In this document: one piece after another, positions 1-64,000 of the stretch
Numbering within the stretch: position 1 is the stretch's first letter
How the letters are laid out: each line of letters starts with the position of its first letter
NCBI GenBank assembly: GCA_028874215.1
Contig: JAPPLF010000100.1
Coordinates: 62,001 to 126,000, forward strand
Source: Acidobacteriota bacterium
GTDB taxonomy: Bacteria; Acidobacteriota; UBA6911; RPQK01; JAJDTT01
Reading direction: 5' to 3'
DNA length: 64,000 nucleotides
Translations under genes and position numbers: made by a program
The notes under the pieces: model-generated
The model's database searches: none
The model's input: only the letters and a program-made list of their open reading frames with translations
Told to the model about the DNA's origin: nothing

Positions 1-75
1 CGACCCCACCGGGAGAGAGCGCTGCTCCGTACCTGACCGCCCCTGGACCGTCATCTCGACATAGGTGATCTGCAT
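1..75 (-). CDS. possible partial CDS running off the left edge
   Basis: An open frame on the minus strand enters from the left edge. Its first in-window ATG is at 75, giving 25 codons (MQITYVEMTVQG...). The same frame stays open for about 30 codons further upstream without a good ATG or GTG, so the start is uncertain. The residue composition looks protein-like, but the piece is too short to assign to a family. It could equally be a chance open frame. Confidence 0.22.
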   Translation of the reverse strand, partial: MQITYVEMTVQGRSGTEQRSLPVGS

Positions 76-425
76 CGGCGTAGAATACTCGGATTCTTCC
101 TTGCGTGCGACAGCATCGAACCGGCTGATGCGGGATCGGACGCGGGCTGGCTACGGTTTCAGGAAACCGCCGGAAACGGCCGGGTCTCCCGGTTCGATTC
201 TCTAGACGTCGCCCATTCATTCGTGCTATTTCTGGAAAAAATTTTCGTCGCGAACAAGACTTTCATCTCCGCGCGCCGGTCGGGGCTGCCAAGTCGGAGG
301 ATGCCCCCAGAGTAGATAGCGCAGTGTTCGAGACCCTTTCCCGAGCGAAATTTTTCAAACCACACAGGAACCATGCACTGCCGCACGGCTCATCGATGCC
401 GTGGCGGCGGCGGAGGACCTCCACC
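76..425. other. intergenic stretch without a convincing gene
   Basis: About 350 bases with no open frame I would defend. It contains an inverted repeat at 154-169 (CGGTTTC, AG, GAAACCG). On the minus strand this shares its first 11 bases with the dispersed hairpin repeat found elsewhere in the window, so it may be a decayed copy. A short A/T-rich patch follows near 232-247. The promoter of the Cache-domain gene at 426 should lie here, but no clear -35/-10 pair stands out. Confidence 0.5.
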
Positions 426-1403
426 ATGGCCGGATTCCGATGGCCCTATCTGTTGATCACTCCGATTCTGGCGGTCGCCGGACAGGGATTCGCTCCGGCG
501 CAAACCTCGGCTTGCGCCGATCACTCGATTTCCGCCGGGGCCGTGCGGACATACGAGGACGTGGAGGCGTTCGTCAAATGCGCCTACGAGTTTGTCCAGG
601 AAGTGGGATTCGAGGAGGCGCGAAGGGCCTTCCACGAAGACGAACGGTGGAGAAAGGGACCCAACTATATTTTTGTCTCCGAGGATACGCCCGTGAGTGA
701 AGAGACTCGGAGCTTGGTATTTCCGCCCGACCCGTCCAGGGAAGGACGGACGATAACGCGGCTGCTGGACGACGCCTTCGGCAACAACTACTACAGGGAT
801 CGGCATCGTATCCTGAGCCTCGTCGGTGAGGGCTGGATCCATTACGCGTTCACGAACCCGGCGACCGGCATGGAAGAGCCCAAGGCCTCCTACGTCAAGA
901 GCATCGACTGGGACGGGACCCCGGCCGCCATCGGCTCCGGCATCTACCGGCGCGACCTCCCGGGGACCTGCCGGCGAGAAGAGGTCAACGCCACGGTGCT
1001 CGGCATAGACCCGTCCAACGAGAGGCTGCAGGAGTTCGTCCGTTGCGCCGCCATGGAAGTGGAAGCGATGGGGTACTTCGCCTCCATCAGCCTGTCCGCG
1101 GATCCCCGTTGGAGGCACGACTCGATCTATTTGTTCGGCGTCGACGGAAACGGAAACACGCTGTTCAGCGGGGATCCCTACCGCTGGGGCGGTTGGACCT
1201 TGGGCGGCCCCGATACTGAGCTGACCTCCCTGGCCGACCGGGACGACCTGAGCGTGGCCCAGGCCTTCGGTGAAACCTTTCTCTACTACATGAGCCGAAA
1301 CCCCGCCACCGGGATGGAGCAGCGGAAAGTCGTCTTCGTCAAGCGGGTGGTCACCTACGGCCTGCCGATCCTCATCGGCTCGGGTTATTATCTGGATGAA
1401 TGA
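426..1403 (+). CDS. secreted tandem Cache-domain protein (copy 1)
   Basis: Predicted exported protein of about 325 residues made of two related Cache-like (single-cache type 2) sensor modules. Each module ends in the family signature NPATGMEEPKASYVKSI...GSGIY or NPATGMEQRKVVFVKRV...GSGYY. The N-terminus is a Sec signal peptide (MAGFRWPYLLITPILAVAG). The ATG at 426 is preferred over the in-frame ATGs at 324 and 396 because GGAGG lies at 412-416, 9 nt upstream, and the signal peptide begins there. There is no transmembrane helix after the signal and no HAMP, kinase, methyl-accepting or cyclase domain, so unlike most Cache proteins it cannot signal on its own. It probably acts as a periplasmic small-molecule binder. 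The next gene is a close paralogue. The ligand is unknown. Confidence 0.8.
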   Translation: MAGFRWPYLLITPILAVAGQGFAPAQTSACADHSISAGAVRTYEDVEAFVKCAYEFVQEVGFEEARRAFHEDERWRKGPNYIFVSEDTPVSEETRSLVFPPDPSREGRTITRLLDDAFGNNYYRDRHRILSLVGEGWIHYAFTNPATGMEEPKASYVKSIDWDGTPAAIGSGIYRRDLPGTCRREEVNATVLGIDPSNERLQEFVRCAAMEVEAMGYFASISLSADPRWRHDSIYLFGVDGNGNTLFSGDPYRWGGWTLGGPDTELTSLADRDDLSVAQAFGETFLYYMSRNPATGMEQRKVVFVKRVVTYGLPILIGSGYYLDE

Positions 1404-1446
1404 AAAACTGCGGGCTCAAGCCCGATTGCGAATCTGGAGGACCATC

Positions 1447-2433
1447 ATGACAATGAATCGCAGACTGTCCGGTTGCCTTTTTCTCTTATCCCTGCTGGTG
1501 GCGCCGCCCCAGGCATTCGGCAGCGATGACGGTCCGTCGTGTGCGGAGAATTCCGTCGTCGCCAGCGCCGTGCAAACTCGCGAAGACGTTCGCGCATTCG
1601 TTCAGTGCGCCTACGAATACGCCATTGAGATGGGGCCGGAGGAAGCTCGCAGGGCGTTCAACGAGGACGAGCGTTGGAATAGCGGATCCATCTACGTCTT
1701 CATTTCCGAATCGACGCCGGAAAGCGACCAGGCCCATCACTTTGTTTTCCCGCCCGAACCCGAGCGGGAGGGAACTTCGCGCGGACTCCTCATCGACGTC
1801 TTCGGCAACGACTACTACAAGGAGCAGCACCGCATCACCAGCGGCTTCGGGGAAGGTTGGTTGTACTATTCGTTCACGAATTTCGCGACCGGCAGGGACG
1901 AGCCGAAGGCGACCTACATCAAGAGCATCGACTGGAACGGAACCCCGGCCGGCATCGGCGCGGGAATCTACCTGCGGGACATTCCGGGCTCCTGCAATCG
2001 GGAAGAGGTCAACGCCGCCGGACTCGCCGCGGATCCCTCCAGCCGAAAGCTTCAGGAATTCGTCCGCTGTGCCGCCATGGAGTTGGAGTCGATGGGGTAT
2101 TTCGCCTCTATCAGCCTGTCATTGGACCCCCGTTGGAGACAGGACTCGATCTACGTGTTCGGCGTGGACGGGAATGGCAACACGCTGTTCAGCGGGGATC
2201 CCTACCGCTGGGGCGGCTGGACGCTGGGCGGAGCGCAGACCGAGCTGACCTCGCTCACCGATCGGGACGACCTGAGCGTGGCCGACGCCTTCGGTGAAAC
2301 TTTCCTCTATTACATGGCGCGCAACCCCTCCACCGGAATGCAGCAGCGGAAGATGGTCTTCGTCAAGCGGGTGGTGACTTACGGCCTGCCGATCCTGATC
2401 GGCTCCGGCTACTATCTGGAAGACGGGGAATAG
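1447..2433 (+). CDS. secreted tandem Cache-domain protein (copy 2)
   Basis: Paralogue of the preceding gene, about 328 residues, with the same layout: signal peptide (MTMNRRLSGCLFLLSLLVAP), then two Cache-like modules ending in ...DEPKATYIKSIDW...GAGIY and ...QQRKMVFVKRVVT...GSGYY. The second module is almost identical to that of copy 1, while the first has diverged more. The start at 1447 is supported by GGAGG at 1436-1440, 6 nt upstream; an in-frame ATG at 1396 overlaps the upstream stop and lacks a signal peptide. The 43-nt gap and shared strand suggest one transcript. The two proteins could bind different ligands or form a heterodimer. No output domain is present. Confidence 0.8.
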   Translation: MTMNRRLSGCLFLLSLLVAPPQAFGSDDGPSCAENSVVASAVQTREDVRAFVQCAYEYAIEMGPEEARRAFNEDERWNSGSIYVFISESTPESDQAHHFVFPPEPEREGTSRGLLIDVFGNDYYKEQHRITSGFGEGWLYYSFTNFATGRDEPKATYIKSIDWNGTPAGIGAGIYLRDIPGSCNREEVNAAGLAADPSSRKLQEFVRCAAMELESMGYFASISLSLDPRWRQDSIYVFGVDGNGNTLFSGDPYRWGGWTLGGAQTELTSLTDRDDLSVADAFGETFLYYMARNPSTGMQQRKMVFVKRVVTYGLPILIGSGYYLEDGE

Positions 2434-2435
2434 GA

Positions 2436-3950
2436 TCAGCCCATGGCGTCTTTGGCCGCCTTCAGAAGCTCCACCGCCTTCGCGGCGATGGCGTCTCCCG
2501 CGGGACGAGCGAACGGAGGCCGCAGGTAATACCGGTAGGCGGCCGACATGTACTCGCCGTCCCCCACGTCGCGGCTGGTGCCGATGTAGCCCAGATATCC
2601 GTTGCTGTAGGCGGCGGGTATGGTCATGGCGAAGGGACTCTGCCGCCGAATCTGTTTCCCGATTCCGGAAAACGCCTCGCACGGGATGGTCACCACCGCG
2701 ACGTCGCCCAGGACGACGGCTTGCAGGGGAACCGGAAGGGAGTCGGGCAGGGCGGTGCCTTCCTTGTGAACCTTCAAAGCCCAGTCGGTCCATCTCAGCA
2801 GCGGCCGGGCCAGGTTCCTCCGGTATTTCATCTTCATGGTCGCGGAAAAGTTGTAGCCCAGGACCCGGAGCGTGTCGGGGTCGCCGGCCTCGGTTCGCCG
2901 TTGAAAATCCATCAGTTCCTGCCGCTGTTGCCGGAGTTCCTCAGGTGAGGGCAGGGGACCATAGGGAACCTGGGCCGTACCCCAGGCCAGGGCCAGGGCG
3001 GACCTGGAATTGGGCCGGGTTTCGGACGCCGCCCGGATGAAGGCGTCTCCCAATCGCCGTCCGGCGGCCCGGGCCCTTGCGGCGCCGTCGAACATGCCTT
3101 TGACGTTGATGTCTCCGGCGCAGCCCTGGAGGAAGAACCCCACCGGCCGTTGGGGGCGAAACGATTCCAGCAGGTCCAGGATGGCCCACCCCGAGAAGTC
3201 GGGATTGATCACCGGTTCCTCCAGGTTGTAGGAGGCTACCGGGTGGCCCGTGAAATGTCCCATGACGGCCAGAGGCGAACCGTCGGGGCGATCGAAGCGA
3301 AGCAGCGAAACCAGGGGATCGTTGGCGCCCTCGAAATCCCCCAACAGAACCCGGTCCTCCTCCCGCATGAAGTAGGTGGAACCGTCGGCCCAGACCCCCT
3401 TGCGGTTGTAGGTGATGGAGGACTCCTCCGTTGTCGCCCAGGAGAGTCTGGCCGGCTCGAAACCGGCCTCCAGGGAACGGGCGGCCTCCCGGAGATTCCT
3501 GAAGAACCGCTTCCCGAACCCTCGTGCGTTGTTCCTCAGGCCGCCCAGGGTGACGACGGAGTGGTTGTGGGTCGCGGAGGTGATGGTCTGCTCCTGGGGA
3601 ATGCCCAGTCCCCGGGCCAGATGGCGCCGTCCCTCGGACCAGATGTTGTAGTCGCTGTTGGCCCAGCCCAGAGTCAGCTTCCCCTGCCGCAGGGCCAGGA
3701 GACGGGTCTCCAAGGGACCCTCGATCTTCCGGACCACCGGATTGACGCCCAGGGTCGGAGACGGGACGCCTGTGGGCGGGGTGCAATCGAAGCGGAGTGA
3801 GGAGATCTCCAGCTCACCGCGGCCCACCATCACATGATCGGCCGCCGGTTTCCCCCACGCACGCCGCGGAAACGGCAGCAGGGAAGCTCCCAGACCCACC
3901 AGAAAGTGACGCCGGCCGGTGCTTCTTCTCATAACTTTTTTTATAGCCAT
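2436..3950 (-). CDS. neutral/alkaline ceramidase-like hydrolase, Tat-exported
   Basis: About 504 residues resembling the N-terminal catalytic region of the neutral/alkaline non-lysosomal ceramidase family, which hydrolyses the amide bond of ceramide. Seen motifs are SATHNHSVVTLGG, GHFTGHPVASYN and FLQGCAGDINVKG (the family QGxxGDxxP-like block), and a late Tyr-rich stretch NGYLGYIGTSRD. The N-terminus carries a twin-arginine type signal (RRHFLVGLGASLLPF). The ATG at 3950 was chosen because it places this signal at the N-terminus. A longer frame to 4025 overlaps the next gene, and an internal ATG at 3932 is possible. It is the last gene of a minus-strand group with an SDR and an MDR. The true substrate may not be ceramide, because environmental members are diverse. 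Confidence 0.68.
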   Translation of the reverse strand: MAIKKVMRRSTGRRHFLVGLGASLLPFPRRAWGKPAADHVMVGRGELEISSLRFDCTPPTGVPSPTLGVNPVVRKIEGPLETRLLALRQGKLTLGWANSDYNIWSEGRRHLARGLGIPQEQTITSATHNHSVVTLGGLRNNARGFGKRFFRNLREAARSLEAGFEPARLSWATTEESSITYNRKGVWADGSTYFMREEDRVLLGDFEGANDPLVSLLRFDRPDGSPLAVMGHFTGHPVASYNLEEPVINPDFSGWAILDLLESFRPQRPVGFFLQGCAGDINVKGMFDGAARARAAGRRLGDAFIRAASETRPNSRSALALAWGTAQVPYGPLPSPEELRQQRQELMDFQRRTEAGDPDTLRVLGYNFSATMKMKYRRNLARPLLRWTDWALKVHKEGTALPDSLPVPLQAVVLGDVAVVTIPCEAFSGIGKQIRRQSPFAMTIPAAYSNGYLGYIGTSRDVGDGEYMSAAYRYYLRPPFARPAGDAIAAKAVELLKAAKDAMG

Positions 3951-4002
3951 GTCATTCCGCGCCGGCACGGATAGGCGCATCGCCCGGCTGGGGCCGCAGC
4001 TC

Positions 4003-4785
4003 CTACCAGAGGGTGTAGCCTCCATCGATGACGATGCTGGCGCCGGTCACATAGCGGGAGGCGTCGCTGGCCAGGTAGACGGCCAGCGGTCCCAGGTCTT
4101 CGGGTTGCCCGAAGCCACCCATGGGGATGTTGGCTATGAAGGTCTTGATCACCTGGGGGTGGTCCTTGGACCAGCGGAGGTTGGGCTTGGTCATGAAGCC
4201 TCCGGGACAGATGGCGTTGACCGTGATGCCGTGGGGCGCCCAGTCGGCGGCCACGGCCCGGGTGAAGTGGATCACCGCCGCCTTGGACGTCTCGTAGTGC
4301 CGGCCGCCGATGTCCCGAGCCACGATCAGTCCGTTGATGGAAGCATTGTTGATGATTCGTCCTCCCTGGCCCCGGCTCACCATGGCTCCGCCGATGATCT
4401 TGGTGCAGAGGAACGTGCTGGTCAGGTTCAGATCCGTGAGGCGGCGCCATTGTTCCAGGGTCATCTCCGTGGTGGGAATGTTCTCGCGGCGTCCCCCCAC
4501 GTTGTTGATCAGGATGTCGATGGGCCCATGATCCCGGAGGGCCGTCTCGCAGGCCCGCTCGCAGTCCTCCATGTCGCCGACGTCGGCCTGGATGGGAAAG
4601 GCCTTCCGGCCCCGGCTCACCAGATCCGCGGCCGTCCGCTCCAGGGAGGCGCCATCCCGTCCCACCAGGATCACGTCGGCGCCGGCCTCGGCGATGGCCA
4701 GGGCCATCTCGCGTCCCAGCCCCCGGCTGCCGCCGGTGATGAACATCTTCTTTCCTGTCAGTCGAAACCGGTCAAATACGCTCAT
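4003..4785 (-). CDS. SDR-family oxidoreductase
   Basis: Classical short-chain dehydrogenase of 260 residues, the usual length. The nucleotide-binding motif TGGSRGLG is near residue 17, followed by the NNVGG motif, a Ser in the NNASING strand and the catalytic YETSK (Tyr and Lys). The C-terminal part has the typical PGGFMTK and DGGYTLW endings. It is expected to be an NAD(P)-dependent alcohol or keto reductase, possibly in sugar or sugar-acid catabolism, but the substrate cannot be read from the sequence. It sits 52 nt upstream of the ceramidase-like gene. A hairpin-repeat locus separates it from the MDR gene behind it. Confidence 0.85.
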   Translation of the reverse strand: MSVFDRFRLTGKKMFITGGSRGLGREMALAIAEAGADVILVGRDGASLERTAADLVSRGRKAFPIQADVGDMEDCERACETALRDHGPIDILINNVGGRRENIPTTEMTLEQWRRLTDLNLTSTFLCTKIIGGAMVSRGQGGRIINNASINGLIVARDIGGRHYETSKAAVIHFTRAVAADWAPHGITVNAICPGGFMTKPNLRWSKDHPQVIKTFIANIPMGGFGQPEDLGPLAVYLASDASRYVTGASIVIDGGYTLW

Positions 4786-4812
4786 GATTTATTTTTCTTT
4801 GGGAACTGGAGG

Positions 4813-4897
4813 GGCGGCTTCCAGCCGCCCGTTCCCCCGTTTCCCATTCCGCTCGTCTCCCCATGCCGCTCCCGGAGTTCGGCGTTTGGAAACCGCC
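4813..4897. repeat. REP-like inverted pair, locus 1
   Basis: Two short hairpins lie in opposite orientation between the SDR and MDR genes. GGCGGCTTCCAGCCGCC is at 4813-4829 (7-bp stem, TCC loop) and GGCGTTTGGAAACCGCC at 4881-4897 (one mismatch in the stem, GGA loop). The loop motifs are reverse complements of each other. The right copy is preceded by CGGAGTTC and followed by GCTCC, flanks that recur at the other loci. Confidence 0.7.
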
Positions 4898-4910
4898 GCT
4901 CCCCTCTTTC

Positions 4911-5936
4911 CTAATCCCCGTGCGCGTCCCGCCAGTCGAACACCACGTTCATGATGGTCTTGTCCCGGTGGTAGGCCATCTCGTAGGCCTCCACCATCCG
5001 AGTGTAGTGGAGCCGGTGGGTCACGAGGCGCTTGGGTTCCAGCAACCCGTCGGCCATCAGCGTGAAGAGGTGCGACCGGTGCCGTGTCTGCTGGACGTCG
5101 CCGCCGGCTCCGGGAAAGAGGTTGGGATCCTCGCCGCTGACGGCGATGAGTGAGATCCCTTTGATGTAGAAGAGCTGCATGGAGAGGGGGTTGAACTCCA
5201 GACCTTCCTCACCGCGGCCCAAAAGGCTGACGATGGAGACGCGGCCACCGTCCCGGACGATCTCCACGGCGGTTCGGTAGGCGGGCCAAGGGTTGGCCGT
5301 CAGTATGACCAGGTCGATGCCGCGTCCGGAGCTGAACTCGTCCAACTTCTTGGCCAAGTCTGGATCATCGCTGCGGAAGAGGCCGTGGGCCCCCATGTTC
5401 TTGGCCATCTCCAGCCGCAGGTCGCTGTTGCCGATGGCGGCAGTGCGCGCCCCATAGAGGGGGCCGACGGCGACGGCTCCCAAGCCCAGAGTCCCGAGCC
5501 CGACCACGGCCACGGTTTCGCCCGGCCGGAAGAGTCCCTTGTGATAACAGTGGGCGCTCAGGGAATAGAGATTCGCGAACACCGCATCTTCCGGTTCAAC
5601 GCCGTCGGGAACCGTGACCAGGGCCCCCTCGGCGGGAGTACAGATGTACTCCGACTGGTGGTGCATCTGGGACAGGACCCGGTCTCCAACTTTGAAGCCT
5701 GTGACGTTGGAGCCGACGCCCCGGACTTCGCCCAAATTGCTGTCACCTACCCACCGGGGATAGACGGGGGCTCCGGGGACGTCCTCGGCCCCTTCGTAGT
5801 TGCCGCGGTCGGTCCCGATCTTGAATCCGGTCACGATGGTCCGCACCCAGACCTGATCCGGCGCCAGATTCGAGGTGTCGAGCTCCTGGTCTTCAATGCG
5901 GAGGTCCCGGGGACCGTGCAGGATGGCGATCTTCAT
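4911..5936 (-). CDS. MDR-family alcohol dehydrogenase-like protein
   Basis: Medium-chain dehydrogenase/reductase of 341 residues with an N-terminal GroES-like fold and a Rossmann domain. The cofactor motif VVGLGTLGLGAVAVG is near residue 145. The usual GHE/Cys catalytic zinc site and the four-Cys structural zinc lobe are not seen: the N-terminal segment has TGFKIGTD where Cys would normally lie. It may therefore be a zinc-independent or atypical member. It probably starts a minus-strand group with the SDR and ceramidase-like genes, although a repeat locus lies between. About 170 nt separate it from the divergent GMC subunit gene at 6110. Confidence 0.75.
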   Translation of the reverse strand: MKIAILHGPRDLRIEDQELDTSNLAPDQVWVRTIVTGFKIGTDRGNYEGAEDVPGAPVYPRWVGDSNLGEVRGVGSNVTGFKVGDRVLSQMHHQSEYICTPAEGALVTVPDGVEPEDAVFANLYSLSAHCYHKGLFRPGETVAVVGLGTLGLGAVAVGPLYGARTAAIGNSDLRLEMAKNMGAHGLFRSDDPDLAKKLDEFSSGRGIDLVILTANPWPAYRTAVEIVRDGGRVSIVSLLGRGEEGLEFNPLSMQLFYIKGISLIAVSGEDPNLFPGAGGDVQQTRHRSHLFTLMADGLLEPKRLVTHRLHYTRMVEAYEMAYHRDKTIMNVVFDWRDAHGD

Positions 5937-6109
5937 CTGGACGTGCTCCTGGTCGGTTTGTCAGTCTTGGCGAAATTCGGGAGTGCCAACGTTACCAGCC
6001 CGTATCGACTTTTGCCACGGTCCGGGAGGAGCGCAAATGGGCGCAGAATTCATCGCATGACTATCGCGGAAAGAGAATCGGCACTATCCTGGAGACAGGA
6101 GATCGGCCT

Positions 6110-6712
6110 ATGACGGCGAAGCGGATTCGGCGTAGAGACGCCCTCAAGACGATGGCGGTGGGCTCTTCCGGTCTGGTCCGGTTGGCCGTGTCGGCGCCGG
6201 TGGCGGGATCCGCCCCGGGAGCGGCCGCGGCAGCGGCTCAAGGCGCGGGCGGGGCTTGGACGCCCGGTTTTCTGACGCCGGATCAGGGCGAGCTGGTGGC
6301 GACGCTCGCCGACCTCATCATCCCGGAAACGGACACCCCCGGGGCCAGAGCCGCCCGGGTCCACGAGCACATCGATCTGGTCTTGAGTCACGAGACCGAT
6401 GAGGTCCGGAAGGCATTCCTCGAGGGACTGGAGGAGGTCGACCGCCTCAGCCTCGTCCGGTACGAGAAGGAGTTTGTCCGGCTTTCCCCCGAGGACCGGG
6501 AGGCGCTGCTGAGCCGGCTTGCGGATCCGGAACCGGATCAACCTGAGGAAGGGGCGGGACACCGCTTCTTCCGGGACCTGCGCCGGAGAACGGTGTTCGC
6601 CTACTACACCTCCCGCGAGGGGATCCACCAGGAACTGGGGTACCAGGGAAAGCAGGTCCTGGCCCAATGGGAGGGTTGCCCCCATCCCGGCCATCACGGG
6701 GACGGTGACTAG
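6110..6712 (+). CDS. gluconate 2-dehydrogenase subunit 3-like protein
   Basis: About 200 residues matching the small subunit 3 family that accompanies membrane-bound GMC dehydrogenases. The N-terminus has a twin-arginine style signal (RRRDALKTMAVGSSG) followed by an Ala/Gly-rich linker. The body has the family pattern FLTPDQGELVATLADLIIPE and YYTSREGIHQELGY. The ATG at 6110 follows AGGAG at a normal distance. The stop is 16 nt before the GMC flavoprotein start, so the two are almost certainly co-transcribed and form a complex. Exporting the small subunit would carry the folded flavoprotein along. The electron acceptor, usually a cytochrome, is not encoded nearby. Confidence 0.82.
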   Translation: MTAKRIRRRDALKTMAVGSSGLVRLAVSAPVAGSAPGAAAAAAQGAGGAWTPGFLTPDQGELVATLADLIIPETDTPGARAARVHEHIDLVLSHETDEVRKAFLEGLEEVDRLSLVRYEKEFVRLSPEDREALLSRLADPEPDQPEEGAGHRFFRDLRRRTVFAYYTSREGIHQELGYQGKQVLAQWEGCPHPGHHGDGD

Positions 6713-6728
6713 CCTTCGAGGTTCGGCA

Positions 6729-8414
6729 ATGGCCCAGCGTGAATACGATGTCCTGGTCGTCGGCAGCGGCGCCGCTGGTGGCATGGCGGCCAAGGTCCTG
6801 ACCGAGCATGGACTGGAGGTGGTCGTGCTGGAGGCCGGACCCTCCATCAAGAACACCGACTTCCTGACCCATGCCATGCCCTACGATTTCCCTTTTCGGG
6901 GACGGGGCAACCCCCAAGTCATCCGGAAGGACGGCTTGCTGGCGGCGAGGGAGCAGACGCCGTTTTCCGGCTACTACGCCAAGGAAAGCGAGCATCCCTA
7001 CACCAATGCTCCCACTACGGGCGCGCAAAAGCCCTACAAGTGGACGGGACGATCCCGGATTCTGGGGGGGCGGACCCTGCACTGGGGCCGCCAGTCGTTC
7101 CGCCTGGCCGAGTTCGACTTCAAGGCGGCGAGCATCGACGGTTTCGGGGTGGACTGGCCCTTCACCTACGCGGACCTGGCGCCCTACTACGACAAGGTGG
7201 AGGACTACGTGGGAATCCAGGGGTTCCAGGAGGGCCTGCCCCAGATTCCGGACGGACGGTTTCTGCCCCCCTTCGCCTACAACTGCTTCGAGCATCTGAT
7301 CCGGAAGGCGGCGGCCCGGAAAGGCTGGCGCATGACGGCCCTCAGGACCGCCCAGTTGAGCCGGTACCACCGGGGACGGCCGCCCTGCCACTACTGCGGA
7401 AGCTGCGGCTTCGGATGCGACATCGGGGCCTTCTTCTCCAGCATCGCCGTCACCCTTCCCGACGCCGCCAAGACGGGAAAGCTGACCCTGCTGACCGACG
7501 CGGTGGTCCGGGAGGTGGCGGTGGACAAGGAAGGCCGGGTCCGGGGCGTCTCCTATGTCGACCGGAAGAGCAAAGTGGAGCGGAAGGTACGCGCCAAGGT
7601 GGTGGTGTTGGCCGCCGGCACGCTGGAGTCGACCCGGATCCTGCTCAATTCGGTGTCCCGTTTCCACCCCCAAGGCATGGCCAACGCCAGCGGTGTCCTG
7701 GGCCATTACCTGACCGATCACTTCACGGCCGGTCAGGTGATCGGGGTCCTGCCCGAGCTGGTGGGATCGAAAATCCGCAATGACGACGGCAAGGCCAACG
7801 GATCCTACATTCCCCGGTACAGCAATCTGGGAACCCGCCATCCCAATTTCCTTCGCGGCTACGCGATCATGGTCAAGGGGGGCAGCAATGTCTTCCCGGG
7901 ACACGCCGACCTGATCGGTGGTTTCGGAGCCGGCTACAAGAAAAGGATCAAGGATCTGCACCCGGCGGTGGTCCGGATCTACGCTCGGGGAGAGCCGCTA
8001 CAGATCTTCGACAGCTACGTGGAGATCGACAAAGAGGTGGTGGACGCGTGGGGAATCCCGGTCCTGAAGTTCCACTACAAGCGGACCGACAACGACTACC
8101 ACATGCTGGACGACGCCTTTCAGAATCTGGAGGAGCTCATGCATGAGGCGGGAGCCGAGATCCTCAGCGAGGACAAGTCGCTGAGCGCTCCCGGGCGGAT
8201 CATCCACGAGATGGGGACCACCCGGATGGGCGACGATCCTCGGACCAGCGTCCTGAACCAGTTCTGCCAGGCCCACGAGATTTCGAATCTGTTCGTCATG
8301 GACGGCGGTTGCTGGCCCAGTTCCGCCTGCCAGAATCCTACCGAAACCATTCTGGCCATCGCCTGGCGGTCCAGCGACTATCTGGCGGAGCAGTTCCGGA
8401 CGGGCGATCTCTGA
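6729..8414 (+). CDS. GMC-family FAD-dependent oxidoreductase
   Basis: Flavoprotein of about 561 residues, catalytic subunit of a probable periplasmic sugar or alcohol dehydrogenase. The FAD motif VVGSGAAGGMAAK is near residue 10. A Cys-rich segment CHYCGSCGFGC lies mid-protein, as in gluconate and glucoside dehydrogenase relatives. The C-terminal GMC signature MDGGCWPSSACQNPTET contains the active-site region. The ATG at 6729 was chosen because the FAD motif follows directly; a longer frame to 6519 overlaps the subunit 3 gene. It has no signal peptide of its own, which fits hitch-hiker export with the Tat-targeted upstream product. The substrate is unknown. Confidence 0.88.
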   Translation: MAQREYDVLVVGSGAAGGMAAKVLTEHGLEVVVLEAGPSIKNTDFLTHAMPYDFPFRGRGNPQVIRKDGLLAAREQTPFSGYYAKESEHPYTNAPTTGAQKPYKWTGRSRILGGRTLHWGRQSFRLAEFDFKAASIDGFGVDWPFTYADLAPYYDKVEDYVGIQGFQEGLPQIPDGRFLPPFAYNCFEHLIRKAAARKGWRMTALRTAQLSRYHRGRPPCHYCGSCGFGCDIGAFFSSIAVTLPDAAKTGKLTLLTDAVVREVAVDKEGRVRGVSYVDRKSKVERKVRAKVVVLAAGTLESTRILLNSVSRFHPQGMANASGVLGHYLTDHFTAGQVIGVLPELVGSKIRNDDGKANGSYIPRYSNLGTRHPNFLRGYAIMVKGGSNVFPGHADLIGGFGAGYKKRIKDLHPAVVRIYARGEPLQIFDSYVEIDKEVVDAWGIPVLKFHYKRTDNDYHMLDDAFQNLEELMHEAGAEILSEDKSLSAPGRIIHEMGTTRMGDDPRTSVLNQFCQAHEISNLFVMDGGCWPSSACQNPTETILAIAWRSSDYLAEQFRTGDL

Positions 8415-8433
8415 GTCACGCTGCCACGGTTCG

Positions 8434-10320
8434 CTACATCAACATCCTGTGACGGTCGTCCGGAGCCTGATCCTGCGGCTGACCCGGCGTGGCCGGCACT
8501 CTCAATTCGACTTCCGCTCCCGTGGCGGGTGAAGCGATCTTCAGTTTCGCCCGGTCGCCATAGCAAAGGCGGAGGCGCCGCCGCACGTTCGCCAGGCCTT
8601 GGGCGCCGGTTGGCGGACGTTTTGCAGGAAACCCGGGACCGTCGTCCGAGACGATCACCTGCAACGTTTCGCCGACGATTCGGGACTCGATCCGAACCGT
8701 TCCCTCGTCGATTCCGGTGCTCACGCCGTGTTTTACGGCGTTCTCGACCAAGGGTTGGATGGAGAGGACGGGGACGGAGACCTGCAAGGTGTCTTCGGCA
8801 ATGTCAATCCCGGTCCGCAGGCGCTCTCCGAGGCGCAGCCGCTCGATCTGGAGGTAGGCTTGGACGATTCGCATCTCCTGGTCCAGAGACACGAACTGGC
8901 GATTGCCCTGCAGCGAGTAGCGGAAGATCTCAGCCAGATTGACCAGCGTTTCCCGGGCGTCCACGGCGGATCGAGGAATGGTGGCGTACAGCGCGTTCAG
9001 GGAGTTGAACAGGAAGTGGGGGTTGATCTGGGCCCGGAGGGCGTCCAGCTCCGCTTCGGCCACCAGCCGATTGAGTTCGGTCCGGCGCCTGCGCTCCAGT
9101 TGATCGGAGAGTTCGGCGGAGAGCCGGTCCAGATCCTCCAGGTCCCGGCTCAGATATCGGTGTCCGCCCCGCCGGCGACCCAGCAGCAGACGGCAGGTCT
9201 CCTCGCCGCTTGTTCGGATGGGAACTTCGACTTCCGCCCAGCGATGGCGTTGAGACTTGCCGTCAGTTTCCCGGTCCGGCCGAATCCGGGTCCGAATCAA
9301 CTTTTTCCCGGTTTTGATGCCATCTTCCACGACCTGCCAGCGCTCCGCTTTGGCGAAACGGGCCATCACCTCGCCTGCGCGGCCCAGAGATTCCTCGCCG
9401 CCTTCGTTGTCCTCGAGACACGCACGGATCTCCCCGAGTGCCCGTTCGGGGTCTCCTCGCCGGAAAACGGTGGTTTCCAGGCGATTCTGCACGCGCTTTC
9501 GCATCGCCGGAAAGGCCACCAGGGCCAACCCTCCCGCGACGATCAGGATGGACCGAGCGAAGGGAGCGTTCGAAGTGGGCTCCAGCAGACCCAGAAATCC
9601 GGCGAGTCCCAGCAGCACAATCGCCGCTGCGGCCGCCATCAGGGCATTGCCGAGAAACCGCACGAACACGTCCAGCAACAGCAGTCGGTGGGTTTGCAGG
9701 AGAATGACGAGAGCCAGCGGGATTCCGGCGTGGTGCAAGACAATTTGATGAGCCCAGGCATCGGACCCGTGGCTCGAACCGAAGTGAATAAAGGAGACTG
9801 CGAAGAAAAAGAGCGCCATGGCCGCGATGGCACGCAGGCTGGCGCCTTTGAGCCGGCGCTTCTCCCGGGCCAGGGCCGAGGCCGCGAGGAGCGCCAACGC
9901 ACCGAATCCGAATGTGATCAGGAGCAGTCCGAATCGGTGCGAGGACTCACCCCCTCCGAACAATTCCGCCAGGTGGGTGGCCACCGCCGTGAAGGACAGC
10001 AGGTAACCGCAAACGAGAATCCAGCGTGTGCCGGATCCCAACGAGAGATGGAGCAGGACACCCGGAAGCAGACTCAGAACAGCGAAACTCAAGGCCACGG
10101 CGATTGACGTGTAACCGCCTCCGAGTTCGGCGGTGGTCAGGACCGTCAGAGACAGAGCATTCCAGAGAAGGGCCAAGGTGGCCGCCATGGCCGGCACCAC
10201 GAAATCTCCTCCCGGATCCCGTCGCCGGCCCAGCCACAGCAGGCATAGGAATGCGCCGAAGATGATGACGCCCGCAGCGTGTCCCAGCGCATTGATGATG
10301 AATGGGAGGTTCCCTTGCAT
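8434..10320 (-). CDS. LytS-type membrane sensor histidine kinase
   Basis: About 628 residues. The first 280 residues or so are highly hydrophobic with about eight predicted transmembrane helices. A cytoplasmic linker (possibly GAF-like) follows, then a His_kinase domain of the LytS/YpdA type with the phospho-acceptor motif QINPHFLFNSLNALY and a HATPase_c domain with SIQPLVENAVKHG and SDDGPGFP. It should phosphorylate the LytTR regulator encoded divergently at 10451; the two starts are 130 nt apart. The ATG at 10320 is preferred; a TTG at 10356 in the same frame is the alternative. No ribosome-binding site is obvious at either. The signal is unknown. Confidence 0.85.
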   Translation of the reverse strand: MQGNLPFIINALGHAAGVIIFGAFLCLLWLGRRRDPGGDFVVPAMAATLALLWNALSLTVLTTAELGGGYTSIAVALSFAVLSLLPGVLLHLSLGSGTRWILVCGYLLSFTAVATHLAELFGGGESSHRFGLLLITFGFGALALLAASALAREKRRLKGASLRAIAAMALFFFAVSFIHFGSSHGSDAWAHQIVLHHAGIPLALVILLQTHRLLLLDVFVRFLGNALMAAAAAIVLLGLAGFLGLLEPTSNAPFARSILIVAGGLALVAFPAMRKRVQNRLETTVFRRGDPERALGEIRACLEDNEGGEESLGRAGEVMARFAKAERWQVVEDGIKTGKKLIRTRIRPDRETDGKSQRHRWAEVEVPIRTSGEETCRLLLGRRRGGHRYLSRDLEDLDRLSAELSDQLERRRRTELNRLVAEAELDALRAQINPHFLFNSLNALYATIPRSAVDARETLVNLAEIFRYSLQGNRQFVSLDQEMRIVQAYLQIERLRLGERLRTGIDIAEDTLQVSVPVLSIQPLVENAVKHGVSTGIDEGTVRIESRIVGETLQVIVSDDGPGFPAKRPPTGAQGLANVRRRLRLCYGDRAKLKIASPATGAEVELRVPATPGQPQDQAPDDRHRMLM

Positions 10321-10450
10321 CGGTTGGAACAGTCTACTATGAGCCCCAGGAAGCAATCTTCATGTGCTCTCCGGTAACCGGCGTTCGACGGACCAATTGG
10401 TAGAATCGGGGATCGATGGCGTCCGAATGGCGATTGAGGAGGTTTGATAC

Positions 10451-11212
10451 GTGCCCGTGAAGAGATTGCGCGTACTGGTCGTGGACGACGAGCCGCTGGC
10501 CCGCCGCGTGCTTCTGGATGGGCTGGACCTTGTGGAAAACATCCAGGTTGTGGGCGAGGCGGACAACGGTGAGACGGCTTTGCAGCAGATTGGCCGTCTC
10601 CAGCCGGACCTGGTTCTCCTCGACGTCCAGATGCCGGTCATGGACGGTTTCCAGGTGATTCGGCGGCTCAAGGGTCCCCTGCCGGCCATCGTGTTCGTGA
10701 CCGCATACTCCGAGTATGCGCTCGATGCCTTCGAGGTCGGCGCCGTGGATTACCTGCTCAAGCCGGTCAGCGAGGATCGCCTCGGAATGGCTGTCGGCCG
10801 GGCCCGCCGGGCCCGGCGCAGGCCCCGGGAGAGCGCCCTCAGAGTGGAGCGAACCCTGGCCGCTCTGGAAAGGCGCGAAACCCGGACTGTCGCCAAGCTG
10901 GTGGCTCGCCGCGGGTTGGACTACTACCTTTTGGACCTGGACGACGTGTACGCACTGCAGGCGGAAGGAGAGATCGTTTGGATTCTCACCTCACGCAGGA
11001 AATTCCGGGCCGTGCACAGTCTGGGGAGTCTTGAGGAACGACTTCGAGGGACCCAGTTTCAAAGGGTTCACCGAAGCGTGCTGGTGAACACGAACCGGAT
11101 ACGAAAGATGAGTGCTCTGAGCAGCCGCCGTTGGCTGCTGATCCTGACCAATGGTCTGAAGTTCATCGTCAGCAAGCGCCGGGCGCCGCTGGTGCGGGAT
11201 CTGCTTTTGTAG
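10451..11212 (+). CDS. LytTR-family response regulator
   Basis: Two-domain regulator of 253 residues. The receiver domain (residues 5-120) has VVDDEPLAR, the phospho-acceptor Asp in VLLDVQMPVMDG and the conserved Lys in VDYLLKPV. The C-terminal LytTR DNA-binding domain (about 150-253) has the typical FQRVHRSVLVNTNRI block. The start is GTG at 10451, with GGAGG about 10 nt upstream. It pairs with the divergent LytS-type kinase. Such pairs usually control membrane or envelope functions; targets cannot be named here. Confidence 0.9.
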   Translation: MPVKRLRVLVVDDEPLARRVLLDGLDLVENIQVVGEADNGETALQQIGRLQPDLVLLDVQMPVMDGFQVIRRLKGPLPAIVFVTAYSEYALDAFEVGAVDYLLKPVSEDRLGMAVGRARRARRRPRESALRVERTLAALERRETRTVAKLVARRGLDYYLLDLDDVYALQAEGEIVWILTSRRKFRAVHSLGSLEERLRGTQFQRVHRSVLVNTNRIRKMSALSSRRWLLILTNGLKFIVSKRRAPLVRDLLL

Positions 11213-11293
11213 CTGCGAGGGGTGTAGAGGGGGGGCTGCTCCTACTCGCCGACAGGGATGTTTCCGCTCCATGGACAGGGATGCCGCGGCTTC

Positions 11294-13900
11294 TCATCGC
11301 CGGAAGTGCCAGTTGGTGGTGTTGCCCGGTGGGGGATAGTTGGATTCGGACGCCTTCCCGTCCCGGGAATGGATGAAGACGCGGATCTCCGTCGTTGCCG
11401 GATCGGGGAAGTCGAGGAGCGAGAATTCGTACAGGTAGCCGCTGTTGTCGATCTCCGAACTGCCGTAGGTCCTGACGACGTCCTTCCGGTATCGGCCGGT
11501 CCGTCCCGCGTACAGGAATTCTCCGTCCCGAAACAGGACGATGGATCGAGGCAGGACGCGTTTTCCCACGTCGGCCCCCCAACCGCCGATGAAAATCCGG
11601 CTTCGGTCCGGGCTCGGGCGCGAGACGACCCACCCGGTGACGCCCGGGTCGCCGATGGGAATTTCCGTCCCTTCCGGTGTCACCAGGAGGGTTTCCGCCC
11701 CGGACGCATCCAGCCGGTAGGAAGCCGGGGCGGGGACTTTCACGGACAGGAGTGCGAGGCTGGATTCGGTCCGGCGCGTCTCGTAGATTCGAATCTGGTT
11801 GCTGCCGTCCCGGAAGGCCGATTCCGGGACGATGGCCGAGAAGACGGTTGCTCCGCCCAGTTGCGAGGTCCGGGTCACTGCGCGGACCGCGCCGTTGACG
11901 CCGATGGCGAGGGTCCGGCCGGTCTGGGCGGCCTGGCCTCCGAGAACCCTTCCCGAGATTCTTGACAGCAGGAAGGTGGAGTCGAGGTCGACCTGCCGGT
12001 GCAGGTGGGCTCCGTCGACCTCTACCGTCAGGTCCGATTGCCCTTGGATCAACGCGTCCGTCCGCTGGCCCACCAGTTCGGCATGAGGTCCGATCCGGTA
12101 GAGATCCTGCTTCGAGAGTTCACCGTTCGCGGCGCCGAAGAGCGCCAGCTTCCGTTCGAGGCTCTCCCAGCGCGCCTCCAGGCGGGGGTCGAACGAGAAT
12201 ATCTCGCCGTCGTCGGTGTAGACGATCTTGCCGGGCCGTTCCGGAGCCTCGGCGGAAAGGGCCGACTGGCCCTCCAGTGGCCAGTCCGTTTCGCTGCCCA
12301 GAAGCTCCACCAGGGTCGGCAGGATGTCCATGCTCTCCACGTTGCGGTCGCTTACGACTCCCCGCCGTTGCCCCGGCGCCTTGACGATCAACGGGACGGA
12401 AATGATGTCCATGTAGTTGGTGGCGGTCACCAGGCGGCGGGAGTCGCCGGGGCGGAAGCTGGCTCCGTGGTCGGCGGTGATGACCAGAAGCGTGGAGTCG
12501 AAGAGGTTCCGCTCACGAAGCCGCTGGACCAGTTCTCCGACCAGGCGATCCAGAAACATGACCTGCAGGAGGTGGCGCTGGTAGGACTGGATCACCAGCC
12601 ACCGATCGTCCAGCCACTGATTCACGTCGAGACCCCGGTTGTTGGGTCCCACCACCCCGGCCACGCCCGGCCGCTCCGAGAGCGTGTACAACTTGCCCGA
12701 AGGAAGGTAGATCCAACTGGCGTGGGGAAGCATGGAGTGCAGGAAATAGAGAGCCGGCGGTCCGTCCTCCCGAATGGATTCGACGAAGTTCCGAAAACGG
12801 TCCGCCCGTCTCGACCAGTCGACATGGAAATCCTTCCAGGTTTGCCGGATCGGGCCGGGAGCGACCGGGTTCAGGAACTGGTTCCAGGTCTGGGTCACCG
12901 GAGGAAGCCATCGCGAGGCCCATGACGCCGGCAGCAGGAGATGGAGATAGGCGACCGACAGGTCCTCCACCAGCAACCGGAAGCGGGGAACGAAGGGCGC
13001 GGGTGTTCTCCGGGGGTTCAACCCGGTGACGTTTTCCCTGATTTCAAGTTCGTGGGAGCCGGAAAGGAGCGAGAAGAGGTTCCTGGGGTATTCGCGAAAC
13101 AGAGGCAGTGGGAAGGGACGCTGCTTGGGCAGGGTTCCCGACAAGATTACCGGAATCGACAACAGAGTGCTCTCGTTGTTGGTGGTCGCATTCCGGAACC
13201 AGTAGGAGTGTTCCGCCAACTCGGCCAGGTTGGGGAAGAGGTTCGAGTCGATCTCCCGGCGCTCGTTGAGCAGGGAAATGAGGGGGAACTCGTCGAAGAT
13301 CACCATCACCATGGGCGCTTTGGCGCCGGTCCCGGCCTCCACCTGGGAATCCGGTTCGGGAAGGATCAGCTTCCGGATCTCCGAATCCAGGAGGAACAGG
13401 ACGGGAAACAGCACGGCTGCGGGGATCAGATAGGACAGATAGGTCCTGATCACCGCAAATCGGCGGTACGCCAGCACGAAGGCCATTCCGGAGAGCAGGG
13501 AAAGGACCAGCGACGCCCCTTCGGGTACCGGAAATCTCTTGAGCGCCTGAAGGACGAGTCCCGCGGTCAGGAGGCCCAGAAGAGCCTGGTAGGTCCCGAG
13601 GCCCAACTGCGGGTGGACTCTGGCCAAACTCCGGACCACGATCGCCGCCGCTCCCGGCAACAGGAGCGACAACATCAGGGTCAGCAGGAGGATGTCCACC
13701 CGTTCGCTCTGGTGGGCCGGCAGGAACTCGGGGTGCCGGGTCAGGAGGTCGTAGATGGGCTGCGCCGTGGTGAACGCCGACAGAACCAGGAGGTGGATGA
13801 TCCGGATTTGAATCCCGGCGGCTGGATTTCCTCGGCTCGGGTTACTCATCAGAGGCGGTCCCCGTCGGGCGTCCATGGGTGTTCCCCACGGCGCCGACAT
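11294..13900 (-). CDS. membrane-anchored sulfatase-fold protein (alkaline phosphatase superfamily)
   Basis: Up to 868 residues. The N-terminal 180 or so residues contain about five transmembrane helices. A sulfatase-like domain follows with metal-site segments MVIFDEFPLISLL and VITADHGASFRPGD, and the His-rich HSMLPHASW. The sulfatase Cys/Ser-x-Pro-x-Arg motif is absent; the matching nucleophile region reads NNESTLLSIPVILSG, so Thr or Ser is the likely nucleophile, as in phosphoethanolamine or phosphoglycerol transferases. About 300 extra C-terminal residues look beta-rich. Possible starts are ATGs at 13900, 13876 and 13849; none has a strong ribosome-binding site. It converges with the LytTR gene and is divergent from an envelope-type methyltransferase and SGNH pair. 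A role in modifying an exported glycan or lipid is an inference. Confidence 0.72.
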   Translation of the reverse strand: MSAPWGTPMDARRGPPLMSNPSRGNPAAGIQIRIIHLLVLSAFTTAQPIYDLLTRHPEFLPAHQSERVDILLLTLMLSLLLPGAAAIVVRSLARVHPQLGLGTYQALLGLLTAGLVLQALKRFPVPEGASLVLSLLSGMAFVLAYRRFAVIRTYLSYLIPAAVLFPVLFLLDSEIRKLILPEPDSQVEAGTGAKAPMVMVIFDEFPLISLLNERREIDSNLFPNLAELAEHSYWFRNATTNNESTLLSIPVILSGTLPKQRPFPLPLFREYPRNLFSLLSGSHELEIRENVTGLNPRRTPAPFVPRFRLLVEDLSVAYLHLLLPASWASRWLPPVTQTWNQFLNPVAPGPIRQTWKDFHVDWSRRADRFRNFVESIREDGPPALYFLHSMLPHASWIYLPSGKLYTLSERPGVAGVVGPNNRGLDVNQWLDDRWLVIQSYQRHLLQVMFLDRLVGELVQRLRERNLFDSTLLVITADHGASFRPGDSRRLVTATNYMDIISVPLIVKAPGQRRGVVSDRNVESMDILPTLVELLGSETDWPLEGQSALSAEAPERPGKIVYTDDGEIFSFDPRLEARWESLERKLALFGAANGELSKQDLYRIGPHAELVGQRTDALIQGQSDLTVEVDGAHLHRQVDLDSTFLLSRISGRVLGGQAAQTGRTLAIGVNGAVRAVTRTSQLGGATVFSAIVPESAFRDGSNQIRIYETRRTESSLALLSVKVPAPASYRLDASGAETLLVTPEGTEIPIGDPGVTGWVVSRPSPDRSRIFIGGWGADVGKRVLPRSIVLFRDGEFLYAGRTGRYRKDVVRTYGSSEIDNSGYLYEFSLLDFPDPATTEIRVFIHSRDGKASESNYPPPGNTTNWHFRR

Positions 13901-13971
13901 TCCAGCAGAAGGACCTGAACGAGCGCAAGAAGAGAGGGGTGACTGGAGGCGCCTTTCTTTTCGCCGGGAGG

Positions 13972-14043
13972 GGCGATTTCCTAATCGCCCATTCTTCCCT
14001 CTACCTTTCTGTTACGTGGGAGTCCGGCGGTTAGGAAACCGCC
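13972..14043. repeat. REP-like inverted pair, locus 2
   Basis: GGCGATTTCCTAATCGCC at 13972-13989 (perfect 7-bp stem, TCCT loop) and GGCGGTTAGGAAACCGCC at 14026-14043 (perfect 7-bp stem, AGGA loop) face each other across 36 nt. Stem bases differ between the copies but stay paired, and the loops are reverse complements. The pair lies between divergent genes. Confidence 0.8.
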
Positions 14044-14069
14044 GTTCCGCACTCTTCCCCTGCCGTGTT

Positions 14070-14981
14070 ATGTTTTCTTCGGTCCGGCCCAGGGCGGGGA
14101 GCCGAGTGGATCGGGCCGGCCCGGCGAGTCCCATGGAACATCTCGTTCGTCCGCTGTCACCGGCCTCCGTCGTACTGGATCTGGGTGCGGGACCGGGGAG
14201 TTTTTCCTATGCCGGGACCGAGGCGCGAGTCTTGGCTCTGGACCTGGATTTTCCCGGCGCCGCGCAAGAACCTTGGGCCCGGGTGCTGGGAGACTCGGGT
14301 GCGATTCCCCTCGGCCAGGAGACCGTGGACGTGGTGGTCTGCAACCATACGCTGGAGCACTTTCCGGACTGCCGTCAGGCCATAAGGGAAATCGATCGGG
14401 TGCTCCGGCCGGGGGGCTCCCTCTGGGTTGCGGTGCCCGACGGCGGTTGTCTGGACGACCGGCTGTATCGCTATCTCTTTCTCGGAGGAGGTCATGTCAA
14501 CCGCTTTTCTCTCGCCAGCTTGGTGGAGGCGATCGAGACCGGCACCCGTCTTCGGGCCCGTTCCTGCAAGAAGCTCTTCACCGGGTTCGTCTATCTGAAT
14601 CCTCCCGATCCCGAAAAAGTCCAATATTATCCCCCGCGGGCACAGTTTCTGGCGCGGATCCCGTCCCGAGTGTTGAGGACTCTGCTTCGCTGGATGAATT
14701 ATGGGGTTCGGGTGCTGGATCGTATTTTTCGGACCCGTTTGAGCCAGTATGGCTGGGCGCTCGTGGCCCGGCGGGAAGACGACGACTCGGGACCGGCGAC
14801 CGATCCGTCCGGACTTGGAGTCGAATCCGGCGACACCAATGTCTGTTTTGCCTGTGGGGACGGCCATGTGGAGGCGACGCTGAAGCCGGTTCGCATCCTT
14901 TTCCTGACCTTTTTCCAATGTCCCAATTGTGGGACTCGCAACCTCATGTCTCCCCTGAGGGATTCTTCAGGACCGGTTTGA
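14070..14981 (+). CDS. class I SAM-dependent methyltransferase with C-terminal zinc-ribbon-like tail
   Basis: About 303 residues. The SAM-binding Rossmann core has VLDLGAGPG, an acidic ALDLD at the end of the second strand, and CNHTLEHFPD and VLRPGGSLWVAVP, all typical of Methyltransf_11-type enzymes. After the core there is a segment with CFACGDGH and, about 20 residues later, CPNCGT, a CxxC...CxxC pattern suggesting a zinc ribbon. The ATG at 14070 was chosen; the upstream part of the frame runs through the repeat locus. The stop abuts the ATG of the SGNH gene with no gap, so the two are translationally linked. The substrate may be a sugar or lipid-linked intermediate. Confidence 0.78.
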   Translation: MFSSVRPRAGSRVDRAGPASPMEHLVRPLSPASVVLDLGAGPGSFSYAGTEARVLALDLDFPGAAQEPWARVLGDSGAIPLGQETVDVVVCNHTLEHFPDCRQAIREIDRVLRPGGSLWVAVPDGGCLDDRLYRYLFLGGGHVNRFSLASLVEAIETGTRLRARSCKKLFTGFVYLNPPDPEKVQYYPPRAQFLARIPSRVLRTLLRWMNYGVRVLDRIFRTRLSQYGWALVARREDDDSGPATDPSGLGVESGDTNVCFACGDGHVEATLKPVRILFLTFFQCPNCGTRNLMSPLRDSSGPV

Positions 14982-16592
14982 ATGGGCCCGTCTCCCGATC
15001 TTTCAGGTGAAACCGGTTCCCGGTTCGGAAAGAAGTTCCGGCACTACTCCGTCCGGATTCTTCTGGCGCTGGCGGTGACGGCCCTCTGCCTGGTGCTGTC
15101 CGCTCCCCTGGCGATGAAGTTCCTGCGGCCGGCGCTGCTTCATTTCCTGCTCGACAACCTTTCGGACGCCCGGCGGTCGGAGCTCTACGAGTCCCTGGCC
15201 GCCCGGGCCGGGCAGTTCTACGACGCCGTGCCCGAACCCGCGGTGGGCCGCTTGGGAAAGAGGGGCGTCGTGACTCGATACCGGGGCGCCGAGGTCCGGA
15301 TCAACAACGCGGGCATGCGGAGCTCCATCGACTACCGGGCCAAGCCGAAAGGGGTCTTTCGGATCGTCTGCCTGGGAGACTCCTACGTGTTCGGGACCGG
15401 CGGACCGGAGGCGGACCGGTTCTGCGATCAGATCGGAGACTTTTACCGAAGCCGCGAAATCCGGGCCGGCGGCAAGTCCATCGAGACCTATGCCCTGGGG
15501 CTCGACAGTTGGACCCTGTCCCAGGAAGCGTCCTATCTCTCCAGCCGGATCTCCGCCTACGATCCGGACGTCATCCTGCAACTGAGCGTCTCCAACGACA
15601 TCACCCCCCTGGCCGGCGTCAACGGCCTCGGCATGGCCACCTACGAATTCAGCCCCGAGGCGAGGCAATGGGGCTCCGGACTGTTTTCAAACCAGGCCGC
15701 GCGGTATTTCGGCGAGCGGAACTTCAGCGCCCTGGCGTGGAGCCTCTCGCCCCAGAGCCGGAAGGAGTGGGACCGCGCCTTCTCGGCCTTGGGCCGCCTG
15801 GTGGACCTGCAACAGGGAAGGGAAGGCAAGATCCTGCTCTCGGTCCTGGACTACCCCTTCTCCGGCCAGTTCTTCAGCGAGCTGTACACGTGGCATTTTC
15901 GCCAGTCACAGCTCCAGGCCCCCTTTCTGGCGACCTCGTTTCTGCCTTCATTCGAGACGCAACTGACGCATGACGCGCACCCCAACCGCCTGGGAAACAG
16001 TTACCTGGCCGCCCACTATGTTCACGCCCTGAATCGGCTCGGATGGATTCCGGTTCCCGACTCGGATCTGCCTCACCTGCCGGAAGGGCTCGACCTGGAC
16101 CTCAATCCTGAACCCGATCCGGACCGTCTGAAGCGGGATCGGGAGGAATTCGTCTCCACTCATCTGCGGTCCAGCCTGGACTTCGGCCGGTTGACCCGCG
16201 GGGAGACCCGGGCATTTCTGGGGGGCATCTTTCCGGACCAGGGGGGAGAGAACGCGCTTCAGGGCTACCCTTGGGCCTCCATCCGAAGCGGTTTTCTCAT
16301 GAGCCGGCTGGAGGGGGGCCGCGAGCGCCGACTGTTGCTGGAGATCTGGATTCCAGCCCTCCCCGAGATCTTTCCTTTCAGTCTGAAGGTCTCGGCGGAA
16401 GGCACGGAGATCGCCTCCCTGGTCCTGGAGGATCCCGGTCCTTCAGATCATTACCGGTTGGAGGGGGAGCTTCCCGCGTTGGACCGGCGGGAGCCGGCCC
16501 GGGAGATCGTCCTCGTGGCCTCGTCCTACTTTGCCGGCATCGGCAACCCGAGGATGAAGTCGTTCCGTCTGGTGTCCGCGCAACTCGAGTAG
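14982..16592 (+). CDS. membrane-anchored SGNH/GDSL hydrolase
   Basis: 536 residues with one N-terminal transmembrane helix (LLALAVTALCLVLSAPLAM). An SGNH hydrolase domain follows: block I GDS motif VCLGDSYVFGTG near residue 130, an Asn block LSVSNDITP, and the catalytic DAHPNRLGN (Asp and His) near residue 325. The C-terminal 150 residues are beta-rich and unassigned. Enzymes of this type add or remove acyl groups on envelope glycans, among other roles. It starts directly after the methyltransferase stop. Together with the divergent membrane sulfatase-fold gene it forms a plausible surface-glycan modification cluster. Confidence 0.78.
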   Translation: MGPSPDLSGETGSRFGKKFRHYSVRILLALAVTALCLVLSAPLAMKFLRPALLHFLLDNLSDARRSELYESLAARAGQFYDAVPEPAVGRLGKRGVVTRYRGAEVRINNAGMRSSIDYRAKPKGVFRIVCLGDSYVFGTGGPEADRFCDQIGDFYRSREIRAGGKSIETYALGLDSWTLSQEASYLSSRISAYDPDVILQLSVSNDITPLAGVNGLGMATYEFSPEARQWGSGLFSNQAARYFGERNFSALAWSLSPQSRKEWDRAFSALGRLVDLQQGREGKILLSVLDYPFSGQFFSELYTWHFRQSQLQAPFLATSFLPSFETQLTHDAHPNRLGNSYLAAHYVHALNRLGWIPVPDSDLPHLPEGLDLDLNPEPDPDRLKRDREEFVSTHLRSSLDFGRLTRGETRAFLGGIFPDQGGENALQGYPWASIRSGFLMSRLEGGRERRLLLEIWIPALPEIFPFSLKVSAEGTEIASLVLEDPGPSDHYRLEGELPALDRREPAREIVLVASSYFAGIGNPRMKSFRLVSAQLE

Positions 16593-16615
16593 GGGCCGGC
16601 CCCCAGGACGCTGAA

Positions 16616-17293
16616 TCACCCTCCGCCGAGAGGCCGCCTGGGGAGACGGGGCACGGGCATTTCGAAGTGAACGTCTTCCTGGAGCTGAATGGTCAAAGTG
16701 GAGCCCCGGGGCAGGACTACGTCCTCTCCCCGCTTTAAGAGCGCCATAATTCCGCCCACGGCGGCGCCGATGGCGGCGCCCGCTGCGGCGCCGCGGCCCA
16801 TGCGGCCCCGCATGGCGCCGGCAGTGACTCCCACAATGGTCCCGGTCACCGCTCCCCCGGCGGCGCCCGCCAGGACCTCGCCTGCCGCGCCTCCCTGGCC
16901 CTGGATCGTACCCTCTTCCCCGTCCAGATCCGTGGCGTACCCTTCCGAGGTCTGCACCCCGGCTCTCATGTAGCGTGTCGTCCCATCGGGGAGGATCACG
17001 GTGTCGAACTTCAGCGTCAGTTCCGCCTTGCCCTTGAGCCGCCCCGCGCGCTTGCTCCTGTCCACGTAGCCGATGATGTAGCTGCCCACGGGTATCACGA
17101 TCCGGTCGTGGGCAGTGACAGGGACCTGGACCTGGCTGGAAAATTTATCTCCGGAGCGGGCCGACTTGGTGTTCAGGGTCTGCTGCAGGCTGATGAAGAC
17201 AGCGGACTTTCCGGGAATGATGGTGTCATCGATGCTCTGGCCGCTGAGCGGAATCGCGCTCAGGAGTCCGGTTGCGAGAAGGCGTTTGATCAT
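16616..17293 (-). CDS. exported glycine-zipper protein
   Basis: About 225 residues. The signal peptide is MIKRLLATGLLSAIPLSG. A beta-rich domain follows with a TrbI/VirB10-like or S-layer-like flavour (GDKFSSQVQVPVTAHDRIVIPVG). Then come Gly/Ala-rich glycine-zipper helices (GAAAGAAIGAAVGGIMALL) that may insert into or associate with membranes, and a short beta tail. The ATG at 17293 has an excellent upstream GGAGGAGA, so the longer frame is not used. The function is not known; similar proteins are common in Acidobacteriota-like genomes. Confidence 0.7.
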   Translation of the reverse strand: MIKRLLATGLLSAIPLSGQSIDDTIIPGKSAVFISLQQTLNTKSARSGDKFSSQVQVPVTAHDRIVIPVGSYIIGYVDRSKRAGRLKGKAELTLKFDTVILPDGTTRYMRAGVQTSEGYATDLDGEEGTIQGQGGAAGEVLAGAAGGAVTGTIVGVTAGAMRGRMGRGAAAGAAIGAAVGGIMALLKRGEDVVLPRGSTLTIQLQEDVHFEMPVPRLPRRPLGGG

Positions 17294-17479
17294 ACCAGTC
17301 TCTCCTCCGCCGGCTTGGGCGGGTCGGGATGGCGTGAAGTGTTTCCCGGACCCAAGCCGAATGGGTGGGGCGAGTCTGCGACCTACCCCTCGACTATTTA
17401 GATTGTAAGGGATGCAAAGGGGTTCACGGGGCGTCCGGACGCCCGCCATACGGTGCGGTGGCAGGGGATCCGGACAGAG

Positions 17480-17872
17480 TCACGAACTGGACGACTCGTC
17501 TTCATCCGCCCCGCCGGAACCGAGGATCTCGTGGACGGCCGCGATTCCCTCCCAGGCCGCCGGAAATCCGGCGTAGGGCGCAATGTGAAGCAGGGTCTCC
17601 ACGATCTCCCGCCGGGAGGCTCCGTTGCGCTGCGCCATGCGGATGTTCAGCTCCAGGCCTCGCTGCCGCCCCAGCGCCGCCAGGGCGGCGATGGTGCACA
17701 GGCTCTTGGTGCGCCGGTCGAGACCGGGCCGGGCCCAGACTTCTCCCGACAGGAAGCCGACGACGTAGGCTTCGAAATCGGGGGAGATCTCCTGCCAGGC
17801 CCGCTGGACCTGGGCGGCCTGATCCTCTCCCAGCATCTCCTTGAGAATTTGGACTCCCCGTTCCCTGTTCAT
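17480..17872 (-). CDS. carboxymuconolactone decarboxylase (AhpD-like) family protein
   Basis: 130 residues of the CMD family. The core TKSLCTIAALAALGR and IRMAQRNGASRREIVETLLHIAPYAGFP is characteristic. The AhpD CxxC redox pair is absent (one Cys only), so it is closer to the decarboxylase-like branch than to the peroxidase branch. It lies 10 nt after the SDR stop and is the last gene of the minus-strand operon that includes hisG and hisI. The substrate is unknown. Confidence 0.82.
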   Translation of the reverse strand: MNRERGVQILKEMLGEDQAAQVQRAWQEISPDFEAYVVGFLSGEVWARPGLDRRTKSLCTIAALAALGRQRGLELNIRMAQRNGASRREIVETLLHIAPYAGFPAAWEGIAAVHEILGSGGADEDESSSS

Positions 17873-17882
17873 CGGCTCTCCT

Positions 17883-18659
17883 TCACAGATTCAGACCGGC
17901 GCAGACGTGAATGGCCTGGCCGGTGACGCTCCGGGAGGCGTCCGACGCCAGGAACAGGACCATGTCGGTGATGTCCTCGGGAGGGATCATGCGCCGGAGA
18001 GCGATGTGGTCCGTGAACTCCGCCCTCACCTCGGTGTCGGATAGACCCGTGGCCAGACACCGGTCCCGGAGGACCCGTTCGATTCGATCCCCTTCCACGG
18101 GACCGGGGCAGATGGCGTTTGATCGGACGTTGTAGGGTCCCAACTCGACCGCCAGTGTCCGGCTCAACCCCACGACGGCCCACTTGGAGGCGACATAGGG
18201 CGCCCTCAGCGGCAAGCCGATGCGGCCCGCCATGGACGAGATGTTCACGATGGATCCGGACCGCCGGGCCATCATGTGGCGATAGACGGCCTTGGCGCAG
18301 AGGAAGGAGCCGGTCAGGTTGACTGCGATCACCTGCTCCCAGTCCTCCAAGGCGACTTCGGAAACGGGCGCCGTGGGACCGGCGATCCCCGCATTGTTCA
18401 CCAGGACGTCGATACAACCCCACTTATCCAGGATCGCAGCCACCGCCCGCTCGATTTGCTGAGGCCTGGTCAGATCCAGGTCGATGGCCAGTGCCTCCCC
18501 TCCTTGGTCTTCGATGTCCCGTGTGGTTTCCTCGACGCCCTCGATGTCGGTGACCGCCACCCGGTAGCCATGCTCCGACAGGGCGAGGCTGATCTTCCGG
18601 CCCAGGCCCACTCCGCCGCCGGTGACCATGGCCGTACGCCGAGTGTCCGTGTTTCCCAT
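17883..18659 (-). CDS. SDR-family oxidoreductase in the hisG operon
   Basis: 258 residues, a classical SDR: cofactor motif TGGGVGLG near residue 14, LVNNAGIAG, catalytic Ser in VNISSMAG, YVASK (Tyr and Lys), and an Asp at the end of the second strand (VTDIE) suggesting NAD preference. The ATG at 18659 overlaps the hisG stop by 1 nt within an ATGA; a much longer frame through hisG is not coding. Its placement directly behind hisIG is unusual, and its substrate cannot be predicted. Confidence 0.85.
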   Translation of the reverse strand: MGNTDTRRTAMVTGGGVGLGRKISLALSEHGYRVAVTDIEGVEETTRDIEDQGGEALAIDLDLTRPQQIERAVAAILDKWGCIDVLVNNAGIAGPTAPVSEVALEDWEQVIAVNLTGSFLCAKAVYRHMMARRSGSIVNISSMAGRIGLPLRAPYVASKWAVVGLSRTLAVELGPYNVRSNAICPGPVEGDRIERVLRDRCLATGLSDTEVRAEFTDHIALRRMIPPEDITDMVLFLASDASRSVTGQAIHVCAGLNL

Positions 18660-19537
18660 CAGTCGATGATCTTGTTGAGAGGATACTCCACGATTCCCAC
18701 CGCGCCGGCCGCCCGAACCCGGGGCACGATGTCCCGCACCACCGCCTCGTCGATGATGGTGTTGACGGCGGTCCAGCCCTCGGACGACAGTGACGAGATG
18801 GTGGGCTTCTGGAGAGCGGGCAGGATTTCCAGGACCGCTTCGACGGAATCCCTGGGAACGTTCATCATCATTCCCACCTTGCCCTCGGCCGCCATGGCTC
18901 CCCGTAGCATGAGCGAGATATTCTCGATCTTCTGCCGCTTCCAGGGGTCTTCCCACGCGTCCCGGTTGGCGATGAGCCGGGGCGTGCTCACCAGGATCGT
19001 ATCGATGACCCTGAGGTTGTTGGCGCGCAGGGAGGAACCGGTCTCGGTCACCTCCACGATGGCGTCGGCCAGGCGGGGAGGCTTCACCTCGGTGGCGCCC
19101 CAGGAGAACTCCACGTGCGCTTCCACGCCGTGGCGTTTCAGATAGGCCCGGGTCAGGTTGACCCCCTCGGTGGCGATATGCTTGCCGGCCAGATCCGCCG
19201 GTTCGCGTATGGGAGAGTCCTCGGGAACGGCCAGGACCCAACGCACCGGCTTCCGGCTCACCTTGGAGAAGACCAACTCGGCGACTTCGACCACTTGGGC
19301 TCTGTTCTCCACGATCCAGTCATGCCCGGTCAGACCGGCGTCCATGACTCCAACCTGCACGTAGCGGGCCATTTCCTGGGCCCGGATCAGGATGCACTCG
19401 ATCTCCGAGTCGTCGATGGACGGATAGTAGGACCGGGAGCGGAACCGGATCTGGTATCCGGCCTTGGCGAAGAGCTGGGCCGTCGCTTCCTGGAGGCTGC
19501 CCGCGGGAATTCCCAACGTCAGGATTCGTTCGCTCAT
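18659..19537 (-). CDS. hisG: ATP phosphoribosyltransferase, long form
   Basis: 292 residues. HisG catalyses the first step of histidine synthesis, joining ATP and PRPP. The N-terminal catalytic part has [16 protein letters not shown] and [10 protein letters not shown], and the P-loop-like PRPP segment [14 protein letters not shown] is present. The C-terminal part (about residues 210-292) is the ACT-like HisG_C regulatory domain, marking the long, hexameric, HisZ-independent form that is feedback-inhibited by histidine. The ATG at 19537 overlaps the hisI stop in an ATGA. The rest of the his pathway is not in the window. Confidence 0.92.
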
Positions 19538-19932
19538 TTGGATTTCCCGCTCCCGTAGACCTCGGCTGGATCGAATACCGGCTCCGCAACGACGGACAGC
19601 TCGCCGTCCTCCACCTTTCGAAAAAAACAACTCCTGTAGCCTTTGTGGCAGGCGGCGCCTCCCAGTTGAGTGACCCGGACCAGAATTGTGTCGGAGTCGC
19701 AGTCCACGTGAACCGAATGGATCCGCTGCACGTGTCCGCTCTCCTCACCCTTGCGCCAGAGGCGGTCTCGGCTGCGCGAGTAATAGCAGACCCGGCCGGT
19801 GCGGAGCGACTCTTCCAGCGCCTCCGGGTTCATGTACGCCATCATGAGGACGTCGCCTGTCTCATCATCCTGGGCGATGACGGGGACGAGCCCTCCCTGC
19901 TTGTCGAAGTCGATCTGGTCCTGAAGCGACAC
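19534..19932 (-). CDS. hisI: phosphoribosyl-AMP cyclohydrolase
   Basis: 132 residues, single-domain HisI without the HisE pyrophosphohydrolase half. It opens the adenine ring of PR-AMP in histidine synthesis. Motifs are [32 protein letters not shown] and the zinc-site region HVDCDSDT with [14 protein letters not shown]. The start is GTG at 19932, preceded by GGAAGG at about 6 nt, and lies 2 nt after the stop of the upstream PLP gene. An in-frame upstream extension overlaps that gene and is not used. The downstream hisG overlaps by 4 nt. Confidence 0.92.
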
Positions 19933-19934
19933 GT

Positions 19935-20975
19935 TCAACCTTCCTTTCCCGCAGTGTCGAACATGGGTGCCAAGTCCCGGTGGTGATAGAAGAGCGCCGG
20001 TGTTCCGCCGGTGTGCACGAAGACGAGATTCTGGCCCTTCCGCCACCGGCCCCGCCGAACGTCCGCCACGAGAGCCCCCATGGCCTTGCCCGTATAGATG
20101 GGATCCAGCAGGATCCCCTCCTGCCGGGCCAACAGCGAGATGGCTTCCAGTCCTTCGGGGGTCGGGATGCCGTATCCGGCGCCGATGTAATCGGGGCTCG
20201 CCTGAATGTCCTCCAGCGTCACGGCCGGTTCGAGTCCCATCAGCTCGGCCGCGCCGTTGGCCAGTTTGGCCATGTACTCAGCCGTATCGAAAGGCCATTC
20301 GATGGGCATGATCGCCTCCAGAACCGCCTCCCATTGAAGCAGTTTCCGGCCCAGGAACATCCCCGCTCCGGTGGAGCCGCTGGAGGAGAAATAGACGGCG
20401 TCGGCCCGGACGTTCTGCTCGTCCAACTGGTCCCGGAGCTCCACCAAAGCCCCGGTGTAACTCACGGAGGCCGCGAACCGCGACGGCGGGTCGGCGATGG
20501 TGAAGACCCTTTTCCCCTCGTCCCTCAGGCTGTCGGACTTTTCCTTGATCTTGTTCCAGAGCGGGGGACCCATGGGTTCCGAGTTGAGCTCGATCCGGGC
20601 CCCGACCAGATGATCCAGGAGGAAGTTTCCCTGGAACTCCATCTCGGCGTGATCCGTGGTCAGGACCAAGTGGCATTCCAGGCCGAGCTTGGCAGCGGCG
20701 GCGGCGGTCTGACGGCAGTTGTTGGACTGGATTCCGGCTCCCCAGACCAACGTGTCGGCGCCTTCCTCCAGGGCCCGCCCCAGGATGAACTCGTTGTGCC
20801 GGGCCTTGTTGCCGCCGAAGGCCAGACCGGTGCAGTCGTCCCGTTTGATGAAGATCCGGGGACCGCCCAGCGCGGCGCTCAGCCGCGGAAGCTCTTCCAG
20901 AGGTGTGGGCAGATGGGCCAGGGAAACCCGGGGAAGACGGTCAATCCTGTCTCGAAGTTCCTGGGGACTGATCAT
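19935..20975 (-). CDS. ACC deaminase / D-cysteine desulfhydrase family PLP enzyme
   Basis: 346 residues of the fold-type II PLP family that includes 1-aminocyclopropane-1-carboxylate deaminase and D-cysteine desulfhydrase. The Schiff-base Lys is in [13 protein letters not shown] near residue 56. Other family blocks are [14 protein letters not shown], the phosphate-binding [10 protein letters not shown] and [12 protein letters not shown]. The ATG at 20975 is used; an upstream ATG at 21062 is possible but adds a low-complexity head. It appears to be the first gene of a compact operon with hisI and hisG. Substrate choice between ACC, D-cysteine or another D-amino acid cannot be made by eye. Confidence 0.85.
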
Positions 20976-21134
20976 TTTGGGAGTCGATGGTTTGGAGTTT
21001 AGAAACTGCGACGAATCTTTCCGTGTTGCCGGCCGAGGCGCCCGCCGACGGCTGACGTCCACTAGTTTAACAGCCCGTGGTGAAACTACCCCAAGAGTCG
21101 GTCGTATTTCGGCGGAAAATCGGGTCGCGCGCCG

Positions 21135-22724
21135 CTATTGGGGCGCGGCCTCCCTGGCGTGGGTGTACAGCAACTTGCCCTTTTCGTCGTAGAAGGTGAA
21201 ATCCATGCGGGCCCGCCCCTCGCCGGTCCGGCCGATCTTCAGGAGCAGGAAACCGCCGGTGGGCTCCTCGTAGTGGTACGGCTGTTTCACTTTTCCCTCG
21301 GGATCCGAAGATTTGGGGTCGCCCGGAAAGTACCCGATGATGGCGTTGGCGTCGATCATCGCGCCGACGGAGAATTCCTGGAAGCCGGAGGGGTGGATGG
21401 CGTGGTACTGCCAGTGCCGGTCCCCGCAGATGATGACGAATCGTTCGGGAGAGAACCGGTTTTCCGTCAACCAGCGGAAGAACTCGTTGCCTTCATGGCG
21501 GAATCCCCCGGGATTGACGTGGTTGTCCCGCTTATACTCGTAGCCGGGTCCCACCATGGGGGTCGCGGAGAGAAGGACCTTGAAGGTGGCGTCGCTTGCC
21601 AGCAGGGTCCGCTTGAGCCACTCCTTCTGCTCCTTTCCCCAGATCGTCTTCTGGGGACCGTCGGGAAAGTCGTTGGGGCTGCGGTAGTCCCGTCCCTCCA
21701 CCATCCAGATCTGCAGGTCCCGGTTCACTCTTCTGGTGAAGTAGGTCACCGAATCGGACGCCTGCGGATCGACGACGGGATACTGTTCCCTGAACATCCG
21801 GACCCCCAGCTCGTGGGAAGGAGCGTGGCCGGAACCGGAGTGCGTCGGGTAGAGGTTCTCCTTGGGATAGGCCCCGATCCTGTCCTGGGCGTAGACGCGC
21901 GCCGGGTTCACCGGATCGGAGTCGTTGAACCGGTAGTCGTGGTCGTCTTTCATCCAGTAGGTGGCCACCCGCGCGAACAGGTCCAGGAATCTCTGCTGCG
22001 AGTACTGCTCCTGGTGCTTCATCCGCAACTGGTGCTGCGTCTCCGCCCGTCCTCTCATCTGGTGGCCGCTTCCGGGGCCGTCGTAATAGACGTTGTCTCC
22101 CAGTCCCACGAAGAAATCGGGCTCCAAGGCCAGGATCGTCGCCAACGCCGGATAGCCCAGCGCCTTGTCCGGTCCGCTGTACGGCGGTTGTGAACCACTG
22201 CCGGTGTAGTGGAATTTGCTGTAGTGCATGCAGGTGGAGAGGGCGAAGCTGTAGGAGCCCTGTCCGGTTTCCCCGCCCAGCGTGGTGAACGCCGCCGCCG
22301 CCGATTTCTCGAGACGTGACTTGTCCGGTCCGTAGGCCAGACGGTAGTGGTAGCGGGTTTCCGGCCGCAGCCCATCCACCTTCACCTTCACGATGAAGTC
22401 GTTTTCCGGGAGGGCGGTGAGCCATTCGGTCCGAATCGGGTCCTTGAAATCGGCTCCCGTCGCCACCTCGAAGCGGGCGACTCCCTCGATGCCCAGAACT
22501 CCCGACCAGCGGCGGTCAACGACACGGTTCGTCGAGGTCAGGCGCGACTGGAGGATGGCCGACGTGTCATCCACGGCTCCCGCCATCAGCCCGTGGCCCA
22601 GTTCCATGGGAAAGGGGTCGCCGGACCGGGAGAAACCCAGGGTGCCCGGGACCAGGAACAAAACCAGCGTGCAGCTCCGGGCCAGGCGGCCGATTCTTTC
22701 TGTAAGTTCCTGGAAAATGATCAT
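21135..22724 (-). CDS. PhoD-like alkaline phosphatase (copy B)
   Basis: 529 residues of the PhoD-like phosphatase/phosphodiesterase family. After a signal-like N-terminus, a fibronectin-like N-terminal domain has the ...GLRPETRYHYRLAYG pattern. The metallophosphatase-type core has VGLGDNVYYDG, MKDDHDYRFND and ICGDRHWQYHA, the metal-ligand motifs. PhoD enzymes use Fe and Ca and cleave phosphomonoesters and diesters. The ATG at 22724 directly follows the stop of a close paralogue. The ribosome-binding site is distant (GGAGG about 14 nt up), suggesting coupling to the upstream gene. Confidence 0.85.
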   Translation of the reverse strand: MIIFQELTERIGRLARSCTLVLFLVPGTLGFSRSGDPFPMELGHGLMAGAVDDTSAILQSRLTSTNRVVDRRWSGVLGIEGVARFEVATGADFKDPIRTEWLTALPENDFIVKVKVDGLRPETRYHYRLAYGPDKSRLEKSAAAAFTTLGGETGQGSYSFALSTCMHYSKFHYTGSGSQPPYSGPDKALGYPALATILALEPDFFVGLGDNVYYDGPGSGHQMRGRAETQHQLRMKHQEQYSQQRFLDLFARVATYWMKDDHDYRFNDSDPVNPARVYAQDRIGAYPKENLYPTHSGSGHAPSHELGVRMFREQYPVVDPQASDSVTYFTRRVNRDLQIWMVEGRDYRSPNDFPDGPQKTIWGKEQKEWLKRTLLASDATFKVLLSATPMVGPGYEYKRDNHVNPGGFRHEGNEFFRWLTENRFSPERFVIICGDRHWQYHAIHPSGFQEFSVGAMIDANAIIGYFPGDPKSSDPEGKVKQPYHYEEPTGGFLLLKIGRTGEGRARMDFTFYDEKGKLLYTHAREAAPQ

Positions 22725-24311
22725 TTAGTCTGGTCCGGCCTCCTTGGCGTGGGTGTAGAGCACATTGCCCTTTTCGTCATGGAAGGTGAAATCCATGCGG
22801 GCCCGTCCCCCGCCGGTCTGGCCGATCTTCATGATCAGGAAACCGCCGGTGGGTTCCTCGAAATGATAGGGATGCTTGATCTTTCCCTCGGGGTCCGACG
22901 ATTTGGGGTCGCTGGGAAAGAATCCCAGAATCGCATTGGAGTCGTCCATCGCGCCGACGGAGAATTCCTGAAAGCCGGAGGGGTGGACGGCGTGATACTG
23001 CCAGTGCCGGTCACCGCAGACGATCATGAAGCGGTCCGGAGAGAAACCCTTGTCCGTCAGCCAGCGGAAGAACTCGTCGCCCTCGGTTTGAAATCCTCCC
23101 GGGTTGACGTGGTTGTCGCGCTTTGCGGCGTAGTCGGGTCCCACCATGGGGGTCGCCGAGAGGAGAACCTTGAAGGTGGCGTCGCTCTCCAGCAGGGTCC
23201 GTTGCAGCCATTCCTTCTGTTCTTTCCCCCAGATCGTCTTCTGGGGACCGTCGGGGGAGTCGTTGGGACTGCGGTATTCGCGTCCCTCCACGATCCAGAT
23301 CTGCAGGTCCCGGTTCACTCGCCGAGTGGAGTAGGTCACCGCGTCGGACGCCCGTGGATCGACCACGGGAAGCTGCTCCCGGAACATCCGCGCGCCGAGT
23401 TCATGGGTCGGGTCGTGGCCGGAACCGGAGTGCTTCGGGAAGAGGTTTTCCTTGGGATAGGTTCCCGAATTTGACTCGTCATAGATATGGATACGGACCG
23501 GATTGACCGGATCGGAGTCGTTGAACCGGTAGTCGTGGTCGTCCTTCAACCAGTAGGTGGCCACTCGGGCGAACAAGTCCGGGAACCTCTGCTGCGAGAA
23601 CTGCTCGTGGTACTTCATCCGCAACTGGTGTTGCGTCTCCGCCCGTCCTCTCATGTCCTGGTCGGCGCCGGGGACGTCGTAGTAGACGTTGTCGCCCAGG
23701 CCCACGAAGAAGTCGGGCTCCAAGGCCAGGATGGCAGCCAGAGCGGGATAGCCCAGCTCCTTGTCCGGTCCGCTGTAGGGTGGTTTGGAACCGTGGCCCG
23801 TGTAGTGGAAATAGGTGTAGTTCATGCAGGCGGCCAGGGCGAAGCTGTAGGAGACCTGCCCGTCGGGTCCGCCCATAGTGGTGAAAATCGCGGGAGGCGA
23901 TTTCTTGAGCCGCGACTTGTCCGGTCCGTAGACCAGGCGATAGTGGTAGCGGGTCTCCGGCCGAAGCCCTTCCACCTTGACCTTCACTATGAAGTCGTTC
24001 TCCGGGAGGGCGGCGAGCCACGCGGTCCGAATCGGGTTCTTGAAGTCGGCCCCGGCCGCCACCTCGAAACGGGAGATTCCCCTGATCCCCAGGACGCCCG
24101 ACCAGCGGGGGTCGACGAGGCTCTCGGTCGAGGTGAGGCGGGACTGGAGAATCGCCGAAGCGTCGTCCACGGCGCCCGCCATCAGGCCTTGGGCCAGTTG
24201 CACGGGAAAGGGGTCCCCGGACTGGGAAAAACCCGGATGTCCCATGGCCAGGAAGAGGACAAGAGCGGGGAGCCGAATCTGGCAGGATCGGCGGGTGAAA
24301 TCGGTGGTCAT
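22725..24311 (-). CDS. PhoD-like alkaline phosphatase (copy A)
   Basis: 528 residues, closely similar along its whole length to the downstream copy: signal-like N-terminus, ...GLRPETRYHYRLVYG, GLGDNVYYDV, LKDDHDYRFND and CGDRHWQYHA. The ATG at 24311 has GGAGG 5-6 nt upstream, which decides against a TTG 12 nt earlier. The tandem pair is an evident gene duplication. Differences gather in surface loops, for instance an insertion HIYDESNSG after the metal-site segment. Both may serve phosphate acquisition; no pho-box was recognised upstream. Confidence 0.86.
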   Translation of the reverse strand: MTTDFTRRSCQIRLPALVLFLAMGHPGFSQSGDPFPVQLAQGLMAGAVDDASAILQSRLTSTESLVDPRWSGVLGIRGISRFEVAAGADFKNPIRTAWLAALPENDFIVKVKVEGLRPETRYHYRLVYGPDKSRLKKSPPAIFTTMGGPDGQVSYSFALAACMNYTYFHYTGHGSKPPYSGPDKELGYPALAAILALEPDFFVGLGDNVYYDVPGADQDMRGRAETQHQLRMKYHEQFSQQRFPDLFARVATYWLKDDHDYRFNDSDPVNPVRIHIYDESNSGTYPKENLFPKHSGSGHDPTHELGARMFREQLPVVDPRASDAVTYSTRRVNRDLQIWIVEGREYRSPNDSPDGPQKTIWGKEQKEWLQRTLLESDATFKVLLSATPMVGPDYAAKRDNHVNPGGFQTEGDEFFRWLTDKGFSPDRFMIVCGDRHWQYHAVHPSGFQEFSVGAMDDSNAILGFFPSDPKSSDPEGKIKHPYHFEEPTGGFLIMKIGQTGGGRARMDFTFHDEKGNVLYTHAKEAGPD

Positions 24312-24357
24312 GGCGTCCTCCAAGTCCCGGAATCATAACCGATTTGAGGCGGCAGGA

Positions 24358-24451
24358 GGCGATCTCCAAATCGCCCGGTCTTCGGCACCAAATCGTTCCT
24401 CCGGAGTTCGGCGATTAGGAAACCGCCGCCCCCGGCGACAGGAATGTCGCC
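24358..24451. repeat. REP-like cluster, locus 3 (three hairpins)
   Basis: GGCGATCTCCAAATCGCC at 24358-24375, GGCGATTAGGAAACCGCC at 24410-24427 and GGCGACAGGAATGTCGCC at 24434-24451. The first and second form the inverted pair seen at other loci. The third has a different 7-bp stem (GGCGACA/TGTCGCC) with a GGAA loop, and is followed by GCTCC. The second is preceded by CGGAGTTC. The cluster lies between the PhoD pair and an SDR gene. Confidence 0.78.
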
Positions 24452-24505
24452 GCTCCAGTCGCCGCTCCAGACTTGCTATACTCGCCGATCGATACGGGCA
24501 AACCC

Positions 24506-25264
24506 ATGTTGAACCTGGAAGGCAGGACCGCCCTGATGGTGGGGACGAAGCGGATGGGCGGCGTGGTGGCGCGGCGCCTGGCTCAGGCGGGCGTTCGCCT
24601 GGCGCTCAGCTACCGGGGATCCAAGCGCGCCGCCGAGGGGCTTCAGGCGGAGTTGGCGCCTCTGACCCGAACCTGTCTGGTCCAGGCTGATGTGAGCCGG
24701 CCCGAGGACGTGGATCGCCTGATGGGGACGGTCCGGGAGGAACTCGGGGACCTCTCCTTTCTCGTCAACCTGGCGTCGGGATTTCCCCGGGCTCCCCTGG
24801 ATTCGTTGGACGCGGCCGCCTGGGAAGCCGCGGAGCCGGCGGCCCGGGCCAACTATCTCCTGGCGGTCCACGCCGCCCGGAGCATGCGGCGGAACCCGGG
24901 TCCGACCCGGGGACACCTGGTCTTCTTCAGCGACTGGGCCGCCGGAGGGACTCCCTACCGGAACTACCTCCCCTATCTCACCTCCAAGGCGGCCATCGAC
25001 TTCATGACCCGCGCCTTCGCCGCCGAACTGGCTCCCCACGGCATTCTGGTCAACGCCATCGCTCCGGGCCCCACCATGCGCCCGCCGGAAATCAGCCGTG
25101 AGGACTGGGACCGCAGCGTGATCGCCCGGACACCCCTCCGGCGCGAGTCCGCTGCCGGCGAGATCGCCGAGATGATCGTGACCCTCCTGAAGAGCGAGAC
25201 CATTACGGGCGAAACCATCCGGATCGACGCCGGCCGCCATCTGGCGGGTCCGGGAGTGGACTGA
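24506..25264 (+). CDS. SDR-family oxidoreductase, divergent cofactor motif
   Basis: 252 residues. The fold is SDR, with the catalytic YLTSK (Tyr and Lys) and a Ser in FFSDWAAG. The cofactor motif is VGTKRMGG instead of TGxxxGxG, and the NNAG motif is replaced by NLASG. These changes are also seen in pteridine-reductase-like and FolM-like SDRs, so NADPH-dependent reduction of a pterin or similar ring is one possibility. The ATG at 24506 is chosen over a TTG at 24473. Confidence 0.78.
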   Translation: MLNLEGRTALMVGTKRMGGVVARRLAQAGVRLALSYRGSKRAAEGLQAELAPLTRTCLVQADVSRPEDVDRLMGTVREELGDLSFLVNLASGFPRAPLDSLDAAAWEAAEPAARANYLLAVHAARSMRRNPGPTRGHLVFFSDWAAGGTPYRNYLPYLTSKAAIDFMTRAFAAELAPHGILVNAIAPGPTMRPPEISREDWDRSVIARTPLRRESAAGEIAEMIVTLLKSETITGETIRIDAGRHLAGPGVD

Positions 25265-25333
25265 TTGCTCTGTCCGCGCGGTCGGTCCGCAGCCGAAACT
25301 TGCAAGTTCAAGACCGTAATTGCAGTCTAGGCA

Positions 25334-26344
25334 ATGATGTTGCGGTCGATCGGCGCATCGTTTTTTTCACTGATTCTCGTGGCCGGAGCCGTCGCCGGGG
25401 AGACCTCGCTCACCTGGTCCAGGGGCCCCGATCTGGACCTTCCCAGGGGCGGCTACAGCGCCGTCGCCTACCAGGAGGGAATTCTCGTCGCCGGGGGAGC
25501 CTACTGGCGGGAAGGCGAGAAACTCTGGACGGATCGAGTCGACTTCTACGATCCGGAAGCCGAAAGGTGGTCCCAGCGGCCGTCTCTGCCGGAACCTCTG
25601 GGTTACGGTGGAATGGTCCGGATCGGGGAGGAGATCTACCTGTTGGGCGGAGGCAACGGTCCGCAGCCGCAACGCCAGGTCTTCAAGCTGACCGAAGAAG
25701 GCTGGTCCGTGGCGGGACAGAATCCGGCGCCGCGCTATTTGGCATCGGTGGTGGCCGTCGGATCCACCATCTACCAGGTGGCGGGAAGCCACAGCATGAC
25801 CGATCTGGACCGTTGCACCGATGAGGTCTGGTCCCTGGACGTTGCGACCGGCGACTGGCAGAGGTTGGCGCCGATTCCGGGACCGCCCCGGATGATTCAC
25901 GCGGCCGCCGTACTCGGGAGCTCGGTGTACATCTTCGGAGGCTCCACCAAGGAACTGGGGCAGCAGTTGCGAAACCTGGACGACGCCTACCGGTTCGACA
26001 CCGGGACGGGACAATGGAGCCTGTTGGGTCCGGCTCCGGTGGCGGCCCGGGCCTGGTGGGCGGAACCGGTGGGCGAACTGATCTACCTGTCCGGCGGGTA
26101 CGCCCGGACGTTTCTGGGAACCGTCTACGAATACGATCCTTCCGGAGACACCTACACCCTGGTTTCCAGCTTCGAGCCGGGCCTGGCGGATACCGAGTTC
26201 CTGCACTTGGACGGAGCCTTCTACGGAATCTCCGGCGAAGACAAGGGCCGGTCCCGCTTCCCCGGGCTTCTCGTCGGCCGTTTTCCGGAGGAGCTTTCCG
26301 AGGAGGAGTCCGCAGAAGAGTCCGGGGAACCCTCCGGCGAGTAG
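25334..26344 (+). CDS. exported kelch-repeat protein
   Basis: 336 residues with a signal peptide (MMLRSIGASFFSLILVAGAVAG) and about five to six kelch motifs forming a beta-propeller, for example GGYSAVAYQEGILVAGG, GYGGMVRIGEEIYLLGG, IHAAAVLGSSVYIFGG and ELIYLSGGYA. The C-terminus is acidic (EELSEEESAEESGEPSGE). Bacterial kelch proteins are often sialate mutarotase-like or binding proteins; no catalytic residues are assigned here. It is followed after 51 nt by a large membrane protein on the same strand. Confidence 0.78.
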   Translation: MMLRSIGASFFSLILVAGAVAGETSLTWSRGPDLDLPRGGYSAVAYQEGILVAGGAYWREGEKLWTDRVDFYDPEAERWSQRPSLPEPLGYGGMVRIGEEIYLLGGGNGPQPQRQVFKLTEEGWSVAGQNPAPRYLASVVAVGSTIYQVAGSHSMTDLDRCTDEVWSLDVATGDWQRLAPIPGPPRMIHAAAVLGSSVYIFGGSTKELGQQLRNLDDAYRFDTGTGQWSLLGPAPVAARAWWAEPVGELIYLSGGYARTFLGTVYEYDPSGDTYTLVSSFEPGLADTEFLHLDGAFYGISGEDKGRSRFPGLLVGRFPEELSEEESAEESGEPSGE

Positions 26345-26395
26345 CCGAAGGACCGCCTTTCCCGTTTCCATCCTCTCAATCATTCCCGGTGGCCG

Positions 26396-28825
26396 ATGCG
26401 CCTGACGAGCGACGGACAGAATCAAACCCGGTGGACCGATTTCATTCGGCGCCAAGTCCTCCGGTACGCCGGGTTCTGGCTCGTGGTCCTGGCATGGGCG
26501 GCCTGCTACTCGCCCCTCTTGAGCGGCTTGAGGGTCGTCACCTACGACGCCCTGGCTCAGAATTTCCCCGCCGCCGCGTTTTCCGCGAGAGCGATTCAGC
26601 AAGGAGATTCACCTCTTTGGAATCCGAACCTCTTCGCCGGGCATCCCGCGTTGTCCGATCCCCAGATGTTCCTGTTCTCTCCCCTGTTCATGCCCTTGAT
26701 GGTGCTGGGGGACCCTCACGACATCCACTGGTTCACCCTGGTCGTGGCGCTCCACGTGCTTTTGGGCGGGATCGGCTTTTACGTTCTGCTCCGGCGTGAG
26801 GACGTGGCGTTGTTGCCGGCGGTGCTGGGCGCCGCCGTCTTCATGTTCGGCGGGTACGCCCTGACCCGGCTGCAACACACGACCATGATCTTGAGCTACG
26901 CCTACTTCCCGTGGGCGCTGGTGCTCTTGCGCCGTTTGTTGAGCACTCCCCGGGTTGGCGTTGCGGCAGGTTTCGGTGTCGCCGCCGGGGGCATGGCGGC
27001 GCACGGCAACCAGTTGGCTTACCTGCTGTCGCTGGTTCTGGCCGCCGTCGCGGCGGCGGCGTTCTTCAGGGCGCCGGACAAGGTGGCATTTCTGGTGCGG
27101 AGACTGCCCTGGCTGGCCGCGGCCGGGATCCTTGCATTCCTGGTTCTGCTGCCCCAGCTCTACGGCATCTTCCTGTTCCTGGATGACAGCAACCGTCCCC
27201 ATTACGAGTACGCGTTCGCGGCCCGGCAGTCCATGTGGCCCTATATTCCGGCAACGCTGCTGGCGCCGGACCTCTTCGGCGCTCTCGGCGACAACTATGT
27301 CGGGGCGGATGATCGGACCGAGTCTTTGTTGTACGTGGGAGGCCTCGGTGTGTGGGTGCTGGGGTTCTGGGGCTTGTGGCGCGGAGTCCTCTGGAGGCGC
27401 CGCAACCTGTTCTTCCTGGCCATGCTGGCGTTTTCGCTCCTGTACATGCTTGGCGATCTGACGCCGGCGTACCGTTTTTTTTACGAAGTCATCCCCGGCG
27501 TCGCGCTCTTTCAGCGGCCCCTGGACGGCGGGTTTCTGCTCAATATCGCCTTGGCGGGCCTGATCGCCCTGGTGTTGGACGAGGTATTGCGAAGGGACCG
27601 GGAGAGGCTTCCGTCCCGGCGGACGCAATTGGCAGGAAGGGTGTGCCTTGTGCTTCTGGCGACGGCCTTCTCGGTTGCCGTATTCAAGGGCGTGACTCTG
27701 CACCAGGATTGGCGGCCGGTCCTCGAGGCCCTCGCGGCCGCTTCGGTCTGGATATTCGCATCCGCACTGGCTCTGTTTCTGTTGCTGCGTTACCAACAAC
27801 TGCGATGGCCGTTGTCTCTGACCCTCACGGCCCTTCTGGTGGCCAACCTGGGATGGGTGAACCTGAACCGCAGGATCAATGTGGTGCCGACCGGAAAAAT
27901 CAGCCATCCCGGCGGGTTGCCCAAGGCCCACCGGCAAATCGTGGAGTTCATCGGCGAAAATACGGCTGCCGGAGAGAGCGGCGCTCCCCCTCGCCGCGTC
28001 GACCTGATTTACGCCGGCGCAGAGATGTCGAACCTGCCCAATCTCTATCCGATTCATTCCATTTCGGGCGCCAATCCGTTCGTCTCCGGCCGCTACCAGA
28101 TGTTTGCGGGCAAACGAAACGTCTACTCGGGACCGCCGCTGTTTTCACCCATGATGCCCGGCTATGCATCGGAAGCACTGGACAGTCTCGACGTGAAATA
28201 CGTGATCACCGCCCTGGACCTGGAAGAGTACGATTCGACTTACGATGCCGCCGATCTGCCGCTGGTGGAGCGCTTCGCCAACATCTCGGTCTACGAGAAT
28301 CCGGATGCGCTTCCCCGCGTGCGCCTGCTGAACCGGTTCCAGGTCGCCTGCAGTAGAGAGCAGGCGGCGGAACTGCTGTCCAGCCCTTCCTTCTCCCACC
28401 ATGGCAATGCCGTGGTCGAACTGCGGGATGAGCCGGTCCCCGAGTTGCAACGAGTCTTCGGCGCCAGTGCAACCCCTCCGTGCGCCGACGGCTCGAGTTT
28501 CGAGATTTCAACCGAACCGGGCGGCCCGGATCAGGTCCGGATCGTGAATTACGAAAACGACCGGGTGGAGGTGGTGGCCGACAGCGGGCATCCGCGCCTC
28601 CTGGTCCTGGCGGATGTCCTCACCGAGGGATGGAAGGCCTGGCTGGACGGTCGGGAAGTGCCGATCCACTACGCCAACTATGCTTTCCGGGGCGTGTTTT
28701 TGCCTCCGGGACACCACGAGATCAGCTTCCGATTCCGGCCGTTCGACGCCGACGTCGCCGTCCGTGTCCTGCGGAGAATCTTATCGGGCCGCGACGAAAA
28801 CCCGGTGCCGATTCGTTACCGTTGA
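26396..28825 (+). CDS. YfhO-like polytopic membrane protein
   Basis: 809 residues. The first 500 or so carry about 12 hydrophobic helices, with the GT-C-like luminal loop YDALAQNFPAAAFSARAIQQG and PLWNPNLFAGHPALSDPQ typical of YfhO family proteins. A soluble C-terminal domain ends with LTEGWKAWLDGREVPIHYAN and FLPPGHHEISFRF, also a YfhO hallmark. YfhO relatives are involved in glycosylating envelope polymers such as lipoteichoic acid; in Gram-negatives the role is open. The ATG at 26396 is the first in frame. Confidence 0.8.
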   Translation: MRLTSDGQNQTRWTDFIRRQVLRYAGFWLVVLAWAACYSPLLSGLRVVTYDALAQNFPAAAFSARAIQQGDSPLWNPNLFAGHPALSDPQMFLFSPLFMPLMVLGDPHDIHWFTLVVALHVLLGGIGFYVLLRREDVALLPAVLGAAVFMFGGYALTRLQHTTMILSYAYFPWALVLLRRLLSTPRVGVAAGFGVAAGGMAAHGNQLAYLLSLVLAAVAAAAFFRAPDKVAFLVRRLPWLAAAGILAFLVLLPQLYGIFLFLDDSNRPHYEYAFAARQSMWPYIPATLLAPDLFGALGDNYVGADDRTESLLYVGGLGVWVLGFWGLWRGVLWRRRNLFFLAMLAFSLLYMLGDLTPAYRFFYEVIPGVALFQRPLDGGFLLNIALAGLIALVLDEVLRRDRERLPSRRTQLAGRVCLVLLATAFSVAVFKGVTLHQDWRPVLEALAAASVWIFASALALFLLLRYQQLRWPLSLTLTALLVANLGWVNLNRRINVVPTGKISHPGGLPKAHRQIVEFIGENTAAGESGAPPRRVDLIYAGAEMSNLPNLYPIHSISGANPFVSGRYQMFAGKRNVYSGPPLFSPMMPGYASEALDSLDVKYVITALDLEEYDSTYDAADLPLVERFANISVYENPDALPRVRLLNRFQVACSREQAAELLSSPSFSHHGNAVVELRDEPVPELQRVFGASATPPCADGSSFEISTEPGGPDQVRIVNYENDRVEVVADSGHPRLLVLADVLTEGWKAWLDGREVPIHYANYAFRGVFLPPGHHEISFRFRPFDADVAVRVLRRILSGRDENPVPIRYR

Positions 28826-28962
28826 CGGCTCCACCCGTCCGGTTTGGAGGCCTTCGGCCGCCACCGAAAAGGTCCATCGATCCAACTCGTAGCGCGCCCC
28901 TGCGGTATGATGCGCAACGAACGAATCTTGCCCGCACAAGCGGAGGACAGGAGAGACTTCCC

Positions 28963-29955
28963 ATGACCGGTTCGATAGTTACGATTATTTTTTCGCTCGT
29001 GTTGAGTGCCCCCGGTTTCGCCGGCCGGCTTCCCGCGGAGACCGCGGCGGCTCCGGGCCGTCCCGGTTCGGGTGCCGGATCCACGCCCGAGGGGGTCCAC
29101 TGCAAAGGCCAGCCCCAAGGCACGTCCTGCTGGATGGAGTTGGCCAACCAGCCGGGATGTTACGTCTGGAACAGCTACTTCCAGGAGGACGAGGCCCTGA
29201 CTTGGACCGCAGGGTGCGCCGAGGGGTTGGCTCACGGCAAAGGCACGTTGACGGAGGCCTGGGACGGGGGCAGAAAAAAGGAGGAAAAAACCGGGCGCAT
29301 TGTGAAAGGAAAGGCACTCGGGAAATGGGTCTACCGCGACCAGGATGGGAACGTCTCGGAGGGCCCGTTTAAGGAGGGCATGCGTCACGGAGACTGGGTC
29401 GAGCGCCTGGCGGGAGGGACCGTCCAGGAAGGGCCGTATGAGGCGGGGAAACGGCAGGGCAAGTGGTCTCTGCGCTTCGCTACCGGGACCGTCATGGAGG
29501 GCTCGTTTGCGAAGGGGTACCAAGAGGGCAAGTGGGTGTTGCGTTTCGCTAACGGGAACGTCCATGAAGGCCCGTACAAGGTGAACAGGCGTCACGGCAA
29601 CTGGGTCGAGCGCCTGGCGAATGGGACCGTCCAGGAAGGCCCGTACGTGAGAGGGAGACGGCAGGGCAAGTGGGTGTTGCGTTTCGCTTCCGGGACTGTG
29701 ATGGAAGGCCCGTTCGTGGCCGGGAAGCGTCAGGGTCATTGGGTCGAGCGCTACGCGGATGGGGCCGTCCTGGAAGGCTCGTATGAGGCGGGCAAGGAGC
29801 AGGGGCATTGGGTTGAGCGTTTGGCGGACGGGACCATCCAGGAAGGCCCGTATGAGGCTGGGAAGCGCCACGGATGGTGGTTCAAGCGGAGGAAAGGGGT
29901 CGTGGTTGAGGAAGCGTACTTTGTGAAGGGGGAGGGGGCGTGGGGCCAAAGCTAG
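28963..29955 (+). CDS. exported MORN-repeat protein 1
   Basis: 330 residues: signal peptide (MTGSIVTIIFSLVLSAPGFAG), a Gly/Pro-rich linker, a Cys-containing domain with SCWMELANQPGCYVWN and TAGCAEGLAHGKGTL, then eight exact 23-residue units of the form WVeRLAdGTVqEGPYeaGKrqG and a basic-to-acidic tail. These are MORN-type repeats, which fold as a beta-meander. In eukaryotes they bind lipids or proteins; bacterial roles are mostly unknown. The ATG at 28963 has GGAGG and AGGAGAG upstream. A paralogue with ten units lies 1.4 kb downstream with the same Cys domain. Confidence 0.85.
   Translation: MTGSIVTIIFSLVLSAPGFAGRLPAETAAAPGRPGSGAGSTPEGVHCKGQPQGTSCWMELANQPGCYVWNSYFQEDEALTWTAGCAEGLAHGKGTLTEAWDGGRKKEEKTGRIVKGKALGKWVYRDQDGNVSEGPFKEGMRHGDWVERLAGGTVQEGPYEAGKRQGKWSLRFATGTVMEGSFAKGYQEGKWVLRFANGNVHEGPYKVNRRHGNWVERLANGTVQEGPYVRGRRQGKWVLRFASGTVMEGPFVAGKRQGHWVERYADGAVLEGSYEAGKEQGHWVERLADGTIQEGPYEAGKRHGWWFKRRKGVVVEEAYFVKGEGAWGQS
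29326..29877 (+). repeat. tandem array of eight 69-bp MORN units (protein 1)
   Basis: Eight direct repeats of exactly 69 bp with no indels, each starting at a TGG codon. Units alternate between a VERL...GTVQEGPY type and a VLRF...GTVMEGPF type, so DNA similarity is highest between alternate units. Confidence 0.85.
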
Positions 29956-30056
29956 GCCGTTCTCCCCGACGGGAGATCGATGAACCCGGAGGACACTCCT
30001 TTCGCTCGGCCGTTTTCCATTCTTCACCTCCAGCGTAATTTCATATACTTCGAGCC

Positions 30057-30659
30057 ATGTCCAAGGAGGCCTCCCCGGATCATCCCGTTCACAAATTCAT
30101 CTCGGCGCGCTGGAGTCCATACGCCTTCTCGCGGCGGCTGATCCCTCGCGAAGATCTGCTGTCCATCTTCGAGGCGGCGCGCTGGGCGGCATCCTCGTTC
30201 AACGAGCAGCCCTGGCGCTATCTCGTCGCGAGTCGCGACCGGAAGGAGGAATTCGAGAAGGTCTTGAGCTGCCTGCTCGAGGGCAACCAGGCCTGGGCCC
30301 GCGAAGTTCCGACGCTCGCGCTCGGGTGTATCAGGACAAGCTTCACCCATAACGGCCGGTTCAACCGCGTCGCAGAGCACGATCTGGGACTGGCTTCCGC
30401 GAGCCTCACGTTCGAGGCGACGAGCCGGGGAATCTACGTGCATCAAATGGCCGGAATTCGGCCCGACAAGGCGCGGGAGGTATTTTCCATCCCGGACGGG
30501 TTCGAGGCAGTAACGGCGCTGGCGCTCGGCTATCGGGCCGGTCCCGGCGCTGGAGCCTCGAAATTGCGGGCACGAGACGAAGGTTCGCGCACCCGTCGGC
30601 CCCAGAGCGAGTTCGTGTTCGGCGCCGCGTGGGGAAAGCCGGGTCTTGGATCCACGTAG
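30057..30659 (+). CDS. nitroreductase-family protein
   Basis: 200 residues, FMN-dependent nitroreductase fold. The N-terminal block ISARWSPYAFSRRLIPREDLLSIFEAARW... continues into SSFNEQPWRY, the FMN-phosphate and ring-contact region. A C-terminal segment AVTALALGYRAG also matches the family. It would use NAD(P)H to reduce quinones, nitro compounds or similar acceptors. The ATG at 30057 is the first possible and the N-terminal family pattern follows immediately. It sits between two MORN genes without an obvious functional link. Confidence 0.85.
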   Translation: MSKEASPDHPVHKFISARWSPYAFSRRLIPREDLLSIFEAARWAASSFNEQPWRYLVASRDRKEEFEKVLSCLLEGNQAWAREVPTLALGCIRTSFTHNGRFNRVAEHDLGLASASLTFEATSRGIYVHQMAGIRPDKAREVFSIPDGFEAVTALALGYRAGPGAGASKLRARDEGSRTRRPQSEFVFGAAWGKPGLGST

Positions 30660-30760
30660 AGAGGTGGGCGGCGGTTCTCGACGATCGATTGCCCATCGGA
30701 CCCCTTGCATATATCGTGTCGGAAACCCTCCGCCACCTGTCGAGAGTCAGGAGAACTTCG

Positions 30761-31174
30761 ATGAAGCTCCTTTCGCTGGCCCTTTCCGTCATCCTTGTGC
30801 TGTCGTCCAGCCTTCATGCCGGCCCCGGCCCGGACGCGGTTCACCTCGTATTCATTGAGGATCTGAAAGGCGAGATCTCGGCTGGAAATGCCGAACGCGC
30901 CGGCAACATCGGCGAAGTTCTGACTCTGCTCCAGCGTCCGGAGGTTCAGAAACTCGGCCGCCATTTCGACCTGGAGAAGATCGAAGCTGCAATCCCGGCG
31001 CTCGACGACGACACCCTGGCCCACCTGGCCGATGAGAGCGCACGGATGAACGAGCAGTTTCGGGCGGGAGATTCGGAACAACAGTGCGGATGCGACCTGA
31101 AGAGAGCCATCGCCTTATGGACCATCTTTTGGGCCTCCATAGTGGCCATTGTCGCGATAGCTGTTCTTGGGTAA
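30761..31174 (+). CDS. small exported protein with C-terminal membrane helix
   Basis: 137 residues: signal peptide (MKLLSLALSVILVLSSSLHAG), a helical middle (EVQKLGRHFDLEKIEAAIPA, DTLAHLADESARMNEQF), then a C-terminal helix (IALWTIFWASIVAIVAIAVLG). The layout recalls the PA2779-type family, but the match is loose. AGGAGA is 8 nt before the ATG at 30761, which rules out the longer frame. No partner C39 peptidase gene lies nearby. Function unknown. Confidence 0.6.
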   Translation: MKLLSLALSVILVLSSSLHAGPGPDAVHLVFIEDLKGEISAGNAERAGNIGEVLTLLQRPEVQKLGRHFDLEKIEAAIPALDDDTLAHLADESARMNEQFRAGDSEQQCGCDLKRAIALWTIFWASIVAIVAIAVLG

Positions 31175-31349
31175 CGGCAACTGTCGAACAGCCGTTGGAC
31201 AGAGTGGTCGAAAACGAGCAGACGTTCTGACGAATTCTGATCCGTTCCCACACCGGGACAGCCCGCCCGATGCGCTTCCCGGCGGTACGCGGCTTCGGTA
31301 AGATCAAGAGCAATCGATCCTTCTCCGAGCGCGCCAAGGACAGTTGGGA

Positions 31350-32507
31350 GTGCCCTTGCCAGGTCCGATCCGCACTCTCGTTGTTTTCCTCCTGTTGATC
31401 GCTCCCGGGTTCGCCGGTCAAGAGTGCCAGGTTCCACCGGAAGCCCTCGTGGAACCGGGCGGTTCCGGGGCGGTCCCAGGACCTCCCCCCGTGGGGTTCC
31501 GGTGCAAAGACCAACCCGAGGGCGCGTCCTGCTGGATGGAGTTGGCCAACCAGCCGGGATGTTACGTCTGGAACAACTACTTCGAGCCGGACGAGAACGT
31601 GACCTGGACGGCCGAGTGTTCCGAGGGGTTGGCTCAGGGCGCCGGCACGCTCAGGGAGGTCTGGGACGCGGGCAAGAAATCCCAGGAAAAAACGGGGTCC
31701 CTCGTGGGAGGCAAGGCACAGGGCCGGTGGGTTTACCGCGACAAGGACGGGAACCTCTCCGAAGGCGACTACGAGAATGGGAATAAGCACGGTCACTGGG
31801 TGGAGCGCCTGGAGAACGGCACGGTCCAGGAAGGCCCCTATGAGTCGGGCGAGCGTCATGGCGATTGGGTCTTGCGATTCGATTCCGGGACTGTCATGGA
31901 AGGCCCTTTCGCGGCGGGAAAGCAGCAGGGCCGGTGGGTGTTGCGCTTCGCGTCCGGGAACGTCTCGGAAGGTTCCTATGATGCGGGTAAACGGCATGGA
32001 AATTGGGTCGAGAAATTCGTTTCCGGGACCGTCCAGGAAGGACCGTACAAGGAAGGGAACCGCCAGGGCCGGTGGGTGTTGCGCTTCACTTCCGGGACCG
32101 TGATGGAGGGCGCGTTCGCGGCGGGGAAGCGTCACGGTCATTGGGTGGAACGCTACGGGGACGGGGGTGTTCAGGAAGGCCCGTATGAATCGGGGAAGCG
32201 CCACGGTCATTGGGTGGAGCGCTACCCGGACGGGAACGTCCTGGAGGGCCCTTACGAGGCGGGGAAGGAGCAGGGCCATTGGGTTTTGCGTTTGCCGGAC
32301 GGGGGCGTGCAGGAAGGTCCGTACGAGGCGGGGAAACGCCACGGCCGGTGGGTCGAGCGCGACGCGGACGGTTATGTCCAGGAAGGCCCCTATGAGGAAT
32401 CGCTACGCCAGGGTTGGTGGGTGATGCGCAAGAAGGGGCTCGTGGTTGACATGGCGTACTTTACGGACGGGGAAGGCCAGTGGACATTAGGCCGTACTCC
32501 CCGATAA
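31350..32507 (+). CDS. exported MORN-repeat protein 2
   Basis: About 385 residues, paralogue of the MORN protein 1.4 kb upstream. It has a signal peptide (PIRTLVVFLLLIAPGFAG), the same Cys domain (SCWMELANQPGCYVWNNYF, TAECSEGLAQGAGTL), ten 23-residue MORN units and a related tail (LVVDMAYFTDGEG). No ATG is available at the head. A GTG at 31350, with AAGGA 9 nt upstream, is the best start; TTG at 31344 is an alternative. Compared with protein 1 it has two additional units, after unit 6 and before the tail. Confidence 0.82.
   Translation: MPLPGPIRTLVVFLLLIAPGFAGQECQVPPEALVEPGGSGAVPGPPPVGFRCKDQPEGASCWMELANQPGCYVWNNYFEPDENVTWTAECSEGLAQGAGTLREVWDAGKKSQEKTGSLVGGKAQGRWVYRDKDGNLSEGDYENGNKHGHWVERLENGTVQEGPYESGERHGDWVLRFDSGTVMEGPFAAGKQQGRWVLRFASGNVSEGSYDAGKRHGNWVEKFVSGTVQEGPYKEGNRQGRWVLRFTSGTVMEGAFAAGKRHGHWVERYGDGGVQEGPYESGKRHGHWVERYPDGNVLEGPYEAGKEQGHWVLRLPDGGVQEGPYEAGKRHGRWVERDADGYVQEGPYEESLRQGWWVMRKKGLVVDMAYFTDGEGQWTLGRTPR
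31728..32417 (+). repeat. tandem array of ten 69-bp MORN units (protein 2)
   Basis: Ten direct repeats of exactly 69 bp, each opening with a TGG codon. The order of unit types matches the array in protein 1 with two more units present. Confidence 0.85.
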
Positions 32508-32687
32508 GAGGGCCGGATCAGAAGCGTCAACCCGGCAACCCCCGAAGGAAGGGGGCCCTGTCCAGTGGAATCCGCCGGGGAGGCGTCATCGGACCTTCGC
32601 CCGAAACGAACTCCAGGTTCGATCGACCTGCCGTAGGTCCTGGTTCCCTGCCAATCCTTCCCGATTCCAACGCCGGCGGATGCTTCG

Positions 32688-32903
32688 TCAGTCACCCTGT
32701 GAATCGCGCGCTCGCCGCCGGGCCTGCGCTACGAGTACGCCGCCGAGCCCCAGTACTCCGCCGATCAGTACGAACGCCGGCGTGTCCGCGCCCTGCTCGC
32801 CGAGCGAAGCATTGAACGCGCCGCCCGCCAGCATGCCGATCAGCATCGCAAGCAGAACTCTCACCATGTCGCGCTTGTCCGGAAGGAATCTTCCTTTGGT
32901 CAT
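32688..32903 (-). CDS. small two-helix membrane protein
   Basis: 71 residues with two hydrophobic helices (VRVLLAMLIGMLAGGAF and PAFVLIGGVLGLGGVLVAQ) and a basic C-terminus. Its ATG overlaps the stop of the upstream GNAT gene in an ATGA, and GGAG lies 8 nt before it, so it is probably translationally coupled. No family is recognised. The overlap and composition argue for a real gene despite its size. Confidence 0.6.
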   Translation of the reverse strand: MTKGRFLPDKRDMVRVLLAMLIGMLAGGAFNASLGEQGADTPAFVLIGGVLGLGGVLVAQARRRARDSQGD

Positions 32904-33400
32904 TTTTCAGTCTCCAATCGCCGAGCCGGAACCTGGTGCTCCCGGGCAATTACGAAATCAACTTCGTACATGTGAAACACTGCCCGGACCATTCCCAGTT
33001 GCCGGTACGCCTCCTGAGCCGTGCGGTTTTCGTTCTCGACATAGAGCCGAATCCCACACACGCCACGGTCCTTGGCCATTTCCAGAACGTGTCCGTAAAG
33101 AGCGCGCAGAACCCCTTGGCGCCGGAATTCAGGACGCACGTAGACACTTTGAAGCCACCAGAACATGCCGTTCCTCCAGTCGCTCCATTCGTATGTCAGC
33201 CCCAGTTGGCCGGCCGGACCGGACCCCGACGCCGCGATGAAGTAAAGGCCCAGAGCCTCGTCACGCAACATCGCGGCGACCCCCGCTCTCAGCCGGTCCA
33301 TGTCCAAGTCCACATCTTCGGTTTCCTTCGCCAGACGCGCATTGAATTCAACGATGGTTTCGAGATCGGATAGTGCTGCGGGACGGATCTTCACAGTCAC
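32900..33400 (-). CDS. GNAT-family N-acetyltransferase
   Basis: 166 residues with the GNAT fold: N-terminal IRPAALSDLETIVEFNARLA and the acetyl-CoA-binding segment QSVYVRPEFRRQGVLRALYGH (the R-x-x-G-x-G/A-type loop is reduced to RRQGV), then ENENRTAQEAYRQLGM. The start is GTG at 33400 or GTG at 33394; there is no strong ribosome-binding site. Substrate unknown. Confidence 0.8.
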   Translation of the reverse strand: MTVKIRPAALSDLETIVEFNARLAKETEDVDLDMDRLRAGVAAMLRDEALGLYFIAASGSGPAGQLGLTYEWSDWRNGMFWWLQSVYVRPEFRRQGVLRALYGHVLEMAKDRGVCGIRLYVENENRTAQEAYRQLGMVRAVFHMYEVDFVIAREHQVPARRLETEK

Positions 33401-33563
33401 GAGGATAGACCACGGGGAGATTGGCGATCTACCCTCACGGCCGTGCTATGCGGCTTTCTCCGGCCTGGTCGGCAGACGGCCGAGTTCCCGGCATTTCACG
33501 TCGTTGTCGAATGAAGGGAGCCGCGGGGTCCAACAGGTCCCTCGATGCAGCTCCGGGGCAGAT

Positions 33564-34778
33564 TCAACGCCGTTTCACCTCGATCATCCGGCCATAGATC
33601 CGGCGGGAGGGGGAGGTGTAGAAGTCGTCCCGCTTGTCGTAGACGACGAACAGCTTGCCGGGACTGATCTCGCGAACCGTGGTGTAGGCGCCGGTGATGT
33701 CCATGGCGAGCCGCGTTACCTGGGTCCAGGAATGGCCCTGGTCCAGACTGAAGACCACGAAGATCCCGTCGTCCTTGAAGTCGGGCTTGTGCCCGAAGCT
33801 GGCCACCAGGGTGCCGTCCTGCATCTCGATCAGGTCGGGATCGACACCCACGATGTCCCGCCACCTGCCCCAGCGGCTGTACTGCCAGCGCATGGGCAGG
33901 GCTTGGCTCCAAGTGGTCCCTTCATCGTCCGAGTGGGCCTGGTAGAGGGGGTTTTCCCTTCCGGTCCGCATCAGGCAGACGAGCCGTCCCTTGTGCCTCC
34001 CCCGGCTGAGGCGGACGATCACCGGCTCGTTGAATCCCTCCTGACCCATGGGCCCCGCGGCGATGGTGGAGACATAGGACCAGTTCTTGCCCACGTCCGT
34101 GGAGCGAAGCAGCAACGCGCGGAATTGCTTCATGCTGGGCCGGTACTGGCTGGGGGTGTTGTCCTCCTGGAAGACGCCGTAGATGCCGGCCAGAAGGTCT
34201 CCGTCGGGCATCTCCAGAATGGTGCGGTGCCACAGAATCCCGGTGGGGACGGTATCTCCCCGGTCGTCGCCGAGATTCGGTTTGGCCCGGGGAACGTGGG
34301 CGATGTAGGGCGAGGGCGTCACCGTCTGCCACTGGTCGTCGGAGTGCCAGACCTGACCCTGGAAGCGGCCGTCCCCGATGTGCCGACTGTAGTAGTCATA
34401 GATCAGGATCCGGCCGGACCGCAACTGGAGGGTGCATCCGGAGATGATGGGACCGTCTCCCTGTTCCTCCGTGGGGAACCAGAGTTCCCAGGTATTGCCG
34501 CCGTCGGTGGAGCGCACGGTCCTGGGAATGTCCCGCGGGTAGTTGGGTCCGGTGTACGACTCGGGATCGGGCCGGAGGACGGTCCCGACCACGATGATGG
34601 TCCCTTCCCGGGTGGTGGTCATGTAGGGGAAGATGGCGTCTTCCATGACCACCGTCTGGGGGCCGACGCGGATTTCCAGTGTCTCGTGTGCCGACCCGGT
34701 CGCGCCGACCGCCGGGACCGGCTGGATCAGGAGTGCAAGCAAGTACGCGATTGACAAGGTTCCAGGCCGTGCTGCCAT
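33564..34778 (-). CDS. exported sialidase/BNR-repeat-like protein
   Basis: 404 residues: signal peptide (MAARPGTLSIAYLLALLIQP), then a six-bladed propeller type domain with Asp-box motifs STDGGNTW, SDDQWQTV, STDVGKNW, SDDEGTTW and SLDQGHSW. These mark the exo-alpha-sialidase superfamily. The catalytic Arg triad and Tyr of true sialidases cannot be verified by eye, so the substrate may be another glycan. The ATG at 34778 begins the signal peptide; a longer frame runs into the neighbouring gene on the same strand. Confidence 0.78.
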   Translation of the reverse strand: MAARPGTLSIAYLLALLIQPVPAVGATGSAHETLEIRVGPQTVVMEDAIFPYMTTTREGTIIVVGTVLRPDPESYTGPNYPRDIPRTVRSTDGGNTWELWFPTEEQGDGPIISGCTLQLRSGRILIYDYYSRHIGDGRFQGQVWHSDDQWQTVTPSPYIAHVPRAKPNLGDDRGDTVPTGILWHRTILEMPDGDLLAGIYGVFQEDNTPSQYRPSMKQFRALLLRSTDVGKNWSYVSTIAAGPMGQEGFNEPVIVRLSRGRHKGRLVCLMRTGRENPLYQAHSDDEGTTWSQALPMRWQYSRWGRWRDIVGVDPDLIEMQDGTLVASFGHKPDFKDDGIFVVFSLDQGHSWTQVTRLAMDITGAYTTVREISPGKLFVVYDKRDDFYTSPSRRIYGRMIEVKRR

Positions 34779-34887
34779 TGTCACTGTCGTTTCCTCTTTT
34801 GAGTAAAGCCGAGCGAATCGGGTCCCGGCGCGAAACGCCCGGATTCTACTGTCACTCGCCCAAGTCCCGGCGCGACCGGAAACTCGG

Positions 34888-36633
34888 TCAAAGACTGAAT
34901 CGGTAATCGAAAACGCACGATGAACCGACCATTTCTCGGAACCATAACGTCGCACTTGAGCCCAGCGAATCAGTCAGACGGACCGGTTCGTTGAGACTGA
35001 AGTGAACCGGCTGTTGAAGACCGTCGTTGATGGCTACATTGTTGGCGTAGAGATAGGTTCGGTCCAAGTTGTCCAATATGGGATTCAGCCGTCCTTGGAT
35101 ACCCGGGAGGCGCCCGGTACGTTCAGCGATGATTAGCGAGCCTCCATCGACGAGAGGCCTCATGTGAATTTCGAGGGGTTGGTCCGGCAAGTAGCCCCGT
35201 GTCACTCCGGCCGCGAAACCCGGCGCGGCGGAGAACACGATCATGGGGAGCCGCGCGTAGAGATCGAAATCGGCTCGACCGAACGCATCGGTACGCTCTT
35301 CCCTGTACGTCTTGTTGGGATAAAGAAGTAGCACGTGTACGCCGGGCATCGGTTCGCCGGTCCCGTCGTGACGGATCGTGATGCGCGCCGCGACCCCGTC
35401 CGGAGGCGGTGGACTCGCCGCCGGCAGGACGAGCTTCAATTCCCGGTCGCCGATCACTTCGAAGACTGGTTTCTCTCCCGCGAGCGAGAACGTCTCGTCC
35501 TCGATTACGCCGATGCCCTCGCCACGCCGTTCGATGAAGTATCGCCGCCCGCCAGCCCCGGGCACGTCCCCGACCGGACATTGCCCCAGCCGGGAGGCCA
35601 GGAGTTCGTTGCGCGTGAACTGACTGGTGCGAAGGTCTTCAGGGGTCATGGAGTTGCAGAGACCACCCGGAGAGTAGAGTTCCAGTCTGTCGTCAAACAT
35701 GAACAAACGTATCTTCGATCCTCGCACGGCGTAGTCTCGGTGCACTACGGCATTCACCACGGCCTCGAAGACCGCGCGTTCGCTGTATTGAGGCACATCC
35801 TGGCGGGCCGGCCGTTTGCGGGCCGCGATGCGCCGGTTGCGGACGACGAAACGCATTGCGCCACGTATTTGTCGGTCGAGAGGCCCGCTGATGTCTTGGG
35901 CGTCCAGTTGCCGATTGCCGTCCATCTGGTTGCCGTCGTAGCAGACGGCTTGGATGTAGGCGTTTGGCAGAGCACCCCGGGGATCTTTGGAGGCCAGCAG
36001 CACTCCGCCGACCGTGGCTCGGGGCGTTCCATGAAGATCATCTTTGAGAAACTTCAGCTTCGATAGGCTGACCTCGTCGGGCTCGTTGACACGCGAACTC
36101 GCATACCGTCGCCATAGTTCCGGGCTCAAGCTGTTGATTCCGCTATCACGGACTACCTGCGTGTCAGTGGCCACGGCGTCGGATTGTCCCCGTGACTGCA
36201 TCAATCGGCGGATTTCCGCAGTGTGCATCCGCCGTTTGCGGTCCCCCCGGCGCTGAAAATGGCCCCCAGGGGAGCGATAAACGGTCACTTCGACGGGGAT
36301 TTCCACGAATAGCACACCACCGCCCGCAAGTGCCGGAACTCGGTAGATGCTGAAATCCAGCCGGGGCTTGATGAGGTCCTCACAGATTTCCGTCACGAAC
36401 TTCGCCAACACGTCCAATTGCGTTGGGTCAGGCGCCTGGGGTTTCCGGTCATCCGATACGCCTAGGACGAGACGGCCACCGCGGGAGTTGGCGAAGGCCG
36501 CGAGTTCGTCGGCGAGGTCGGCGCGTCGAGGAGCGGAGACCCGGCGGCCCCGAAACTGAGCTTCCTTCAGTTCGAGACCGCTGTCTTCACCGAGTCGAAC
36601 CTGTTCCCAAAAACGAGGAGCATCGACCGACAT
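34888..36633 (-). CDS. Schlafen/AlbA_2-type DNA-binding and ATPase protein with extra C-terminal domain
   Basis: 581 residues. The N-terminal AlbA_2 (Schlafen-like) domain has ESGLELKEAQ-like DSGLELKEAQF and ELAAFANSRGGRLVLGV (residues 15-60). A middle HATPase_c_4-type domain has the ERAVFEAVVNAVVHRDY motif with the Asn used in ATP and Mg binding, and LELYSPGGL. After about residue 400 there is a beta-rich domain resembling a carboxypeptidase-regulatory fold (ITIRHDGTGEPMPGVHVLLL, ERTDAFGRADFDLYA) and a further segment I cannot assign. The first two domains are standard for putative transcriptional regulators and some phage-defence proteins. The added C-terminal region is unusual. It is isolated from mobile-element genes. 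Confidence 0.78.
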   Translation of the reverse strand: MSVDAPRFWEQVRLGEDSGLELKEAQFRGRRVSAPRRADLADELAAFANSRGGRLVLGVSDDRKPQAPDPTQLDVLAKFVTEICEDLIKPRLDFSIYRVPALAGGGVLFVEIPVEVTVYRSPGGHFQRRGDRKRRMHTAEIRRLMQSRGQSDAVATDTQVVRDSGINSLSPELWRRYASSRVNEPDEVSLSKLKFLKDDLHGTPRATVGGVLLASKDPRGALPNAYIQAVCYDGNQMDGNRQLDAQDISGPLDRQIRGAMRFVVRNRRIAARKRPARQDVPQYSERAVFEAVVNAVVHRDYAVRGSKIRLFMFDDRLELYSPGGLCNSMTPEDLRTSQFTRNELLASRLGQCPVGDVPGAGGRRYFIERRGEGIGVIEDETFSLAGEKPVFEVIGDRELKLVLPAASPPPPDGVAARITIRHDGTGEPMPGVHVLLLYPNKTYREERTDAFGRADFDLYARLPMIVFSAAPGFAAGVTRGYLPDQPLEIHMRPLVDGGSLIIAERTGRLPGIQGRLNPILDNLDRTYLYANNVAINDGLQQPVHFSLNEPVRLTDSLGSSATLWFREMVGSSCVFDYRFSL

Positions 36634-36807
36634 CGCATCTACCCTTCGGTGGCCTCATTTAGATGCCTGCCCTTGCGGGCCAGTTGAACGAACTACCGGT
36701 ATTTGTTGCGCGGCTTAAACTGCTATTCGCTGTATATCTTTTTGCAGATTCATTGCCGTCGGCGTACCGTCGGCCATGTCCTTCATCACAATCTCTCCTC
36801 TGGGTCC

Positions 36808-36836
36808 AAAAAAGCAAGGGCCTCCGAAGAGGCCCT
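36808..36836 (-). terminator. intrinsic terminator with UUCG loop
   Basis: On the minus strand the stem AGGGCCTC/GAGGCCCT (8 bp) closes a TTCG tetraloop and is followed by TGC and six T residues. It lies about 40 nt past the stop of the SRPBCC gene, so it should end that transcript. Confidence 0.85.
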
Positions 36837-36876
36837 GCGTCCTGCGGTCGAAACCCCAAGGGGAGTGGCCGCAAAT

Positions 36877-37329
36877 CTACGCGCCCGAGCCGAAGATTTC
36901 GAGCAACTTCTCCCGCCGGTAGTCGAAGATCCGCTTCACGTCTCTCCCGACTGCCAGCCAGTTCACCAGGGCGCCGCCCCAGACGGCGTAGCGGACCGTG
37001 TCCTCGCAGATCGCGCCATTTCCCGAGTCGCGAAATCGGTGCTCGTGGATCCAGAGGCGGTAGGGGCCCTTGACCTGCCGGTCGACGAATCGATGGGGTG
37101 GTTCCCAGGCCGTGATCTCGCTGATCCAGCGGACCGGCACGCCCCGGAGGCGCAAGCGGTACTCGATCCGGGTTCCCGCCTGCATGCGGATCGGTCCGGG
37201 CGTGACCACCTGGAATCGGAGCCAGGGAGGGGTCAGCCTCTCCAGGTTGAAGGCGTCCGAGAAGAAGGGAAAAACGTCTACGGTCCGGCGGGCGACCTCG
37301 ACCTCGCTGTTCAGTTCGAAAATTCTCAT
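36877..37329 (-). CDS. SRPBCC-family (cyclase/dehydrase-like) protein
   Basis: About 150 residues with a START/Bet v1-like hydrophobic pocket fold: RTVDVFPFFSDAFNLERLTP, RYRLRLRGVPVRWISEIT-like segments, and the long C-terminal helix VNWLAVGRDVKRIFDYRREKLLEIF. The family binds small hydrophobic ligands such as polyketides or lipids. The ATG at 37329 has AGGA upstream and starts the fold correctly. A terminator follows it at 36808. The function is not specified by context. Confidence 0.78.
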   Translation of the reverse strand: MRIFELNSEVEVARRTVDVFPFFSDAFNLERLTPPWLRFQVVTPGPIRMQAGTRIEYRLRLRGVPVRWISEITAWEPPHRFVDRQVKGPYRLWIHEHRFRDSGNGAICEDTVRYAVWGGALVNWLAVGRDVKRIFDYRREKLLEIFGSGA

Positions 37330-37550
37330 ACGGGTCCTGTCCGTGGCTCGACGACCCCACCGGTCGGCCGAAGTGATGCTGACGGGCACTGCCGGAACCG
37401 TACACGTCCCCGATCCACCAATCAGTCTATCCAGTTCGGGTTTCCCGGGCCCGGGTACCGTCTCAACGAATCCCGAAAGCAAAGGGACGGCGCGGGGCTG
37501 GCCGCCGATGCTCCCTCCTGGGTAAACTTGGCGCCGGATCGGAGGCATCG

Positions 37551-38336
37551 ATGGCCCACCTCGTTTCGGATCGACTCGGCGAACTGCTCCAGGAACACGA
37601 ACATCTCTACGGCGTCCTCTGCCGGGACGCGACCCTGACCGACATCGAGTTGATGGCGCAGGCCGGCTACCACCTGGTCTGGCTGGATCTGGAGCACTGT
37701 CCCCAGTCCATTTCCGAGCTGATCCGGCTCACGCGGAGCATCGAGCACCTGGGGATGGTGCCCCTGGTGCGGATCCCCGAGCTGCTGCGAACCAACGTCC
37801 AGCCGTTGCTGGACGGGGGTGTCCGCATCGTGACCTTGCCGGACGTCCGGACCGTGGAACAGGCCGCGCTCCTGGTTCAACTGGGGAAGTTTCCGCCCCT
37901 GGGACAGCGGGGCGTCTCCTCCACCGGCGCCGGAACCGGTTTTCAACTCGGTCCCGATTCCCTGGAAATCCTGCGCCAAGCCGACCGGACGGTGCGGATG
38001 ATGGTCATGTTCGAGAGCGATGAGGGGTACGGGAACCTGGAAGAGATCGTCGGCCTCGACGGAATCGACATGGTCTCCGTGGGCCCCGGGGACTGGGCCA
38101 CCGGCCTGGGTCTCAGCGGCCGGGAAGCCAAAGAGTATCTGGCCCCCAGGATCGAGCACATCCTGCGGGTGACCCGGGACGCGGGCAAGATTTCGGTCAT
38201 GTCCGCGTCGGGGCCCGGCGAAGCGCGTTACTATTCCGATCTGGGCGTCCGGATTTTCATCGTGGGCGTCGACGTGGCCATGAAGCGCATGGCGCTGGTG
38301 AAGACGTTGCGCCAATTTCAGGGCGGGGAGGTGTGA
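37551..38336 (+). CDS. HpcH/HpaI-family aldolase
   Basis: 261 residues. The enzyme should cleave or form 4-hydroxy-2-oxoacids, using a divalent metal and pyruvate enolate. Seen features are YHLVWLDLEHCPQS, the catalytic and metal region VMFESDEGYGNLEEI, and GIDMVSVGPGDWATGLG, typical of 2-keto-3-deoxy-sugar-acid aldolases. The stop codon overlaps the start of the MBL-like gene, so they are co-translated and probably act in the same pathway. Confidence 0.86.
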   Translation: MAHLVSDRLGELLQEHEHLYGVLCRDATLTDIELMAQAGYHLVWLDLEHCPQSISELIRLTRSIEHLGMVPLVRIPELLRTNVQPLLDGGVRIVTLPDVRTVEQAALLVQLGKFPPLGQRGVSSTGAGTGFQLGPDSLEILRQADRTVRMMVMFESDEGYGNLEEIVGLDGIDMVSVGPGDWATGLGLSGREAKEYLAPRIEHILRVTRDAGKISVMSASGPGEARYYSDLGVRIFIVGVDVAMKRMALVKTLRQFQGGEV

Positions 38337-39088
38337 TGGCGGTTCGACTCGAGTTTGTAGGGCATGCCTGCTTTCGTGTCTTGGAAGAGGGAAGGCCGAC
38401 GCTGGTCACGGACCCGTTCACCCTGACCATTACGGGTCTCGGTAACGACGGCATGAGTCTGGACGGGGATGTCGTGATCGTCAGCTCGCTGACCGATGAA
38501 TTGCATGACAACGTGTCCCTGGTCGGGGGAGAGCCGCACGTCATCAACGCCCTGGACGTGGCCAATGGCCGGGCGGAGGAGACCATCAACGGCCAACCGG
38601 TGGCGGCCATTCCGGCGGCGGAGACGCCGGATCATCCCGACGGCCCCGAAGACAACGCCCTCTACGCCTTCCAGGCCGGGGGCCTCTGGTTCGCGCACAT
38701 GGGAGACGTGGGATACGAACTGGGACGGGAGGAGTTGGAGCCGTGGGCCGGCCGGTGCGACGTGCTGCTGGCGCTGGTGGGCGAGGGGTTCACCGTCCCG
38801 CTGGACGCCCTGGACCGGATGATCGAAATCCTGCAGCCCACCTGGATCGTTCCCATGCACTACGCTCTGCCACCCTTCGGCTTCCGGGGGGTTCCCGGTG
38901 GCAACATGAGTCCGGTGGACGTCTTTCTGAATCGGCGGCCGCGTGACCCGGTCATCCTCGCCCGGCACCACACCATCACATTCCCGGCGCAGCGCGACCG
39001 CAACGGACGGCCCACTATCGTGGTCATGGAACCGTCGGGCTACCAGGCGACGGCCGGACTTCCCGAGTTTTGTGTGGCGCCCTATTGA
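38336..39088 (+). CDS. metallo-beta-lactamase-fold protein with missing metal ligands
   Basis: About 250 residues. Overall it resembles UPF0173/UlaG-like MBL hydrolases: LEFVGHACFRV at the N-terminus, HMGDVGY, and PMHYALPP near residue 180. The HxHxDH metal motif is replaced by SSLTDELHDN, losing the first two His ligands while keeping one later His and Asp; the Asp in HMGD and the His in PMHY remain. It may bind one metal or none. Start: an ATG at 38336, overlapping the aldolase TGA, with GGGGAGG upstream; a GTG one codon earlier is possible. Confidence 0.7.
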   Translation: MAVRLEFVGHACFRVLEEGRPTLVTDPFTLTITGLGNDGMSLDGDVVIVSSLTDELHDNVSLVGGEPHVINALDVANGRAEETINGQPVAAIPAAETPDHPDGPEDNALYAFQAGGLWFAHMGDVGYELGREELEPWAGRCDVLLALVGEGFTVPLDALDRMIEILQPTWIVPMHYALPPFGFRGVPGGNMSPVDVFLNRRPRDPVILARHHTITFPAQRDRNGRPTIVVMEPSGYQATAGLPEFCVAPY

Positions 39089-39123
39089 CTCCGGCGGAAG
39101 CAATATTACCTCCATATAGTAAC

Positions 39124-39612
39124 GTGCCTGAAGTCACGACATATTATTTGGAGATGAGATCGCCTTCATGGCTCAGGTCCAGGAAGGACCCGGGAGGGTT
39201 ACAAGTATATGAATGTGAGATAAAGGCGTATCAGCTGAACCGGTTTTTATATCAATATGTCGGCGAGTCTTGGGAGTGGACGGACAAGCTCTCCTGGTCG
39301 GATGAACAGTGGAAGACTTACGCGGTGAGCGACGCTCTTCGCACTTGGCTGGCTCACTACAGAGGATCCCCGGCCGGATACTACGAACTGCGGCAGGAAG
39401 GCGGCGATGTGGAGATCGCCTACTTCGGCCTGGCGCCGGGATTCATCGGCCGAGGCTTCGGAGGCTACCTCCTGTCGCACGCCATCGAGTCGGCCTGGGC
39501 GTGGAAGGGAACGACACGGGTGTGGGTCCACACCTGCACTCTCGATCATCCGAGCGCCTTGCCCAATTACAGGGCAAGAGGCATGAAGGTCTTCCGAACG
39601 GAGACTTGTTAG
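39124..39612 (+). CDS. GNAT-family N-acetyltransferase
   Basis: About 162 residues. The pattern LNRFLYQYVGESWEWTDKLSW..., GYYELRQEGGDVEIAYFGL, FIGRGFGGYLLSHAIESAW and HTCTLDHPSALPNYRARGM matches a GNAT subgroup with the VTTYYLEM N-terminus. That N-terminal block begins at a GTG at 39124, which is why this start is preferred over an upstream in-frame codon at 39070 overlapping the MBL gene. No clear ribosome-binding site. The surrounding bases around the start are A/T-richer than the average of the window. Substrate unknown. Confidence 0.78.
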   Translation: MPEVTTYYLEMRSPSWLRSRKDPGGLQVYECEIKAYQLNRFLYQYVGESWEWTDKLSWSDEQWKTYAVSDALRTWLAHYRGSPAGYYELRQEGGDVEIAYFGLAPGFIGRGFGGYLLSHAIESAWAWKGTTRVWVHTCTLDHPSALPNYRARGMKVFRTETC

Positions 39613-39676
39613 CGGGCTCTCGGGACGAAAACCAGGATCGTCCCAGCAAGGTAACGGGGACGATAGACACAACCGG

Positions 39677-39937
39677 TCACGCCTCAAACCTTTGTTCGGT
39701 TTGTTCCCGAAAATAGGTCTGCGCCTTGTTGATCTCACTCATGATCTTATCGTCGGGCACGTCTCCCCGAACGAAGATGAGTACTGACGCCGGATCGGAA
39801 CCATCAATATCCAAGTGCATCGCCCACAGGTTGAAACCACACTTGCCTGTAGCAGTGCCGTAGCGGCGCTTGAACAGCAAGTCCTGATTGGCTTTTCCCC
39901 GGCGCATCAGAGCGTAGCAGAAAGGATTCTTTTGCAT
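39677..39937 (-). CDS. small hypothetical protein
   Basis: 86 residues with no recognised domain. Residues 1-35 are basic with KRRYGTATGKCGFNLWAM, followed by an acidic middle (HLDIDGSDPASVLIFVRGD) and a helical tail (KIMSEINKAQTYFREQTEQ). The composition is protein-like and the codons look normal, but the ribosome-binding site is weak and the local GC is lower than around it. It may be a recent acquisition or a spurious frame. Confidence 0.4.
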   Translation of the reverse strand: MQKNPFCYALMRRGKANQDLLFKRRYGTATGKCGFNLWAMHLDIDGSDPASVLIFVRGDVPDDKIMSEINKAQTYFREQTEQRFEA

Positions 39938-40034
39938 CTTTCGTCTTCGATTCTCTAGTAATTTATGTTTTCACCTCGGGCAATCAGGACAATCAAATAA
40001 TCCAACAATTATCTATGTTGCCCTCGCCGGCCGG

Positions 40035-41399
40035 TTATCCGGATCCATAGGTTCCCCAGGGTTTCTTGTCCAGGACCCGCTCCAGAAACCACAGCGCATT
40101 CCCGCCCAGAATCTTCCGGATCTCCTCGTCGCTGAAGCCGCGGGCCACCAGGCCGACGGTCCAGTAGGGCCAGTTGCTCCACTCCATGGGCCGGGCCGAA
40201 TAGTTGGGAATATAGGTCAGGTCGGTGCCGATGCCGACATGGTCGATGCCGGCCACCTTGACGGCGTGTTCCAGGTGGCGGGCGAACTGTTGGAACGTCG
40301 CCGGACGGGGCGGATCGCTGTTCCACTTGGAACGGTTCGAAGGGTCCCCCTGCTCCCAGAGGCGATGGTCGATGATGTAGATCCCGATGAGGCCGCCTCT
40401 TCCCGCCACCACCCGGAGGTAGTCGTCGTCCACGTTGCGCTGATCGATGTCCCGGTAGACGGCGGAACAGGCGGTGTGACTGTTGATCACCGGCTCTTGT
40501 GAGATCTCGGCCGCATCCAGTGCGGTCCGGCGGGCGGCGTGGGAGAGATCGACGGCGACGCCGAGTTCATTCATCCGGCGCACGACCTGGCGGCCTTCCT
40601 GCGAGAGACCACGGTCGCGGTGCCAGAGCTGGTAGGCGTCCCAGCCCACGGCGTTGGAGTGGGTATGGGTGAGTTGAGCCATGCGCACGCCCAGCCCGTA
40701 GAACAGGTCCAGGTGCTCCACCGACTTTCCGGGGACCCAGAGCGCGTGGACGCCCTGGAGCTGGGAGAGAACGCCCAACTTCCCCTGGCTGCGGGCCCTG
40801 CTCAGGTCCTTGGCGCCGGCAATCCGCACCACGTCCGGCAAGCGGGCGTACGCCAGATTGGAAGTGGCCATCCAGCGCAGGCACTGATCGAAAGTGTAGT
40901 GTCCCGCGTTGTCCTCCACCGCGAGGTCCAACCCCGTGAGCTGGTAGAGTGCCCTCCAGTCCTCCTGCCAGCCGTTTTCGAAGGCCGACTCCAGCGGTTT
41001 GTGCTCCCACCAGGTTCGGCGCACCCGGCGGGAGGCCTCCCGCGGGTCGACGCCCCCGGATTCCAGTTCCCGCCGGTCCCACGCGAGCTTGTGCTGGAGT
41101 CGCGGCCCCGGCTGGCCGATGGCGGCGGCGACGTAGACCGCGCCCATGAGATCGGCGACGTAGGCGTCATGGTGGAGTTGCAGGCCGTGTTCCAACTGTT
41201 TCGGAGTCGGCTTCAATTCGTCCAGGATGGTGGCTCTTCCAGCCATCACGCGTGACCGGATCGGTTCCCTCAGCGATTTGCCGGTCAGAGCCTCGGGCGT
41301 GGGGACGGCCCCCCGCGAGTAGACGTACGGCGCCGCGCCGAGGCCGCCGGCGAGCGTCCCTTGCAGGAGCGAACGCCTGGAGAACGGAAATTGCTTCAT
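40035..41399 (-). CDS. membrane dipeptidase (M19 family), Tat-exported
   Basis: 454 residues. The N-terminus has a twin-arginine signal (SRRSLLQGTLAGGLG). The body follows the renal dipeptidase/M19 pattern: an early HxD-like HHDAYVADL, the zinc-bridging Glu region replaced by LSQLQGVHALW, then QLTHTHSNAVGWDAY, VAVDLSHAARRTALDAAE, VINSHTACSAVYR and HVGIGTDLTYI. The canonical bridging Glu in the EG motif appears as Gln-Gly, so metal binding may be changed. It lies 23 nt downstream of the metallophosphatase gene stop and probably shares its transcript. Confidence 0.8.
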   Translation of the reverse strand: MKQFPFSRRSLLQGTLAGGLGAAPYVYSRGAVPTPEALTGKSLREPIRSRVMAGRATILDELKPTPKQLEHGLQLHHDAYVADLMGAVYVAAAIGQPGPRLQHKLAWDRRELESGGVDPREASRRVRRTWWEHKPLESAFENGWQEDWRALYQLTGLDLAVEDNAGHYTFDQCLRWMATSNLAYARLPDVVRIAGAKDLSRARSQGKLGVLSQLQGVHALWVPGKSVEHLDLFYGLGVRMAQLTHTHSNAVGWDAYQLWHRDRGLSQEGRQVVRRMNELGVAVDLSHAARRTALDAAEISQEPVINSHTACSAVYRDIDQRNVDDDYLRVVAGRGGLIGIYIIDHRLWEQGDPSNRSKWNSDPPRPATFQQFARHLEHAVKVAGIDHVGIGTDLTYIPNYSARPMEWSNWPYWTVGLVARGFSDEEIRKILGGNALWFLERVLDKKPWGTYGSG

Positions 41400-41422
41400 G
41401 GTCCGTTTCTTCGGTTGGACTG

Positions 41423-43318
41423 TTACCTCTCGAATCGGCGAAACCATCCCGATTCGGGATTGGATTCCATTGTCCCCCAACCGGACCGCCACCAGAGGTC
41501 CGCCCGCGATCCGGTGGGAGTGTCCACGTCCCGAACCATCAGGTTCACGCGCAAGGTCCGCCAGGTGCCCCCGGCGATCCCATCCAGCGACGCATGGGGA
41601 ATGGCCACCTCCAGGGAATACCCGGCCGGGTTGGGTGCGCTCCAGGCCCGCAGGCCGTCGATGGGGTCCCGTCCCCGGAAGACGATGGCGGCTCCCGGTT
41701 GGGAATCCGGGGCGAGACGAACCGTGCGGTCGGTCCCCTTCGTCCCGGCCTCATCGGACTGGTCCGGACCTCCACCCACTTCGGCGGGACGGGGATCCAG
41801 GTACAGGACGACGCTGTCCCGGAGCGAAGACCGCCTGCCGGCCAGGTGGATCCGGCGATCGTCCTCCACGTCCACGCCCAGGTACAGGTACGCCCCGTCC
41901 TGCACCAGACCGAAGCGGGCGCTGAGGTCTTGGGGGCCGGTCCAATGAGCGGAGTCTCCGGTCTTCTGCCGGGGTCGAGCCAGGGAGACGGGAAGGGACG
42001 GCCAATCGTCGAGTCGTCCGTCAAGGGCCGGCGGGCCGCCGGCCAGGCCGGCGATCAACGGCCGGTGCTCCGCAGCGGCGTAGATCGTCCGAGTCCAGGA
42101 CACGGGGCGCGGGAGCTGATCGGGCCGGTACGTGGTGCGTACTTCCGCCGCCAGGGCGTCCTCGGCGGTGGGTTGCCAGGATTCGGGCCAACTCAGCTTG
42201 ACCTCCAGTTTCTCCGTTGTACCGGGCTCCAGCGTCTTGACGACGGCGTAAGGAGACGGCGTCAGGTGCGGGTGCGCTTCCCAGCGGACAAGAACCTCCA
42301 GCGGGATTTCCGCCCGGTTTTCCATCGCAAGCGAGGTCCGTCCCCGCCCCGGGGAATCGGTTGTGATGGGTGCGAGTCGAACCGCCTGTTCCCCTTGGAG
42401 CCGATTCGTGAGGCGCGCCATGGCCTCGGTCCGCACGTCCTCTCCCAGGATCCCGTCCAGCTTCAGGTTTGCCATCACGGGTCCGTCGTCGGTCATGGTG
42501 ACCCAACTGACGTGATCGAAGCGGCCGTGGGCCACGCCGGAGAGGGGGCTGCCGCCGCCGGTGGTGGCCAGTTGGTAGTACTTGTACTGGGCGCGCTCGT
42601 AGCGGACATAGCGGTGCCGATGGCCGGCGAAGACCGTGTGGGGCCGGCCGGCCAGGGCCTTTTCCACCGCTTCCCACCCCGAATCTGCCTGGTAGGCCCA
42701 AAGGGGCTTGTGGAGGAAGACCAGGGTCCAGCGGACCTGGGTATTGGCTTCCAACGTCTGGCGCACGAACGCCGCCTGTTCGGGTCCGATCCGGCTGGGA
42801 GCCCCGTCTTCGGTATTCAGGCAGAGGAAGAGGACCCCCTTGTAGAGGAAGTGGTAGTAGGTGGGTCCGAACCGCTTCGTCCACTCCCGCCAGGCCGTGT
42901 CGTCCCAGATGTCGTGGTTGCCGGGCACGTAGAAGAACCGCATCCGGAGGATGTCGACGGCGTCCCGGAAATCGGACCACTCCCGCTCGACCTGATCCAG
43001 GTCGTCCGTCGCCCCCTCGATGAGGTCTCCCACGCTGACGACGAACTCCGGCCGCAGATGGTTGATCTTGCCCATCGCGCTGCGAAAGATGCCCTCGCGG
43101 TGTCCGCCGGTGCGGTCGGAGACGATGATGAATTGGAAGTCCTCGGGCCTGTTCAGCAAACCCTTGGCGGTCCACGGCGTGGGTCCCTCGATCTCGGGGA
43201 AACGGGTCGGGTGCTTCCCCGAGTCCCGGCTCGGCGGGGTCCATGCGGCAACCAGTCCCAGTCCCGAGAGCACGCCCAGGATGAACAAACGGCGGATGGT
43301 GGTGTTTCCTGTCTTCAT
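41423..43318 (-). CDS. metallophosphoesterase fused to a CBM9-like domain
   Basis: 631 residues. After a hydrophobic N-terminus (RRLFILGVLSGLGLVAAW) there is a calcineurin-like phosphoesterase domain with VSDRTGG, VSVGDLIEG, YVPGNHDIWD, VFLHKPLW and FAGHRHRYVR, the family metal-ligand blocks. The C-terminal part (about residues 430-625) has DGRLDDWPSLP, ARFGLVQDGAYLYLGVDVEDD and RDSVVLYLDPR, typical of carbohydrate-binding family 9-like (DOMON-like) domains. The pairing suggests a glycan-bound phosphatase. It starts at an ATG at 43318 and is followed by the M19 gene. Confidence 0.82.
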   Translation of the reverse strand: MKTGNTTIRRLFILGVLSGLGLVAAWTPPSRDSGKHPTRFPEIEGPTPWTAKGLLNRPEDFQFIIVSDRTGGHREGIFRSAMGKINHLRPEFVVSVGDLIEGATDDLDQVEREWSDFRDAVDILRMRFFYVPGNHDIWDDTAWREWTKRFGPTYYHFLYKGVLFLCLNTEDGAPSRIGPEQAAFVRQTLEANTQVRWTLVFLHKPLWAYQADSGWEAVEKALAGRPHTVFAGHRHRYVRYERAQYKYYQLATTGGGSPLSGVAHGRFDHVSWVTMTDDGPVMANLKLDGILGEDVRTEAMARLTNRLQGEQAVRLAPITTDSPGRGRTSLAMENRAEIPLEVLVRWEAHPHLTPSPYAVVKTLEPGTTEKLEVKLSWPESWQPTAEDALAAEVRTTYRPDQLPRPVSWTRTIYAAAEHRPLIAGLAGGPPALDGRLDDWPSLPVSLARPRQKTGDSAHWTGPQDLSARFGLVQDGAYLYLGVDVEDDRRIHLAGRRSSLRDSVVLYLDPRPAEVGGGPDQSDEAGTKGTDRTVRLAPDSQPGAAIVFRGRDPIDGLRAWSAPNPAGYSLEVAIPHASLDGIAGGTWRTLRVNLMVRDVDTPTGSRADLWWRSGWGTMESNPESGWFRRFER

Positions 43319-43392
43319 GGGCTCAATTCTATGCGCCTTCCTGGGACTTCGTCACGAACGAAATGTGAGAAATAGACGAATTTCGGGAATTC

Positions 43393-43410
43393 GGCGATTG
43401 GAATGCCGCC
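43393..43410. repeat. REP-like hairpin, locus 4 (single)
   Basis: GGCGATTGGAATGCCGCC, preceded by GGAATTC and followed by GCTCC, as at other loci. The stem is less perfect. It lies between the metallophosphatase gene and tRNA-Ile. Confidence 0.65.
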
Positions 43411-43453
43411 GCTCCGGGTTCTTTCGATGGCAACACGTCGCCGGACAGGAAAA

Positions 43454-43530
<77 letters not shown>

Positions 43531-43614
43531 TTGCAGAAACGAAAATTATAGCCCAGCCCGGAAGAACCTGGCAACCGGCCCCGGCCCCGTGGAGGCGCCT
43601 CCCGCTAAGGTAGA

Positions 43615-44079
43615 ATGGAGCCTGTGGCCAGGAACGTGGGGGTCGAAATACCTGAACGGATCATCGCCGAGATCCGCAAGGATCCTCCGGTTTCCGAAGC
43701 CGTTCCGCTCGTCAGCGTAGACCCGGAAGGGTATCCTCATGTCGCTCTCCTGTCCTATCTCGAACTGTTCCTCCAGGACGGGTCCCTCTGCTTTTTCGTC
43801 CACGTCGGGAGCCGTACGGGACGCTTCCTCAAATCCGGCCGACGCTGTACTCTCCTGTTCGTGAACCGCGACTACGTGGTCTACGTCAAGGGACGGGCTC
43901 GTTGGCAGGGGGACCGGGAGTCCTGCTCCGTTTTCCGGCTCCGGGTGGAGGCGGTGTTGGAAGACTCTCCGCTGCCCGAGGAAGGGGACGTGTTCCTGCA
44001 AAGCGGAATCCGGTTCGGAGCCGGTGAAGAATGGCTTGAGAGTCGAGTCCGGTTGAGACGGAGGATGGTATGGAACTGA
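43615..44079 (+). CDS. pyridoxamine 5'-phosphate oxidase-like FMN-binding protein
   Basis: 154 residues with the split-barrel PNPOx fold: VPLVSVDPEGYPHVALLSYLEL, LCFFVHVGSRTGRFLKSGRRCTLLFV and VYVKGRARWQG. These proteins bind FMN or F420 and act as oxidoreductases or stress proteins. It overlaps the start of the lpd gene by 10 nt and is probably translated with it. Substrate unknown. Confidence 0.72.
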   Translation: MEPVARNVGVEIPERIIAEIRKDPPVSEAVPLVSVDPEGYPHVALLSYLELFLQDGSLCFFVHVGSRTGRFLKSGRRCTLLFVNRDYVVYVKGRARWQGDRESCSVFRLRVEAVLEDSPLPEEGDVFLQSGIRFGAGEEWLESRVRLRRRMVWN

Positions 44080-45503
44080 CGAATCACCGGGCCGACGCCG
44101 TTGTGGTCGGCGCCGGTCCCGGAGGCTACGCGGCCGCGTTCCGGGCGGCCGATCTGGGGCTCAAGGTGATCCTGGTGGACGCCCGGGGACGGCCCGGAGG
44201 CGTCTGTCTTCACGACGGCTGCATTCCCTCGAAGACGTTGCTCCATGTGGCCGGCCTGCTGGGACAGATCCGCGAGGCGGATCGGCTGGGGATCGAGGTG
44301 GGAGAGCCGAGGGTGAATCTGAAACGGCTCCGGGCCTGGAAGACCTCGGTCATCGACCGGCTCGCGTCCGGAGTTGCGGATCTGGCCCGGCGGCGCGGCG
44401 TGCAATCGATGTGGGGAAGAGCTCGATTCCTGTCCTCGGGCCGGCTTGCCGTGGAGGGCGAAGAAGCTGCGGAAATCGCCTTCGATCACGCCGTCCTGGC
44501 CACGGGGTCGCGCCCCGTGGCTCTGCCGGGAATGCCGCGTGACAGCTCCCGCCTCCTGGACTCCACCCGGGCCCTCGACCTGGAGACGGTTCCCGAAACC
44601 CTGTTGGTGATCGGCGGTGGCTACATTGGCCTGGAGCTGGGGACGGTCTACGCGGCTCTGGGAAGCCGGGTCACCGTGGTGGAGATGTTGGACGGGTTGC
44701 TTCCCGGCGTCGACCGCGATCTGGTCCGGCCTCTGGCGAAACGCCTTCAGAATCTCTTCGAAGCCATCCATCTGCGGAGCCGGGTCGGCCGCGTTCGGGA
44801 AACGGGCCGGGGACTGGAGGTCGAGCTGGAGTTGCCGGACCAGGCGGTTTCCGTCGTCTTCGATCAGGTGCTGGTGGCGGTGGGCCGCCGTCCCAACTCG
44901 GAGGGCCTGGGTCTGGAGAACACGGGGGTGAGGGTCGACGCCCAGGGCTTCATCCGGACGGATTCCCAATGCCGGACCGATGATCCGGCCATCTTCGCCA
45001 TCGGCGACGTGGCAGGCCAACCCATGCTGGCTCACAAGGCGACGAGGGAAGCCAAGGTGGCCGCCGAGGTCATCGCCGGCGAGGAGTCCGGTTATGAGCC
45101 GGAAGCGGTTCCGGCCGTCGTCTTCACTGATCCGGAGGTGGCCTGGTGCGGCCTGACCGAAGGGGAAGCCAGGGACGAGGGTCAGGACATTCAGGTGGTG
45201 CGGTTCCCCTGGGCGGCGTCGGGCCGGGCCCTGACCATGGGAAGGCCCGAGGGGCTGACGAAGATGATTCTTGATCCGGACTCGGGACAGGTCCTGGGAG
45301 TCGGCATCGTGGGCGCCCACGCCGGCGAGCTCATCGCGGAAGGGGTGGCGGCCATCGAGATGGCGGCCCTGGCCGAGGATCTGGCGCTCTGTATTCACGC
45401 CCATCCCACCCTTTCCGAGACCCTGGGCGAGGCGGCGGAGTCCTTCATGGGCCAGCCCACCCACCTTTACCGCCCGCCAAGAAAGAGGAGGGGCGTCTTT
45501 TAG
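44070..45503 (+). CDS. lpdA: dihydrolipoyl dehydrogenase
   Basis: 477 residues. E3 component of 2-oxoacid dehydrogenase complexes or the glycine cleavage system, oxidising dihydrolipoamide with NAD. FAD motif VVGAGPGGYAAAFRA, redox disulfide in GGVCLHDGCIPSKTLL, NAD-binding LVIGGGYIGLELG, FAIGDVAGQPMLAHKA, and the dimer-interface His-Glu in HAHPTLSETLGEAAE. All key residues are present. The E1 and E2 partners are not in the window. The gene overlaps the PNPOx-like gene and is followed by a repeat and acnA. Confidence 0.92.
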   Translation: MELTNHRADAVVVGAGPGGYAAAFRAADLGLKVILVDARGRPGGVCLHDGCIPSKTLLHVAGLLGQIREADRLGIEVGEPRVNLKRLRAWKTSVIDRLASGVADLARRRGVQSMWGRARFLSSGRLAVEGEEAAEIAFDHAVLATGSRPVALPGMPRDSSRLLDSTRALDLETVPETLLVIGGGYIGLELGTVYAALGSRVTVVEMLDGLLPGVDRDLVRPLAKRLQNLFEAIHLRSRVGRVRETGRGLEVELELPDQAVSVVFDQVLVAVGRRPNSEGLGLENTGVRVDAQGFIRTDSQCRTDDPAIFAIGDVAGQPMLAHKATREAKVAAEVIAGEESGYEPEAVPAVVFTDPEVAWCGLTEGEARDEGQDIQVVRFPWAASGRALTMGRPEGLTKMILDPDSGQVLGVGIVGAHAGELIAEGVAAIEMAALAEDLALCIHAHPTLSETLGEAAESFMGQPTHLYRPPRKRRGVF

Positions 45504-45518
45504 GCGCCGCTCCTGGTC

Positions 45519-45536
45519 GGCGGCCGGGATGCCGCC
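45519..45536. repeat. REP-like hairpin, locus 5 (single)
   Basis: GGCGGCCGGGATGCCGCC with a 6-bp stem and a GGGA-like loop, preceded by GGTC and followed by GCT. A diverged single copy between lpdA and acnA. Confidence 0.5.
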
Positions 45537-45605
45537 GCTATCGTTTGCCTTGCGTTGGCGATCAGGGGTATTTTGGGGCCGCTGCCGAGAAAGGATCGAT
45601 CCAAC

Positions 45606-48311
<2,706 letters not shown>

Positions 48312-48348
48312 CCCGGGATGAGGGAGGGGACCGGTTGAGGCTGAATCG

Positions 48349-49017
48349 TTGACCGTTCGAGCCCGAACTATCGAGTTGCCCATTTTCCCCCTCCCCGGAG
48401 TCGTGTTCTTCCCCCGGGTGGTCCTCCCCCTGCACATCTTCGAACCGCGCTACAAGGCCATGGTGGCCAGCGCCCTGGACGGGAACGGACACATCGGCAT
48501 GGTCCTCCTCCGGGAGGGGTGGCGCCCTCAATACCACGCTTCCCCGCCGGTCTTCGGAACCGGCACCATGGGTCTGATCACTCAGCCGGAAGAGCTTGAG
48601 GACGGCAAGTACAACCTCCTGCTCCGGGGGCTTCAGCGTTATCAGATCTTGGAAATCCTGCAGGAAACGCCCTTCCGGCTGGCCCGGGTCCGGCTTCTGG
48701 AGGACGTGGCCCCGGACGAACGCGACGCTCAGGCCCTTCGCTGGAAGATGGCCAAGCGCCTGGACCAGTTGGCGCCCGAGATCAAGTTTCCGCCTCTGGA
48801 GCCCAAATTGGCCGGACGGATCGATTTCCTGACCATGATCAACCTGATCTGTTGTTGCCTGGACCTCTCCGTCTACGACAAGCAGCGGCTGCTGGAGACG
48901 GGCGATCTGTCGGTGCGGGCTCGCGGAGTCCTGGGGGTGCTGGACCGGAAGCTGAAGGCCAAGAAACTGGTCTCGGGCTTTCAGACGCTCCGGCCCGAGC
49001 ATCCGGAGCGGAATTGA
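48349..49017 (+). CDS. LON N-terminal (LAN) substrate-binding domain protein
   Basis: 222 residues with the Lon protease N-terminal domain only, no ATPase or protease. Motifs are LPIFPLPGVVFFPRVVLPLHIFE... (family LPLFPL..VLFPG..LPLHIFE), KYNLLLRGLQRYQI and a C-terminal helical part. Such proteins may bind proteins for quality control. The start is TTG at 48349, with GAGG 9 nt upstream; no better start exists without losing the domain. It sits in a plus-strand run between acnA and peptidase genes. Confidence 0.82.
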   Translation: MTVRARTIELPIFPLPGVVFFPRVVLPLHIFEPRYKAMVASALDGNGHIGMVLLREGWRPQYHASPPVFGTGTMGLITQPEELEDGKYNLLLRGLQRYQILEILQETPFRLARVRLLEDVAPDERDAQALRWKMAKRLDQLAPEIKFPPLEPKLAGRIDFLTMINLICCCLDLSVYDKQRLLETGDLSVRARGVLGVLDRKLKAKKLVSGFQTLRPEHPERN

Positions 49018-49063
49018 GTTTACGACGCGGCGACCGGCCACAGCCGGCGGGACTGGATTTTCG

Positions 49064-51145
49064 ATGAGAGTGATTCGGCTGCTGGCGCTTTGTCTGACGA
49101 CCACGGTCCTTCCGGCGGCCACGTCCGGTCCGGAACGGAATCTCAGTTATGACATCCAGGCCAGTCTGGATCCGGTTTCCAGGACGGTCGAGGCTCAACA
49201 GGTTCTGAACTGGCGAAACTCCTCGGACACGCCCGTCCGGGAGTTCCACTTTCACCTCTACCTGAACGCCTTCCGGAACAACCGCTCCACCATGATGTGG
49301 GAGCTGGATTTCGCCCCCTTCTGGAGGGACAAGGACCCGATTCCCCAGGACTACTGGGGTTTCATCGACGTCCAATCCATCCAGGTCGAGGCGGACGGAC
49401 CCGAGGGCCCCACCCGCGTGGTGCGCCGCCGTTTCATCCATCCGGACGACGACAACGCCGAGGACCGGACGGTGCTGCAGGTCGAGCTGGACCGGCCTCT
49501 TGCCCCCGGCGAGCAGGTGCGTTTTCGAATCGCGTTCACCTCCAAGCTGCCCCGAGGCGCCCGCAGGACCGGCTGGGTGGAGGACTACTACTTCGTGGCC
49601 CAGTGGTTTCCCAAGCTGGGCGTCTTCGCCGACGGCGCCTGGTATTGCCACCAATATCATCGCCACTCCGAGTTCTTCGCCGATTTCGGGGACTATGAGG
49701 TGAGCCTTACGGTCCCGTCGGGCATGGTGGTGGGGGCCACCGGACGCCTGGTTGGCGAGACCGACAATGGGGACGGTACCCACACGCACCGTTTTCAACA
49801 GGAAAACGTGCATGATTTCACCTGGGTGGCCAGCTCCCGGCTGATGCCCCGGACCCGGAGGTTCGATCATCCCGGCCTTCCCCCCGTCGACATGCGGCTG
49901 CTTCTGCTGGAGGAGCATGAGCACCTGGAGGAACGGTACTTCCGGGCCATGGAGCATTCCCTGCGCCTCTTCGGGAGCTGGTTCGGACCCTATCCCTACT
50001 CGGTCCTGACCTTGGTCGATCCTCCCTACAACAGCCGCACCGGGGGAATGGAATACCCCACTCTCGTGACCGGGAGGACCGATTTCTGGTCGCCCCCGGA
50101 GACGCTCTCGCCCGAAGGGGTCACCATTCATGAAGTGGCCCATCAATGGTGGTACGGCCTGGTGGCCACCAACGAAGCCGAAGAGGCCTGGCTGGACGAA
50201 GGGATCACCTCTTGGGCTACGGACCGGGCCGCACGCGAAGCCTATGAGCCCCGGGTCCACGTGGAATGGCTCCTGGGGGAGGTCCCGCTTTCGTTCCCCT
50301 CGGTGACCCGCCCGTTCGAGACCCGGAACCTGGCCTGGGTGCGCCGCGGCGGACGCCTGGACGTCATGACCCGCAATTCCTGGAGTTTCCGGAACCGGCG
50401 CAGCTATTTCGTCAACGCCTACGCCAAGCCCGATATGGTCTTGTGGACCCTGGAACGGCACCTGGGCGCCGAGGTCATGCTGCGGGCGATCCGGACCTGG
50501 TTCGAGCGTTACCGGTACCGGCATCCCACCGCGGAGGACTTTGTCCGAACGGTCAGCGAGGTGGCCGGCGAGGACCTGGATTGGTTCTTCCGGGAGACGA
50601 TCCACAGCGCCGAGACGGTGGACTACGCCGTGACCGAAGCCCGTTCCAGGGCTATTCCGGACCTGAAGGGGGTGCCTCCGGGCGAAGCCGAAATCGTTGA
50701 GGAGGTGACCGTCGCGGAGGGCGGTGAGAGTTCCGAGCCGGAGGGCCCGGCCGCCGATCGGGATCCGGAAGACGCCGAAGCTGTTTCGGCCGGAGGGGAA
50801 GGCGAGTCGAAGAAGATCTACTGGAGCCGCGTGGTGGTGACGCGATTGCAGGGAGGACGGTTCCCGGTCGAGGTGGTCATGGAGTTCGACGACGGGAAAC
50901 GGTTCCGGCGCCTCTGGGACGGGCAGTACCGGTGGGTCCGATACGAGTTCAAGCGTCCGTCGCGGCTCAAGTCCGCCGTGGTCGATCCGGACCGGAAGCT
51001 GCTTCTGGACATCAATCCCACCAACAACAGTCGACTGGTGAAGCCGCCGGCAAGCGGCCGACACTCCCTGGCCACCCGGAAGTGGACCGCAAAGTGGCTC
51101 TTCTGGCTGCAGAACCTGATGGAAGTCTTCGCTCTGATCTCATGA
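49064..51145 (+). CDS. exported M1-family metallopeptidase
   Basis: 693 residues: signal peptide (MRVIRLLALCLTTTVLPAATSG), the aminopeptidase N-type domain with GGMEYPTLV and the zinc motif TIHEVAHQWWYGLVATNEAEE (HExxH with the downstream Glu ligand). The C-terminal third contains an acidic, low-complexity insertion (residues about 545-585) before a final beta segment that returns to IYWSRVVVTRLQGGRFPV. The last helix WLFWLQNLMEVFAL may be membrane-associated. The stop overlaps the start of a membrane protein gene. Confidence 0.86.
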   Translation: MRVIRLLALCLTTTVLPAATSGPERNLSYDIQASLDPVSRTVEAQQVLNWRNSSDTPVREFHFHLYLNAFRNNRSTMMWELDFAPFWRDKDPIPQDYWGFIDVQSIQVEADGPEGPTRVVRRRFIHPDDDNAEDRTVLQVELDRPLAPGEQVRFRIAFTSKLPRGARRTGWVEDYYFVAQWFPKLGVFADGAWYCHQYHRHSEFFADFGDYEVSLTVPSGMVVGATGRLVGETDNGDGTHTHRFQQENVHDFTWVASSRLMPRTRRFDHPGLPPVDMRLLLLEEHEHLEERYFRAMEHSLRLFGSWFGPYPYSVLTLVDPPYNSRTGGMEYPTLVTGRTDFWSPPETLSPEGVTIHEVAHQWWYGLVATNEAEEAWLDEGITSWATDRAAREAYEPRVHVEWLLGEVPLSFPSVTRPFETRNLAWVRRGGRLDVMTRNSWSFRNRRSYFVNAYAKPDMVLWTLERHLGAEVMLRAIRTWFERYRYRHPTAEDFVRTVSEVAGEDLDWFFRETIHSAETVDYAVTEARSRAIPDLKGVPPGEAEIVEEVTVAEGGESSEPEGPAADRDPEDAEAVSAGGEGESKKIYWSRVVVTRLQGGRFPVEVVMEFDDGKRFRRLWDGQYRWVRYEFKRPSRLKSAVVDPDRKLLLDINPTNNSRLVKPPASGRHSLATRKWTAKWLFWLQNLMEVFALIS

Positions 51146-52203
51146 CACTCACCGGCTGCGTGGCTCAGGGTTGGCGGAATCTGTCGGCCCACAAGAAGTC
51201 GATTCTCTATCTCTACCTGGTGATCCTGGGATCGGCGTCCATCCTCCTCCTTCCCTTCATGGAGAGCTTCGAGTCCTCCCTGGGCGCCGGCGTCTATCGG
51301 GAACGGCTGGTGACGACCCTGGACTACGACTGGTACCAGCTCTTCCGGGACCGGACCCGGGGAGCGGCCGAGAGCTTCGGTCCCTGGGTCCTGGGAGCAG
51401 GACCGTTCCTCCACACCCTGGAGGTCCTGTTGGAAGACGGTTTCGGCAAGTTGCCGCCGGCGGTACTCGGCGCCGTTGCCGTCTATCTTCTGTTGCACAC
51501 CTTCGTGCTCTCGGCGGCAGTCAGCTCACTTCGCCTGCACCCCGGCGGAGGCAGCACGCGGGCTTTCCTCCGCAACGGAGCCGATTTCTTCGGCCGGTTC
51601 CTCAGGCTGAGCGTGCTGGCGCTTCTTCTCTACTGGTGCCTGAGGCAGTTGCTGATCCCGGTGGACGGGTGGGTCGACTCGTATTCCGACGCCGCTGCGA
51701 CCGAGGTCACAGGTTTCTACCTCAGCCTGGCCCGCTATCTCCTGGTCCTCGTCCTGATTCTGTTACTGGACCTGGTTCTCGACTACGCTCGAATCAAGGT
51801 CGTCCTGGAAGACCGCACCAGCATCCTGCTGGCCGTGTTGGCCGCCGCCCGATTCTGCGCGAGTCATTTCCTGGGCGCCACCGGACTCTATCTGCTCCTG
51901 GTCTGTTTCACCCTGGTCTGGGCCGGGCTCTACCTGGGCGTCGACACGTTGGTTGACGGCCATTCCTGGGGAGGAATCCTGGTGGCGTTCGTGGTGCAGC
52001 AGATCTACATGCTGGGCAGAATGGCCCTCAAGCTCCTGGGCTTCGGCGCCCAGATCCAGTTCGTCATGAGCCGGGACCCCTGGTTCCGCGACCGGGACCC
52101 TCTGGGAGGTGGACCAGGAGGGGGAACTTTCCTGTCCCCCACGGAGCAGGCGACGTCCCCGTCCCCCGCACCCCCATCAGCAAAACCGGAGGAATCGGCA
52201 TGA
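51142..52203 (+). CDS. polytopic membrane protein of unknown function
   Basis: 353 residues with about six hydrophobic helices (e.g. SILYLYLVILGSASILLLP, VLGAVAVYLLLHTFVLS, LARYLLVLVLILLLDLVL, GLYLLLVCFTLVWAGLYLG) and a Pro/Ser-rich soluble C-terminus. No family recognised. Both ends overlap neighbours in ATGA arrangements, tying it to the M1 and M28 peptidases, so a shared function in exported peptide handling is plausible but unproven. Confidence 0.72.
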   Translation: MTLTGCVAQGWRNLSAHKKSILYLYLVILGSASILLLPFMESFESSLGAGVYRERLVTTLDYDWYQLFRDRTRGAAESFGPWVLGAGPFLHTLEVLLEDGFGKLPPAVLGAVAVYLLLHTFVLSAAVSSLRLHPGGGSTRAFLRNGADFFGRFLRLSVLALLLYWCLRQLLIPVDGWVDSYSDAAATEVTGFYLSLARYLLVLVLILLLDLVLDYARIKVVLEDRTSILLAVLAAARFCASHFLGATGLYLLLVCFTLVWAGLYLGVDTLVDGHSWGGILVAFVVQQIYMLGRMALKLLGFGAQIQFVMSRDPWFRDRDPLGGGPGGGTFLSPTEQATSPSPAPPSAKPEESA

Positions 52204-53975
52204 CCAGGCGGCTCCGATGGTCTCTCCTCGTTCTCGTCTTGCTCACCGGCACCGCCGGCGCCCGGGACGAAGGACGGCTCCTGGAGCACCTGCGCTATCT
52301 TGCCTCCGACGAGTTGGAGGGCCGGGGCAACGGGTCGCCCGGCATGGAGCTGGCGGCGCGCTACGTGGCGATGGAACTCCGGCGGATCGGCGTGGAGCCG
52401 GCCGGGTCCGACGGCACGTACTTTCAGCCCTTTACCATCACCACGGGTCAGGACCTGGGTCCAAACAACCGACTGGAGATCCGGGGGCCCGAGAACGCTC
52501 GAGAGCTCTCAATCGGCCCTGAGTACCAACTGCTGACCTACGGTCCGTATCCAACCGTCTCCGGAGAGCTCTTCTTCGCCGGTTTCGGAATCACGGCGGA
52601 CGAACCCGAGTACGACGACTACGGCGACTGGGACGTTCGAGGCAAAGTGATCGTGGCGTTCGAGCACGAACCCCAGGAACGATTGGCCTCCAGCCCGTTT
52701 CACGGCAAGAACCTGACGTCTTATTCGACGGTGACCCACAAGGCGCTCAACGCCAGAAGCCGCGGCGCCGCGGGGCTGATCCTGATTCCCGATCGATTCA
52801 ATCATCCGAAGCAACGCTCCCGGCAGGCCACGCAACTCGAGAAGGTGGCCAACATGGGCATCCCCACCGTTCGCCTGACCGGACGTGTGGGCGAGCGCCT
52901 GCTCCGGGAGGCTGGACGGGACCCGTCGGAAATCGACCGCTGGATCCACCATCACCTCACCCCCTATTCGTTCCCCATGGACGGGATTTCCATCCGCCTG
53001 GATGTGGACGTGGTGCCGGTCCGTCACCGGGTAAAGAACGTCGTTGGCGTCGTACCCGGCGAATCGGAGGAAGCGGTGGTGATCGGCGCTCACTACGACC
53101 ACCTGGGTTTCGGGGACGAATCCTCCCTGGCGGAACAGCACCTGGGTCAGATCCACAATGGGGCGGACGACAATGCTTCCGGGGTGGCCGCGCTACTGGT
53201 GCTCGCCCGCGACCTGTCGGCGGCCCGGCCCGGCCGCACCATCGTTTTCGCCGCATTTGCAGCCGAGGAACTGGGACTCCTGGGCTCCCGCCACTACGTG
53301 CAGCATCCGCCTTTGCCGCTGGAACGAACCGTGGCCATGGTGAACCTGGACATGATCGGACGCAGCGACGGCGACGTGCTCATTGGAGGAGTGGGCACGG
53401 CAAAGGAGTTTCGCGACCTGCTCCACGACGTAGAGGCGCACACACCGCTGACCTTCAAATACGCCAGCACCCCCCGGGGTTCGAGCGACCATCTCTCTTT
53501 CGCCTCGGCGGGAATCCCGGTCCTCTTCTTCTTTACGGGCCTGCACCCCGACTACCACAAGCCGTCCGACGACTGGGAGAAGATCGACCTGGTCCGAACC
53601 TGGCAGGTGGTGGAGGCCGTGCGTAAGACCGTGGAGCGGCTGAGCCGTCTGGAGAGCCGGCCCCGGTACGTGGACCTCCGGCAGGGGAGGATGCCGCTCG
53701 ACGACCGGCCCTGGCTGGGTATCGCCCCCGACATGAGCTGGACGCTGGGCGGCATCCAGATCGCACAGGTCCTGAGCTGGAGTCCAGCCCACGAGGCGGG
53801 ATTGGAGGAGAAGGACGTGCTGGTGGAATTCGGCGGGCGGGTGATACGCAATCTCCGGGACCTGCGCAACCTGATCCGGTCACGGAAGCCGGGAGATCAG
53901 GTCAAGATCCTGGTGCTACGACGAGGGCAACTGGTCGAGGTGACCGCCCGGCTCGACCGGCGGTCCGCACGGTAA
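52200..53975 (+). CDS. exported M28 peptidase with PA and PDZ domains
   Basis: 591 residues: signal peptide (RLRWSLLVLVLLTGTAGA), a protease-associated domain (GLILIPDRFNHPKQR... region, residues 130-210), an M28 zinc peptidase core with VIGAHYDHLGF, HNGADDNASGVAALL, FAAEELGLLGSRHYV, MVNLDMIGRS and the last ligand region LHPDYHKPSDDWEKI, and a C-terminal PDZ-like domain (WLGIAPDMSW..., SPAHEAGLEEKDVLVEF). The ATG at 52200 has GGAGG 8 nt upstream inside the preceding gene. It is likely a periplasmic aminopeptidase. Confidence 0.88.
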   Translation: MTRRLRWSLLVLVLLTGTAGARDEGRLLEHLRYLASDELEGRGNGSPGMELAARYVAMELRRIGVEPAGSDGTYFQPFTITTGQDLGPNNRLEIRGPENARELSIGPEYQLLTYGPYPTVSGELFFAGFGITADEPEYDDYGDWDVRGKVIVAFEHEPQERLASSPFHGKNLTSYSTVTHKALNARSRGAAGLILIPDRFNHPKQRSRQATQLEKVANMGIPTVRLTGRVGERLLREAGRDPSEIDRWIHHHLTPYSFPMDGISIRLDVDVVPVRHRVKNVVGVVPGESEEAVVIGAHYDHLGFGDESSLAEQHLGQIHNGADDNASGVAALLVLARDLSAARPGRTIVFAAFAAEELGLLGSRHYVQHPPLPLERTVAMVNLDMIGRSDGDVLIGGVGTAKEFRDLLHDVEAHTPLTFKYASTPRGSSDHLSFASAGIPVLFFFTGLHPDYHKPSDDWEKIDLVRTWQVVEAVRKTVERLSRLESRPRYVDLRQGRMPLDDRPWLGIAPDMSWTLGGIQIAQVLSWSPAHEAGLEEKDVLVEFGGRVIRNLRDLRNLIRSRKPGDQVKILVLRRGQLVEVTARLDRRSAR

Positions 53976-54079
53976 GCGCTCGGCTCTGCGATCGGAGGCT
54001 GGGGGCTCGAAGCGCAGATTTCGCCAATTCCTCACGGTTCCTGAGACCCTCTCCCCAGCAGGCTTAAACGCCTGCCTCG

Positions 54080-54862
54080 TCATCCACAGTCCAGGACACG
54101 TTTGCCGAGCGGCTGCACGGTCCGAAAGTTGTTCGGATAGACGGCGCCGAACGCGGCGATCTGCTCCGGCGACATCGTGAGGGGCTCGGTCAGGACGGTC
54201 CAATTGACGCCTTCGGTGCAGGGTGGAGTCGTGAGCGATCCCCGGTAGCGCCACGTGGTTCGGGTAGCCGGCAGCAACGCCGCCAGGTCGAGCTCGCCCG
54301 AAACCACGTGCGAGGCCGTCGGTTCGGTCGGAAAGTTTGCCCAGACCGGAGCCAGAGCTTCGTTCGCCGGTCCTTCCTGGAACAGGATTCCGACCACCGC
54401 CAGCGAGCCGCCATCATTTTGATGCACCAAGTGCATCTCCAAGGGGAATTGAATGCCGTCAACCGTATGCTCGCTGGCATGGTGGAAGTGGAACTGCAGC
54501 AGTTCGAAGCGTACCCCGCTGAGGACGGTGGCGCTGCCGGGGTCCGGGTTCACCTGAATCGTGTGCCCGTTATTCTCGACGGCGATGCGGGTCCGCCGGT
54601 ATTCAAACTCGATCGCCATCGGATCGGCATTCCGGTCGGCGGTCAGATCGATGGGAGACTGCTCTTCGCCCATGGCGCACACGCTGAACGCCGGGTCGAG
54701 CGTGCCCCAGTGCGCCGGGCCGTTGTGCGGCTCATACCCCCATGACGATTCGGTATGGTGCGATGCATCTTCGCCCCCGACGGGTGCCGGCTCTTCCGCG
54801 CTCTGGCACCCGAACGGCGCCAAGGCGACGATTGCGATTGCGGATAAGATACTTCGTGTCAT
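54080..54862 (-). CDS. alpha-type carbonic anhydrase, lipoprotein
   Basis: 260 residues. A lipobox-type signal (ALAPFGC, Cys 19) suggests a lipid-anchored periplasmic or outer-membrane enzyme. The alpha-CA core has EQSPIDLTAD, the zinc ligands in QFHFHHASEH and MHLVHQ, and SLTTPPCTEGVNW (the Thr that orders the zinc-bound hydroxide). It interconverts CO2 and bicarbonate. The gene is transcribed away from the divergent region and converges with the M28 gene; no operon partner is obvious. Confidence 0.9.
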   Translation of the reverse strand: MTRSILSAIAIVALAPFGCQSAEEPAPVGGEDASHHTESSWGYEPHNGPAHWGTLDPAFSVCAMGEEQSPIDLTADRNADPMAIEFEYRRTRIAVENNGHTIQVNPDPGSATVLSGVRFELLQFHFHHASEHTVDGIQFPLEMHLVHQNDGGSLAVVGILFQEGPANEALAPVWANFPTEPTASHVVSGELDLAALLPATRTTWRYRGSLTTPPCTEGVNWTVLTEPLTMSPEQIAAFGAVYPNNFRTVQPLGKRVLDCG

Positions 54863-55037
54863 TTTCCCTCCGATTCTCTGTTGTCAACTTGAGAGTCTAC
54901 CGTAACCGATGCCGGACGACCCCTTTGAAGAACTCGTCGCCGAACCTGGTCATGAATTCCCAAATGACGCCTGCGTCGAGCCGGATGGCAACGGTATCTT
55001 ACACCGGCGTCCCGGAGCCTTGTTGCTGGTCCCGATC

Positions 55038-55481
55038 TTAGCCTTTCCGGACCCACGCCCTGACTCGTTTCACGTGGGTCCATGGCCGCAACATCGCGGA
55101 AAAAACATCGCATACGATCCCCTGCTCATCCACAAGGAATGTGACGCGCCCGGGCAGCCCCCATGAATAGGCTCCGTACAGGCGACGAACGACATTTTCC
55201 GGGTCGCTGGCGATCTGAAAGGGCAGGGCCTGGCATTCGGCAAATTTACGGTGTGAGTCTACGCTGGCGCTGTTGATGCCGATCACCTCCACGCCCAGTT
55301 CGACCAGGTCTTCATGAATATCTCGGAGACCGCGAACCTGGAGGGTGCACCCCGGGGAATCGTCCGCCGGATAGAAAAACAGAACCACCTTCCGGCCGCG
55401 TAACGAACTCAGCCGGAGAGAATCATTCTTCGTTGTCTTCAGAACGAAGTCGGGTGCGGTGTCACCGGCGGAAACGGCCAC
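55038..55481 (-). CDS. peroxiredoxin, BCP/AhpC-TSA type
   Basis: 147 residues. The peroxidatic Cys is in FFYPADDSPGCTLQVRG near residue 45, fitting the TPGCT motif (here SPGCT). Further Cys occur in FAECQALPF and GIVCDVF, so an atypical 2-Cys mechanism is possible. It reduces peroxides using thiols. The ATG at 55481 gives the standard MAVSAGDTAPDFVL head. Confidence 0.88.
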   Translation of the reverse strand: MAVSAGDTAPDFVLKTTKNDSLRLSSLRGRKVVLFFYPADDSPGCTLQVRGLRDIHEDLVELGVEVIGINSASVDSHRKFAECQALPFQIASDPENVVRRLYGAYSWGLPGRVTFLVDEQGIVCDVFSAMLRPWTHVKRVRAWVRKG

Positions 55482-55646
55482 AGTGTGAAATGCCTGTCAA
55501 AGCGGGACGAACGAAACGACGAAAGACACGGAAGAGCCGATTGGCAGGTGCGAAGCACACGCCTCCAGGATGAGTCGGGTCAGGAAGAATTGTCTGGTCA
55601 GCGGGCTCGCAGCGCGGCTGGGCCGAAAAGTCAAACGTCGAACCGG

Positions 55647-56075
55647 CTAATCGGCGGAATCCTGCGTGCGGTCGCCCATGTCGACGGTGCCTTTGAAGTT
55701 GGAACCCTCTTTCAGAATGACTTCGGGAGCGATCAGCTTGCCTCGGACGCAACCCGTTTCACTCAAGAGAATCTGTTCCTCTCCCCGAAGGAGGCCGTCT
55801 ACATAACCATCAACCCGAATCACCCTGGCCAGGAGGTCGGCCTTGATCCGGCCTTCCTTCCCCACTGTGATGTTGCACCCGGTCAGGGTGAGCTGTCCTT
55901 CGACACGACCCTTGATGACCATATCCTGCGATCCGCTCACTTCCCCCTTGATGGTGATGCTGGAGCCGATGACGGATCGGTTCCCGTTTCGCCCCCCGGC
56001 ATCCGGCTGGGTAGTAATTCGAGGTAAAGTCCCTCGGGACGCTTTCAATGGTTCCGGCGAATCCTTTTCCCACAT
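55647..56075 (-). CDS. bactofilin (polymer-forming cytoskeletal protein)
   Basis: About 142 residues. The right-handed beta-helix core follows the DUF583 pattern: SVIGSSITIKGEVSGSQDMV, GRVEGQLTLTGCNITVG, GRIKADLLARVIRVDGYVDG and TGCVRGKLIAPEVILKEG. Bactofilins form nucleotide-independent filaments that organise cell-wall enzymes. The ATG at 56075 has GGGAG 8 nt upstream; the longer frame to 56183 crosses an inverted repeat. Its promoter region contains a perfect 8-bp palindrome at 56111-56130. Confidence 0.9.
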   Translation of the reverse strand: MWEKDSPEPLKASRGTLPRITTQPDAGGRNGNRSVIGSSITIKGEVSGSQDMVIKGRVEGQLTLTGCNITVGKEGRIKADLLARVIRVDGYVDGLLRGEEQILLSETGCVRGKLIAPEVILKEGSNFKGTVDMGDRTQDSAD

Positions 56076-56110
56076 GTATGACTCCCTTCGGCTCAAACCC
56101 GCATTAGGAT

Positions 56111-56130
56111 AGATGACATCCCTGTCATCT
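56111..56130 (-). promoter_or_regulatory. inverted repeat upstream of bactofilin
   Basis: AGATGACA and TGTCATCT form a perfect 8-bp inverted repeat around TCCC, 36-55 nt before the bactofilin ATG. It could be an operator or the hairpin of a leader transcript. Orientation is assigned by the nearest gene only. Confidence 0.45.
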
Positions 56131-56429
56131 CCTCGTGGTCTTTCCTGCACTGGGCTGATCAGCCCGGCCCTGGGGCTGGACAATCCGAAAATACCGGCGC
56201 CGCGTCAGCCAGCCGGGACGATGTTCACGGTCGCCGCAGATACTGCGGGCTTCTGGACATCCACCCGGTACGCAACAAAAACAGAGCAGGAAACGACAAC
56301 GGATAGGGCAAAGACGTAGAAGATGCAGCCCCCCCGTTCCCGTTAGCCTCAGCGTTGAAACCAGTGGTGGATCCGCGTCGCCGTCGACCGCGGTGCTACA
56401 GCCCGATGGGCTCAAAAAGGGAACCCCGT

Positions 56430-56801
56430 ATGTCGAAGAAACCTTCTGAATTCAGTCATCACATCCGGCGTGAGGGCAATGTCGTCATTGTCGCGCTGCG
56501 GGGACATCTGGATGGCTTTGCCGCGATGGAACTAAAGCCGGCAATTGACGAACTGCTCAGCGGAGGCGCCATGTTTGTCGTCTTTGCCTGCCGTGAGCTT
56601 AGCTACACTGGCCTGATCGGCTACCGGGTCGTGCTCACCACAGCCAAGAAGCTGCAACGGCGAAAAGGGCGTTTCGCAATGTGCGGCCTGGCACCCGGCC
56701 TGAAGGAAATCTTCCAGTTGGCCGGAAGGATGAATCCGGACATTCCGATCTTCGACTCCTTGGACGAAGCTCTGGCCGCCATCAGGAATGACTGCAAGTA
56801 G
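56430..56801 (+). CDS. STAS-domain protein (anti-sigma antagonist-like)
   Basis: 123 residues with a STAS fold: HIRREGNVVIVALRGHLDGFAA, FVVFACRELSYTGLIGYRVVL and PDIPIFDSLDEALAAI. In SpoIIAA-type antagonists the loop reads D-S-S-G-L; here it is S-Y-T-G-L, so the phospho-acceptor Ser is replaced by Thr and the preceding Asp is lost. It may be switched differently or be constitutively one form. The ATG at 56430 has AAGG upstream. It is divergent from the bactofilin gene; no kinase partner is next to it. Confidence 0.78.
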   Translation: MSKKPSEFSHHIRREGNVVIVALRGHLDGFAAMELKPAIDELLSGGAMFVVFACRELSYTGLIGYRVVLTTAKKLQRRKGRFAMCGLAPGLKEIFQLAGRMNPDIPIFDSLDEALAAIRNDCK

Positions 56802-56830
56802 CCCTCGACCTTTCCCTTGATCGACGGTTG

Positions 56831-57484
56831 TTACGGGCGGCGTTCTCGATACGCTCCCGGCGTGGCGCCGACAAGTTGCTTGAACCGTTTTGTGAAGTGC
56901 GCCTGTGATGAAAACCCCAAATCGTAGGCAATTGCGGCAAGCGGGCGCCCTTTGGCAATCCAGGACTTTGCCCTTTCGATCCGGAGCTCCGTGATGTATC
57001 TGTGCGGCGCCAACCCTGTTGCGGCCTTGAAGGCGCGAGCGAAATGGAAAGGACTCAGGCAGGCCTCCTTCGCCATCGTCTCGATAGTCAGGTTTCGACC
57101 GAGATTGCATTCGATGAAATCCTTGACGCGCCGGAGGCGTTGGGGGTCGAGTGCGCCGCGGACTCCCGGCGGCGAAATCCTTGCCGACTCCAGGTTGGAA
57201 TGATGTCGGAGGACGTGAACGCCAAGAGCGGACGTCAGGTTTTCGACCAGCATTTTCCCAGCCGGCGTGGGGGCGAGCATCTCGGCGCGGATGTTAAGCG
57301 CAATCTGTTCGATCAGGGGATCTCGAAAGCCGCCATCGTAACGCAGGCTGAAAAGGACCCGCGCGGCTGCGTATTCCAGTTCCTTGCCGCACTCGTTGTC
57401 ATTGTTTGCTCTGTGTCGTGACAGTCTGGACGGATCGGGTAGAAACCGCTCCGGCCCTGCGGTGGCATTTATCTTCGGATACAA
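56831..57484 (-). CDS. AraC-family transcriptional regulator, head uncertain
   Basis: 217 residues in the open frame. The C-terminal AraC/XylS DNA-binding domain is complete: VKDFIECNLGRNLTIETMAK, LSPFHFARAFKAATGLAPHRYI, LAAIAYDLGFSSQAHFTKRFK. The N-terminal part keeps only a helical linker (DPLIEQIALNIRAEMLAPTP) and is shorter than usual, about 100 residues against 180 or so. There is no ATG or GTG at the head; the best codon is TTG at 57484, and the open frame begins only about 60 nt before it. A neighbouring frame upstream has protein-like sequence, so a frameshift that removed the sensor part is possible. Confidence 0.62.
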   Translation of the reverse strand: MYPKINATAGPERFLPDPSRLSRHRANNDNECGKELEYAAARVLFSLRYDGGFRDPLIEQIALNIRAEMLAPTPAGKMLVENLTSALGVHVLRHHSNLESARISPPGVRGALDPQRLRRVKDFIECNLGRNLTIETMAKEACLSPFHFARAFKAATGLAPHRYITELRIERAKSWIAKGRPLAAIAYDLGFSSQAHFTKRFKQLVGATPGAYRERRP

Positions 57485-57647
57485 GGGTGGGTCCCGGGAG
57501 ATCCCTGTACGCTGCGAAATCGGCCGGTGGATCGCGGCTTATCTTGAGGGGTGCGGGTTGCCCGAAACTTCTCTCGACCCGCTCCGTCCGGATCCTGGTG
57601 ATCACGGATCCGGTGAGACAGAAGGCAGCGCACGTCGCTGCCGCAGA

Positions 57648-58172
57648 CTAGATGAAATTATCTTCGTCCGTGGTGTAGACGTCGGCGGGCCGCCGGTTCC
57701 GGCCGAACCATTTTTCGACGATCGACCGGCCGGTTTGAATCAAGTCCGAAATCTGCCGTGTCGGCGCCATGATGGTGCGGTGGATGCGGTAGGTTTCCGT
57801 GGAGATCCGGTTCAGGGCCCTGTTCATCTGGGAGGCTGCTTCCTGGGCGCCTGACCGCATCTTCTCCAGGCTCCTGACGGTCTGTCCCTCGATCTCCCGG
57901 ACTGAATCGCGGACGGTGTCCGAATGTCCGGTGGCCTCGCTGGCCCATCCGGACACCATCTTCAGCACGGGAATCATTTCCTCCAATCCGTCGTCGGCCT
58001 TCCTCACTGCTCGCCGAAGCCGCCGGGACGTCCGGGTCAGTTCCTGGCAAAATGAGCCGAGACCGCGCAGTGTGGCGGTCAGCAGGAAGCTGGTGAAAAG
58101 AGTCTGCACGATGACGAGCACCGTCATGATGACGACACCGATCACCAAGGTTTGGGAGAGTTCGGACCCCAT
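57648..58172 (-). CDS. membrane-anchored coiled-coil protein
   Basis: 174 residues: an N-terminal transmembrane helix (LVIGVVIMTVLVIVQTLFTSFLL, with only Met 1-8 before it) followed by long heptad-like helices (LTRTSRRLRRAVRKADDGLE, SVREIEGQTVRSLEKMRS). The layout recalls DUF948-type proteins. No enzymatic motif. It is divergent from queG. Function unknown. Confidence 0.6.
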   Translation of the reverse strand: MGSELSQTLVIGVVIMTVLVIVQTLFTSFLLTATLRGLGSFCQELTRTSRRLRRAVRKADDGLEEMIPVLKMVSGWASEATGHSDTVRDSVREIEGQTVRSLEKMRSGAQEAASQMNRALNRISTETYRIHRTIMAPTRQISDLIQTGRSIVEKWFGRNRRPADVYTTDEDNFI

Positions 58173-58267
58173 GCCGGGAAGAAACGTATCACATGCCCCT
58201 GGGACCGGGAAGAGTTCTCTGAGGACCCTTCACCCGGACGCGGCCGGTGGTTGAGGGCCGGGCCGGG

Positions 58268-59419
58268 ATGGAACCGGATCTTCGCGCTCAGCTCACCCGC
58301 AGGATAAAGAGGAGGGCCCGCCGGCTGGGTTTTCATGGCGTAGGGGTCTCACCGGCGGACCCCGGACCCGGCGAGAAGCTCCGGGTCTGGCTGGAGCTCG
58401 GGTACCAGGGTTCCATGGCCTATCTGGAGCGCCAGGCCGAAAAAAGGCTCGATCCGGGAAGGGTCTTGCCGGGCGTCCGCTCCATGTTCTGCGTAGCCCT
58501 GGCCTATCCGCATTCCCAGCCGTTGCCCTACGACGATCCCGAGCGGGGAGTCATCTCCAGGTACGCCTCGGGGGACGACTACCACTCGGTCATGGGATCC
58601 CTCATGGCCCGGCTCCTGGAGTCGATCCGGGAGGAAGTGCCGGGAGTCGGAGCGAGATTCTACGTCGACAGCGGTCCGGTGATGGACAAGTACTGGGCGG
58701 CCCGGGCGGGTATCGGGTGGCTGGGAAAGCACACGAACCTTCTGGACCGGAAGCTGGGCTCGTGGTTTTTCCTGGGCGAGATCCTGCTGGATGTGGAGTT
58801 GGACCCTGACGAACCGGCCGTGGACCATTGCGGTTCCTGCACCCACTGCATCGACGCCTGTCCCACGGACGCCATCGTCGAACCCTACCTGCTGGACAGC
58901 CGCCGCTGCATTTCCTATCTGACCATCGAGTTGAAGGAGGATATTCCCCAGGAGCTGCGTCAGCCCATGGGCAACCTGGTCTTCGGCTGCGACATCTGCC
59001 AGGACGTCTGTCCCTGGAACCATCCGGTTCCCGATTCCTCCGTCCCCGAACTGGCCCCCCGTCCCGTCAACCGGTCGCCCGAACTCTGGGAGCTGGCCCA
59101 GTTGTCGCCGGACGAATTTCGAGAACGGTTCAGCGGCAGTCCCGTCAAGCGCGCCAAGTGGCGCGGTTTCGTCCGCAACGTGGCCGTGGCCATGGGCAAC
59201 TCCGGCAACCCCGGTCTGGCGCCGGAGTTGACGAATCTGCTGAACTCGGAGGATCCCATGGTCAGGCGCCACGCGGGTTGGGCTCTGACGCGGTTGGGCA
59301 CGGGCGAGGCGCTGGACGCTGTCCGCAGGCGTTGCTCCAAGGAGCCGGATTCTGAGACGAGAGCGGCGCTGCGAGAACTGCTCGGCGGCGAGCCGGAGGA
59401 TCCGCCGGGGGTCAGTTGA
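58268..59419 (+). CDS. queG: epoxyqueuosine reductase
   Basis: 383 residues. The last step of queuosine synthesis in tRNA: cobalamin-dependent reduction of epoxyqueuosine. YVDSGPVMDKYWAARAGIGWLGKHTN holds the catalytic Asp. Two [4Fe-4S] clusters are marked by CGSCTHCIDACP and CDICQDVCPW. The C-terminal HEAT-like region (DPMVRRHAGWALTRLG) is also typical. The ATG at 58268 has GAGGG upstream and is preferred over a GTG at 58247. Other que genes are not in the window. Confidence 0.92.
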   Translation: MEPDLRAQLTRRIKRRARRLGFHGVGVSPADPGPGEKLRVWLELGYQGSMAYLERQAEKRLDPGRVLPGVRSMFCVALAYPHSQPLPYDDPERGVISRYASGDDYHSVMGSLMARLLESIREEVPGVGARFYVDSGPVMDKYWAARAGIGWLGKHTNLLDRKLGSWFFLGEILLDVELDPDEPAVDHCGSCTHCIDACPTDAIVEPYLLDSRRCISYLTIELKEDIPQELRQPMGNLVFGCDICQDVCPWNHPVPDSSVPELAPRPVNRSPELWELAQLSPDEFRERFSGSPVKRAKWRGFVRNVAVAMGNSGNPGLAPELTNLLNSEDPMVRRHAGWALTRLGTGEALDAVRRRCSKEPDSETRAALRELLGGEPEDPPGVS

Positions 59420-59921
59420 TTCGGGTCGAGGAATGCTGTCCGACTCCGGCCGCGGCGGCGACCGGCGCCATCCTGCGCTCCAGGTCGGCCAGTTTCGTTC
59501 GGTTCGCCTCCAGCGTCTTGGGTTGGATGAGCTTGCCGGTAAACTCGACGTGCATGGTCCAAGCCTGTTCCACCTGTCCGCTGTCCGGATTCCGGTACCA
59601 GCCCGCCTCCCAGGTGCGCTTGTTGTTCAGGTCCCAGGTGATGATCTGGCCCGGCTGGTAGCTCACCCGGGTCGGAACGACGTCCAGTTCCAGGATCTGG
59701 TCGTCGGGATCCAAAGGAAGAAGGACTGCGATGTGGGCATCGGAAATCCGCTTGCGGCACGCCGCGTCGGAGTACACGGGCAGATCGGTATAAAGGACCC
59801 GATAGGGCACGACCGGCATCTGGTCGGTTTCTTCCGGGGGCGCACCTAAATGGGCAATCGTCCTGTCGGCTTCATGGGACATTTCAAGATCCTCCCAGGC
59901 CGGCTCTTCCGGCGCCGGCAT
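59412..59921 (-). CDS. hypothetical protein
   Basis: 169 residues, no recognised family. The N-terminus is acidic (PEEPAWEDLEMSHEADR), the middle beta-rich (VLYTDLPVYSDAACRKRISD, AVLLPLDPDDQILELDVVPT), and the tail Ala-rich. It has no signal peptide. The stop overlaps the queG stop by 8 nt on the opposite strand. The composition is coding-like, but start and function are unproven. Confidence 0.5.
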   Translation of the reverse strand: MPAPEEPAWEDLEMSHEADRTIAHLGAPPEETDQMPVVPYRVLYTDLPVYSDAACRKRISDAHIAVLLPLDPDDQILELDVVPTRVSYQPGQIITWDLNNKRTWEAGWYRNPDSGQVEQAWTMHVEFTGKLIQPKTLEANRTKLADLERRMAPVAAAAGVGQHSSTRIN

Positions 59922-60136
59922 GAACGCGGCGCCCGGATCTCATGTGATCGCCACCGGCCGAATCGGAGGGGAATGATAGCAGAGGGGGACCGGGAAAGAG
60001 AAAAACGGAAACAAAATAAAGAGTGTGCGCGAGCGGGTTGGTCACATGGAGGTGAGAGAGTTGCTCCCGACCTGGCCGGTGAGAGCGTCAACGGTCAGGG
60101 TTGGAACCGGGATACCCGACAATGGGTGTTGACGGC

Positions 60137-60688
60137 ATGAGCAGATTCGTCGCCATCGATTTCGAGACCGCCAATGACAGCCGGGACAGTGCGTGTTCGG
60201 TGGGTCTCGTCGTGGGCCGCGACGGCGAGATCGAGGTGTCGCGGACGTTTCTGATTCGACCGCCGGCGCCGGAGTTCAGTTTCACCTGGGTTCACGGACT
60301 CGGATGGGAGGACGTTCGCCATGCGCCCACCTTCGGCGAACTCTGGCCGACTCTCCGTCCTTGGCTCGAGAGCGCGGAGTTCGTCGCGGCTCACAACGCG
60401 CCGTTCGACAGAAGCGTCCTCCAAGCCTGTTGCGCCGTCTATGGCGTCAAGGCTCCCCGGAAGCCGTTTGTCTGCACGGTGCAGTTGGCGCGACAGCAAT
60501 GGGGAATCTACCCGACGACGCTGCCGGACGTCTGCCGGAGGCTCAGCATCCCGCTGAGTCATCACGAATCAGGATCGGACGCACAAGCGTGTGCACGCAT
60601 CGTCCTGGCCGCCCAGGCATCGGGATGGAGTCGGCGGCGACCCCGTCGCCGGCGAAAACGATTCCTCAGGTCGCGTCGAAAAGGATGA
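60137..60688 (+). CDS. DEDDh-type 3'-5' exonuclease domain protein
   Basis: About 183 residues. The exonuclease fold of the DnaQ/epsilon type: FVAIDFETANDSRDSAC (motif I Asp and Glu), VAAHNAPFDRSVL (motif II Asp), and HESGSDAQACARIVL (motif III His and Asp). The C-terminus is strongly basic (RRRPRRRRKRFLRSRRKG), suggesting nucleic-acid contact. An ATG at 60122 in the same frame is an alternative start. It lies 10 nt before a large palindrome and ATPase gene on the same strand. Confidence 0.82.
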   Translation: MSRFVAIDFETANDSRDSACSVGLVVGRDGEIEVSRTFLIRPPAPEFSFTWVHGLGWEDVRHAPTFGELWPTLRPWLESAEFVAAHNAPFDRSVLQACCAVYGVKAPRKPFVCTVQLARQQWGIYPTTLPDVCRRLSIPLSHHESGSDAQACARIVLAAQASGWSRRRPRRRRKRFLRSRRKG

Positions 60689-60697
60689 AATGAACAA

Positions 60698-60742
60698 TAA
60701 TCCTTGAAAATATGTAGGTGACCTGCCGATTTTCAAGGATTA
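60698..60742. promoter_or_regulatory. 45-bp palindrome upstream of the ATPase gene
   Basis: Arms TAATCCTTGAAAAT (60698-60711) and ATTTTCAAGGATTA (60729-60742) are perfect reverse complements over 14 bp. A nested AGGT-G-ACCT at 60716-60724 shares the same centre (60720). It lies between the exonuclease stop and the ATPase ATG, and its right arm touches the -10 box at 60741. It reads like a dimer or tetramer operator or a transcript hairpin. Confidence 0.75.
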
Positions 60743-60746
60743 TAAT
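60741..60746 (+). promoter_or_regulatory. consensus -10 box TATAAT for the ATPase gene
   Basis: TATAAT lies 8 nt before the ATG at 60755, so transcription would begin close to or at the start codon and the mRNA may be leaderless. No convincing -35 box is seen. It overlaps the palindrome end. Confidence 0.45.
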
Positions 60747-60754
60747 GTTCTGCC

Positions 60755-61930
60755 ATGCTGATCGAGCGGCCGGCCCCTTTGCGACGAATCGAAGAGGCGT
60801 TCGTCGTCCATCCGGTCGTAGCCCTGACCGGACCGCGGCAATGTGGGAAGACGACTCTCGCGCGGGTGATCGTACAGGATTCAACTTTTAGCACGTATTT
60901 CGATTTGGAAGCAGAGGTGGACCGGCGGCGTCTTGAAACGCCGGAATATTCTCTCGGCAGCCTCACCGGGCTCGTCGTCATCGACGAAGTGCAACGTCGG
61001 CCGGAGTTGTTCGAGACTCTGCGGGTGCTGGTTGACCGGCCGAATCACGCCGCGCGCTTTCTGGTGCTGGGAAGCGCCTCTCCCGTGCTGGTGAAAGGGG
61101 TGTCAGAATCGCTGGCGGGTCGCGTCGGGTTGGTCGGTCTTTCCGGATTCGATATCGGCGAGGTGGCTGCCGCATCCTGGCGCCGGCTCTGGCTGCGGGG
61201 CGGCTTTCCCCGCTCCTATTTGGCGCCTGATCTGTCGGCGTCCGCACTTTGGCGCACGAATTTCGTCAGCACTTTCCTTGAACGTGACATTCCGCAGTTG
61301 GGGATCACGATCCCAGCCGAAACCCTTCGCCGTTTCTGGACCATGATCGCCCACTACCATGGCCAGGTCTGGAACTCGGCCGAGTTGGCGCGTGCACTCG
61401 GCGCCAATCAGCGCACCGCACGCCGATACCTGGACATCCTTGCCGGAGCGTTCATGGTGCGGGTGTTGCCGCCGTGGGTTCCCAATCTCCGGAAGCGGCA
61501 GGTCAAGTCGCCCAAGGTCTACCTGCGCGATACCGGCCTGCTGCACACCCTGCTCGGCTTGACCAGCGAACAGGACGTGGCCGGACATCCCAAAGTCGGA
61601 GCGTCGTTCGAAGGATTCGCCATCGAGCAGTTGCTGGCTGTTCTGGCAACCGGCAACGTTTATTTCTGGGCCACGCACGCGGGCGCCGAACTCGATCTGC
61701 TGTTTACCCGCTCCGGCAAAAACTTCGGTGTGGAGGTCAAGCTGGCGGATGCTCCCCGCACTACCAAGTCGATGCGAGTGGCGATCGCGGACTTGCAATT
61801 GCAACATCTTTGGATCGTATACCCTGGCAACGAAACCTATTCCCTGGATGATCGGATCACGGTCCTCCCGGTCTCGCGAGTGCCCGAGTTTGCAACCGGT
61901 TTGCCTGGGGTGAGTGGCGGTTTTGGATGA
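60755..61930 (+). CDS. AAA+ ATPase with DUF4143 domain
   Basis: 391 residues. Walker A VVALTGPRQCGKTTLARV near residue 24, Walker B LVVIDEVQRRPELFETLR near 75, a sensor-type LGSASPVLVKGVSESLAGR, and the C-terminal DUF4143 region with FLERDIPQLGITIPAETLRRFW, YLRDTGLLHTLLG, FEGFAIEQLL and ELDLLFTRSGKNFGVEVK (nuclease-fold-like strand with Glu-Val-Lys). The family is often found next to toxin-antitoxin genes, and its role is not firmly known. The ATG at 60755 directly follows a -10 box. Confidence 0.88.
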   Translation: MLIERPAPLRRIEEAFVVHPVVALTGPRQCGKTTLARVIVQDSTFSTYFDLEAEVDRRRLETPEYSLGSLTGLVVIDEVQRRPELFETLRVLVDRPNHAARFLVLGSASPVLVKGVSESLAGRVGLVGLSGFDIGEVAAASWRRLWLRGGFPRSYLAPDLSASALWRTNFVSTFLERDIPQLGITIPAETLRRFWTMIAHYHGQVWNSAELARALGANQRTARRYLDILAGAFMVRVLPPWVPNLRKRQVKSPKVYLRDTGLLHTLLGLTSEQDVAGHPKVGASFEGFAIEQLLAVLATGNVYFWATHAGAELDLLFTRSGKNFGVEVKLADAPRTTKSMRVAIADLQLQHLWIVYPGNETYSLDDRITVLPVSRVPEFATGLPGVSGGFG

Positions 61931-61970
61931 GTCCATCGTCGCCGCAACAAGCCCTGAGGAGAATTTTGAC

Positions 61971-62222
61971 ATGAAGAAGAACGTCAGCGTCTATCCGTTG
62001 CGTTTGCCTGCGTCCCTGAAGGCGGCCGTCGCCGAGATCAGCAGAGAAGAGGGCACGAGCATCAATCAATTCGTGGCCATGGCCGTCGCCGAAAAGATCT
62101 CCGCCATGAAAACCGCTGAATTCTTCACCGCCCGAGGCGCCGAAGCCGATATTGAGGCGGCACGCCGCCTCCTTCGTCGTGACGGGGGCCAATCGCCGGC
62201 GCCCGATGACCACCTGGAATGA
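61971..62222 (+). CDS. ribbon-helix-helix (HicB/CopG-like) antitoxin-type protein
   Basis: 83 residues. The head MKKNVSVYPLRLPASLKAA and EEGTSINQFVAMAVAEKIS form a ribbon-helix-helix DNA-binding module of the sort used by HicB-type and CopG antitoxins, followed by a short acidic tail. GAGGAG lies 8 nt before the ATG. The gene is 40 nt behind the DUF4143 ATPase and likely on its transcript. A usual toxin partner is not seen: only a short open frame from 62206 follows. Confidence 0.78.
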   Translation: MKKNVSVYPLRLPASLKAAVAEISREEGTSINQFVAMAVAEKISAMKTAEFFTARGAEADIEAARRLLRRDGGQSPAPDDHLE

Positions 62223-62384
62223 AATTGCCGAGTTTCGTATGGCCAAAAAAAATGCGCCTAGGGATTGGCGGACGCGAAATCCGAAGCGCTTTTCGCGGAT
62301 GAATGCTGAGCTTGTCTTTCTGGAGACAAACGCTGTAGCCGGGGGCGGATTGCGGTTCCAAGGGCCGCCGCCGACCGGAAACTC

Positions 62385-63752
62385 TCAAGTCAGCCGGCCG
62401 AATCCCTGTTCCGGCAAGGGGCCCTTCAGCCTGGACTCCAGGTTGTCCTTCCGGAGGGCTTTTTTCAGGACAGCCAGGACCTCGTCCAGGGCCGCCAGGT
62501 AGCCGTCGATGACCTCGTCGGTGTGGGCCAGGGAGACGGTGAACGCTCCCGTGGACAGGTATCCGCGGTCCAGCATTTCCTGGGTCATCAGCGCCTGCAG
62601 CGCCAGACTCTTCTCGCCGTGCCCGAAGGCCATATGAGACATGGGGTATTGGCCGTGCGGCTTCATGTCGATTCCGTGCCGGCGGGCCAGTTTCCGCCAG
62701 CCGTCGTGGACCTTGGCGCCGATCCTCATGGTGTGCTCCGAGAGGCGGACCCGCTCCATCTTGCGGATGGCGGCGACGGCGGCGGCGGGTCCCACGGCGT
62801 CGGTCCAGTAGGTGCTGCTGATAAAGGAACTCTGGGCCGCCTCCATCACCTCCCGGCGGCCGATCACGGCGCCCATGGGATAGCCGTTTGAGGTGGACTT
62901 GGAATACGCGGCCAGGTCCGGCTCAACGTCCAGCGTCAGGTGGGCGCCGCCCAGGCAGAACCGCCAGCCGGCGCTGATCTCATCGATGATCATGACCGCG
63001 CCGATCCGGTCGGCCAGCTCGCGGATGCGGTGGAGGAACCCGTCTTTCGGAGGAACGTCCCGCAGCGGTTCCGTAATGATGGCGGCCAGATTGCCTCCCG
63101 TCCGGTCGATGATGGCCTCCAATTCGTCGATCCGGTTGTAGTGGAAAGGCAGGGCGGTGCCGGCCAGCGAGCGGGGAACTCCCGTCGGGTTCAGGCCCGG
63201 CATGAGCAGTCCGTCCAGGGCGTCGTGGTCCCCCAGGTTGGCCGCCAGGTACCAGTCGCTCCAGCCGTGGTAGCCGCAGAAGGCAACCGTCTCCCGCCCC
63301 GTGGCGGCCCGCGCAATGCGGACGGCGACGGACATGGTTTCACCTCCGGCGCGGGCGTAGCGCACCATGCCGGCCCAGGGGTGGAGCTCGCAGAGCAGCT
63401 CCGCCAGCTCCACCTCGGCGGGCGAGTTGAGAGTGGACATGTTTCCGCGGTCGATGGCGCCTCGAACGGCCGCGTTCACATCGGGGTCCGCGTATCCCAG
63501 CAGGCAGGCTCCCACGCAGTGGATGGTGGTGTCGTAGAAATGCCGTCCGTCCAGGTCCCAGATCTCGCATCCGCGAGCCTTGCTGAAATAGGCGGGCCAC
63601 TGCCGGGGCAGGAACCGTTCGGGCCGCTTGGAAAGCAGTTGAACTCCTCCCGGGATGAGCTTCTTGGCTTTTCGATACAGCCGTGCGCCGGTGGTTTCGG
63701 TCCAATCCACGCCGGAGTATTCCGTGATCTCTTTAACGCCGGAGTCATCCAT
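62385..63752 (-). CDS. class III aminotransferase, glutamate-1-semialdehyde mutase-like
   Basis: 455 residues, PLP-dependent fold type I. Features: TTIHCVGACLLGYADPDVN, CGYHGWSDWYLAA, MIIDEISAGWRF (Asp contacting the PLP ring) and the Schiff-base Lys in DLAAYSKSTSNGYPMG. The pattern resembles HemL-like aminotransferases that act on sugars or amino-acid derivatives. A true HemL role in haem synthesis is unlikely because the C-terminal half differs and the context gives no support. The ATG at 63752 is the first in frame. Confidence 0.84.
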   Translation of the reverse strand: MDDSGVKEITEYSGVDWTETTGARLYRKAKKLIPGGVQLLSKRPERFLPRQWPAYFSKARGCEIWDLDGRHFYDTTIHCVGACLLGYADPDVNAAVRGAIDRGNMSTLNSPAEVELAELLCELHPWAGMVRYARAGGETMSVAVRIARAATGRETVAFCGYHGWSDWYLAANLGDHDALDGLLMPGLNPTGVPRSLAGTALPFHYNRIDELEAIIDRTGGNLAAIITEPLRDVPPKDGFLHRIRELADRIGAVMIIDEISAGWRFCLGGAHLTLDVEPDLAAYSKSTSNGYPMGAVIGRREVMEAAQSSFISSTYWTDAVGPAAAVAAIRKMERVRLSEHTMRIGAKVHDGWRKLARRHGIDMKPHGQYPMSHMAFGHGEKSLALQALMTQEMLDRGYLSTGAFTVSLAHTDEVIDGYLAALDEVLAVLKKALRKDNLESRLKGPLPEQGFGRLT

Positions 63753-63915
63753 GATTCTTGCCTCGACTTTCCGTGGGCGGGCGCCTGCGACAGTTTGTGA
63801 AAGGCAAACGTTAGAACCGACTCCCGGACAAAGTCAACCGGCCCGGCCGGGGTTGAAGGAGACGGTTCACGGAATGCGGTCCGGCGGTGCTGCGGGGCGG
63901 CCCGATTCCGGTTGT

Positions 63916-63921
63916 TATAAT
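63916..63921 (+). promoter_or_regulatory. -10-like TATAAT before the right-edge gene
   Basis: TATAAT ends 7 nt before the GTG at 63929. If used, the transcript would be leaderless or nearly so. No clear -35 box. Confidence 0.35.
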
Positions 63922-63928
63922 CCGCACC

Positions 63929-64000
63929 GTGCGGGATCTTCGCCGGCTCTTCCCCTTCATTCGGCCCTATTCTCCGCTACTGGTTCTGGCCCTGGTGCTG
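63929..64000 (+). CDS. partial CDS, probable ABC transporter permease/ATPase N-terminus
   Basis: The 24 codons from the GTG at 63929 to the edge read VRDLRRLFPFIRPYSPLLVL..., the usual head of an MsbA-like half-transporter just before its first transmembrane helix. The assignment rests on this short stretch only. The gene continues outside the window. Confidence 0.5.
   Translation, partial: MRDLRRLFPFIRPYSPLLVLALVL

What the first reader, a model, noticed from the sequence alone, without database searches (positions are those of the whole stretch)
28963..32507. MORN paralogues with conserved unit order but 8 versus 10 units
The two exported proteins share the Cys domain and the order of their 23-residue unit types; protein 2 has two extra units, one after unit 6 and one before the tail. 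All units are exactly 69 bp. The simplest history is duplication of a complete gene followed by gain or loss of whole units. The signal peptides and Cys-rich head suggest a periplasmic or surface role that is unusual for MORN proteins. A nitroreductase and a small membrane protein now lie between the copies.
Basis: partly seen in the sequence, partly recalled or inferred. Interest (0 to 1): 0.5.

Follow-up and report, generated by a model that had tools for sequence, protein, structure and literature searches.

The report
Exported MORN-repeat protein twins
Two neighbouring genes in an uncultured Acidobacteriota genome encode probably exported repeat proteins with a cysteine-rich head and 8 or 10 equal-length units; they arose by duplication, belong to a larger family in that genus and are probably binding scaffolds outside the cytoplasm.

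Summary
P1 (28963-29955) and P2 (31356-32507) each have a hydrophobic N-terminus, a four-cysteine head and 8 or 10 contiguous 23-residue (69-bp) units. Unit order is conserved beyond chance (2 of 20,000 shuffles reach the protein score); P2's extra units are its 7th and 10th. The array is predicted with high confidence to take the MORN fold (MORN1 of Trypanosoma, Toxoplasma and Plasmodium, Z 17.6-18.7), although Pfam's MORN models miss it. The 8-versus-10 difference is old: two other genomes of the genus also have 8 and 10. In one of these the copies are nearly adjacent, without the nitroreductase, as expected of a tandem pair split later. The pair belongs to a family of about nine loci in this genome, present in all four held genomes of the genus and rare in the rest of the phylum. 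Exported MORN-type proteins are already described in Fusobacterium, so I rate it a new variant of a known kind. Likely role, inferred: disulphide-capped beta-sheet scaffolds that bind partners in the periplasm or at the surface. A host-contact role is possible but untested.

The parts
28963..29955 (+). P1: probably exported MORN-type protein, 330 aa, 8 units
28963..29025 (+). P1 hydrophobic N-terminus (putative signal peptide; end chosen by eye)
   Evidence: hydropathy only; no dedicated predictor was available
29092..29319 (+). P1 head with four cysteines (Cys47, 56, 66, 85)
29320..29871 (+). P1 array, 8 units of 69 bp
29872..29952 (+). P1 tail (irregular last unit)
30057..30659 (+). nitroreductase-family gene between the copies; same place in G001, no match in G002 or G003 at E <= 0.001
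30761..31174 (+). small exported or membrane protein between the copies (weak PA2779-family match, E 0.039, below cut-off); same place in G001
31356..32507 (+). P2: probably exported MORN-type protein, 383 aa, TTG start, 10 units
31356..31418 (+). P2 hydrophobic N-terminus (putative signal peptide; end chosen by eye)
   Evidence: hydropathy only
31491..31721 (+). P2 head with the four conserved cysteines (Cys50, 59, 69, 88); a fifth, Cys24, lies before the head
31722..32411 (+). P2 array, 10 units of 69 bp
32136..32204 (+). P2 unit 7, no counterpart in P1
32343..32411 (+). P2 unit 10, no counterpart in P1
32412..32504 (+). P2 tail (irregular last unit)

Best explanation
P1 and P2 are exported proteins made of a four-cysteine head followed by a rigid, single-layer beta-sheet of MORN units. 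Shown: the sequence anatomy, the conserved unit order, purifying selection, the stable unit number in orthologues and the multi-copy family in the genus. Predicted by model: the MORN fold of the array. Inferred: Sec export; two disulphides in the head, which caps the N-terminal end of the sheet; and an array that serves as a binding or oligomerisation surface (as in MORN1) for a protein or polymer of the cell envelope, of neighbours or of a host, the copies differing in unit number and surface residues and so in partners, or pairing with each other. History: one complete gene was duplicated in tandem in an ancestor of the three species compared, whole units were gained in P2 or lost from P1 before they split, and a nitroreductase and a small-protein gene later came to lie between the copies in the line of G000 and G001 (or were lost from G002).
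For: Fold: 206 of 383 residues at pLDDT 90 or more, nearly all in the array; best solved matches are MORN1 of T. brucei (Z 18.7, 210 residues, 2.6 A), T. gondii and P. falciparum, tied within 1 (Foldseek E 2.4e-16); phmmer to TgMORN1 at E 1.3e-17. Export: 24 of 25 headed proteins of the genus have a hydrophobic N-terminal window (lenient, as the best of several start codons was taken). Head: four cysteines invariant in the 12 heads that I chose for the alignment. Selection: dN/dS between species 0.26-0.36 for P1 and 0.21-0.26 for P2. History: P1 and P2 heads form one clade (99/99), P1 orthologues a clade in it (97/92); 8/8/8 and 10/10/10 units in G000, G001, G002; near adjacency in G002. Binding role: solved MORN1 proteins are called protein-protein interaction modules and dimerise (PMC7725318, abstract and passages).
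Against: Pfam MORN has no match in this genome at E 0.001, and MORN_2 stays below cut-off. The head is not modelled: below pLDDT 50 in the full model and mean 50.4 alone. Other single-layer sheets match the array too, more weakly: the CPAP/TCP10 domain (Z 12.9) and OspA (Z 12.7 at 9.9 A). In G002 the open P2 frame lacks a hydrophobic N-terminus because of an insertion near the start, so that copy may be broken, not exported or misassembled. P1-P2 dS (0.50-0.63) is about as large as P2-P2 dS between species (0.51-0.67), and P2 is not a supported clade in the head tree, so the duplication may be only a little older than the species, or conversion has blurred it. No partner, ligand or location is known.
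Confidence: 0.6

Rival explanations
1. The family consists of host-interaction proteins (eukaryotic-like repeat proteins) by which a sponge- or animal-associated Acidobacteriota contacts or calms host cells.
For: Ank_2 matches number 37 to 60 in the four genus genomes, and one protein in G001 joins ankyrin repeats (nine Ank stretches) to MORN-type units. One genus record is named COS4_bin_49, which may stand for the sponge Coscinoderma; sponge-associated Acidobacteriota are reported to encode many eukaryotic-like repeats (PMC8163846, passages).
Against: The sponge origin is read from a bin name, not shown; a paper search for that name found nothing useful. Genomes of another family of the same order have up to 46 Ank_2 matches and no match to P2. 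I did not look for secretion systems. MORN does not occur in the main text of PMC8163846.
Confidence: 0.3
2. The proteins are periplasmic envelope scaffolds with no role in contact with other cells.
For: A signal peptide alone takes a protein of a diderm to the periplasm; I saw no lipobox, and Pfam shows no anchor or autotransporter domain in P1 or P2. Most subfamilies have one member per genome in the head tree.
Against: The head is found in only 7 of 396 genomes of the phylum, four of them this genus, which is odd for housekeeping.
Confidence: 0.3
3. The two copies exchange sequence by gene conversion, so that their likeness partly reflects copying rather than stable inheritance.
For: In G002, where the genes are nearly adjacent, P1 unit 7 / P2 unit 8 (94%) and the tail (84%) are more alike between P1 and P2 than between that P2 and the other P2 copies (83-86% and 67-68%); in G001 units 1 and 2 are also more alike between P1 and P2 (80%, 87%) than between the P2 copies of G000 and G001 (68%, 75%). 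P1-P2 dS is no larger than P2-P2 dS.
Against: The G001 units 1 and 2 are as near to P2 of G002 (86%, 86%), which points to a divergent P2 in G000 there; at units 6-8 the P2 copies of G000 and G001 are closer to each other (93-96%) than to P1 (78-87%). Unit numbers stay 8 and 10. No formal conversion test was run.
Confidence: 0.2
4. P1 and P2 are look-alikes built separately from the same repeat type, not gene duplicates.
For: MORN units resemble each other anyway: within each protein of this genome they are about 51-83% alike in DNA, and half of the P1 units have their single best match off the ordered path.
Against: Unit order (2 of 20,000 shuffles), alignable signal peptide and head, and the joint head clade (99/99).
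Confidence: 0.03

Closest known systems
MORN1 of Trypanosoma, Toxoplasma and Plasmodium (PDB 6t4r, 6t6q, 6t69, 6t4d)
   Same: 23-residue repeat and predicted fold (Z 17.6-18.7 over 195-210 residues)
   Different: Eukaryotic; TbMORN1 consists solely of MORN repeats (PMC7725318, abstract). That it lacks a cysteine head and a bacterial signal peptide is recalled
MORN2-domain proteins of Fusobacterium nucleatum outer-membrane vesicles
   Same: Multi-copy bacterial MORN-type proteins found outside the cytoplasm; 23 detected (PMC10434195, passages)
   Different: Assigned to MORN2, whose Pfam model P1 and P2 miss at cut-off; not compared by sequence here
LIC20035 family adhesin (NF033566)
   Same: Repeat parts match at E 2.4e-9 (P1) and 6.4e-11 (P2)
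   Different: 36.5 and 41.7 bits against a cut-off of 250, so not members; the best stretches lie in the repeats, not the head
phrog_7324 (phage protein family of unknown function)
   Same: Repeat parts match at 7.6e-14 and 1.7e-13
   Different: No known function; two scans of viral contigs confirmed no relative of P2 or of the head

Membership tests
MORN-repeat proteins | Units forming a single-layer beta-sheet like solved MORN1 | tested here: met
   On a predicted model only: array pLDDT mostly above 90; Z 18.7 to 6t4r, Foldseek E 2.4e-16 to 6t6q
MORN-repeat proteins | 23-residue unit | tested here: met
   Constant spacing of 23 residues over 8 and 10 units; 23 is the length favoured in most published work according to PMC7725318
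Pfam PF02493 MORN | Match above the curated cut-off | tested here: not met
   0 matches in the own genome at E 0.001, with 1 of 14 control genomes ringing; no row for P1 or P2 at E up to 1
Pfam PF07661 MORN_2 | Match above the curated cut-off (29.6 bits) | tested here: not met
   12.8 and 12.6 bits
LIC20035 family adhesin (NF033566) | Score at least 250 bits | tested here: not met
   36.5 and 41.7 bits
Sec-exported proteins | Cleavable N-terminal signal peptide | tested here: inconclusive
   Hydrophobic N-terminal windows in both; hydropathy only, cleavage not predicted
Surface-exposed or secreted proteins | Location outside the outer membrane | not testable with these tools
   Needs localisation experiments
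Eukaryotic-like host-interaction proteins | Binding to or effect on host cells | not testable with these tools
   Only genomic context was examined

The most novel reading that the evidence does not exclude
A genus-specific, expanded class of exported, disulphide-headed MORN proteins serves as a modular binding repertoire outside the cell, possibly towards an animal host, with subfamilies that differ in unit number (2 to about 24), added domains (TPR-like; a headless ankyrin fusion) and membrane anchoring. This would add MORN repeats to the eukaryotic-like repeat proteins used by symbionts.
Probability: 0.25. Interest if true: 0.55.

Novelty: new variant of a known kind. Interest (0 to 1): 0.3.

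Why it matters
The function of bacterial MORN proteins is open (for Fusobacterium the authors of PMC10434195 say so themselves), and the family models searched here miss this group. A four-cysteine head joined to a MORN sheet in an exported family, with fixed unit numbers in most orthologues and very different numbers in paralogues, gives a natural series for asking what unit number does. If the genus proves host-associated, it would be a candidate class of contact proteins.

Tried and rejected
Independent origin of the two arrays: disfavoured by the order test and the head tree. Ongoing unit-number change in this pair: not supported, 8 and 10 in three of three genomes with complete arrays; G003 has only fragments of both at contig ends. 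Other subfamilies do vary: about 24 and 17 G-x-W motifs in L011 (G003) and L016 (G002), and 5, 4 and 2 in L038, L039 and L040, the last in a frame that departs from the others.

A three-unit duplication inside the ancestral array (u1-3 to u4-6) is only suggestive: 914 (P1) and 903 (P2) of 20,000 shuffles reach the value. A basic P1 with an acidic P2 was considered: P1 is the more basic in three of three genomes, but by only 7.8 to 6.9 in G001. Phage or plasmid origin: viral contigs gave no confirmed relative with P2 or the head alignment; plasmids gave 13 records at 25-31% identity with P2, mostly over the repeats, and none with a head query. No anti-phage defence model matched at E 0.1. The head profile matched no solved chain at E up to 1, and its own model is too poor to use, so nothing is concluded on its fold. 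Where the extra P2 units came from is unresolved: u7 is equally like u2, u8 and u9 (76% each), and u10 is among the most divergent units. Paper searches, listings only unless said: MORN repeat with bacteria and secreted, 20 papers, of which I read passages of one on Fusobacterium; with sponge and symbiont, 3, none on bacterial MORN proteins by title and abstract start; MORN with eukaryotic-like, symbiont and sponge, 1, on a chlamydial symbiont, not opened; LIC20035, listing only; 'MORN repeat-containing' with periplasmic and bacterial, 0; a last one on MORN, cysteine, exported and Acidobacteria, 2, not opened.
Full report
OBSERVATION. The window lies in genome G000 (contig C100); three other genomes of its genus are held, and named records of their contigs are titled Acidobacteria, uncultured Acidobacteriota and Candidatus Aminicenantes. 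P1 (28963-29955) and P2 (31356-32507) are as described: hydrophobic N-terminus, cysteine head, units spaced by 23 residues (69 bp) and an irregular tail. The ordered unit alignment is P1 1-6 to P2 1-6, 7 to 8, 8 to 9; 2 (protein) and 5 (DNA) of 20,000 unit-order shuffles do as well. Single best matches are less clean: 4 of 8 P1 units have theirs off this path, on protein and on DNA alike, so the evidence is in the whole order.

WHAT THE UNITS ARE. Pfam's MORN models do not claim these proteins: PF02493 has no match in the genome at E 0.001, and MORN_2 scores 12.8 and 12.6 bits against a cut-off of 29.6. Sequence comparison with solved structures still gives MORN1 of Toxoplasma at E 1.3e-17. 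In the predicted P2 model (seven sequences in the alignment, mean pLDDT 75.6) the array lies mostly above 90. Its best solved matches are MORN1 of T. gondii by Foldseek (E 2.4e-16) and MORN1 of T. brucei, T. gondii and P. falciparum by VIA-align (Z 18.7 to 17.6 over 195-210 residues, tied or nearly so). Other single-layer sheets follow at lower Z: CPAP/TCP10 at 12.9 and OspA at 12.7 with 9.9 A. I call the fold MORN on predicted structure and sequence likeness, not on Pfam membership. The cysteine head could not be modelled, and its profile finds no solved chain.

THE FAMILY. P2 finds 12 matches in G000, at nine loci, one of them a short frame at a contig start. Of the 60 genomes, G000 included, 5 match: the four of the genus (12, 7, 12 and 12 matches) and G038, through repeats only; the 14 other genomes of the order have none. 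With a profile of the head, 7 of 396 genomes of the phylum match: the four of the genus, G136 and G160 of one other genus, and G371. In the class of G160, 3 of 148 match, all in that other genus. From the loci held, 27 headed open frames were collected. Of the 25 from the genus, 24 have a hydrophobic N-terminal window; the exception is P2 of G002. The test is lenient, since the best of several start codons was taken. Of the two others, that of G160 has such a window and that of G136 does not. Most members fall into subfamilies shared between species, with 2 to about 24 G-x-W motifs. One subfamily has a TPR-like N-terminal part (TPR_16, E 0.0017, below cut-off), and one protein of G001 joins ankyrin repeats to MORN-type units without the cysteine head. 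Headless members of G000 and G003 end in a hydrophobic segment, judged by eye.

HISTORY. P1 orthologues have 8 units in G000, G001 and G002, and P2 orthologues have 10 in all three. dN/dS is 0.26-0.36 for P1 and 0.21-0.26 for P2. Heads of P1 and P2 form one clade (99/99) with the P1 orthologues a clade inside it (97/92); P2 is unresolved. In G002, 15 bp separate the stop of P1 from the ATG that aligns with the start of P2 (read by eye), and the nitroreductase protein has no match in G002 or G003 at E 0.001 (G003 is fragmented). In G001 the order is P1, nitroreductase, small protein, a VWA-domain gene (TIGR03436, E 3.3e-56), P2. A tandem pair later split by added genes is the simplest reading; loss from G002 is not excluded. 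P1-P2 dS is 0.50-0.63, P2-P2 dS between species 0.51-0.67, P1-P1 dS 0.21-0.29, and neighbouring genes of G000, G001 and G002 range from 0.21 to 0.59 (G003 comparisons left aside). So the duplication may be little older than the species split, or conversion has blurred it. Likely exchange tracts: in G002, P1 unit 7 / P2 unit 8 and the tail; in G001, units 1 and 2 are ambiguous. No formal conversion test was run. An internal three-unit duplication is only suggested.

MECHANISM (inferred). After export the head would form disulphides and cap the sheet, and the array would offer a long binding face. The authors of the MORN1 structures conclude that MORN repeats are protein-protein interaction modules that mediate dimerisation; they found no binding of TbMORN1 to membranes or vesicles, yet it did interact with individual phospholipids and co-purified with phosphatidylethanolamine (PMC7725318, abstract and passages), so lipid binding is not excluded here. 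A host-directed role is possible: Ank_2 matches are many (37-60 per genus genome), but another family of the order reaches 46 without this family. Sponge-associated Acidobacteriota are reported to encode many eukaryotic-like repeats (PMC8163846, passages). That this genus lives in sponges is my reading of one bin name, not a result.

KNOWN OR NEW. Exported MORN-type proteins exist: 23 MORN2-domain proteins in Fusobacterium vesicles, with functions not validated by the authors' own account (PMC10434195, passages). The cysteine-headed, multi-copy form seen here reaches no cut-off in Pfam or NCBIfam, matches one PHROG of unknown function by its repeats and nothing in PADLOC. I rate it a new variant of a known kind, of moderate interest.

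Noticed in passing
L033 8001-8115 (G002, start of P2): The P2 orthologue of G002 has an insertion of about 23 bases (by eye) near its start, and the open frame lacks the hydrophobic N-terminus; real damage or an assembly error.
   Followed up: partly
L050 1531-3432 (G001): A 634-residue protein joins ankyrin repeats (nine Ank stretches) to a few MORN-type units, without the cysteine head.
   Followed up: partly
L011 (G003) and L016 (G002): A sibling subfamily with about 24 and 17 G-x-W motifs, which differs strongly in unit number between species.
   Followed up: partly
L006 and L028: Headless MORN-unit proteins ending in a hydrophobic segment; L006 has no N-terminal hydrophobic stretch, L028 is cut by the contig end. 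Perhaps tail-anchored.
   Followed up: no
window 30761-31174: The small protein between the copies gives 2 to 4 matches in each of the four genus genomes, itself included; weak PA2779-family match.
   Followed up: partly
L055 907-1956 (G160): A protein of another genus in the phylum carries the cysteine head behind an N-terminal part; no Pfam model matches at E 0.1.
   Followed up: partly
window 63709-63759: A 27-bp tandem repeat of about two copies, far from the MORN genes.
   Followed up: no
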